This document shows, in pieces, positions 1 through 32,263 of a stretch of DNA of 32,263 bases (position 1 is its first letter; each line of letters opens with the position of its first letter). Origin of the DNA: a virus; the IMG/VR virus record IMGVR_UViG_3300009103_000105, positions 1 through 32,263 of that record; one strand, given 5' to 3'. The notes under the pieces are model-generated. The model did not search any database. It saw nothing but the letters and a program-made list of their open reading frames with translations, and was not told the origin of the DNA. The position numbers were made by a program, and so were the translations under genes.

Positions 1-829
1 TTGTTACCTGAGCAACAGCGTCTCCCTTCAATATAAGTATGTCTCCAATAGCGAAACCTTGAGTGTCTATACTGTCTAAATCGTCTGCCGCTACCGAAGC
101 CTCGGTGTCAACAACAACTTCTGTTATAGAAGACTTTCTTGCAAGGGCTATGTTTCCTGAAGATATGTTTACCGATTGGCTGTTTATTGCTCCATTGAGG
201 TGCTTTGGAACGACATACTGTGTGATCTCTATAGCGTTGGTTAAGTCTCCAGGCTGCGCTATCCCGTCTCCAGGGAAAGTTCCTGTTCCATAATCCGCAT
301 CAAGGAAGAATCTGTATCCTGAAGCCTCATCAGAATCCGCATCAAAATTACTTCCACCATCAATATCGGTAGTTGTGAATGTTATTGTAGCAGGATTGGT
401 CGAAGCCATAGTTATAGAAAGCCCGTTAACATCGCTTCCTGAAGCTTCATCGGCATATAAGGTTATCACGCTGCCATTTACCGAAGCTGTGTAGTCCGGT
501 CCTGTAGCGGGTGTAAATTCATTTATAGCTGAGGCTATCGCTGTAGCTAAATCATCGGTGGTTGCTGTAGTAGCCACTGAAGCCGATATTTGATTTACAG
601 CGTTAATAGTAACACCAGTAACATTCTCAGCAACAACCGAAGCTGTAACTGTTATGGTTCCTGTGGCTATCCTGTTTACGGACTCCGCAAAAGATTGAGC
701 GCCTAGCAACTTAGCGTCTCTTTCGCCCGGAGAGTCATTGTTAATGTTTTGAAGGACAGAAACACCATCGGGTGCTGTTGCGTAAATAAGCCCTAATCCT
801 ATACCTAAATGTGAAACTCCTTTAGCCAT
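1..829 (-). CDS. Beta-rich phage structural protein, C-terminus outside window
   Basis: The frame starts at the ATG at 829 (MAKGVSHLGIGLGLIYATAP) and stays open to the window edge, giving at least 276 residues. Composition is rich in Thr, Ala, Ser, Val and Asp with almost no Lys or Cys, typical of virion proteins built of beta domains. Around residues 80-140 there is an Ala/Thr segment of the type DDLATAIASAINEF followed by YTASVNGSVITLYADE; similar units occur in the structural protein at 11955-12611. It begins 4 nt after the stop of the 526 aa gene, so it is the next cistron of the same transcript. A tail or other virion role is inferred from position and composition only. Confidence 0.75.
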   Translation of the reverse strand, partial: MAKGVSHLGIGLGLIYATAPDGVSVLQNINNDSPGERDAKLLGAQSFAESVNRIATGTITVTASVVAENVTGVTINAVNQISASVATTATTDDLATAIASAINEFTPATGPDYTASVNGSVITLYADEASGSDVNGLSITMASTNPATITFTTTDIDGGSNFDADSDEASGYRFFLDADYGTGTFPGDGIAQPGDLTNAIEITQYVVPKHLNGAINSQSVNISSGNIALARKSSITEVVVDTEASVAADDLDSIDTQGFAIGDILILKGDAVAQVT

Positions 830-833
830 TATT

Positions 834-2414
834 TTATGCTATTAATGTGATTTGACATTTTATTTGAGAGGCTGCCAACTGTAACCCAAACCCAGACGAA
901 GGCGAACCGTCAGCAAACCTAAACCTAAAGTCCATAGATGTGCTGTCTTGCGTTAAGACCTCTACCTCAAGGTTTGCTTTAGTGTCAAAGTCATACTTAA
1001 CACCCTGCGCCCCATAAAACCCACCAAAATTTCCAGAGGTAGATTCGGTTAATGTTATCATCGGCTTATACTCTAAAGCCCCCTGAACATCCCAAAAGTT
1101 AGACAATATAAAACCTGTATTCGCTTTCTGCCAATCAGAAAAAGAAGAGGTTATTCTGTTAACCAACGAAATACCTGTGTCTGTAAACGCAGTACCCGTC
1201 TTAGCTATATCAGATATAGTTATAACAGGCAACGAAGCTCCATTCATGTCTATTACCACATTAAATGACAGTATGTTTGGAACATCAGATACGTTTGCCG
1301 AAATGGTGTATGTTTTGTTTCCTGAGCCATCTATAAGAGGGGGTGGAATTGTTATTCCTGTTCCAGCAACTACAGTGGTGTTAAATAAGTTGTTTACCTT
1401 AGTCACAAAAGCACCGTCTATAGATACCGTGTATGTCGTTGTGCTACCAACAGTATTAGACGTAACAGTAACAGGACTTCCGCCTGAATCAACAACAATG
1501 TTTCCCCCAGAAACCCCTGCTAAACCTACAACAGGAACAGGTTCGCCATCAACACACCCACACCCAGGCTCACAGTTGCCTATTCTTAATATCTCAGCAG
1601 TATATTCATCAACTTTACTTGTCTCCCCGCACCTTATCGCTGTACCTATAGCACTAGCGTAAACATTCATTTGAATAAAGTTGTCTAAGTGTTGTGCTTC
1701 TAAAACTTTATTAACACCTCTTTCCTTCACATATCTGCCATACTCAGCCTTAAGACAACAATAAATATCACAAACCCTTGCGTCACAAGAAACATCTAAA
1801 GTTTCTGTTCCTACAATTTGGTCGGTAATTATATAATTTGCCGATATGTTGTAAGTAAGATCAGAAGTTATCTTAGACTGGTGTTGCTCCGTATAAAATG
1901 TGCTTGTCGTAATAAGCACTCCTGTACTCTGAAGTTCAGTCAGCTCTAGCGAAGCAGGATAAAATACCTTGTGGTCACGAACTATTGTAGGCAAAACCCC
2001 ACCAACAGTATAGGCGGTGGAATCCTGAGAGCTTAATTCGGGTTTTACACAATCGGCTGTTAATTCAATAGCTATTGTTGGAGAAATATATGTAAAATCA
2101 AAATCCCTAGTTAAAACAACAACCTCTGAATCAGGAGCAGACTCAGTAACTGTGTACTGCACACTATAGTTCCCTGGGACAACGGTTCCGTCTGGAAGCG
2201 TAGGCAGCACTATAGGCGTGTCATTTGTTGTTGTCGTTAAAGGGTCAGTTATTGTGTTGGCTATAGTTGATCCTGTGGGCGTTGTAACAAGAATAGCCCC
2301 AGAAGCAGCCGTAACACTCTGTCCTGCATAATCAGTAAGGTCTGTGATAAGCAACTCCTTGTTTGGAGAAAGTTCCAGTTGGAAGGTTGCTGAGAAGTCT
2401 ATGGTAGTTAGCAT
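834..2414 (-). CDS. Beta-rich virion protein with central Cys-rich segment (tail/fibre candidate)
   Basis: 526 aa. Residues about 1-200 and 300-526 are Thr/Ser/Val/Ile-rich beta-type sequence (many TVTSNTVGSTTTYTV-like strands). In the middle (about 205-295) is a different segment with many cysteines (CDARVCDIYCCLKAEYGR, then CGETSK, then CEPGCGC) and a helical stretch, which looks like a separate domain, perhaps metal binding. The C-terminal part resembles a small jelly-roll-like module ending ASQIKCQITLIA. It follows a terminator and a TATATTTG box, so it likely starts its own unit that continues into the truncated gene. Homology was not recognised; a tail or fibre role is inferred from location downstream of the capsid genes. 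Confidence 0.75.
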   Translation of the reverse strand: MLTTIDFSATFQLELSPNKELLITDLTDYAGQSVTAASGAILVTTPTGSTIANTITDPLTTTTNDTPIVLPTLPDGTVVPGNYSVQYTVTESAPDSEVVVLTRDFDFTYISPTIAIELTADCVKPELSSQDSTAYTVGGVLPTIVRDHKVFYPASLELTELQSTGVLITTSTFYTEQHQSKITSDLTYNISANYIITDQIVGTETLDVSCDARVCDIYCCLKAEYGRYVKERGVNKVLEAQHLDNFIQMNVYASAIGTAIRCGETSKVDEYTAEILRIGNCEPGCGCVDGEPVPVVGLAGVSGGNIVVDSGGSPVTVTSNTVGSTTTYTVSIDGAFVTKVNNLFNTTVVAGTGITIPPPLIDGSGNKTYTISANVSDVPNILSFNVVIDMNGASLPVITISDIAKTGTAFTDTGISLVNRITSSFSDWQKANTGFILSNFWDVQGALEYKPMITLTESTSGNFGGFYGAQGVKYDFDTKANLEVEVLTQDSTSMDFRFRFADGSPSSGFGLQLAASQIKCQITLIA

Positions 2415-2435
2415 TATTGCTTAATTTGAGTTCTA

Positions 2436-2443
2436 CAAATATA
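2436..2443 (-). promoter_or_regulatory. Bacteroidota -7 box (TATATTTG) before the 526 aa gene
   Basis: On the minus strand TATATTTG lies 22 nt upstream of the ATG at 2414 and just after the terminator at 2455-2489. It fits the TAnnTTTG -7 consensus of Bacteroidota housekeeping promoters. No good TTTG box is seen at the usual 21 nt spacing; the terminator T-run lies there. Confidence 0.5.
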
Positions 2444-2454
2444 GATGTTATTTT

Positions 2455-2489
2455 CCAAAAAAATAGGGTAGCGCAAACCGCCACCCTAT
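2455..2489 (-). terminator. Intrinsic terminator after the 392 aa gene
   Basis: ATAGGGT (2463-2469) pairs with ACCCTAT (2483-2489), extended by two further pairs across an A/C mismatch. On the minus strand the stem is followed by seven T. It lies 28 nt past the stop of the 2517-3695 gene. Confidence 0.8.
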
Positions 2490-2516
2490 CTGTAAAACAA
2501 ATTGTTGATAATACTG

Positions 2517-3695
2517 TTATACAGCAACAGGTTCCGGCTGCAGCATTGAAGTTATCTTTGCTTTTAATTCATCGTCTGATTTAATTGCTTTAACAATATT
2601 TTTTCGCCCTTTTGCGAAGTTATAGTATTTATCTGTTACTTTTTCACCCTTAATATGATACCAAGGGCCTGTTTTAGCCTTAATGATTACATAAGCTTTT
2701 TCAGCCTGTTCTGCCAGCTTATATGGATCGGAAGACGGTTTTGCAGGAAACACAGGAGCCAACGGGTCTGCATCTAAAGTTGCGGTTTTCGGCTCTGGTG
2801 TTGATGGATTCTCTATTTCCGCTGCCTTTCTTTTTATAGACTCAGGAAGGTCTGCATCCTCATCTATTCCTAGAACACGACAGATTTCTTCATACACCTC
2901 TAATCCAGCCTCCTTAGACAAATATTCTACAAAATAATCAGTTGCATCAGAACTTATTGGCGCTCGAAGAATGTCTTTTCCACTTTGCTTCCAGCTAATG
3001 ATGTTAGAATTATCATTAATCTCTAAAACACCCTCTTCTATCGCTCTTAACACCCGATGCTTCTTTGTCATTTCAGGCTTGCCGCTAATCTCATTGAATG
3101 ACTCAGGGTTTCTTTGGGCGTACACTATAAGGTCTTGCTTAAGGTCTTCAGTTATCTTATTCTTATAAGGAATACCCAAAACCATAGCGTGAGTTTCTAA
3201 AGAAGTTTTATTCATGTTATGAATCTTCCACTTCACCTCAGTAACAAGCCTATCATCTGAAACAAATTTCTCTCCCTTTTTACCTGGAATGTCCTCATAA
3301 AAGAGAATGTTTTTCTTTGTGTCTCTCCTGGGTTTTGCTCCGTTATAATCAGTAAGACGACAATACTCAAGCATAGCCCTCTCCATATAATGAATACCAA
3401 GATGTCCGTAGTTTAATTTTATAACACCTAAACGCCTTCGGTCTTGTGCTTGTTCCGATTGCTCATCTGCAAATATAGATGGCTCACCAGGAACGTATCT
3501 TATTTTTACTTTTTTACCTACTATTTCTCCCTTGTCGTTGGCCTCTTCTACATATATCTCATCTTCTGCTGGAATTTTTTCTGAAGCAGGATACGCCAAA
3601 TCTTCCGCTGGCGCATTAGGGTTGTAGTTGTTAGATACGAAATAGATAGTTCCTCTTGATTGATCCTGTTCAAGAACAGATTTACTTGTTTTCAT
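2517..3695 (-). CDS. Hypothetical virion or head-completion protein
   Basis: 392 aa, charged, without signal peptide or membrane segment. Residues about 70-240 look globular and mixed alpha/beta (RRLGVIKLNYGHLGIHYMER; then TEVKWKIHNMNKTSLETHAM). Residues about 300-345 are a Pro/Ala-rich linker, followed by a short basic C-terminal module (WYHIKGEKVTDKYYNFAKGR) that may bind nucleic acid or serve as an anchor. It is the gene directly downstream of the capsid gene, separated by a strong hairpin at 3729-3765. Its position suits a head-associated or minor capsid protein; no family was recognised. Confidence 0.7.
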   Translation of the reverse strand: MKTSKSVLEQDQSRGTIYFVSNNYNPNAPAEDLAYPASEKIPAEDEIYVEEANDKGEIVGKKVKIRYVPGEPSIFADEQSEQAQDRRRLGVIKLNYGHLGIHYMERAMLEYCRLTDYNGAKPRRDTKKNILFYEDIPGKKGEKFVSDDRLVTEVKWKIHNMNKTSLETHAMVLGIPYKNKITEDLKQDLIVYAQRNPESFNEISGKPEMTKKHRVLRAIEEGVLEINDNSNIISWKQSGKDILRAPISSDATDYFVEYLSKEAGLEVYEEICRVLGIDEDADLPESIKRKAAEIENPSTPEPKTATLDADPLAPVFPAKPSSDPYKLAEQAEKAYVIIKAKTGPWYHIKGEKVTDKYYNFAKGRKNIVKAIKSDDELKAKITSMLQPEPVAV

Positions 3696-3726
3696 TTTAA
3701 ATTAGATTAAATTAGATTAAATTAAA
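3696..3726 (-). promoter_or_regulatory. TAATCTAATTTAAT-type leader before the 392 aa gene
   Basis: The minus-strand sequence just before the ATG is made of repeated TTTAATCTAA units. Similar leaders stand before the scaffold-like gene (6510-6541) and the GroES gene (11865-11888). They probably form unstructured, AT-rich 5' ends; a specific signal is possible. Confidence 0.5.
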
Positions 3727-3765
3727 ATAAAGCTACAGCGACACAATCAGCATCGCTGTAGCTTT
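3724..3765 (-). terminator. Hairpin terminator after the capsid gene
   Basis: AGCTACAGCG (3731-3740) pairs perfectly with CGCTGTAGCT (3754-3763), and AA/TT flanks lengthen it to 12 bp with a 13-nt loop. On the minus strand it is followed by TTTATTTTAATTT. It may be a partial terminator that sets capsid above downstream genes, since no clear promoter lies between it and the next gene. Confidence 0.75.
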
Positions 3766-3774
3766 TAAGGTTTA

Positions 3775-5193
3775 TTACGCCTGCTTGATGTACGCAAAAC
3801 GGTTTCCAGCAAAACCTTCAAAACCACAATGCGAAATGTATCGGGTTTCAAATTGGTCTTTACCAGCCTCACTGTTTTGCAACAAGCTTACGGCAGCGGT
3901 AACAAGCTCACGGCTTTCTCCTGTATCAGGATCAGCTAGGTATCGCTTACGCAAAGAAGGAATTTCTTCTCGCGTCTTACCGTCCATCTGATTGTCCATT
4001 GGAATAACCATTCCCTCGTTAGGGAAGCCATACCCATCAGCTCCGTAGGTCTGCAAGTCGTTAAACGTGCTGTACGTCTTCTTATGGAAGGTGTACTCAC
4101 CTATTCGGAATGTGCTGAACTCTAGGTTTACAGCCTTCTCTTCTGGGAAATTAAAGTTTCCGTAGCTAATTGCTCCAGCTTGGAATCGGTCTCCCAATTC
4201 ACGGTCAATCTGTAAAGACAAATTGATACCAGCCATAAGCATATTTTGCTTAGAACCTTTCTGCTTATCCAATTCCTTAACTAAGTCCTCTGCATCAGCA
4301 AGAGTCCAACCAGTCAAAGAAGAATAGTTAGACAAGTTACCTTGGCTAAGGATGAAAGGAATAAGACCTTGAGTATAAGTAATTGGAGAATCGGCTGCTG
4401 CCGCTTCATTCATTACACCTGCAGTTGTAGCACTAGCAAAATCGCCAATCAATAAAGAAGACTCACGAAAGTTCAAGAACTTAATCAAAGTGTCTGACTC
4501 ACCCTTAATAGACCAGGTGTAACCCATTTGGCCTGTTTCTGGATTTTGAGTCTCAACCCAAAGAACAACATTCTTTTCAGAACCTGTAATCTGGTGAGTG
4601 TCTTTGATGATCTGAAGGTTATTAGTAAACTTCAGGGTTCTGTTCTGACGGCCTACTGGCTGTGCGGAACCTTCTCCAAAAGCATTACCATAAATGAAAA
4701 TCTCAGTATCAGCAGCAATAGCAGGGATAGCTGTTGCTGTTAATGCTGCTGCATCAAAAGTAGTTGCAGTCACCGCAGTAACTCGCGCTCTAACATAGTT
4801 AGATGCTGAAACAACGCCACTAGCAGGCTTAATAAGAATTAAGTCTCCAACTCTTGCCGGATTAGTGGCAACATTGTTTGTAGAAAACGTAGGAGGCGTA
4901 TTCTGAGTAAAAGACAAGTTTGCTGCTGCTGCAGTTGTAAAAGTTGCAGTAGCACCACCAGCACCACCATTGTTAGCAAGTAACTTTGGCATCAAGCGGT
5001 CTGCTTCATGATGTTCATATTCTAAAGATGATGTTGGTTTTGAATGTCCAACAGTATCTAATATTCCTGAAAGCATCTCATACCCGTATCTCTGGGTAAG
5101 AACACTTTCCACATCTGGTCTGTGAAGATCAAATGCTGCCACATAATTATATTCGGCTCGCACTCGTTGTGCTGCCGGAACAAAAGCTGCCAT
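3775..5193 (-). CDS. Probable major capsid protein
   Basis: 472 aa starting MAAFVPAAQRVRAEYNYVAA. The length, the position after the portal and a Glu-rich scaffold-like protein, and the strong terminator after it fit a major capsid protein. Residues about 60-160 contain an Ala/Thr-rich beta insertion (TATFTTAAAANLSF), followed by conserved-looking alpha/beta sequence with many aromatic residues; near the C-terminus are DTGESRELVTAAVSLL and ISHCGFEGFAGNRFAYI. The HK97 fold cannot be shown from motifs. The alternative would be another abundant head protein, but no better capsid candidate is in the window. Confidence 0.75.
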   Translation of the reverse strand: MAAFVPAAQRVRAEYNYVAAFDLHRPDVESVLTQRYGYEMLSGILDTVGHSKPTSSLEYEHHEADRLMPKLLANNGGAGGATATFTTAAAANLSFTQNTPPTFSTNNVATNPARVGDLILIKPASGVVSASNYVRARVTAVTATTFDAAALTATAIPAIAADTEIFIYGNAFGEGSAQPVGRQNRTLKFTNNLQIIKDTHQITGSEKNVVLWVETQNPETGQMGYTWSIKGESDTLIKFLNFRESSLLIGDFASATTAGVMNEAAAADSPITYTQGLIPFILSQGNLSNYSSLTGWTLADAEDLVKELDKQKGSKQNMLMAGINLSLQIDRELGDRFQAGAISYGNFNFPEEKAVNLEFSTFRIGEYTFHKKTYSTFNDLQTYGADGYGFPNEGMVIPMDNQMDGKTREEIPSLRKRYLADPDTGESRELVTAAVSLLQNSEAGKDQFETRYISHCGFEGFAGNRFAYIKQA

Positions 5194-5224
5194 TTTATTT
5201 TAGTTTTAAGCAGTTAAACATAGG

Positions 5225-6508
5225 TTAAATTCTGCCGCCCAATTTGTCGGCTATTTGCTGTGTTATAGACTTCCCTTCTTTAGACGATTTAACAGAACCT
5301 TTCACTGAAGGGTTCTTTAGTCCATCAACTATAGATTTCCTGCCCATAGACACGGCTTGTTTATGAATGGCCTTTATTATTTTGTCATAATTATTAAGAA
5401 TGGTCATTTCCTTACGAAGCTTATTCATATCGGTGTCTCCATTCTTATTAACATAACGGCTAATGGGGTTTTGCATCGAAGCAGCTATGTCTTTGATTGA
5501 ATTGCTGTCTACTTGAAAATCAAATTTGTAATCTTTCTCGATCTCAAACGATTCTCTGGAGTAGTCCATCAAATTATTATCAACGACTTGCTTCCATTTT
5601 TGAGCATCTTCTTTCTTTTTCATTTCCGCCTGCTCACGCTGTTTTGCAGCATCAACAGGGTTTATTGAATTAGATTGTGGTAGCTCAAGCTCCGACTCCT
5701 TCTTTAAAAGGTCCTTCTTGGCTTTCCTCGCCATTCTTGACATTTTAGCTTTAGAAACCTCATTCTCCTCTGCCTCATCATCGTCTTCATCTATAGGGTA
5801 ATCAAGCTTCAGCAATATTTCCATCTCCCTATCTGTTGCCTCTGGGTCCTCTTGCTGCATCTGCAGCTTAAGTAACCTTCTAGCATCTGAGGGATTTGCA
5901 GGATCAAGTTCGCTTATTCCAAGCGACTGAAACTTTAAGACCTGTGCGATGTCAACGCCATTTTTAGCTAGGTCATTCAATTTTTGGATTTGCTCATTAG
6001 CGAACACATCCTCCGGCTTCTGTTCGGCCTTTTCAACCAACGCTTCAAGCGTTTCAAACTTCCCTTGCGTCTGCTCTTTAATCAAAGCATTTACATCAAC
6101 AGAGTCTGAACTTGAAGTGGGGTCTTCCGACTTCTCTTCTTCCGGTTTATTTTCAGTATGTAAAGAACTTTCTGTCTCTTTGAGAAGCACTTCTTTTAGC
6201 TCCTCCTCACTTTTGTCTTTATTCTCTTCTCTGCCAGCTATCTCATCGAGCTTGCCTTGAAGCTCTTTCTCTTGGTCTGATGTAATCTCCGTCTCCTCAA
6301 CCTTAGCTTCTTCAGCTTTCGTTTCTTCAACTTTTACATCTTCCCCTGAAGAGGTTTCCTGCTTTGTTTCTGCCACAGGCTGCTCTTCTTTTGGTTCCTC
6401 TTTTTGCTCCTCAACCTTTGGTTCTGGAGCTGGCTTACCGCTCATTTGAGCTACTATCTGCTGTGCAACAGCATCTGGTACTCGCGGTGTTACTGGCGCT
6501 GTACTCAT
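5225..6508 (-). CDS. Glu/Lys-rich scaffold-like head assembly protein
   Basis: 427 aa. Residues about 20-140 are low-complexity and very acidic (repeats such as VEETKAEEAKVEE), with no aromatic residues, predicted disordered or coiled coil. The middle (about 150-270) is helical with a DEDDDEAEENE patch, and the C-terminal third is basic and helical. Acidic helical N-terminus, basic C-terminus and a place directly upstream of the capsid gene are typical of phage scaffolding proteins. An alternative is a portal-associated or inner-core protein. It is the first gene of the unit that starts at the promoter at 6547-6579. Confidence 0.6.
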   Translation of the reverse strand: MSTAPVTPRVPDAVAQQIVAQMSGKPAPEPKVEEQKEEPKEEQPVAETKQETSSGEDVKVEETKAEEAKVEETEITSDQEKELQGKLDEIAGREENKDKSEEELKEVLLKETESSLHTENKPEEEKSEDPTSSSDSVDVNALIKEQTQGKFETLEALVEKAEQKPEDVFANEQIQKLNDLAKNGVDIAQVLKFQSLGISELDPANPSDARRLLKLQMQQEDPEATDREMEILLKLDYPIDEDDDEAEENEVSKAKMSRMARKAKKDLLKKESELELPQSNSINPVDAAKQREQAEMKKKEDAQKWKQVVDNNLMDYSRESFEIEKDYKFDFQVDSNSIKDIAASMQNPISRYVNKNGDTDMNKLRKEMTILNNYDKIIKAIHKQAVSMGRKSIVDGLKNPSVKGSVKSSKEGKSITQQIADKLGGRI

Positions 6509-6509
6509 T

Positions 6510-6541
6510 ATGTTGATAAATTAAATTAAATTAGATTAGAT
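6510..6541 (-). promoter_or_regulatory. TAATCTAATTTAAT-type leader before the scaffold-like gene
   Basis: Minus-strand 5' leader with two TAATCTAA and several TTTAATTTAA units, close to those before the 392 aa gene and GroES. It lies between the -7 box and the start codon, so it is transcribed. Confidence 0.5.
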
Positions 6542-6546
6542 ATTCG

Positions 6547-6579
6547 CAAATTTACACGCTACATTTGTAATCATACAAC
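6547..6579 (-). promoter_or_regulatory. Bacteroidota-type promoter for the scaffold-capsid unit
   Basis: On the minus strand GTTG (6579-6576) is followed after 21 nt by TAAATTTG (6554-6547). Both boxes and the spacing fit the Bacteroidota -33/-7 consensus (TTTG or TTG, N19-21, TAnnTTTG). Transcription would begin about 30-35 nt before the scaffold-like ATG. Confidence 0.7.
6560..6567 (+). promoter_or_regulatory. -7 box (TACATTTG) of the divergent regulator promoter
   Basis: TACATTTG lies 35 nt before the ATG of the plus-strand regulator and inside the spacer of the minus-strand promoter, so the two promoters overlap head to head. The -33 position holds TTAG, a weak match. Confidence 0.5.
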
Positions 6580-6602
6580 CAATATATATTAACCAATATT
6601 AT

Positions 6603-6806
6603 ATGTACGTTAACAAAGATAAAATCAAAAACCTCAGAAAAGAGCTTGGGTTAACTCAAGAAAACCTTGCCTACGACTGCGACACTAGCTCCAGTGTAAT
6701 AATCAAAATAGAGAACGGGGAGAGCAAGCACCCATCAATTACCACTGTGGTTAACATCGCTGACGCTTTAGGGGTAGATATTAATGAAATATTGTTAAGA
6801 ACTTAG
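6603..6806 (+). CDS. Cro/C1-type (XRE) helix-turn-helix regulator inside the structural block
   Basis: 67 aa, a complete single HTH domain: IKNLRKELGLTQENLAYDCD, recognition helix around SSSVIIKIENG, then the usual C-terminal helices (TVVNIADALGVDINEILL). This is the only plus-strand gene among the virion genes; its last 4 nt overlap the 3' end of the portal gene. It shares a divergent overlapping promoter region with the scaffold-capsid unit, so it may repress that promoter and itself. It looks like an inserted extra gene (a moron). Binding targets cannot be read from the sequence. Confidence 0.9.
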   Translation: MYVNKDKIKNLRKELGLTQENLAYDCDTSSSVIIKIENGESKHPSITTVVNIADALGVDINEILLRT

Positions 6807-9175
6807 GGGGCTACGCTCGGTTTAGCGCCCACTCCGGTAAAAGCCTTTGGCTGCGGCATAGTCTTAGATAATGCGGTGCTTTTAAAATTACCCTCTTCAG
6901 CTTGTTCAATATGAATAGACTTGTATTCATTCTGAAGTGCAATCTCCTTCATCTTTCTTTCATGCTGCTTTTGAGCGTTAGCGTCTTCAAGCTCTGCTTT
7001 GAGCTTAATTTGCTCTGCTTCAGCAGCAGACTCAGCTTGAATCTTCATCAAATCCCCTTGTGCCGCAGCCATAGCGGATTCTTTTTGTATTAAAGCGTTT
7101 TGTTGTGATGCTGCCGCTGCCTCCTCTTGCTTCTCTTTAGAGTATTGTTTTTTTCTTAATACCAGGAATTGATTTGCCAACTTAATGTTAGGAATACTTC
7201 TTACTGTAATGGAGTCCTCCAACCTTATGTCTTGGGTTTGCAACGCTCTTTCTATGTCTCTGTTTAACTGAACCTGATCTTCTTCCGTAGGTAATGCCTC
7301 AACATTAATACCAAATTCAGCCATGGATATGTCGTTGCCCTCCTTAAGAACCTCAACGCTATTTTTTCCTATAGCATTAAAAAACCCTTCAAGTCCATTT
7401 TTAGATTCACTCATATCTTGAATCATAAGGGTTGACATTACTGCCGCTCTTTGATAAATATTAAGATACGCTCCTTGAATAACTCTAGTGGAGTTTCTGC
7501 TTGCATCTAACGAAAGCTCCTGAGTACGAACAGGCGCGTCTTTGTCTAAAGAACTAGCCTCCCTTAATTCATTAATCCCTGTAACGTCACGTATCTGCTG
7601 CTTATGATAATTATACAAGCCAATCATTTCCTGAAGCGCATTTCCTATAGAGTTCTTTATTTCTTTTATTGGCTGGCGATTCATAGGCATACCGTCCTCT
7701 CCCTCGCCATTATAGTAATATACCCCCGTTTGCTGATATAGCTCCTGAAGTTCTAGCGGGGAAGCCGAATCTCTTCCTTTTCCTAAAAGGACATCTTTTA
7801 GCGCCCCCACATCTACAGAAATTCCTGGGGGAGTGAGTTTAGCAACTAAATTCTGAATCTTTAGTGCTATAATCTGAATGTTGTCTGCGTGAGGAATCAT
7901 TCGCTCCACAAGGGAAGCGTTTTCCATGTCATACTGGTCTGGAGAATAGATGATAAAAGATAAATCAGTATCTGGAGAATACGCCCCTGCGGTCTTTTGT
8001 CTAGGCTGATCTTTCCTTTTTCCGTAGCTAAAGGTATAATCAGTTCCAATTACCCAATATCCAGCATACACGTTATCTATTCCCTTCTCTGTTGTTTCAC
8101 CCTTAGATTTACCAGGGCTTTTTTTCTCCTCATAATAAAAGCCGCCAAAATCGTTTGTTTTGCTTACATAAGTGTTGGTGTCTATTGAGTGGAACTCGCA
8201 GTCCAACACTGAAACGGTAAAGTCATCGTACTCTGTAATGCTTCCAACGTTGGAAACTCCGTAGTTGTTGTAATACCTTTGGTAAGAGTTTCCATAAGAC
8301 CACGCTCTGTTTCCGTTCCTATTAGAGTGTGATTTTGCGATTTTAAAAAGGTCTTCTTCGGACAGCTCTCCCCTGGAAAGTCTTCGGAGCTGGTGGATTT
8401 CCATTTGCAATATTTCTCCGGCATACTTAATATCTTCATAATCGTCTTTATCTGTAAAGGGAAGAATTAGATTAACGGGATCAACATAGCGTATGCTTAT
8501 GTTGTGGTTTTCGTCATAAAAACATCGCGCAGCGGCTCTCTTTAAAACAATCATGTCTCGGTAAATCTTCCGAGCCACCTCATCCCATTTGTTGTTGGAA
8601 AACACAAAATCTAAAGCCTCTTCCATAGCTATTTCAGTGTCCTGCTTAAAGTTGAGGTCCATGTGCAGGTCTATCTCTTCCTTGCTTTCAGGAATCATTT
8701 CCCCGTCAGGAATCATCGTCTTAATTCCTGTTTTAGCTTTTAGCATATTGTGGAAATCCTTAAGCTCTAAATTAGCTTTGAGCTTGTTCCGCTCATCATC
8801 CTTTGATGTTCTTGATTCTGGGTCTATAGCGTTACACTCGATTTTGTACTTGTGGTTAATCATCTCACCCACAAGCAAATCAACGTATTTGGGAATGACT
8901 TTTATTATAGAATAGTCAAGATTGATGTAGGCTGTGTCCCCCTCCATATCAAGGAGATTCTTATACTTATCAACACTTTGTAAGCCTTCAGCATACTTTC
9001 TGTTGATAACATACCTATTATTAGTCTGACTGTAAAACCCTCCCTGATTATAATATCGGGAATACACAGCCTTAAAATACTTAATTCCGTATTCTTTGCT
9101 TTCTTTAACAGATGTGGGAACAAACTCTGAAGGGAAGCCAACCTCCTCTACTTCAGGGATAGAACTGTATGCCAT
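6803..9175 (-). CDS. Portal protein
   Basis: 790 aa. The N-terminal part (about 35-330) is mixed alpha/beta with KYVDLLVGEMINHKYKIEC and ISIRYVDPVNLILPF, typical of the portal wing/stem region in large portals. The middle (about 480-640) contains the long helices (QIIALKIQNLVAKLTPPGIS, then GLYNYHKQQIRDVTGINELR). Residues 690-770 are an Ala/Gln/Glu-rich coiled coil (QEEAAAASQQNALIQKESAM). Position right after TerL and before scaffold and capsid supports the call, and such long portals occur in crAss-like and related Bacteroidota phages. The gene has a TATATTTG box inside the TerL-portal gap. Confidence 0.85.
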   Translation of the reverse strand: MAYSSIPEVEEVGFPSEFVPTSVKESKEYGIKYFKAVYSRYYNQGGFYSQTNNRYVINRKYAEGLQSVDKYKNLLDMEGDTAYINLDYSIIKVIPKYVDLLVGEMINHKYKIECNAIDPESRTSKDDERNKLKANLELKDFHNMLKAKTGIKTMIPDGEMIPESKEEIDLHMDLNFKQDTEIAMEEALDFVFSNNKWDEVARKIYRDMIVLKRAAARCFYDENHNISIRYVDPVNLILPFTDKDDYEDIKYAGEILQMEIHQLRRLSRGELSEEDLFKIAKSHSNRNGNRAWSYGNSYQRYYNNYGVSNVGSITEYDDFTVSVLDCEFHSIDTNTYVSKTNDFGGFYYEEKKSPGKSKGETTEKGIDNVYAGYWVIGTDYTFSYGKRKDQPRQKTAGAYSPDTDLSFIIYSPDQYDMENASLVERMIPHADNIQIIALKIQNLVAKLTPPGISVDVGALKDVLLGKGRDSASPLELQELYQQTGVYYYNGEGEDGMPMNRQPIKEIKNSIGNALQEMIGLYNYHKQQIRDVTGINELREASSLDKDAPVRTQELSLDASRNSTRVIQGAYLNIYQRAAVMSTLMIQDMSESKNGLEGFFNAIGKNSVEVLKEGNDISMAEFGINVEALPTEEDQVQLNRDIERALQTQDIRLEDSITVRSIPNIKLANQFLVLRKKQYSKEKQEEAAAASQQNALIQKESAMAAAQGDLMKIQAESAAEAEQIKLKAELEDANAQKQHERKMKEIALQNEYKSIHIEQAEEGNFKSTALSKTMPQPKAFTGVGAKPSVAP

Positions 9176-9196
9176 TTTAAGATAAGAAAGTTTTTA

Positions 9197-9204
9197 CAAA
9201 TATA
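9197..9204 (-). promoter_or_regulatory. -7 box (TATATTTG) before the portal gene
   Basis: Minus-strand TATATTTG 21 nt upstream of the portal ATG, in the 34-nt gap after TerL. No TTTG box at the normal spacing. Confidence 0.45.
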
Positions 9205-9209
9205 ATCTT

Positions 9210-11231
9210 TTATCTTAATCTTTTTCCCACAACACCCCTTATATCATAGACCTTTGTAAATGTCTGTACTCCTTCTGGGTTTCTTTTAGGTTTTGTTTGG
9301 TATTTTCTTTCTGCCAACAAAGCCAGACCAGAAGAAACCGAGCTATCGTGAGGAGTCCAATTTTCAGGATCAAACTCAATCCAGTCCTGAAGAGTTTCAT
9401 CAAATGGGTTGAAAGCGAATCTTTGCTGCTCATCTATCCATCCACAGTTATCATAAACCTCTGTTTGTATTGCTTCAATTAGAGCTGTTCTTGCGGCATC
9501 TCCAGTCATAGGTATTCCTGGTTCTTTTTGGTTTTTAGAAGAGAATCCGGTGTGTGTTGGGTCGGGGCGCATCATTAAATACTTATCATATCCCCGAACA
9601 CGAAAATGGTTGTTTAGTCCTATTTTATTGGTTTCTGGAAGAATCTCACAGCCGTAAAAGAAGCAGGCAATCAAAATATCTTCATAAAATATTTCTGGCT
9701 TTGGGGGTCTAGCTAAATAATGTGCTACGAAGCATTTTGTTTTATGCGGATTCATGGGATCAAACTTTCTTCTTATGTGGCACGAAGCATCTGACTTTCT
9801 CCCGTCTGTTGTTTTTTTATGGTCAAACGGGTCAACCCCCGCACACACATGAGCGGTATTTCCTGGCCTTCTTTTACCGTATCTAATTTCATATTTATTT
9901 CTAACCTCTGCGTCCCTGTCTTGTGGCATCCATGCGACCCTCCATTTTCCGTTAGGGTCATTTACGAATCTAGCTTCCTCGTCTTCTGTTACCCAAATAA
10001 AGTTCCCTCTTACTATTGTATTTGGAGGCAGACCTACATTCTCTTCTTTTTGTGTATAAATCCTGTCAAGATCAAACGGAGACTCTTTATTGTCTACTCT
10101 AAAAGCTTCTTCAGGGGTGAAAGGGTAAAGTCTTTTTTCTGCTGACAGGTCTGCCCCTTCCAATCCATCTCTTTTGCTTTCTAGGTATTTTTTTGCACCC
10201 TCTTGGTCTGAGTATCCGTATTCATCTATAAAGCCCTCAAGCCCGAAATAAGCGGGTTTAAAATATCGGTACAACCCTGATGGGGTTCTGCCGTCACCCT
10301 TCCTTTCGTTGGGGTCTGATTTTAACCAAATTTTATAACAGTTCTCTCCACCCTTTTTGGTCATCTCTTCTACAGTGGTGGTCAATATGGCTTTTCCTAT
10401 AATTCGATTACCAATAGCCAAACACTCTTTACAGATAGTCCAACGAACATCTACATCTACCTCAACTGTTTTCCCAATTTCATCGTGGTACATTATTTTT
10501 TGCTTAGTACCATCATAAGCTTCTTCTGTGGCGGGTTGAAAGTCTATTTGTGAGTTTAGAACCTGTTTATAGACCTTTCTCTTTCCTTTGGAGCTACGAA
10601 CAGCAGGCTCTTCAAATCTAAGCACCTGAGAAGGTCTTGTTTCTCCTGTGTCGGTGGGCTTCCAGAAATCGGGCAGCTTTTTCCAACAACTAACAAGCTT
10701 ACCAAAAACTTTTTTAGCATCTTCTCTGGTTTTGCTTTGAATACCTCCGTTAGATTCTTCTGTTTTGCTTATTGTCTCATAAACAATTTCACACCCTCTC
10801 CATGTTTTTCCGCCCCGCCTTCCCTCTACGTCTATCATTCCAAAGCAGTCTTCGTCCATAGAACAATGTTGCCAGAAATAATAAAAGTCCCTATCTGAAT
10901 CCCTCCATTGGGGCAGACCTACATCTATTTTCCAATATGTACAATAGAAATAATGAGCGCCAGTCATGTACTCTAGGTTTCCGGCATTATAAAACCAGAA
11001 CCCCTCTCTTCTCCTTAATAGCTCTTGCTTAAGAAATTCTTTTTGCTCTTCTTCAGGGAGGGTGTAGAAGTTCTTAGGAATTTGTGGGGGAGTCCATCTT
11101 TGCTGTGATGGTGGAAGCCCATAATTCATTATCTCCTCTTTATTTTGAGGAGGTTTTGGAAGCAGGACTGTTATTTCTCCTATCTTTCTTTCTCTTACAA
11201 AAGAGCTATGGGATTGAGCTGTTTTCCTCAT
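9210..11231 (-). CDS. terL: Terminase large subunit
   Basis: 673 aa, the motor that cuts and packages phage DNA through the portal. Walker A is EGRRGGKTW (about 136-144) and Walker B with catalytic Glu is IMYHDE (about 246-251), followed by TTTVEEMTKKGG, likely the coupling motif. The C-terminal RNase H-type nuclease begins at CAGVDPFDHKK (about 467), with further acidic residues in the region after it. The first 25 nt overlap the upstream 132 aa gene. An internal Met at 35 (MNYGLPPSQQ) is an alternative start. Family assignment is firm from the two ATPase motifs and the context. Confidence 0.92.
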   Translation of the reverse strand: MRKTAQSHSSFVRERKIGEITVLLPKPPQNKEEIMNYGLPPSQQRWTPPQIPKNFYTLPEEEQKEFLKQELLRRREGFWFYNAGNLEYMTGAHYFYCTYWKIDVGLPQWRDSDRDFYYFWQHCSMDEDCFGMIDVEGRRGGKTWRGCEIVYETISKTEESNGGIQSKTREDAKKVFGKLVSCWKKLPDFWKPTDTGETRPSQVLRFEEPAVRSSKGKRKVYKQVLNSQIDFQPATEEAYDGTKQKIMYHDEIGKTVEVDVDVRWTICKECLAIGNRIIGKAILTTTVEEMTKKGGENCYKIWLKSDPNERKGDGRTPSGLYRYFKPAYFGLEGFIDEYGYSDQEGAKKYLESKRDGLEGADLSAEKRLYPFTPEEAFRVDNKESPFDLDRIYTQKEENVGLPPNTIVRGNFIWVTEDEEARFVNDPNGKWRVAWMPQDRDAEVRNKYEIRYGKRRPGNTAHVCAGVDPFDHKKTTDGRKSDASCHIRRKFDPMNPHKTKCFVAHYLARPPKPEIFYEDILIACFFYGCEILPETNKIGLNNHFRVRGYDKYLMMRPDPTHTGFSSKNQKEPGIPMTGDAARTALIEAIQTEVYDNCGWIDEQQRFAFNPFDETLQDWIEFDPENWTPHDSSVSSGLALLAERKYQTKPKRNPEGVQTFTKVYDIRGVVGKRLR

Positions 11232-11604
11232 GAAGTACAGAGTCTAATAAATTTCCTGCCTCTTTTTTAGCATCGAGAATATCTTCTGGGCTTATTTGTT
11301 TTTCTAGCCACATTAAGTTCTCTATTATTGGCTTCGACTTTTCCAAAAACTTAAAATATCTCTCTGCAAGTTTATCGTCTTTGTCTGTTAGCGATTTAAG
11401 ATCAAGCAGCTTAAATGGGACCATATTCCCTGAGTCGTCCTCATATTCAGACTGAGAAAACGTATCCGAAACCTCGTCTACTTGTTTTTTAAGACCTATA
11501 TAGAATTTTGCTATAGTTTTTTTAGACTTAAAATTCTGTAGCTGCCGCTCTAGTTCTTCGACATATTTAAGAACCTTTGAGTCTTTAATATTCGGCCTTT
11601 CCAT
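11206..11604 (-). CDS. Small helical protein before TerL, possible terminase small subunit
   Basis: 132 aa, almost entirely helical and charged (VLKYVEELERQLQNFKSKK, then LAERYFKFLEKSKPIIENL). It starts at an ATG that overlaps the GroES stop by 1 nt (TAATG) and overlaps TerL by 26 nt, so it is translationally coupled to both. Position and size suit a small terminase subunit, but no clear N-terminal HTH is visible, so it could also be another packaging or assembly helper. Confidence 0.65.
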   Translation of the reverse strand: MERPNIKDSKVLKYVEELERQLQNFKSKKTIAKFYIGLKKQVDEVSDTFSQSEYEDDSGNMVPFKLLDLKSLTDKDDKLAERYFKFLEKSKPIIENLMWLEKQISPEDILDAKKEAGNLLDSVLHEENSSIP

Positions 11605-11864
11605 TACACAACAGCATAAACCTCTTGCTCTCGCATAATTAAAACTGTTTCTCCGTCATGATCTATTTCCGATCCAGCTCCTTTAGCATAAAGGACGTTA
11701 TCGCCTTTTTTAACTATCATTTCGGGGTCATCTCCAGCAGCAAGGACCTCTCCTTTTTGGGGTTTCTCTACAGCCTGAGATGGTAAAATAATGCCTCCAG
11801 AAGTTTTTTCTTTTACAGGCTCTGGACGAACAACAAGCCTGTTGGATAGTGGGGTAAGTTTCAT
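11604..11864 (-). CDS. GroES-like co-chaperonin, single domain
   Basis: 86 aa, the full GroES fold length minus a few residues. N-terminal LTPLSNRLVVRPEPV matches the GroES first strand; residues 17-32 form the mobile loop with SGGIILP, where IIL (25-27) corresponds to the tripeptide that docks into GroEL; KGEVLAAG and KKGDNVLYAKGAG are the barrel core; the end GETVLIMREQEVYAVV matches the usual GETVLIMRESDILAVV. It would cap host GroEL during folding of virion proteins, as T4 gp31 does. It stands directly before the terminase genes behind its own TATATTTG box. No GroEL gene is in the window. Confidence 0.92.
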   Translation of the reverse strand: MKLTPLSNRLVVRPEPVKEKTSGGIILPSQAVEKPQKGEVLAAGDDPEMIVKKGDNVLYAKGAGSEIDHDGETVLIMREQEVYAVV

Positions 11865-11898
11865 TTTAATTAAATTAGATTAGATTAAAGCAAATATA
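11865..11898 (-). promoter_or_regulatory. -7 box TATATTTG and TAATCTAATTTAAT leader before GroES
   Basis: Minus-strand TATATTTG at 11898-11891 directly follows the T-run of the upstream terminator, then a leader of TAATCTAA units runs into the GroES ATG. Same order (terminator, -7 box) as before the 526 aa gene. No TTTG box at the expected spacing. Confidence 0.5.
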
Positions 11899-11931
11899 AA
11901 AAAAAGGGGCCAGATTGCTCCAGCCCCCTTT
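11896..11931 (-). terminator. Intrinsic terminator after the 218 aa structural gene
   Basis: AAAGGGG (11903-11909) pairs with CCCCTTT (11925-11931); inside are further G-C pairs. On the minus strand it ends in a run of eight T. It lies 24 nt past the stop of the 11955-12611 gene. Confidence 0.8.
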
Positions 11932-11954
11932 CAACAAGTAGAGAAAAAGAGATA

Positions 11955-12611
11955 TTATAAAGCCTGTATCAACGAATCAAGAGCTGTAACAGTCTCAACA
12001 ACCTTGATTTCATCTTGACTAGCGCCTTCAGCATCATACATGATTTTTGAGCCGTTAGCTGGTGTTGCCGCTTCTATAGGAGCAATGTCGTTTACTCTAT
12101 CTGCATTAATCTGAATAACAGATGTCCCGTCAGCCAAGTCAGTCACCTCTATAAGGGTTCCCGCTGCTGTAGAAATAGTAGACGCAGATTCATTCACATT
12201 AACATTTTTCCTAGAGGCTCCTTGATTTGAGTAAAGTACTTGCGCCCCTACAGAGTGAACTCCAGCAAGGTTTCCGCTAACATTAGCCGTACTTCCTGAT
12301 ACATAAGACACTGAAGAATCAACAGGTGTAAAAAACAATACATCCCCGTTGTTTGACAATACCAATCCTACAGCTAGATATGCTGCTGCAGAAGCAACAA
12401 CAAAGTCAGATGCTGTGGTGGCTAAGTCTGTATTAAATGTAGCTAATTCTGTTACACCCTCTACAGTTACGTTTGCTGTGCCGCTTGATCCTGATAGCGT
12501 CACGTTAGTTGATTTAGCACTGTTTTCTGATACCTTAATAATATTGCTTGTTCCCAAGACAATCTCAGCACCTTCAGCACTTTTGGTTAATTTTATAGCA
12601 AATTCCGCCAT
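11955..12611 (-). CDS. Beta-rich virion protein
   Basis: 218 aa, rich in Ala, Ser, Thr and Val, no Cys or Trp. The middle has a unit of the type ATFNTDLATTASDFVVASAA then YLAVGLVLSNNGDVLFFTP, a pattern seen in beta-structured phage surface and tail proteins and loosely echoed in the truncated protein at 1-829. It sits in its own unit between a TATTTTTG box and a strong terminator, which suggests high-level expression, for example a head decoration or other abundant protein. The exact role is unknown. Confidence 0.7.
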   Translation of the reverse strand: MAEFAIKLTKSAEGAEIVLGTSNIIKVSENSAKSTNVTLSGSSGTANVTVEGVTELATFNTDLATTASDFVVASAAAYLAVGLVLSNNGDVLFFTPVDSSVSYVSGSTANVSGNLAGVHSVGAQVLYSNQGASRKNVNVNESASTISTAAGTLIEVTDLADGTSVIQINADRVNDIAPIEAATPANGSKIMYDAEGASQDEIKVVETVTALDSLIQAL

Positions 12612-12643
12612 GATAGTTTCTTTTTTAGATTATTTGATAAAAA

Positions 12644-12651
12644 CAAAAATA
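12644..12651 (-). promoter_or_regulatory. -7 box (TATTTTTG) before the 218 aa gene
   Basis: Minus-strand TATTTTTG 33 nt upstream of the ATG at 12611, in the short gap after the 94 aa gene. Fits TAnnTTTG; -33 not convincing. Confidence 0.4.
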
Positions 12652-12656
12652 TACGT

Positions 12657-12941
12657 TTAGTTAGCTGATGTAGCAACTTTATCAACAGGTGTTGATAAGT
12701 TATTGTTTGTTACAGCTATTACGAATGTTGTTGCTCCGTGTTTTACGGTCATTTGTGCGCCTTGGGCGTTTTCTGCTGATTGCGTTGCTGGAGCGTCAGA
12801 GAACTCCTTTATTAATTCTTCTTGAATATTGCTATATGGTTCTGGGTTTAGGGTTATTGCTACAACGGAGTTAACCACTGTGGTATATTTCTCTATTGTT
12901 TTGGCTATTTCTGCCAGCGATTTAAGGCTTAATTTTTCCAT
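12657..12941 (-). CDS. Small hypothetical protein
   Basis: 94 aa. N-terminal half helical (LSLKSLAEIAKTIEKYTTVV), C-terminal half Ala/Thr/Asn-rich with short beta strands (TVKHGATTFVIAV). It lies 4 nt downstream of the tandem GroES-like gene and is probably co-expressed with it. A virion-associated role is possible from position only. Confidence 0.65.
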   Translation of the reverse strand: MEKLSLKSLAEIAKTIEKYTTVVNSVVAITLNPEPYSNIQEELIKEFSDAPATQSAENAQGAQMTVKHGATTFVIAVTNNNLSTPVDKVATSAN

Positions 12942-12945
12942 GTGA

Positions 12946-13557
12946 TTAATTTTGTACTACAGCTAATATATCTCGATCTTCCATACGATAGAGTGTTTGT
13001 CCCTCTATTTTGATGGGGTAGTCTGCGACTTTGGTGAATATAACTCTATCCCCTTCGTTGACTCCACATTCTTCTATTTTTGGTGACGGGCATCTCATTG
13101 TTCCGTTTTGTTTTACCACATCTGGGGATGATTTAATATATATTCCTGAAGCTGTTTTGTAGTTGCTTTCGTCTTCTTCTATTGGTTCTACTAGGTTCCA
13201 GTTTTCGAGCATTTGTATTCCTGTGGGGACCACCTTACAGTATATGGATTCATACCGTAGCATATACAGCAGTTTTCCGTTAACCATAATTTTATTTTCT
13301 TCATCGCACAGGAAGTGGTGTGTGTACACATGATCTCCTGGGGACAGCTCCATCCTTTTTCCGCTTTCCAATTTTGTTGGAATGTATCTTACTATTCCGT
13401 CTTGTGTTGCGTTTTCTGTGCTGTGGGGGTTAAAGTCGGTGTCGATAAATATTTCTGTTCCGTCTTCCAGTTTTTTCTTTCGCCCTCTTTCGGCATCGGC
13501 TTCAATAAACACGAAGTCTCGTATTGGTTTAAAGTCGCTTTCGTTAATTTCTAGCAT
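12946..13557 (-). CDS. Tandem two-domain GroES-like co-chaperonin
   Basis: 203 aa with two GroES-like halves. Domain 1 (about 8-110): FKPIRDFVFIEAD, a loop with EIFI (35-38) in the mobile-loop place, GIVRYIPTKL, LSPGDHVYTHHF, and the closing strands NGKLLYMLRYESIYCKV. Domain 2 (about 111-203): MLENWNLVEPIEED, mobile loop KTASGIYIKSS with IYI (139-141), NEGDRVIFTKV, and the very typical end LYRMEDRDILAVVQN. Tandem GroES domains are known from chloroplast Cpn20, but are not usual in phages. It probably works on host GroEL, alone or together with the single-domain protein at 11604-11864. Domain 2 is clear; domain 1 is more divergent. Confidence 0.85.
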   Translation of the reverse strand: MLEINESDFKPIRDFVFIEADAERGRKKKLEDGTEIFIDTDFNPHSTENATQDGIVRYIPTKLESGKRMELSPGDHVYTHHFLCDEENKIMVNGKLLYMLRYESIYCKVVPTGIQMLENWNLVEPIEEDESNYKTASGIYIKSSPDVVKQNGTMRCPSPKIEECGVNEGDRVIFTKVADYPIKIEGQTLYRMEDRDILAVVQN

Positions 13558-13567
13558 TTGATTTAAT

Positions 13568-13813
13568 TTAGATTTTATATTCTACTGTAATTGGCACGTT
13601 TTCAAAGGTTTTCCAAACGTATTCGTAATTATTTTTTTTAACATATACCATATACATGACAGCTCCCATGAGAAAGAAGTTGTTTTCATTTCTTTCTATT
13701 TTGCTTATTCTCATGGTTCCCACTGCGTTTCCGACTTTAAAGGTCATTCCGTCTTTAATATCGGGTCCTACGGTGATTTTAGATATTTCTTCTCCTAGCT
13801 GTGGTCTGTACAT
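13568..13813 (-). CDS. Small hypothetical protein
   Basis: 81 aa, mixed beta (ITVGPDIKDGMTFKVGNAVG, FFLMGAVMYMVYVKK). It lies between the nuclease (7 nt gap) and the tandem GroES-like gene (10 nt gap) and is thus part of one transcript. No family recognised; the size and beta pattern would allow a small DNA- or protein-binding barrel. Confidence 0.65.
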   Translation of the reverse strand: MYRPQLGEEISKITVGPDIKDGMTFKVGNAVGTMRISKIERNENNFFLMGAVMYMVYVKKNNYEYVWKTFENVPITVEYKI

Positions 13814-13820
13814 AATCTTG

Positions 13821-14705
13821 TTAGTTGTGTCTGTACCACAAAGGTAGGGACATTTGCATTACTCCGTATTTATTATCTGCGGCTTCTCCTACTGATGGCA
13901 GGTCCCACATACTAAAGTCTTCTCCCCCTTCTCTAATTGCGTTAATAACCTTAGCCACTCTGTTCATACAGAACTCATACTGGTCTGTTATCCAGTCCCA
14001 ATCATCTTTTTGGAACTCATATAATGCTGCGTGGAATGGTGGTTCTTTTCCTGCCACCAGCCAGTAGTATGCTTCAATGTCGTCCATATACCCTGTTTTG
14101 AGGCATCCTTGCATTTGCATAATAGCTGAGAGGGGGTAATCGAGTTTAGCGCATTGTCCTGGGAACAGGTCTGCTCCTGGGGTTAGTGAGGTTTTAATAT
14201 CTACGATAACTTTTTTCTTTTGTCTATCGAGGTCTGGTCGGGTTTTACATTTGACTCCTGTTTCGTGGTCCCAGAACAGTGATGTTTGGTAGTCGCTATT
14301 TTTTATTAATTTTTCTATGGTGGGATCAGAGAGGCATGAGTCTACCATTTGATTTAGGTATTCCTGGCTTTCTTTTCCTTCTGCGTTGATAACATATTTA
14401 CCTGATTCGAGAATATCTTTTTTCCAAGTGTGGTTGACTTTGCTTGTCATTCCTTTCTCTTGGTCTGGTCTATTATCGGGGTCAAATATTGTTACTGCGC
14501 TATCATATTCTTTTGTTCCGTTGGCTCCATCTAGGAGTGCTATTTCAAATGCGTTTCCGAAGTCGAAGTGGCTTTTTCGTTCCTTATCGAATAATAGATA
14601 CCAGGCGAAGTCTCTGCTGCTTTTTTTGGCTTTCTTCAGCCCTGTTGAGCTTACTATAAACGGATTGGAGTGGTACTCCTCTATGCTCATGTCTTTCTTT
14701 ATCAT
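13821..14705 (-). CDS. PDDEXK exonuclease, RecE/DUF3799-like
   Basis: 294 aa. Features of the RecE/lambda-exonuclease-like PDDEXK group: the N-terminal SSTGLKKAKKSSRDFAWYL and HFDFGNAFEIALLD (46-60), then TSLFWDHETGVKCKTRPDLD (141-160) with D158, and VIVDIKTS with D169 and K171 as the D-x-K end of the active site. It would resect double-stranded ends to give 3' tails for the annealing protein encoded just upstream; the two genes overlap by 4 nt, which supports a joint recombination module. It could also act in genome processing. Confidence 0.87.
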   Translation of the reverse strand: MIKKDMSIEEYHSNPFIVSSTGLKKAKKSSRDFAWYLLFDKERKSHFDFGNAFEIALLDGANGTKEYDSAVTIFDPDNRPDQEKGMTSKVNHTWKKDILESGKYVINAEGKESQEYLNQMVDSCLSDPTIEKLIKNSDYQTSLFWDHETGVKCKTRPDLDRQKKKVIVDIKTSLTPGADLFPGQCAKLDYPLSAIMQMQGCLKTGYMDDIEAYYWLVAGKEPPFHAALYEFQKDDWDWITDQYEFCMNRVAKVINAIREGGEDFSMWDLPSVGEAADNKYGVMQMSLPLWYRHN

Positions 14706-15193
14706 TCTAATGTTTCTTTAAATCGTTTTTCTTTTTTTGTTTTCACCACTGTAATATTTTTCACTTCTGATCCTGAGTAGATGTCTGAGGCTATTCCTAT
14801 TTCGCTGGCGCATTTCTTTAGTGCGTCTGTGGCTGCGGCCTTATACACATCTGCTCCTGGAACATCTGCGTCTGAGGAGAACCCTCCGAACTGCTCTTTG
14901 ATGACTGTTTCTATTCCGCCTTTTACTGTGAGTCTCCCAAGCACCACAACGCTTTTGCCGACAGCTTTCCATTCTCGAACTTCAAAGTCCCAATTCCATC
15001 CGAACATAATGTTAAGAACCTTTTTTATGTAGCTCCCCTCCACATATTCGTATGGGTCTCCATTTGGGAACTCTCCTTTCATTACATATTGCTTCGGAGT
15101 TGGCGTGAGCATAAATGTTAGCTGATCTTCATTAAGGAAGCTTTCTGCCCTGGAAAGCTCTTCCTTGGTGTAGGTAATCTCTGGTTTTTTCAT
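14702..15193 (-). CDS. Rad52-like single-strand annealing protein
   Basis: 163 aa. Matches the Rad52/22 (Sak-like) pattern: PYEYVEGSYIKKVLNIMFGW (47-66), WDFEVREW, a strand pair with VVVLGRLTV, QFGG (101-104) and the helix KAAATDALKKCASEIGI (118-134), which corresponds to the TDALKRALR helix of Rad52. It would anneal complementary strands and pair with the exonuclease gene that follows with a 4-nt overlap. The family is recognised by eye; the sequence is short for Rad52 but usual for phage versions. Confidence 0.8.
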   Translation of the reverse strand: MKKPEITYTKEELSRAESFLNEDQLTFMLTPTPKQYVMKGEFPNGDPYEYVEGSYIKKVLNIMFGWNWDFEVREWKAVGKSVVVLGRLTVKGGIETVIKEQFGGFSSDADVPGADVYKAAATDALKKCASEIGIASDIYSGSEVKNITVVKTKKEKRFKETLE

Positions 15194-15459
15194 TTTGTTT
15201 TAAGTTGATTTAGTTTAAAGTTTTCCCAATGGGAGACAAATTTTTCGTAGGAGTCTATGATAAAAAAGTCTAGCCCTCCGATTAGGTGTATATTGATTCC
15301 ATCGGCATTATGTTCTTCGTGGTATGATTTGTATGCTGCCATGACTGTTGAGAGGTCTATTGCTACTGGTTGTATTTTTTCTCCTCCTTCTATTCCGAGG
15401 TCGAGGTTTTGTTGTGTTGTTGTGAATATTTTGGATTGGTATATTTCTTTATTGTTCAT
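15190..15459 (-). CDS. Small hypothetical protein next to recombination genes
   Basis: 89 aa, with GLDFFIIDSYEKFVSHWENF near the C-terminus and overlapping the annealing gene start by 4 nt (ATGA). Tight coupling suggests a helper in the same process. No family recognised. Confidence 0.65.
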   Translation of the reverse strand: MNNKEIYQSKIFTTTQQNLDLGIEGGEKIQPVAIDLSTVMAAYKSYHEEHNADGINIHLIGGLDFFIIDSYEKFVSHWENFKLNQLKTK

Positions 15460-15462
15460 GTG

Positions 15463-15522
15463 TTAGATATATTTTTTGAGGTATTGTATTGGGTTTTTGT
15501 GTGGTGTTTCTTTATCTGTCAT
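15463..15522 (-). CDS. Possible 19 aa microprotein
   Basis: ATG at 15522 to TAA at 15463 encodes MTDKETPHKNPIQYLKKYI. The start overlaps the stop of the upstream 64 aa gene as ATGA and the next gene begins 3 nt later, so it fills exactly the gap in an otherwise gap-free gene run. Length alone gives no support; the coupling does. Confidence 0.4.
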   Translation of the reverse strand: MTDKETPHKNPIQYLKKYI

Positions 15523-15713
15523 AGCAATTCTTTTCTTATTAATACTTTTTTGTTTCCCTTTTTAATTTTCCTAAACCCTTTTGATGTTAGGCTAAATAGG
15601 TTATTAGATTTGTTATGATACCAAGTATTTGGAACTTTGCTTTCTGTTAAAGTTATAAATGGCATATTTTTATCATTTAAAACAATATCAGTGTGGACTT
15701 CTTTATCTTTCAT
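15519..15713 (-). CDS. Small hypothetical protein
   Basis: 64 aa, basic C-terminus (SKGFRKIKKGNKKVLIRKELL). Overlaps the upstream 100 aa gene by 4 nt and the possible 19 aa frame by 4 nt. Unknown function. Confidence 0.55.
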   Translation of the reverse strand: MKDKEVHTDIVLNDKNMPFITLTESKVPNTWYHNKSNNLFSLTSKGFRKIKKGNKKVLIRKELL

Positions 15714-16012
15714 ACCTCAATTTCTGTTAATTCGTGTTTGGCTAGTCTGTTTCTTATCTCTAGTTCCAGTAGTCGAATCATATATTCAACGCTACTGCAA
15801 TTACTTCTTGTAAATGAACAAAAATGTGAGCCATCTTTTTTAATAAAAACCCTAAAATGATACTTAACATCTTCATCTTCTATGCTTTCGTAGTTTGTAG
15901 AGCTAAGTTTGGCTCCAATCTTTCCGAATGTTACTTCGCAGTTTTCGCCCATTTCTGTTTTAATTACTTCCCTTAGTTTTTCTCTTAGTTCTATTAGTGT
16001 CATATCCCACAT
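15710..16012 (-). CDS. Small hypothetical protein
   Basis: 100 aa, alpha/beta with LIELREKLREVIKTEMGENC at the N-terminus and a C-terminal helix (VEYMIRLLELEIRNRLAKHE). Overlaps the end of the 158 aa gene by 13 nt. Unknown function. Confidence 0.65.
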   Translation of the reverse strand: MWDMTLIELREKLREVIKTEMGENCEVTFGKIGAKLSSTNYESIEDEDVKYHFRVFIKKDGSHFCSFTRSNCSSVEYMIRLLELEIRNRLAKHELTEIEV

Positions 16013-16476
16013 CTTTTTAGTTGGTTGATTAGTTCTGATTTATTTTTGATTGTGCCTGAGAAACAAGTATGATTATTATTTAAAATAACCAAACCTTGAC
16101 TATCGGACAAAACGATTCTGTAACTATCTTTTTTAAATTCTTCCCAACCCGAATAACCATCAACGGGTATTCCTTGTACTCCAGGTTTCCATCCTAAACT
16201 CTCAATATCCTCTCGGTCTAGGTATTTGACTCTGTAGTTACAATCTGTGTGACAAGGAAAACTCATGTTTTCACACCACTCCACCTCACCCCATTCTGAA
16301 ATCTCATACCTGTGACTATCCCACTTACTCTTAGCTTCTCTTACATCTTTCTTTTTTAATCCAGCATCATGCACATCTTCTATTCCATTAAACGTCCTTA
16401 CGCTTTCCATTTCACATATAAACCCTACATGAAACTCTTCTATTTCTGGTGGATAGTATTTAGTTTCTTCAGTCAT
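16000..16476 (-). CDS. Hypothetical phage protein, paralogue of 16983-17351
   Basis: 158 aa. Shares three blocks with the 122 aa protein encoded 500 bp away: the N-terminus YYPPEIEEFHVGF, the middle VKYLDREDIESLGWKP, and the end FSGTIKNKSELINQLKRCGI. Between them it has an insertion with several Cys and His (CENMSFPCHTDC). The blocks look like a small beta-rich domain known to me only as uncharacterised sequence in Bacteroidota phages. It overlaps the upstream gene by 8 nt. Confidence 0.75.
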   Translation of the reverse strand: MTEETKYYPPEIEEFHVGFICEMESVRTFNGIEDVHDAGLKKKDVREAKSKWDSHRYEISEWGEVEWCENMSFPCHTDCNYRVKYLDREDIESLGWKPGVQGIPVDGYSGWEEFKKDSYRIVLSDSQGLVILNNNHTCFSGTIKNKSELINQLKRCGI

Positions 16477-16666
16477 TGCCCTTATCTTCTTTTATATTGT
16501 AAAGCGCTCTTGCACCTTCTTCAAACTTGTTGTATCTCTCTATAAGAGGACTCACGTCTGCTTTTGAATCTTCCCAAAGCACATCGAAAGCTTCCTTCAT
16601 AATGAAGTCTTTAGCCTCTTCGGTTATCTTATTGTATCTGTTTAGGTTTTCACTTTGTTTGCTCAT
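16469..16666 (-). CDS. Small helical hypothetical protein
   Basis: 65 aa, acidic and helical (EEAKDFIMKEAFDVLWEDSK). Overlaps its neighbours by 4 and 8 nt. Unknown. Confidence 0.6.
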   Translation of the reverse strand: MSKQSENLNRYNKITEEAKDFIMKEAFDVLWEDSKADVSPLIERYNKFEEGARALYNIKEDKGND

Positions 16667-16986
16667 ATCTTAATCTTTAATCGTTTGCATCGTTCTTCAA
16701 ATTCTGTGATGCCGTCTATACCGCCCAGAACCCTATGGTTCTTTGTAAGAAGCCCTACCGCTACTTTAAAGTGCTCATCGTCTTTATAACACAGGAGATA
16801 TTGAACGGGAACATCTATAACCCTGTTCTCCCACCGTTCTCGGTCTTTTCTAAAAACCTCTTGTAGCTGTTCCCATGTGATAGGCTTGTTCATGTCTATC
16901 TTTATGGGTTCGATTTCCTTTATGGTCTGGAGAATCCCCTTGCCTTTAGGAATCTTGTTGTTCTCGTCTTGGTTTTTCTCTTTCAT
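16663..16986 (-). CDS. Small hypothetical protein
   Basis: 107 aa, charged N-terminus, then PITWEQLQEVFRKDRERWEN and a C-terminal alpha/beta part with VLGGIDGITEFEERCKRLKI. Overlaps both neighbours by 4 nt. Unknown. Confidence 0.65.
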   Translation of the reverse strand: MKEKNQDENNKIPKGKGILQTIKEIEPIKIDMNKPITWEQLQEVFRKDRERWENRVIDVPVQYLLCYKDDEHFKVAVGLLTKNHRVLGGIDGITEFEERCKRLKIKI

Positions 16987-17351
16987 ATCCCTAATTGTTT
17001 TAATATTCTTTTTAGTTCTGATTTATTTTTGATTGTGCCTGAAAAACCTACTTCACTTTGTTCATCAGAAATATTCCATCTCCAATCATCTATACTTTCT
17101 TTATATATCCAATATCTTCCACACTTACTATCGTACCAATATTTGTCAGTTTTAGATTGTTTAAACCCCAAACTCTCTATATCCTCCCTGTCTAGGCACT
17201 TTACTCTAGTATCATTTGCAGAAGCAAACCATAAACTTCCAAATTCTAAGTTTATTTCAAACTCTACCCATTCATTAGTTAAAGGGTCTTTTGCTTCATA
17301 TTTAAAACCAGGATGAAACTCTTCTATTTCTGGTGTGTAGTATTTATTCAT
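16983..17351 (-). CDS. Hypothetical phage protein, paralogue of 16000-16476
   Basis: 122 aa with YYTPEIEEFHPGFKYE at the start, VKCLDREDIESLGFKQ in the middle and FSGTIKNKSELKRILKQLGI at the end, all shared with the 158 aa neighbour. The DNA is also similar at the C-terminal block, so this is a fairly recent duplication with two unrelated small genes between the copies. It is the first gene of this run. Unknown function. Confidence 0.75.
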   Translation of the reverse strand: MNKYYTPEIEEFHPGFKYEAKDPLTNEWVEFEINLEFGSLWFASANDTRVKCLDREDIESLGFKQSKTDKYWYDSKCGRYWIYKESIDDWRWNISDEQSEVGFSGTIKNKSELKRILKQLGI

Positions 17352-17519
17352 GGTGTTTTTTAATGTTACAAAAAAAAGTTATCCTATTATGTTGCCATAA
17401 ATCTGCTAACATAAGGGGGGAGCTGTGTGAGCTAGAGTAAAGAGTAGGTGTGTTTCTTTCAGTTTTCATTTTGTTTTCGTAATTAGTTTAGAAAAAAACC
17501 TCAAAACGGAGGCAGAATA
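17352..17519. other. Short non-coding gap between two minus-strand units
   Basis: No gene. Contains a G-run (AGGGGGGAG at about 17413) and AT-rich sequence upstream of the paralogue gene. No clear -7 box, terminator or repeat seen. Confidence 0.5.
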
Positions 17520-17687
17520 TCACTTAATCAAACCCTTAGACTTTAAAACTAAAGCCTCACCCCTATCACAATAAACATAAGGAACAGCTAAACGCAAAAC
17601 ACGCTTCATATCATGAAACGTCCGAACATTACGCCAGTCTATCTCATACTTGCCCAAATCTCCAGATATGTCAACATCAACACTCAT
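17520..17687 (-). CDS. 55 aa protein coupled to the HTH regulator
   Basis: ATG at 17687 to TGA at 17520; MSVDVDISGDLGKYEIDWRN then VRTFHDMKRVLRLAVPYVYC. The start overlaps the stop of the upstream regulator as ATGA. It is the third gene of a recombinase-regulator unit whose base composition on this strand is GC-richer than its neighbours. No family recognised; it could be a partner of the regulator. Confidence 0.6.
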   Translation of the reverse strand: MSVDVDISGDLGKYEIDWRNVRTFHDMKRVLRLAVPYVYCDRGEALVLKSKGLIK

Positions 17688-17872
17688 CTGACCAATATCC
17701 GCAACTCAAGACCCAACAAAACACACATACGCTCCAATATCTCAATAGAGGGATTACTCTTGCCCTGCTCTATCAAAGACAAATAAGACTGACTAATCCC
17801 AACACGATCAGCTAACTCATACTGCTTGATCCTACGACTACGCCTGACCTCACGCAAAACACCGTAATTCAT
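17684..17872 (-). CDS. Cro/C1-type (XRE) helix-turn-helix regulator
   Basis: 62 aa, one HTH domain: LREVRRSRRIKQYELADRVG, recognition helix SQSYLSLIEQGKS, then PSIEILERMCVLLGLEL. Overlaps the recombinase stop by 4 nt, so the two are made together. It may control its own operon or the divergent region at 18.55-19.17 kb, including the 11-bp repeats. Confidence 0.9.
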   Translation of the reverse strand: MNYGVLREVRRSRRIKQYELADRVGISQSYLSLIEQGKSNPSIEILERMCVLLGLELRILVR

Positions 17873-18525
17873 AACCCACGAATTAATTTTACTATACGAC
17901 TAACTGACTGTGGACGAAAAATACATCCAGTGGCAGTCGTAATACCCATAGAATTTAACTTCCCACAAATCTCACTGTAATTTAAACCCTTGTCCAAATA
18001 CAAACTAACAAACTCCATCGCAACCCGATTACGGGACAACGACATACGCCTGCGAGACGCAGCACCCTTCAACCGAGCAGAATAAGTTAAATTAGAAGGA
18101 GTACCCATCTTCTCCCCCCTAGCCTTCTTAGCTCGTAAAGCATCACAAGTACGCTCACTGATCTTCTTGGCCTCCTGCTGGGCCATAGCCGCCATAACAT
18201 GAATAGTGAACTCATTAGCACCAGGAATGTCACAAGCAACAAAACGAATCCCAGAATCCATAATCATAGAAGTAAAAGATACATTCCGAGATAAACGGTC
18301 CAACTTCGCTATCAATAAAGTACAACCACCCTCAGAACAAGCAGACAAAGCATAACCCAACTGCTCTCGATTATTATTGCGACCACTCTCAACCTCAGTG
18401 TACTCAGATAAAATAGTGTCACCAACACCACAATAACGAGAAACTATCTCCCGCTGTGACTCCAAACCCAAACCAGATTCACCCTGGCCAGAAGTGGAAA
18501 CTCGATAATAAGCTATATATTCCAT
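17869..18525 (-). CDS. Serine recombinase (resolvase/invertase family)
   Basis: 218 aa from the ATG at 18525 (MEYIAYYRVSTSGQGESG). The nucleophile is Ser10 in YRVST, followed by LIAKLDRLSRN and the E-helix region AAMAQQEAKKISERTCDALR; the C-terminal part (about 150-218) has a basic HTH (NYSEICGKLNSMGITTATG). The size fits resolvases and invertases, not large serine integrases. Upstream starts at 18546 (ATG) and 18552 (GTG) are possible, but the ATG at 18546 lies inside a TATGTTTG promoter-like box, so the shorter form is preferred. Target sites might be the repeats at 18703-18794; no invertible segment was found. Confidence 0.9.
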   Translation of the reverse strand: MEYIAYYRVSTSGQGESGLGLESQREIVSRYCGVGDTILSEYTEVESGRNNNREQLGYALSACSEGGCTLLIAKLDRLSRNVSFTSMIMDSGIRFVACDIPGANEFTIHVMAAMAQQEAKKISERTCDALRAKKARGEKMGTPSNLTYSARLKGAASRRRMSLSRNRVAMEFVSLYLDKGLNYSEICGKLNSMGITTATGCIFRPQSVSRIVKLIRGL

Positions 18526-18539
18526 ATCATTTGTTTTGA

Positions 18540-18547
18540 CAAACATA
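18540..18547 (-). promoter_or_regulatory. -7 box (TATGTTTG) of the recombinase unit
   Basis: Minus-strand TATGTTTG, 14 nt before the ATG at 18525. Fits TAnnTTTG and argues against the upstream starts. -33 region is poly-T. Confidence 0.4.
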
Positions 18548-18702
18548 ATCACTTTTTTCGTAAAAAAAAAGAAAATATTACTATAGCAAATATTAATACC
18601 GATTCTGCGGGGCGAAAATAATAATCAATACAAAAGGAAACACCAAAACAAACCAAAACGAAAAACTAAAATAAATACCCCGCTTTTTTGACATTTTTAA
18701 CT

Positions 18703-18794
18703 AGGTCCTTATTAGACCCTAATCAGGTCCTAATTAGGTCCTAATTTTTGACACTTTTGCCCAGTTTTATTTAGGCCCTTATTAGACCCTAATT
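18703..18794. repeat. Six 11-bp repeats in two blocks (iteron or operator array)
   Basis: Units of consensus AGGTCCTAATT: 18703 AGGTCCTTATT, 18714 AGACCCTAATC, 18725 AGGTCCTAATT, 18736 AGGTCCTAATT, then after 26 nt 18773 AGGCCCTTATT and 18784 AGACCCTAATT. The 11-bp period puts them on one face of the helix. Each block is preceded by TTTTTGACA(T/C)TTTT. Immediately to the right is a stretch of almost pure A/T (18791-18835). It lies at the divergence point of the two gene arms. Fits an origin with iterons and an unwinding element, an operator, or a recombinase site. Confidence 0.75.
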
Positions 18795-18839
18795 TTTTTA
18801 AAAAAAATATTACAAAAAATTAAAAATGAAATCCAAAAA

Positions 18840-19113
18840 TGTACAGGGGGGGGATAATATTATAAAACAAGGGGGTGGTAGTCACAAAACAAAATTGATT
18901 TGTGCCTATGGTGTACCCTGTTTTTATGCCAGTTTGCCCCCATGCAACGGTTCACACTCCTTAAACGGTCGTTTGTGGATAGGTATTTGCAGCACAAATG
19001 CGGCTATTTGCGCCACTTTTACCCCCTCTCTAGTGCTACACCCTACAGCCCACAAGAAAAGCGCATATAAGGTACGAGCGCGCGTCATGCGTGTACATTT
19101 GGAGGTGAAATAA
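18840..19113. other. GC-richer island without a secure gene, open on both strands
   Basis: From about 18840 the base composition becomes clearly richer in G and C than the surroundings, with G-runs at the left end. On the plus strand 18826-19113 is open (95 aa); on the minus strand 19088-18924 reads MTRARTLYALFLWAVGCSTR and on to LHGGKLA (54 aa). Neither has a convincing start region or recognised family. It may be a fragment of another element, a regulatory or structured DNA region, or a small gene on either strand. Confidence 0.35.
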
Positions 19114-19133
19114 TAAAACTCAATTTATTTTTT

Positions 19134-19141
19134 TAATTTTG
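19134..19141 (+). promoter_or_regulatory. Possible -7 box (TAATTTTG) for the first rightward gene
   Basis: TAATTTTG lies 26 nt before the GTG at 19168; a second candidate TACATTTG is at 19094-19101. Neither has a good -33 box. Confidence 0.35.
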
Positions 19142-19167
19142 AAAATACATAAATTAAATTTAATCAA

Positions 19168-19455
19168 GTGGAAACAGCAGAATGTAAATACATCAAGATC
19201 AGAGTAAACAACAAGACACCGGAAAGAAGGCGATACTACGAGAGCGAACATAAGATATCTTATTGGTTTTGGCGAGCCGGCTACAGTCGCGGAGATATTG
19301 CGAAGGTATTAGAGTGTTCTGTGTTAACTTTGCCCAAGTATTTAAAAAATCCTTCTAAATATTTGACTGTTTCACATATTGAAAGAATTTGCAACCGTTT
19401 AGAAATTCCTTTTTTAGATTGTTGTAGTGTTATACGTAATGGTCAACTCCCCTAA
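19168..19455 (+). CDS. Small HTH-like protein, first rightward gene
   Basis: 95 aa from a GTG start; the frame contains no other Met, so no ATG start is possible. It is basic at the N-terminus (NNKTPERRRYYESEHKI) and then reads WRAGYSRGDIAKVLECSVLTL followed by HIERICNRLEIPF, a pattern of a helix-turn-helix with a second helical pair, as in Cro/C1-type domains. As the first gene to the right of the divergent region it could be an early regulator acting on the 11-bp repeats. The HTH call is by eye. Confidence 0.6.
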   Translation: METAECKYIKIRVNNKTPERRRYYESEHKISYWFWRAGYSRGDIAKVLECSVLTLPKYLKNPSKYLTVSHIERICNRLEIPFLDCCSVIRNGQLP

Positions 19456-19463
19456 CTAGTACA

Positions 19464-19491
19464 ATTATACCGCCCCGAATTTGAACTTTTT
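19464..19491 (+). promoter_or_regulatory. Dispersed 28-bp element, copy 1
   Basis: ATTATACCGCCCCGAATTTG then AACTTTTT. First of five parallel copies on the plus strand (19464, 20295, 21333, 22717, 27747). It lies just after the HTH-like gene. Function unknown: phage promoter, repressor-binding stoperator or module boundary are candidates. Confidence 0.6.
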
Positions 19492-19610
19492 ACACGGTCC
19501 AGGGATTACCAGGCGTTATATAATTGCGCCAAATTTACCCATTTTAATACATACGTATAAAAATTATTCTCTCTGATTTTCAGGCACTTACGACTTTATT
19601 TGATTTTTTA

Positions 19611-19643
19611 TTTGCATTTTAAATTTTTTATAGCATATCTTTG
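19611..19643 (+). promoter_or_regulatory. Bacteroidota-type promoter for the 137 aa gene
   Basis: TTTG (19611-19614), 21-nt spacer, TATCTTTG (19636-19643): both boxes and spacing match the consensus. Predicted start about 19650, giving a leader of about 40 nt. Just after the box, GTTGC (19643-19647) and GCAAC (19655-19659) can form a small hairpin near the transcript start. The rest of the 19492-19610 gap is AT-rich and holds nothing I recognise. Confidence 0.75.
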
Positions 19644-19687
19644 TTGCCGTAATCGCAACGAAGCAATTGCATCAAAAACAAAACAAA

Positions 19688-20101
19688 ATGAAAAACACAA
19701 CAACACCGCAACAAGCTAACGAGGTTACCGAGGTTGCACCAAAGAAAGCATACAAAATGCCGAAAAGCTTAAAAGCTAAATGCAAAGCTAATAACGCATG
19801 GAAAAAAAGCGTTTTTAGTTTAACCGGATTGTATAAATATATGCAAGGCGAAGGGAAACCTCACGTTGAAAACTATCTAAAAAACATTGATAGCGATCTA
19901 CAGGTTGAAAAGATAACAAAAAAGGCAATTATAGATAATTTGAGCGACTTTGAAAGGTTCAAAGCTTTGAAAAACGAAAACGGGGAAACGGTAAAAGATG
20001 AAGAAGGAAAAACCGTTTTGAATAAAGAAGAGCGAAAAACGGAATTTAAGTTTTACACGCTATTAAATTGCGTGGGCAGAATCGCCAAAAATCAAAAATA
20101 A
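19688..20101 (+). CDS. Basic hypothetical protein
   Basis: 137 aa from the ATG at 19688, which follows the CAAAACAAA leader; an in-frame TTG at 19667 would read through the leader and is rejected. Lys-rich throughout (KAYKMPKSLKAKCKANNAWK), with FSLTGLYKYMQGEGKPHVEN and a C-terminal FKFYTLLNCVGRIAKNQK. It has its own consensus promoter and is followed after 7 nt by a tRNA-like minihelix. Charge suggests nucleic acid binding; no family recognised. Confidence 0.75.
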   Translation: MKNTTTPQQANEVTEVAPKKAYKMPKSLKAKCKANNAWKKSVFSLTGLYKYMQGEGKPHVENYLKNIDSDLQVEKITKKAIIDNLSDFERFKALKNENGETVKDEEGKTVLNKEERKTEFKFYTLLNCVGRIAKNQK

Positions 20102-20108
20102 TTGTTTC

Positions 20109-20153
20109 AGGGTGTGACGGTCAAAATTTAAAGGTTCGACTCCTTTGCGCCCT
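20109..20153 (+). ncRNA. tRNA top-half-like minihelix
   Basis: AGGGTGT (20109-20115) pairs with GCGCCCT (20147-20153) over 7 bp, two of them G-T; AAAGG (20130-20134) and CCTTT (20142-20146) form a 5-bp stem with the loop TTCGACT, a standard tRNA T loop. The two stems are contiguous, as acceptor and T arm in a tRNA, but the D and anticodon arms are replaced by 14 nt (20116-20129). No encoded CCA. It starts 7 nt after the stop of the 137 aa gene. Could be a processing signal, a tRNA-like 3' end, or a tRNA-derived attachment remnant. Confidence 0.5.
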
Positions 20154-20203
20154 CTGTTCTTTGGCTGCGTTAATTGCCTAAAATAACGCCTATATAATTT
20201 GAA

Positions 20204-20248
20204 ACGTCAAAACGTCAACGACTTTTGACCGCTTAACGTCAACGACTT
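20204..20248 (+). repeat. Direct and inverted repeats AACGTCAACGACTT
   Basis: AACGTCAACGACTT occurs at 20211-20224 and 20235-20248 (period 24), and GTCAAAA (20206-20212) is an inverted match of TTTTGAC (20223-20229). Intergenic; candidate operator or hairpin. Confidence 0.6.
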
Positions 20249-20294
20249 GAGCCTATTTATTTAGTATATTCTTTGATATCTTGTACCACTTGCA

Positions 20295-20322
20295 ATTATA
20301 CCGCCCCAAATTTAAACTTTTT
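20295..20322 (+). promoter_or_regulatory. Dispersed 28-bp element, copy 2
   Basis: ATTATACCGCCCCAAATTTA then AACTTTTT. It lies directly before the gene-free, stem-loop-rich stretch at 20330-20830. Here CGCCC can also pair with GGGCG a short distance downstream. Confidence 0.6.
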
Positions 20323-20324
20323 TG

Positions 20325-20830
20325 AACGGGCGCAAAATTAAAAGCAAGGTAATAAAACATATTCCCGTTGATGGTAGGGGATATAGATAGCAGCAGACTA
20401 TTTTTTGTAATAGTCATCCGGTCGGTGGGCTGAACACGCCAAAAAAGCAGTGCCAAATGGAAAAAAGGCAGGGCGTGACTACGTGAGAAGCAGCAAGGTG
20501 AGGAGCTTTGTATTTAATGCGGTACGTCTGAGCGTAGTATATGAGTATTCAAACACTAGAGAAGTTTTGAAGGTGAGCCAGTGCAGGCAGGAAATCCATA
20601 ATATGCACAAAGGAACTACAGCCGAATAATATCAGGAAACAAGTTAACGCAAAAAAGCACGATCATAAAACGTGAAAAACAAAACTGCAAGACTTAAAAA
20701 CCGGAAATTATTCCCTAAGCTGTCAACGGGGAACAAATAAACCGTTGTAAAACAAACTCGTAAACAGATGCCGCGTCCCGTAAGACGTTAAAAATAGGTT
20801 GAGTGGTGCAAATCCGCCATGCGAGCTAAA
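20325..20830 (+). ncRNA. Gene-free 500-nt stretch with many stem-loops, candidate structured RNA
   Basis: Short frames here all end quickly on the plus strand, so it is not coding. Visible stems: GACTATT/AATAGTC (20396-20402/20409-20415); CACGCC/GGCGTG (20435-20440/20472-20477) enclosing TGCC/GGCA (20451-20454/20467-20470); TACG/CGTA near 20523; GGAA/TTCC at about 20703; CAACGG/CCGTTG (20724-20729/20742-20747); CGTC/GACG near 20778; and GTGG/CCGC near 20804 with a TGCAAAT loop. Base composition is less A-rich than the neighbouring genes. It follows element copy 2 and ends at the leader of the next gene. Known classes (tmRNA, RNase P, group II intron) were not recognised. Confidence 0.5.
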
Positions 20831-20852
20831 CCAAAACCAAAACCAAAACAAG

Positions 20853-21041
20853 ATGAAAAAAGTAAACATCCAAGCGGAAGTTAAAAAAATAGCTGACCGC
20901 AGAAACAAGAGAAGAAACCTGTACAGGGAACTAATAATTCCAAAGGCAAAAGAAATCGCCTTCAATCTTGATAAAGATTGGAAAGACTGTATAAACAGGG
21001 CAAAAAAAGAACTCCTTTTATTCCAAGTAGAACTAAACTGA
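20853..21041 (+). CDS. Small basic helical protein
   Basis: 62 aa from the ATG at 20853; the frame is open further upstream, but the triple ACCAAAACC leader lies there. Helical and Arg/Lys-rich (AEVKKIADRRNKRRNLYREL), then KDWKDCINRAKKELLLFQVE. Unknown; charge would allow RNA or DNA binding. First gene after the candidate RNA. Confidence 0.6.
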   Translation: MKKVNIQAEVKKIADRRNKRRNLYRELIIPKAKEIAFNLDKDWKDCINRAKKELLLFQVELN

Positions 21042-21046
21042 AAGAA

Positions 21047-21343
21047 ATGTATAAAATAAAACAAAATGAACACGATGAATTAATTGCTCTAGGCAAATAC
21101 GGAGAGGAAACGATTCATTTAATTCATTGTGCTGAAACAATAGAGGACTTGAAAAATGATGTGGCAACGCCATACATAGTAGCAGAAGAATGTACAAATT
21201 TTGCAAGAGTGCATTTAGTTACCGACTTCTCAGAAGATGAAGCACTACAACAGGTGGACGAATACCTTAGAGAAAAAGAAGGTGTTGAAGAAACGCATCT
21301 AATAGGTGTTTTTGAAGCTGAGGTAGTCTGCTCCCGATTTTGA
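21047..21343 (+). CDS. Small acidic hypothetical protein
   Basis: 98 aa from the ATG at 21047, 5 nt after the previous stop; a longer in-frame start at 20978 would overlap the upstream gene by 64 nt and is less likely. Alpha/beta: EETIHLIHCAETIEDLKNDV, then ARVHLVTDFSEDEALQQVDE. The last codons lie in the third copy of the dispersed element, so that element is partly coding here. Unknown. Confidence 0.6.
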   Translation: MYKIKQNEHDELIALGKYGEETIHLIHCAETIEDLKNDVATPYIVAEECTNFARVHLVTDFSEDEALQQVDEYLREKEGVEETHLIGVFEAEVVCSRF

Positions 21344-21350
21344 ACTTTTT
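21333..21350 (+). promoter_or_regulatory. Dispersed element, copy 3 (right part only)
   Basis: CCCGATTTTGAACTTTTT; the left part (ATTATACCG) is replaced by coding sequence of the 98 aa gene. Its TGA stop comes from the TTTTGA of the element. Next gene starts 15 nt later. Confidence 0.55.
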
Positions 21351-21364
21351 AAAACCAAAACAAG

Positions 21365-21910
21365 ATGAAGAAACTAAAACCACTATCCCAAAAGCCACTA
21401 TACAGTCAATTCTATCACATATTTGGAGAAAACTATAACTGGAACCAAGATAGACTTGACCGAAAAACGGTAAAAGGACACGTATTAGACACCGAAACGG
21501 GTGATCTATACGCTTTAGCCACAGAAGAAGAGGAAATAGCTTACAAAGCAAAAAAAGAGCGAGTATTAAAAAAGCTGAAAGAAAGAGCAGCGCACAAATA
21601 CGACCACCACCCAATCCCCATAATAGACTACAACAACCCCGAAAGATGGAAAGAAGGGCTGAAAACAGCAAAAGACGACATGAGCAAAGCGGTTGAAATG
21701 TGCGAAGAGGCTTATTGGCACTTTCTCGAATGTGTGCCACCAAAAGTGCTTGAGCCTGGAGCCTACGTCTGCGGTGAACCATACACACACAACAGCAAAG
21801 GAGAACCAGTCTACCTGTGCGGGATACAAAGAGGGAAAAGATATTTTGCCCAATACGGAACAGTAAAACAATTTAAAAACAGAGAATTATTTAAGTCAAA
21901 CCACATATAA
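21365..21910 (+). CDS. Hypothetical phage/plasmid protein
   Basis: 181 aa with a leader AAAACCAAAACAAG before ATG. N-terminal half charged and helical (EEEEIAYKAKKERVLKKLKE), C-terminal half conserved-looking: EEAYWHFLECVPPKVLEPGA, CGEPYTHNSKGEPVYLCGIQ, RGKRYFAQYGTVKQF. This second half resembles small uncharacterised proteins (DUF1419-like) of phages and plasmids; the match is from memory and tentative. Cytosolic. Confidence 0.65.
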   Translation: MKKLKPLSQKPLYSQFYHIFGENYNWNQDRLDRKTVKGHVLDTETGDLYALATEEEEIAYKAKKERVLKKLKERAAHKYDHHPIPIIDYNNPERWKEGLKTAKDDMSKAVEMCEEAYWHFLECVPPKVLEPGAYVCGEPYTHNSKGEPVYLCGIQRGKRYFAQYGTVKQFKNRELFKSNHI

Positions 21911-21922
21911 AACCAAAACAAA

Positions 21923-22579
21923 ATGAAAAATTTAGAACAAATTAGATTAGACAGGCTAAACAGTAGATTAACCTCTTTGCTGAATGACCCTAGCGCAACA
22001 GCAGAAACAATTGACGAGGCAGTAGCAGCGATAAAACAAGCTGAGAAAGACAAAAAGAAAGCTAATTTTAAGGCTCGATTGGAGTACGTTAACAAAGAAC
22101 ACGAAAAAAGAAGAAACCTTCTCCGCAAATGGTTGGAAATTGACTTTCCAAACGAGGACATAACCAACCAAGATATGACATTCCACTCAACTAAAATGAG
22201 AAAGGTTGAGGGACTTGTCGAACTTGTTACAGGTGGGTATGTTACCGCGAAATTTGAGAACGGACACTACACAGAAATAAAAACGGGGGGAGGTTCCTTT
22301 AGGATTTTAGCTTCTGAGTACAAGTACAACGAGCCGACAAAATACTTTCCTTTTGAGACCTTTGAAAAAGCTTGCAAGCATAATGGTATAAAGCCCGAAA
22401 AGGTATCATTCGCAAAAGCCTGGAGCAACGCGCAGAAAATAGAGAGGGAAGGCGAAAAGATCAGAGAACTAATAAAAAAGCATGGCGAAAAGGTGGAAAG
22501 CCTAGATAAACACTTCTTAGAGAGTGAGAATTTAATCGATAGGCTATCTGAAGGAAAACTATATACAAACAGAATCTAA
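21923..22579 (+). CDS. Hypothetical protein with coiled-coil ends
   Basis: 218 aa; residues 1-75 and 165-218 are helical and charged (AAIKQAEKDKKKANFKARLE; REGEKIRELIKKHGEKVESL), the middle is beta (GYVTAKFENGHYTEIKTGGG). Leader ACCAAAACAAA before ATG, 12 nt after the previous gene. Unknown. Confidence 0.65.
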   Translation: MKNLEQIRLDRLNSRLTSLLNDPSATAETIDEAVAAIKQAEKDKKKANFKARLEYVNKEHEKRRNLLRKWLEIDFPNEDITNQDMTFHSTKMRKVEGLVELVTGGYVTAKFENGHYTEIKTGGGSFRILASEYKYNEPTKYFPFETFEKACKHNGIKPEKVSFAKAWSNAQKIEREGEKIRELIKKHGEKVESLDKHFLESENLIDRLSEGKLYTNRI

Positions 22580-22598
22580 CAACTAAAAACAAAACAAA

Positions 22599-22715
22599 AT
22601 GAAACAGAAAATAGTGAACTCAATAGACTTAATCTCAGGACTAATGCCATACGTGGTGATAGGACTGTTTGTGGTGTTGTTAATATACAATGCTGCTGTA
22701 CATGGGGTTATGTAA
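22599..22715 (+). CDS. 38 aa single-span membrane peptide
   Basis: ATG at 22599 after the leader CAAAACAAA, TAA at 22715. After MKQKIVNSIDLISG the rest is a hydrophobic helix (LMPYVVIGLFVVLLIYNAAV), so probably one membrane segment. Small phage membrane peptides may act in lysis, exclusion or receptor blocking; none can be assigned. The full leader supports that it is real. Confidence 0.55.
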   Translation: MKQKIVNSIDLISGLMPYVVIGLFVVLLIYNAAVHGVM

Positions 22716-22716
22716 A

Positions 22717-22743
22717 ATTATACCGCCCCGATTTTGAACTTTT
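22717..22743 (+). promoter_or_regulatory. Dispersed 28-bp element, copy 4
   Basis: ATTATACCGCCCCGATTTTG then AACTTTT, starting 1 nt after the previous stop and ending 7 nt before an ATG (22751). With so little room, a start of transcription downstream of it would leave almost no leader. Confidence 0.6.
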
Positions 22744-22755
22744 AAACAAAATGAA

Positions 22756-22935
22756 ATGAGCAAAAACAAGGCTAAAAAAATATTCGCCAGACTTGCGTTT
22801 GAAGATATTATAGTCCCTATTGAAGATCAGGAAAAAATATTTTCATCCACACAAACATATTTAATAGGATATGAAGATGAACACGGTGAAGAGTGCGAAG
22901 AAGATGGCACATTCCTAAATCAAAAAACAAAATGA
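22756..22935 (+). CDS. Small acidic hypothetical protein
   Basis: 59 aa from the ATG at 22756; the closer ATG at 22751 gives only two codons. N-terminus basic (MSKNKAKKIFARLAFED), C-terminus acidic (GYEDEHGEECEEDG). The last codons are read through the leader of the next gene (QKTK from CAAAAAACAAAA) and its TGA overlaps the next ATG. Unknown. Confidence 0.55.
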   Translation: MSKNKAKKIFARLAFEDIIVPIEDQEKIFSSTQTYLIGYEDEHGEECEEDGTFLNQKTK

Positions 22936-23744
22936 AAACTATAAACCAAGTAAACGGAAGGATTAAAAATAATCAATCCGTTAAATTTTACGTTTCATTC
23001 AGAAACGACCACAACAACTGGAGAAACAAATATTTTGGATACAAAAGAAAAAGCGGAACTGAGAAAACGCCCCTAGTATCAAACGGGGTGTATTCTGAGT
23101 GCAACAAAGAGCTGCACCGCCTAACAGGAGAACCCAACATATATAGGTTCGATAGCTATAAACACGAAGTCTCAGAACACGGAACTGAAAGATACTTTCA
23201 ATTCACACTAGACAGGTGCTTCATAAAAGGGATAACCATTAGGGTTTTTAGCACAAACTTTAAACCAATGGAAAACCTAAGATGGCAAGTCAAAAGCAAT
23301 AAAACCATACAGGATTTTGATGCGGTGGGATACTTTAAAAAACACATCCTACCAAAATACCTATACCAAGAAGGGACAATGAGACTAATACAGGTCTTTA
23401 GAAACCTAAACAAACAAGAAGCTATAAAATACTACAAAAAACACCTGTACGGAGAGCTGATTAAACCTGGAGCCGTAAACACAACAGAAATGGAAGAGGT
23501 TAGTCTTAAAAAAAGACTGCTGAAGCTAAACATCCAAATCAGAGAACATTCGTGGTTCACACTAACACAACTAAGAAGAGCCATTAAACACGGATACCAG
23601 AAACAAAGAAAAATACTAGCAAAAGCACCAAACATCTTCGAGATTTACGAAGAAGCAACGCTACACGAAGATACCGAAAACGGTATTCTCAAATACTGTG
23701 AAGAAGAAATAAACGATCATCCTAAAAACACATTATTCGTATGA
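22932..23744 (+). CDS. Hypothetical protein, 270 aa
   Basis: Starts at the ATG at 22932 behind a CAAAAAACAAA leader; an open extension to 22893 overlaps the upstream gene and is rejected. Basic, rich in Lys, Asn and aromatic residues (VKFYVSFRNDHNNWRNKYFG; EAIKYYKKHLYGELIKPGAV), with a helical C-terminus (ALKY-type sequence ILKYCEEEINDHP). No catalytic motif recognised. Coupled by ATGA at both ends. Confidence 0.65.
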   Translation: MKTINQVNGRIKNNQSVKFYVSFRNDHNNWRNKYFGYKRKSGTEKTPLVSNGVYSECNKELHRLTGEPNIYRFDSYKHEVSEHGTERYFQFTLDRCFIKGITIRVFSTNFKPMENLRWQVKSNKTIQDFDAVGYFKKHILPKYLYQEGTMRLIQVFRNLNKQEAIKYYKKHLYGELIKPGAVNTTEMEEVSLKKRLLKLNIQIREHSWFTLTQLRRAIKHGYQKQRKILAKAPNIFEIYEEATLHEDTENGILKYCEEEINDHPKNTLFV

Positions 23745-23914
23745 AACATCTAGTAAAAAACGGAAGGAAAATTAAAGGCTTTGTCTGGAAAGATCAACAA
23801 GGCGAATGGTGGTACGCCTTCGGGAAACCATCACAAAGCAACTTTATGGCTTTCGGATGCCGAGACAAAGAACACGGAATAGCGTGTGTAGAAATACCAA
23901 CACTAAACCACTAA
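23741..23914 (+). CDS. Small hypothetical protein
   Basis: 57 aa, ATGA overlap with the upstream gene. Beta-rich with many aromatic residues (KGFVWKDQQGEWWYAFGKPS) and two Cys. Resembles a small antiparallel sheet. Unknown. Confidence 0.55.
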   Translation: MKHLVKNGRKIKGFVWKDQQGEWWYAFGKPSQSNFMAFGCRDKEHGIACVEIPTLNH

Positions 23915-23917
23915 AAC

Positions 23918-24079
23918 ATGGAAGGAACATTTATGTACGCAAAACACAGTGGAGAATGTTGGGAAACAGGATACCACATAGCTAAAGGCGACAAGATGTA
24001 CTACAGATACGCAAACAAAAAAGCATACTGTACCGCATCAACGCTATACAAACATGAACACAAAAAACTTAAACCATGA
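23918..24079 (+). CDS. Small hypothetical protein
   Basis: 53 aa, starts 3 nt after the previous stop; MEGTFMYAKHSGECWETGYH, then Lys/Tyr-rich. Two or three Cys. ATGA overlap with the next gene. Unknown. Confidence 0.5.
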   Translation: MEGTFMYAKHSGECWETGYHIAKGDKMYYRYANKKAYCTASTLYKHEHKKLKP

Positions 24080-24309
24080 GCATAGAAACAGTACACATAT
24101 TACGAAACGCTGCCGACAAAAACATAAAAAAATATTGTAAAGAATCGGGGGAGAGTTTTAGCCAAGTACGCAAAGAAATCTACCAAATGGCAGATGAATA
24201 CAACACAAAGCTGCCCACAGACTTCTACAAAGAAGTATATAACCTAAGTATAACAATGCTAAACCCTTTTGATAAAAATGAAAACAATAACAGAAGAACA
24301 GTTCTATGA
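24076..24309 (+). CDS. Small helical hypothetical protein
   Basis: 77 aa, helical and charged (NIKKYCKESGESFSQVRKEI). Its last 32 nt overlap the next gene in another frame, and its end (KNENNNRRTVL) is low complexity, so the C-terminus is probably shaped by the overlap. Unknown. Confidence 0.55.
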   Translation: MSIETVHILRNAADKNIKKYCKESGESFSQVRKEIYQMADEYNTKLPTDFYKEVYNLSITMLNPFDKNENNNRRTVL

Positions 24310-24550
24310 ACAGTTTGAACTTATTCCAAACCATATCGACAACAACGCCTCTTTTTCTGGCGATATGTTTGAAACATACGGAGAAGAACTTGAGTTTGTT
24401 AGAGAACTAGCAAAACAAAAAAGAGTAGTAACAATAATAGAAGGAGACGAGGGTATGTACTACACAAGCGGTATGCACTTAGTTAATCGAATTGGATATT
24501 TAATAACAAAAAATCCAATAACATTTGAATTTGAAGCTAAAATAGACTAA
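24278..24550 (+). CDS. Small acidic hypothetical protein
   Basis: 90 aa from the ATG at 24278; the in-frame TTG at 24269 is less likely. EEQFYEQFELIPNHIDNNAS, then VVTIIEGDEGMYYTSGMHLV, which looks like a compact alpha/beta domain seen in many phage and plasmid proteins of unknown role. Starts inside the upstream gene and ends 1 nt before the next. Confidence 0.6.
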   Translation: MKTITEEQFYEQFELIPNHIDNNASFSGDMFETYGEELEFVRELAKQKRVVTIIEGDEGMYYTSGMHLVNRIGYLITKNPITFEFEAKID

Positions 24551-24551
24551 A

Positions 24552-25535
24552 ATGAAAACAACTAAAGTTACCTTCAAACAAGTCAAGGACTTGCTTGATA
24601 AAGAATACCATCTGGTTTACATAGACTACAGAGATAGCCTGGACCACTCCTTAGACAAGATTCAAACCTGTATCCACAAAGGAGATTGGGAAGCCTTAGA
24701 CATGGGTGTTGAACATTGGCTTTTTGATGCTCAACAGTATGGGCTTGATTACGCACTAGACGAGCTTAAAAAAGAAATACAAAACAAGCTCGATATTGAA
24801 GAGGAAGATGCAGAAGAGATCATGGAGGAATATGAGGACGAAATCAGAGACACAATATACGACAGAGACTGTAGCACACCAATTGCCGACCTACTAAGAA
24901 ACACAAGCGACCAAGCTATGTTCTATGACACCGGAATAGAAATAAATGACTACAGCTACGATTTTGATGAACGTCTAAAAGAGGTAAAACGTGCCTTAAA
25001 AATACCAATACGAAACACCGAATACGATAGCGATTTAGGTCTAATGATAGACCAAGCAAGCTACGGTGGTAAGCTAGTGATTTATTTCTATGATAGCCCT
25101 GGAGACTGGATAGATATTGATGAAAAAAAGAATACCATCGAATTTGAAAACTATCATGTAGCTATAATTGATAACAGCAACGGCTCAGGAGATAACACAG
25201 AAATAAACCACAAAACAAGCTTCGCATTTAACAGGGAAAACATATTCATCTGTAGAGAAGTAAGCTACTCATACACTCACGAAGTATGTGGTATGGTAAA
25301 CGATTGGTGCGAGGGAACGTCTGTAAGCCTTCATAATCGAAACAGAAGGGGTAATACCCCAAAAAGCAAATTAAACGCTCATATCGAGCGAGAAGCGGAA
25401 TTAGACGCAGTTTACAAGGCGGGAGGATGTACAATAGGAGACATGAAGTACGGCAGACACCGAAACACCACATACATTAATGATTTTCCTTGCGGAAACA
25501 AATGCCTAGACTGTGGAACATTCTGGATAGACTAA
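24552..25535 (+). CDS. Large acidic hypothetical protein with C-terminal CxxC motifs
   Basis: 327 aa, strongly acidic; residues 75-105 are a Glu/Asp coiled region (DIEEEDAEEIMEEYEDEI). The middle is alpha/beta (GGKLVIYFYDSPGDWIDIDE). The end CGNKCLDCGTFWID has CxxxCxxC spacing, possibly metal binding, and an upstream basic patch (NRNRRGNTPKSK). Acidic proteins of this sort can be DNA mimics, but there is no sequence match to ArdA or similar that I can see. Confidence 0.65.
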   Translation: MKTTKVTFKQVKDLLDKEYHLVYIDYRDSLDHSLDKIQTCIHKGDWEALDMGVEHWLFDAQQYGLDYALDELKKEIQNKLDIEEEDAEEIMEEYEDEIRDTIYDRDCSTPIADLLRNTSDQAMFYDTGIEINDYSYDFDERLKEVKRALKIPIRNTEYDSDLGLMIDQASYGGKLVIYFYDSPGDWIDIDEKKNTIEFENYHVAIIDNSNGSGDNTEINHKTSFAFNRENIFICREVSYSYTHEVCGMVNDWCEGTSVSLHNRNRRGNTPKSKLNAHIEREAELDAVYKAGGCTIGDMKYGRHRNTTYINDFPCGNKCLDCGTFWID

Positions 25536-25560
25536 TATTAACCACCAAAAACAAAACAAA

Positions 25561-25809
25561 ATGACAACAGTTGAAATTTACAAAGGAATCGAAATAAAAA
25601 AAGGATTTAGAGGTGCTTATACATTTAGCACGGGTACACATAAAAATGCAGGGAAAAGAAACAAAATTCTTTTAGACTCTATTGTTTATGAAATCGAAGG
25701 CAAAGAATATAGCTTTTCAATTTCAAGAGGTGGTACTTATGAGGATTATAAAAAAATAACGAGGCAAGAAATAGATTTTCAATTAAGAAGATTATTACCA
25801 ACTCTTTAA
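25561..25809 (+). CDS. Small hypothetical protein
   Basis: 82 aa with the leader CAAAACAAA before ATG. Beta-rich then helical: VEIYKGIEIKKGFRGAYTFS and EDYKKITRQEIDFQLRRLL. Unknown. Confidence 0.6.
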   Translation: MTTVEIYKGIEIKKGFRGAYTFSTGTHKNAGKRNKILLDSIVYEIEGKEYSFSISRGGTYEDYKKITRQEIDFQLRRLLPTL

Positions 25810-25821
25810 AACAAAACAAAA

Positions 25822-26043
25822 ATGGAAACAGTAATCAATTTAAACAGAGAAGATTCTTGGATAACTTTTATGGATGAAGGTTGGCAGACTATATGGCATC
25901 CACTTACAATGAATGATAAGCACTTGCCTTTTGATTCTCATTTTACAATGGAAATAGCAAGGGAAAGGTTTTCGCACAGAGGTTTTGGGATAGCGTCTAC
26001 ATCACAAATGATTTTAGGAAACGCACAAAGAGATAATTTATAA
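25822..26043 (+). CDS. Small hypothetical protein
   Basis: 73 aa with a CAAAACAAAA leader. INLNREDSWITFMDEGWQTI, then FTMEIARERFSHRGFGIAST. Unknown. Confidence 0.6.
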   Translation: METVINLNREDSWITFMDEGWQTIWHPLTMNDKHLPFDSHFTMEIARERFSHRGFGIASTSQMILGNAQRDNL

Positions 26044-26063
26044 ACCAACTAAAACACAACGCA

Positions 26064-26648
26064 ATGAATCAACAACAGCACATCGAGTTCTTATTAAAAT
26101 TCAAAAAGAACGCAGAATTAAAAGAGTACAAAGATTTGAAAATGGTAATGTATCAAGCCGATATAAGAGGGGAATTAAAACCTGCGGTATCAGCTTTTAA
26201 GGGAAAGCAAAAGAACCCCTTTTCAAATTACTATTATTTGACAATCGAATCAGCTTCAAAAGCTATTAAAAATTTCATGGAAGCAGCCGACAAGCGACAA
26301 GAATACAAAGAGCAAAAGGCAGCAGAGCGAAAAGCATTTAAACCAGAATTTGAGGTTGGAGATATTTTCGCTACATCTTGGGGTTATGAGCAAACAAATG
26401 TAGAGTTCTACCAAGTGATAGAAAAACCATCAGCACACTACGCAGTTATCCAAGAGATAGCACAAGAAGTTGCGGAAGGTTCAACAATGAGTCATGGAAT
26501 GGCTTGCGATGTTTTACCAGTAAAAGACAACTTCCTAAACGATAAAACAGAACGAAGAAAAGTAGGAAAGCATGGTATAAGTTTTTCAAGTTATCGTTCA
26601 GCTTGGAAATGGGATGGAAAACCACAATACAAGAGTTGGTACTATTAA
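26064..26648 (+). CDS. Hypothetical phage/plasmid protein with SWGYEQTN motif
   Basis: 194 aa. Residues 1-90 are helical and Lys-rich; from about 93 a conserved-looking beta domain begins: FEVGDIFATSWGYEQTNVEF, YQVIEKPSAHYAVIQEIAQE, VLPVKDNF, and SYRSAWKWDGKPQYKSWYY. Proteins with this C-terminal domain are common in mobile elements and phages without a known function. It is followed by a strong terminator, so it ends the long unit. Confidence 0.7.
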   Translation: MNQQQHIEFLLKFKKNAELKEYKDLKMVMYQADIRGELKPAVSAFKGKQKNPFSNYYYLTIESASKAIKNFMEAADKRQEYKEQKAAERKAFKPEFEVGDIFATSWGYEQTNVEFYQVIEKPSAHYAVIQEIAQEVAEGSTMSHGMACDVLPVKDNFLNDKTERRKVGKHGISFSSYRSAWKWDGKPQYKSWYY

Positions 26649-26656
26649 TCGAACAT

Positions 26657-26685
26657 GAGTAGCCCCTTCGGGGGTTGCTCGTTTT
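26657..26685 (+). terminator. Intrinsic terminator with UUCG loop
   Basis: GAGTAGCCCC (26657-26666) and GGGGTTGCTC (26671-26680) form a 10-bp stem (two G-T pairs) around TTCG, followed by GTTTT. It lies 8 nt past the stop at 26648. Confidence 0.9.
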
Positions 26686-26697
26686 AAAAATAAAGCA

Positions 26698-27003
26698 ATG
26701 GAAACAAAACACACAAAAGGCGAATGGGAAGTATCAAACAGCCAATATCAAAGTAAATTATTTGGAGAGCATACAGGGTTTAATATAACAGCTAATAATG
26801 GTCAAAGGAATGTTTGTAATGTAACCCTAAATAATGCAGTAGGAATACCCGAAGTGGAAAGGGAGGCAAACGCCAAACTAATAGCAGCAGCACCCGAATT
26901 GTTAGAAGCAGCGATTATTTGTAATAGAGAATTTGATGACCCAAACGATTCAATAGAAGCCTTTAAAAAACTCAACAACGCAATCAAAAAAGCAACATCA
27001 TGA
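26698..27003 (+). CDS. Widespread small phage protein (HTKGEW...ANAKLIAAAPELLEA family)
   Basis: 101 aa. The start KHTKGEWEV and the block REANAKLIAAAPELLEAAII are the hallmarks of a protein found in many phages of different hosts with no known function. The C-terminal part (FKKLNNAIKKATS) is a helix. It starts 13 nt after the terminator and overlaps the next gene by 4 nt. Confidence 0.8.
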   Translation: METKHTKGEWEVSNSQYQSKLFGEHTGFNITANNGQRNVCNVTLNNAVGIPEVEREANAKLIAAAPELLEAAIICNREFDDPNDSIEAFKKLNNAIKKATS

Positions 27004-27254
27004 CAAAAAGACAATTAGCATATATAGGTGTAGACTTTTGGAATAGACCTGTATTCAAAGATTCTTTCGGCAATATATTCGGAAACATGGACATATTGTT
27101 TAATGGAAACGAAACCTTTGAAGAAGTAAACAAGAAAATAACCGAGGATAACATCTATTATTTCGGAAGAAACATAGATGACGACCCCCAAGGAATAAAG
27201 ATTAATCCAAACAAAATAACATTAGTTAAAAAACTAGAAACAAAGGAGGACTGA
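27000..27254 (+). CDS. Small hypothetical phage protein (VDFWNRPVFK)
   Basis: 84 aa, YIGVDFWNRPVFKDSFGNIF, then GRNIDDDPQGIKINPNKITL. A small beta-type phage protein of unknown role. Its last codons AAG GAG GAC TGA are at the same time the Shine-Dalgarno sequence of the next gene. Confidence 0.7.
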   Translation: MTKRQLAYIGVDFWNRPVFKDSFGNIFGNMDILFNGNETFEEVNKKITEDNIYYFGRNIDDDPQGIKINPNKITLVKKLETKED

Positions 27255-27259
27255 TTATG
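27243..27259 (+). promoter_or_regulatory. Strong Shine-Dalgarno leader, copy 1
   Basis: AAGGAGGACTGATTATG; AGGAGG is 7 nt from the ATG at 27257. The 5' part encodes Lys-Glu-Asp-stop of the upstream gene. Strong SD sequences are unusual in Bacteroidota. Confidence 0.8.
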
Positions 27260-27439
27260 AATTTAAAAGAAGAACTGAACAACCTGGTAGACGAGTGTTT
27301 TGACGACATATTTGTAGAAGCACACAGTATTGCCAATACAAAATCTGGAGACATAACGCCAGATCAACAACTTAGACTAAACAAAATCACAGAAGATTTT
27401 AAAAAACTCTTAAACGAACAAGTAAAACAAAACCTATAA
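27257..27439 (+). CDS. Small acidic helical protein
   Basis: 60 aa, helical and acidic (LKEELNNLVDECFDDIFVEA; FKKLLNEQVKQNL). Strong SD leader. Unknown. Confidence 0.6.
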   Translation: MNLKEELNNLVDECFDDIFVEAHSIANTKSGDITPDQQLRLNKITEDFKKLLNEQVKQNL

Positions 27440-27460
27440 AAACAATTAAAACCAAAACAA

Positions 27461-27745
27461 ATGGAAACAACACAAATCGAAAAACAACTTCAAATAAAAG
27501 TTGAAAGAGAAATAACAGAAATGGTAAACACATTTCTATTGGACATCAGGGGCGCACAAAAAAAGTATGGACACCACAGCTTCTTTTACCTTGAAGACCA
27601 CAGGGGAGACAAGGGTAAAAAAATAAGCACCCTTACAATAGAAGAATTTAAAACTGTTTTAGTAAAGTGTCTGAAAAATAATCTTTCAGAATATATGCTT
27701 AAAGCAAAGACTAAAGAGTTGTTAGATAAATTAGAGTTACTTTAA
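27461..27745 (+). CDS. Small hypothetical protein
   Basis: 94 aa with the A/C-rich leader ACCAAAACAA before ATG, not the SD type. Helical ends and GHHSFFYLEDHRGDKGKKIS in the middle. Followed directly by element copy 5. Unknown. Confidence 0.6.
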   Translation: METTQIEKQLQIKVEREITEMVNTFLLDIRGAQKKYGHHSFFYLEDHRGDKGKKISTLTIEEFKTVLVKCLKNNLSEYMLKAKTKELLDKLELL

Positions 27746-27746
27746 T

Positions 27747-27774
27747 ATTAATCCGCCCCGATTTTGAACTTTTT
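27747..27774 (+). promoter_or_regulatory. Dispersed 28-bp element, copy 5
   Basis: ATTAATCCGCCCCGATTTTG then AACTTTTT, starting 1 nt after the stop at 27745 and followed by a strong SD leader and the next gene. Confidence 0.6.
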
Positions 27775-27783
27775 GGGGTAAAA

Positions 27784-27800
27784 AAGGAGGACTGATTATG
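27784..27800 (+). promoter_or_regulatory. Strong Shine-Dalgarno leader, copy 2
   Basis: AAGGAGGACTGATTATG, identical to copy 1 but intergenic here, before the 119 aa gene. Confidence 0.8.
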
Positions 27801-28157
27801 AACACAACAGACAACAACAAACTAATAGCAGAGTTTATGGGGTGCGTAGAAAACCCTAACAATGGAGTATGGAATACTGTATGCCCTTTTGAAGGTAAAG
27901 GCCACCATCCTGAAACAATGAAATACCACACATCTTGGGATTGGCTCATGCCAGTGGTGGAGAAGATAGAAGAAGATGAAAGATATAATGTTGATATACT
28001 TCAATATGGTACAATAATTAGCAGTAACACAAAAGAACAGGGTTATTTGGAAATAGTAAACAATGTGGCTGATATATCATTTGATAGAAAGATTGACCAT
28101 ACCTACCAAGCAGTAGTAGAATTTATTAAATGGTATAACCAAAACAAGGAGGACTAA
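27798..28157 (+). CDS. Hypothetical protein, 119 aa
   Basis: Contains NKLIAEFMGCVENPNNGVWN, then HTSWDWLMPVVEKIEEDERY and a C-terminal AVVEFIKWYNQNKED. The combination of IAEFMG and WDWLMPVVEKI is common in small Bacteroidota phage proteins with no known role. Its end KED-stop doubles as the SD of the next gene. Confidence 0.75.
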   Translation: MNTTDNNKLIAEFMGCVENPNNGVWNTVCPFEGKGHHPETMKYHTSWDWLMPVVEKIEEDERYNVDILQYGTIISSNTKEQGYLEIVNNVADISFDRKIDHTYQAVVEFIKWYNQNKED

Positions 28158-28162
28158 TTATG
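28146..28162 (+). promoter_or_regulatory. Strong Shine-Dalgarno leader, copy 3
   Basis: AAGGAGGACTAATTATG before the 78 aa gene; overlaps the Lys-Glu-Asp-stop codons of the 119 aa gene. Confidence 0.8.
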
Positions 28163-28396
28163 AATAATTACAGTTTAAAAGATTGTGAAAATCTAATTGA
28201 AAAATATGTGTCTGAATTTAACGGTGAATCTTTAATCGTTGACGAGGGGGTTTTAGGTTTAGGCACTATTTTATTACATAGCGCAAAGGGTAAAAAAACA
28301 ATTATAATTAAGGAATATTTTGTTAGCAGTTGGTCAAGCGGTCACAGCATTAGGATGTATAATAAAATACCTAAAAAATATTTAAAATTAATTTAA
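28160..28396 (+). CDS. Small hypothetical protein
   Basis: 78 aa, YSLKDCENLIEKYVSEFNGE, then IIIKEYFVSSWSSGHSIRMY. Mixed alpha/beta. Strong SD leader. Unknown. Confidence 0.6.
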   Translation: MNNYSLKDCENLIEKYVSEFNGESLIVDEGVLGLGTILLHSAKGKKTIIIKEYFVSSWSSGHSIRMYNKIPKKYLKLI

Positions 28397-28407
28397 AAAC
28401 AATTTAA

Positions 28408-28424
28408 AAGGAGGACTAATTATG
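28408..28424 (+). promoter_or_regulatory. Strong Shine-Dalgarno leader, copy 4
   Basis: AAGGAGGACTAATTATG, preceded by AAAACAATTTAA as in copy 5, before the ParB-like gene. Confidence 0.8.
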
Positions 28425-29180
28425 AAAGTAATAAAACTAAACAAAAATCAATTAAGCGAATTAATAAAAGAAGACAATCTTCTGGAGTTTAATAGGGAAA
28501 TTCAGCCTAGACACGTTTTGAAAATGACAAATTCTATACAAAAATGTGGGGTACTTAGACTTCCGGTTATAGGTGATATTTCGTCTTTTGATAAAAGAAA
28601 AATGACAATCATAGATGGACAGCACTTAATATCAGCAGTAGCAAAAGACCCAAAAACAACAGGTCCCATTGATTGTATTCTTAAAAAATACAAAAACAAA
28701 AGAGAGGTAATTTCAGATATAGCAATACTAAATAACACTCAAAAAACATGGAATGACGAAGACTATTTATATGCATGGTATAAATTCGGAAAAGACAACT
28801 TAGAGTATTATTTAAACTATAGTGAGCTATATAATACATATCAAAACTTTGAAGGAATACCATGTTCATTTATGGTCGATCTTTTTGCACTAAGCAAAGA
28901 CGATTTTAAAGAAGGAGAGCTAGAGTTTAGAGATAAAGATTTTTCAATGAAAATTTTACAAATATGCTTTAAACTAAAAGAAGAATTTAATAAACCAGCA
29001 CACACTCTACATGGATTAAGAATGTGGTCTCAAAACAGGCATTTTGTAGAAAAAAGAAAAATAGATTATACGAAATTAGAGTCCAGACTGATAGACACTC
29101 TCAGAAACACAAACGTAAACAAATTCAATGGAAGAGATGATTTTAGGGAATTTGTAGAAAGAGTTTACACTAAACTTTAA
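28422..29180 (+). CDS. ParB/sulfiredoxin-fold protein
   Basis: 252 aa. The N-terminal domain (about 1-110) has the ParB-like pattern: NREIQPRHVLKMTNSIQKCG (24-43), LRLPVIGD, and IIDGQHLISAV (63-73) in place of the usual DGQHR/GERR box. Then AILNNTQKTWNDEDYLYAWY and a helical C-terminal half. Proteins of this fold hydrolyse CTP/ATP or cut DNA, and act in partition, gene control or modification systems. There is no ParA in the window, so plasmid-type partition is not supported; a regulator or nuclease role is equally possible. Confidence 0.75.
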   Translation: MKVIKLNKNQLSELIKEDNLLEFNREIQPRHVLKMTNSIQKCGVLRLPVIGDISSFDKRKMTIIDGQHLISAVAKDPKTTGPIDCILKKYKNKREVISDIAILNNTQKTWNDEDYLYAWYKFGKDNLEYYLNYSELYNTYQNFEGIPCSFMVDLFALSKDDFKEGELEFRDKDFSMKILQICFKLKEEFNKPAHTLHGLRMWSQNRHFVEKRKIDYTKLESRLIDTLRNTNVNKFNGRDDFREFVERVYTKL

Positions 29181-29191
29181 AAACAATTTAA

Positions 29192-29208
29192 AAGGAGGAC
29201 TGATTATG
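29192..29208 (+). promoter_or_regulatory. Strong Shine-Dalgarno leader, copy 5
   Basis: AAGGAGGACTGATTATG, preceded by AAAACAATTTAA like copy 4. Shorter relatives (AAGGAGGCAATGTTATG at 29368, AAGGAGGAGGTGTTATG at 29575) precede the next two genes. Confidence 0.8.
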
Positions 29209-29385
29209 TGGAGAAAAGTAAACCTAAAAATACCCAAAAGAGGGTACATCTTAACGCTGTGGAGACAAAGCAACGCTTACAGAGCCACAGCAGTAGCTTA
29301 TATGCAAAGAGAAGGGCTTAAACAAGTTGAACACGCTAACGGAACAAACTACTTTTTAAACGAACTAAAGGAGGCAATGTTATGA
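29206..29385 (+). CDS. Small basic hypothetical protein
   Basis: 59 aa (MWRKVNLKIPKRGYILTLWR), with a strong SD leader and ATGA overlap to the next gene. Its end codons AAG GAG GCA ATG carry the SD of the next gene. Unknown. Confidence 0.55.
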   Translation: MWRKVNLKIPKRGYILTLWRQSNAYRATAVAYMQREGLKQVEHANGTNYFLNELKEAML

Positions 29386-29576
29386 AAATTACAAAAACCT
29401 GCATTATAACAGGCAAAGAAAGCACAATGGACTTACCTGTTACCGAAGACCAATTAAGGAGACACAAGAATGGAGAGTTAATCCAGATTGTGATGCCAGA
29501 GCTTAATAAACATCAGCGTGAGTTCATTATCTCAGGAATGAGTATTGAAACGCAGGAAAAAATATTTAACATATAA
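29382..29576 (+). CDS. Small phage protein of the ITGKES...REFIISGM family
   Basis: 64 aa: CIITGKESTMDLPVTEDQLR, then NGELIQIVMPELNKHQREFI and SGMSIETQEKIF. The pattern of T(G)K, Gly-x-LIQ, Pro-x-Leu and REFxxSG is that of a small protein found in many phages and plasmids; function unknown. Overlaps the previous gene by 4 nt. Confidence 0.75.
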   Translation: MKITKTCIITGKESTMDLPVTEDQLRRHKNGELIQIVMPELNKHQREFIISGMSIETQEKIFNI

Positions 29577-29588
29577 GGAGGAGGTGTT

Positions 29589-30029
29589 ATGAAATTTACA
29601 ACCGGAGCCACAGTAAGCGTATGTGAATCGTATATTAACGATGAATGTACCCGAAAAACACAAACAAGCCCTATAGCAGCGGTGTTTCAAGAACCTAGCG
29701 ACACAGGTGAGCTTGTTGGAATAGTTTACAAAAGCAAAACCCTCGACTTTGTGCCACAAGATGTCCTTAAGGTTGTTGAGGTGGATTTATTTGAACACCC
29801 AGAACTAATACCAGGATTCATTATGGCTGTTCTCGATACTTGGGACAGCGAAGCAGACCAATACAAAGAACTACAAAGGTTGGTAGGCGAATTAGAACAA
29901 CTAGGATACACCTTTGACTATTACCTAGATGCAGAGCCACATAACCTTAGAAAAATAACCGACAAAGAAGAATGGGAAAACACCTTATGCAGAAACGGAA
30001 AGCCGATTTCTGAATGTAGGTGTTGCTAA
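29589..30029 (+). CDS. Two-part hypothetical phage protein
   Basis: 146 aa with AAGGAGGAGG before the ATG. Residues 1-65 are a small beta domain (FTTGATVSVCESYINDECTR; IVYKSKTLDFVPQDVLKVVE). From about 70 a helical part follows: HPELIPGFIMAVLDTWDSEA, LVGELEQLGYTFDYYLDAEP. The end CRNGKPISECRCC has four Cys. The two parts look like a fusion of independent units. The stop is directly followed by the attC-like half-site, so the C-terminus may have been changed by insertion of the cassette. Confidence 0.65.
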   Translation: MKFTTGATVSVCESYINDECTRKTQTSPIAAVFQEPSDTGELVGIVYKSKTLDFVPQDVLKVVEVDLFEHPELIPGFIMAVLDTWDSEADQYKELQRLVGELEQLGYTFDYYLDAEPHNLRKITDKEEWENTLCRNGKPISECRCC

Positions 30030-30080
30030 CGGTTAGGAACGAACTATGCACTATACAAATTGTTGTGTGTAGTGCGGATT
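30028..30080 (+). mobile_element. attC-like site, left boundary of a cassette-like unit
   Basis: CTAACGGTTAGGAACGAACT then a 10-bp hairpin GCACTATACA/TGTGTAGTGC (30048-30057/30066-30075, one G-T) with an 8-nt loop. AGGAACGAA and the TATAC..TTGTT part recur in the right-hand site. The sequence GTTGTGTGTAGTGC (30062-30075) is the inverted partner of GCATTACACACAAC (30275-30288). The left half of a full site is missing here. Confidence 0.5.
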
Positions 30081-30104
30081 ATTAACGAATAAAATTTAAT
30101 TAAG

Positions 30105-30275
30105 ATGGAAAAATTTAAAGTAAAAATAACAATAGTAGCAGAAGTTAGCAGTGATGAATATGATAAAATAGAAACAATTATTGATGAACTTGGTGCTGAA
30201 AGTAATTATGAAATACCAAGTACAGATTGTGTAAAAGTTCATAATACTGAATGGATAGATACAGAATTGGAATAG
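30105..30275 (+). CDS. 56 aa protein in a cassette-like unit
   Basis: MEKFKVKITIVAEVSSDEYD, KIETIIDELGAESNYEIPST, DCVKVHNTEWIDTELE. Beta strand, helix, beta pattern (ferredoxin-like half) and acidic end. The only gene between the two attC-like sites; codon use is very A/T-rich with none of the leader types of the neighbours (leader AATTTAATTAAG). This fits a recently acquired cassette. Function unknown. Confidence 0.65.
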   Translation: MEKFKVKITIVAEVSSDEYDKIETIIDELGAESNYEIPSTDCVKVHNTEWIDTELE

Positions 30276-30340
30276 CATTACACACAACGCCTGTATATGA
30301 GTCGTGAGGAACGAATGACTGCATATACTTTGTTATAAAA
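30275..30340 (+). mobile_element. attC-like site, right boundary of the cassette-like unit
   Basis: Folds as a nearly palindromic hairpin: ACAA/TTGT (30284-30287/30330-30333), an internal loop, GTATATG/CATATAC (30293-30299/30322-30328), a bulged G at 30321, AGTC/GACT (30300-30303/30317-30320) and a 13-nt loop with AGGAACGAA. Outer AAC/GTT pairs, central unpaired spacer and an extrahelical base are features of integron attC sites. The R-box does not match the classical consensus fully. Confidence 0.5.
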
Positions 30341-30349
30341 CTTTAAAAC

Positions 30350-30541
30350 ATGAACAGATACACACTAGAATTAGACGCGCCACACAACCAAGAGGAGCCT
30401 GAGCCTTGTCAATATTGCGAAGGAACCAGCGTGGCGTGTTACGCCTGTGACGAACAAAAAGAAAAATGCGACTGCCAAGAGTATGAAGAATCGTACTGCC
30501 GAAAATGTGACGGAACAGGAATCAAACCAGAGGACGACTAA
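30350..30541 (+). CDS. Small zinc-ribbon-like Cys-rich protein
   Basis: 63 aa with ten Cys among CQYCEGTS, CYACDEQKEKCDC and CRKCDGTG. The CxxCxG and CxxCxGxG spacing matches the zinc centres of DnaJ-type cysteine-rich domains, so it probably binds one or two zinc ions. No J domain or other part. Likely a small adaptor or RNA/protein binder. Confidence 0.75.
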   Translation: MNRYTLELDAPHNQEEPEPCQYCEGTSVACYACDEQKEKCDCQEYEESYCRKCDGTGIKPEDD

Positions 30542-30553
30542 AAACTAGAACAA

Positions 30554-30721
30554 ATGAAATATCAAGTTACAAGTACAATTAATGACGATGTAGAGGTGTT
30601 AGATTCAATGGATAAAGTTGATGAATACATTAGCTCTGAGCTAAAACTAGCCAACGTCTATGAAACAAAAAACCCTTATACTAGGGAGGATTTTACAATT
30701 AAACCAACGACAAACTCATAA
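30554..30721 (+). CDS. Small acidic hypothetical protein
   Basis: 55 aa (MKYQVTSTINDDVEVLDSMD, then KVDEYISSELKLANVYETKN). Leader AACTAGAACAA. Unknown. Confidence 0.5.
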   Translation: MKYQVTSTINDDVEVLDSMDKVDEYISSELKLANVYETKNPYTREDFTIKPTTNS

Positions 30722-30752
30722 GAAATAAAAGATTAATTTGTTTTGTTTTGTT

Positions 30753-30787
30753 CTCCCCCCGAAAGCAAGGAAAGCCGTAGGGGGGAG
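30753..30787 (+). terminator. CTCCCCCC/GGGGGGAG hairpin
   Basis: Perfect 8-bp stem (30753-30760/30780-30787) with a 19-nt loop, followed by TTTAAC only, and preceded by TTTTGTTTTGTTTTGTT. Likely a terminator or RNA-stabilising hairpin after the 55 aa gene. Confidence 0.6.
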
Positions 30788-30813
30788 TTTAACAAAGCCC
30801 AAAAATATCTGAA

Positions 30814-31065
30814 ATGAAAACCTACTTCATGGGAATAGAAATTGACATCTCTAACCCACAAAATATGCCAGATCAACTCAAATACGATATAATTACTTGT
30901 CAATATACACTACTAGCAGACGTAACTATAAATCGGGCCGAAGAAACAACCGGAAGCCCACCAGGAACAGAAAAAGAAGCTATAAAAGCAACTATGAGTG
31001 ATCGTAGATGGCAAAAAAAAATAACCAGATGTATAGCGTATTGCCTAAAAAAAATACCAAATTAA
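30814..31065 (+). CDS. Small hypothetical protein
   Basis: 83 aa: FMGIEIDISNPQNMPDQLKY, then TTGSPPGTEKEAIKATMSDR and a basic end (WQKKITRCIAYCLKKIPN). Possibly nucleic acid binding by charge. Unknown. Confidence 0.6.
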   Translation: MKTYFMGIEIDISNPQNMPDQLKYDIITCQYTLLADVTINRAEETTGSPPGTEKEAIKATMSDRRWQKKITRCIAYCLKKIPN

Positions 31066-31088
31066 ATTAGTTGGTATGAAAAATATTA

Positions 31089-31096
31089 TATATTTG
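31089..31096 (+). promoter_or_regulatory. -7 box (TATATTTG) before a small RNA
   Basis: TATATTTG 24 nt after the stop of the 83 aa gene, followed by a short transcript-like stretch ending in a terminator. TTGG lies 15 nt upstream, closer than usual. Confidence 0.5.
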
Positions 31097-31102
31097 CAGT
31101 GG

Positions 31103-31176
31103 ATTCAGCTTTAAACTAACTCTTTACAGAGTAACCCCGTTCGGAAAATTTGAATCCCGCAGCGGGGTTTTTATTT
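31103..31176 (+). ncRNA. Candidate small RNA ending in an intrinsic terminator
   Basis: From the predicted start near 31103 there are two stems: ACTCT/AGAGT (31119-31123/31128-31132) and the terminator AACCCCG/CGGGGTT (31133-31139/31163-31169) with an inner CGG/CCG, followed by TTTTTATTTT. No ORF. About 70 nt. It could equally be the shared terminator of the upstream genes. Confidence 0.5.
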
Positions 31177-31510
31177 TGAATCCTTCCAGTTAAAACAACC
31201 CGCTTGAACCGCTGGGTAAAAAGGTCAATCGGGTGCGATAAATGCTTTTTGTCTGAGAACACTTTGGGGCATTTATTTTAAGGGTTCAAAGGGACAACAG
31301 GACAACCCAAAGGCAGTACAAAGAGGTAAGCCTTCCTGTTTGGCAAGTGCTATTGTCATTAAGTAGACCTCAGACTTGAACACGGCACGTTGATTCAAGT
31401 AGCCTACGGCTCAAACGGCTCCGCTCAGAACCAGTAGACCAAAGGCAGGGTAAGGCTCCAGAAAAAAATGGGGACTGATCTTACTCTGCCCTTTAACTAA
31501 ACTCACCTGC
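31177..31510 (+). ncRNA. Gene-free 330-nt stretch with strong stems, candidate structured RNA
   Basis: Stems: ATAAATGC/GCATTTAT (31238-31245/31269-31276); CTTGAA/TTCAAG (31375-31380/31394-31399) with inner ACG/CGT; AGCC/GGCT near 31401; and an 11-bp stem GGCAGGGTAAG/CTTACTCTGCC (31444-31454/31480-31490). GTAGACC occurs twice (about 31364 and 31434), with TAGACCTACTA at about 31521. Less A-rich than the neighbouring genes, no usable frame. Not recognised as tmRNA, 6S or RNase P RNA. Confidence 0.5.
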
Positions 31511-31529
31511 TTGAACTATTAGACCTACT

Positions 31530-31757
31530 ATGGTAATTTTAACTAAAGAGACCCTGGAGAAGGGAAAAAGTAAGAGAGGGGGGTGGAGCAATGAGCAGAT
31601 AAACCTGTTTGGTGTAACCATGAAGGGAAGGTGGAAAAAAAAGATAGTTGGGCAAATTTTCCCAAAAGAAACCATCGACAAATTTCTAAGCCTAAAAGAC
31701 AAACACCTAAACCACAACCCAAATCAATCAGAACTATGGACATTGACCAACTTATAA
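31530..31757 (+). CDS. Small phage protein (KGGWSNEQINLFG family)
   Basis: 75 aa: LTKETLEKGKSKRGGWSNEQ, INLFGVTMKGRWKKKIVGQI, FPKETIDKFLSLKD. The pattern of G-K-S-x-x-GGW-x-x-x-Q, then W-x-x-x-xxG, is typical of a small protein found in many Bacteroidota phages, function unknown. Overlaps the next gene by 22 nt. Confidence 0.7.
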   Translation: MVILTKETLEKGKSKRGGWSNEQINLFGVTMKGRWKKKIVGQIFPKETIDKFLSLKDKHLNHNPNQSELWTLTNL

Positions 31758-32128
31758 AAACATTAAAAAAATACAAACAATCAGGAATAAAACACATCTC
31801 AACCAACAGCTTAGGATTTTGCAGTTTTCATCTCTCAGGAAAACCAATACCCATAAAAGATAAATGCTACATCACAATATACTCCCAAGATTTTGATGAT
31901 AGAGAAAAACCAATAAAAGGGAAACACTACGAAAATATTCCCTGTGAAATTAGCTCCCTAGACATAAGGGTGAACGATCACGGACAGTTTGAAGCAACCG
32001 CAGACCTGGTAAACACCAAGCCACTCCCAGAATGGTACGACAGCGAAGATCAAATAACAGATTTTTATAAAGTGCCAATCGACCAACTATGTGATAATGA
32101 ATTTTGGCTCCAGTCTAGTTGGGAGTAA
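31736..32128 (+). CDS. Hypothetical protein, 130 aa
   Basis: Starts at the ATG at 31736 (MDIDQLIKTLKKYKQSGIKH); the open frame back to 31631 runs through the upstream gene and is rejected. N-terminal helix, then beta-rich: FCSFHLSGKPIPIKDKCYIT, DIRVNDHGQFEATADLVNTK, and an acidic end. Unknown. Confidence 0.6.
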   Translation: MDIDQLIKTLKKYKQSGIKHISTNSLGFCSFHLSGKPIPIKDKCYITIYSQDFDDREKPIKGKHYENIPCEISSLDIRVNDHGQFEATADLVNTKPLPEWYDSEDQITDFYKVPIDQLCDNEFWLQSSWE

Positions 32129-32214
32129 CGGACAGCAATATGAAACGTGCGACAAATACGCAGAAATGATGATACGAAGCACAACAGTAATAATTAAATA
32201 TTTTTTTTGAAGGG
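32129..32214. other. Short gap, no secure gene
   Basis: Ends with an eight-T run and AAGGG before the next ATG. A 37-codon frame (32097-32210) crosses it but overlaps the upstream gene and has no signal. Confidence 0.4.
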
Positions 32215-32263
32215 ATGGAAATAAACAAAGTATATAATGAAGATTGCAGCCAAACATTAAGTA
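32215..32263 (+). CDS. Start of a probable DNA methyltransferase, cut by window edge
   Basis: Only 16 codons: MEINKVYNEDCSQTLS. The pattern I-N-K-hydrophobic-Y-N-x-D-C is the usual N-terminus of N6-adenine/N4-cytosine DNA methyltransferases of the beta type, where the DPPY or SPPY motif follows about 20-30 residues later, outside the window. AGGG stands 3 nt before the ATG. The call rests on this one short motif. Confidence 0.5.
   Translation, partial: MEINKVYNEDCSQTLS

Follow-up and report, generated by a model that had tools for sequence, protein, structure and literature searches.

Organization of the cassette locus

The DNA stretch that was analyzed (hereafter, the window), a 32,263-base virus record, encodes a terminase, a portal protein, and a major head protein of the phage type, the last of which had matches to the crAss-type and SU10-type capsid families. 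The tRNA search of the window found none, and no family was matched in its Rfam search. A serine recombinase of the invertase/resolvase type was the sole recombinase recognized among the window proteins scanned; its gene (17869-18552, minus strand) adjoins a small helix-turn-helix-like ORF (17684-17872). No tyrosine recombinase was evident among the window ORFs, part of which were scanned, and the arrangement that defines a complete integron, namely, intI and attI beside an array, was not found in the window.

Near the right end of the window lies a compact unit (Table 1) in which a G|TT point with an R' arm, a 42-nt leader, a 56-aa gene, an R'' arm, an attC-like hairpin, and a second G|TT point follow one another. 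The stop codon of the gene overlaps the R'' arm, so that the unit has the build of a cassette, with a short gene, a small leader, and a gene end near attC. The 56-aa protein had no relatives in any search, and its structure prediction, a weak single-sequence model (pLDDT 66), suggests a strand-helix-strand fold.

Table 1. Positions of the cassette elements in the window and of the recombinase genes without the I2 domain in Saprospiraceae loci.
Feature	Position	Strand	Basis or remark
Left attC remnant	30024..30068	+	R'' TGCTAAC, loop AGGAACGAA, type-A 3' arm, R' GTTGTGT; 5' arm missing
R' arm and leader, GTTGTGTGTAGTGCGGATTATTAAC...AATTAAG, then ATG	30062..30104	+	Common to seven cassettes with seven unrelated genes
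Gene cassette, 270 bp	30063..30332	+	Between two G|TT points; arm complementarity, cassette-level pairing in relatives
56-aa gene, cassette cargo	30105..30275	+	ORF; no relatives in any search
R'' arm, GCATTACACACAAC	30275..30288	+	Partner of R' arm 30062-30075
Right attC-like site, complete, type B	30282..30338	+	Model R2 match; family covariation
I2-less recombinase genes	L119:7298-8392, L161:4928-6079; also L156, L168, L172, L173, L174, L176, L183		

The gene is bounded by inverted 14-bp copies, as an earlier note on this DNA had stated: GTTGTGTGTAGTGC (30062-30075) and GCATTACACACAAC (30275-30288) are complementary at 13 of 14 positions, the remaining position forming a G-T pair, and R' at the start of the unit is thus complementary to R'' at its end, as is expected of a cassette. 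On the plus strand, this pair had the top score among approximately 20,400 GTT/AAC pairs tested; in a blind whole-window search, an equal score was reached in 32 of 200 shuffles, and the inverted pair alone is therefore no proof. The chance of such a pair occurring at the sole AAC adjoining the modeled hairpin was estimated at approximately 1e-5. When the ends were joined as in an excised circle (GCATTACACACAAC...GTTGTGTGTAGTGC), folding gave a continuous outer stem (z = -5.2).

The right site consists of an 11-pair stem, GTATATG-AGTC (30293-30303) / GACT-g-CATATAC (30317-30328), with spacers of 4 and 3 nt and a G|TT at 30332-30334, and it has the form that characterizes attC, an imperfect palindrome R''-L''-loop-L'-R' with an unpaired spacer. 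The AAC/GTT ends, the unpaired spacer, and the bulged G, which was placed at 30321, were confirmed. Relative to the consensus RYYYAAC/GTTRRRY, AAC and GTT were exact, with 6 of 7 positions matched by ACACAAC and GTTGTGT and 5 of 7 by GTTATAA. The bulged G lies on the 3' arm of the gene strand, which is opposite to the canonical attC polarity; bulges on either arm occurred in the relatives of the site. Folded alone, the right hairpin had a stability near that of shuffles on the two strands (z = -0.9 and -1.4).

The two flanking sites are related stem-loops, both containing AGGAACGAA (30035-30043 and 30307-30315) and TATAC..TTGTT, as had been noticed from the letters. The R'' box TGCTAAC of the left one overlaps the stop codon of the upstream gene.

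Family of related sites

A pattern derived from the part common to both window sites matched ten IMG/VR contigs, in which two site types were seen, type A (AACGCCCCTTGTATGGTGGCGTTGTGAGGAACGAACTATGCACTATACAAATTGTT) and type B (AACGAATTGTATATGAGGCGTGAGGAACGAATGACTGCATATACGCTGTT), whereas a broader pattern yielded 79 viral stretches and 13 matches in bacterial genomes, mostly Saprospiraceae MAGs together with Polaribacter and another Flavobacteriaceae genome. Matches resembling chance were removed by eye ahead of model building. It should be noted that the loop GAGGAACGAA was the search key, and the fact that it is constant among the collected sites is no evidence; the next sites in the arrays had other loops. 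The resulting home-made covariance model, R2, comprised 70 sites and excluded the window. Across 71 distinct sites (window included), 90.8% of the stem cells were paired, compared with at most 55% for a slid partner, and 200 double-sided changes were counted against 62 in shuffles; the structure was derived from the alignment on which it was tested and hence favors itself, and the contrast is large nonetheless. The attC-like stem is selected for pairing.

The attC covariance search that the earlier note had proposed was run with R2, and the right site (30282-30338) was the only significant match in the window (52.9 bits, E = 8.1e-9). The left site scored 11.8 bits (E = 3), below significance, as a half-site should, and its 3' half was nearly identical to complete type-A sites in five other phage contigs (L016, L020, L021, L023, and L024). 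The left site thus appears to be, as was proposed, a half-site, namely, the 3' half of another attC type with its 5' arm deleted. A weak R2 match at 29334-29385 (16.5 bits, E = 0.32) lies inside a gene and was taken as chance. A hammerhead-like reading of TGAGGA..GAA was dropped; the flanking arms pair with each other, unlike those of that ribozyme.

The same hairpins were also sought around other Bacteroidota genes, as had been recommended, and turned up in dozens of contigs from IMG/VR, as well as in Saprospiraceae genomes and the isolated Polaribacter phage P12002L; one pattern search was enough to bring out this single attC family in dozens of viral contigs. R2 sites numbered 25 in the viral record of L017 (71 kb) and 11 in that of L019 (388 kb). 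Among 30 such viral records, some short ones of which could be mis-sorted bacterial contigs, 11 had a terminase match, the 388-kb record included, and 28 were without an IntI-like match. Phage P12002L had five sites (58.8, 46.4, 39.2, 30.8, and 26.9 bits), two of which flank one methyltransferase gene, with the inner one located between two methyltransferase genes. Further single-gene, cassette-like arm pairs were observed on the minus strand of the same phage (L127, 39242-39518 and 40552-40764), outside the methyltransferase interval. In another locus (L124:2886-2957), an attC-like site of 33.4 bits was directly followed by GTGTGTGCC... and a domain-V-like sequence, present twice; we take the sequence after the site to resemble a group II intron inserted at attC.

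Cassette-level pairing, arrays, and shared shells

Integron gene cassettes are swappable units best known for spreading antibiotic-resistance genes. Both complementary arms in an integron array belong to one cassette and thus lie one gene apart. This was the pattern found in the relatives: 27 of 60 arms after a site had a partner 165-755 nt downstream, versus 2 of 58 in the control direction, and 9 of 58 arms before a site had one upstream, versus 1 of 60 in the control, while the arms of one site never paired with each other (0/73). Known class 1 integron cassettes from plasmids exhibited the same kind of arm pairing across the gene. A chain search in the relatives gave 52 runs of 2-6 cassettes compared with 2 in shuffles, many runs being counted twice since the motif reads on both strands. 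Cassettes like that of the window, often in rows, were present in dozens of other viral sequences; units interchangeable within arrays were seen in these relatives, the window itself holding only one cassette.

These counts bear on the question of whether the hairpins serve only as ordinary terminators or processing signals between phage genes and play no part in recombination. Their position between genes and downstream of stop codons would suit such a function, and attC sites may themselves terminate transcription weakly (Qi et al. 2023, PMC9892861). No T run follows the stem, however, and the arms pair one gene apart and never within a site, which argues that the hairpins organize cassettes; we therefore consider a terminator role alone highly improbable. 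Hairpins occurring everywhere as ordinary terminators, which the earlier note had named as grounds for abandoning the cassette, were accordingly not what was found.

The inverted 14-mers bounding the gene would also be consistent with a transposon-like unit, in which 14-bp terminal inverted repeats enclose a passenger gene and the transposase acts in trans. Yet the ends (AATT|GTTG on the left and CAAC|GCCT on the right) show no target duplication, the arms vary between cassettes whereas GTT/AAC are constant, each arm adjoins an attC-type hairpin, one hairpin is shared by neighboring cassettes, and further complete cassettes were found in arrays chained through such hairpins. The probability of a transposon-like unit is, in our estimation, minimal.

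Seven cassettes, namely, those of L017, L018, L021, L040, L063, L068, and the window, begin with a nearly equal sequence of 40-odd bases (GTTGTGTGTAGTGCGGATTATTAAC...ATG) and carry seven small proteins that are mutually dissimilar. Those of L040 and L063 also end in one common TACACACAAC arm, 233-236 nt on. These shared ends give the impression of a standard cassette shell within which the gene is exchanged, and such recurring shells with unrelated small genes constitute a natural collection of phage accessory genes.

IntI-like recombinases without the I2 domain in Saprospiraceae

Nine IntI-like recombinases of Saprospiraceae were without approximately 42 residues, the I2 domain included; the identity of Saprospiraceae tyrosine recombinases to IntI1 was approximately 35% (one alignment). 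In five of the loci (L161, L168, L172, L176, and L183), chained cassettes with attC-like hairpins lay directly downstream of the integrase gene and in the same direction, with six chains found compared with none in shuffles. A single cassette behind the I2-less integrase of L119 ends in a site of the phage subtype, which was also present in Saprospiraceae arrays (L106). Contigs ended on the downstream side in 26 of 28 cases (p = 3e-6), as repeats would cause. A canonical IntI exceeding the cut-off was found in only 1 of 80 Saprospiraceae genomes, the MAGs being incomplete.

The I2 domain is held to recognize the extrahelical bases of attC, and a paradox has been stated as to how selection could have produced this domain ahead of any attC sites, or attC sites ahead of the domain (PMC4792948). 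The putative I2-less integrases beside attC arrays bear on this paradox. It is conceivable, although we would sooner doubt it than assert it, that Bacteroidota phages share a large cassette pool built on a few standard shells and served by this I2-less type of host integrase, the missing domain being one considered necessary for folded attC sites. If so, phages would be a main vehicle of the cassette pool, and the host enzyme would be an extant intermediate form linking the Xer recombinases to IntI.

Probable origin and mobility of the window cassette

On the evidence above, the unit is very probably an integron gene cassette in a Bacteroidota phage genome, that is, a single gene with attC-type sites and no integrase beside it. 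The R2 match, the arm pairing, and the relatives support the original proposal of an integron-cassette unit with a complete right site and a left half-site. The points against are the lack of a recognized integrase in the window, the partial fit of the R boxes, the polarity of the bulge, and the absence of R2 matches to class 1 sites. A CALIN comprises at least two attC sites; since the window contains a truncated site besides a complete one, and no recognized integrase, the unit is a small CALIN-like remnant.

The left flank, consisting of the 3' half of another attC and the same leader as in L021, makes it most likely that the segment came in as part of a cassette array, from a host chromosome or another phage, and not as a lone circle. 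A scenario in which an integron integrase placed a lone circle into a secondary G|TT, the left half-site representing older phage sequence, would agree with the presence of only one complete attC, and integron integrases do use secondary sites; given the array-like junction of a type-A 3' half with the L021 leader, we regard this course of events as unlikely. For a segment that entered as an array piece, the left site would have lost its 5' arm at entry or later. Since it has no 5' arm, the left site probably no longer functions, which probably leaves the cassette fixed in place.

Upon excision, the two arms would meet in the circle and pair as the outer stem of a single attC hairpin, as the folding showed, and an integron-type recombinase of the host would then mobilize the cassette by cleaving the folded single strand at G|TT; the latter step is drawn from the known integron mechanism and from IntI1 assays of P12002L attC sites (Qi et al. 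2023). Capture by the host integrase, which had been suggested from the sequence, is plausible.

For a comparison with an empty site, relatives of the window ParB-like protein, of the downstream 63-aa protein, and of the terminase were sought, and none were found. The upstream 146-aa protein had relatives without such an attC-like site, which would fit a gain of the cassette segment if these are syntenic with the window. The earlier note would have given up the cassette if all related phages carried the gene with diverged flanks; this search was made, and it found no relative with the 56-aa gene.

Comparison with known systems

Class 1 cassettes (aadA2, aac(6')-Ib, and others) resemble that of the window in having a single gene with a short leader, R' and R'' arms that are complementary (over 8-12 bp in class 1), and a hairpin with an unpaired spacer and an extrahelical base. 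They differ from it in the polarity of the bulge, and the attC sequences have nothing in common, as no class 1 site was matched by R2; nor is there an intI1 near the window cassette. The chromosomal arrays of Saprospiraceae are likewise composed of attC-type cassettes in Bacteroidota, whereas their integrase lies directly upstream in the same direction, their cassettes are larger than that of the window, and the attC sites of L161-L183 mostly belong to another subtype than the phage one.

The closest known counterpart is phage P12002L, in which a CALIN with two methyltransferase genes has been described; two of its attC sites were tested with IntI1, and one recombined (Qi et al. 2023, PMC9892861). 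Both are Bacteroidota phages with attC-bounded genes of the same attC subtype and no integrase; the P12002L CALIN has several sites and a methyltransferase cargo, whereas the window carries a 56-aa gene with a single complete site and a truncated one. The earlier note had called integron cassettes in phage genomes rarely described; integrons and their parts were already described from 21 phage genomes (Qi et al. 2023, PMC9892861). Phage-borne cassettes and attC sites as such are already known, whereas the family found here is much larger than in that survey, and phages may act as carriers and spreaders of cassettes in Bacteroidota to an extent beyond that description.
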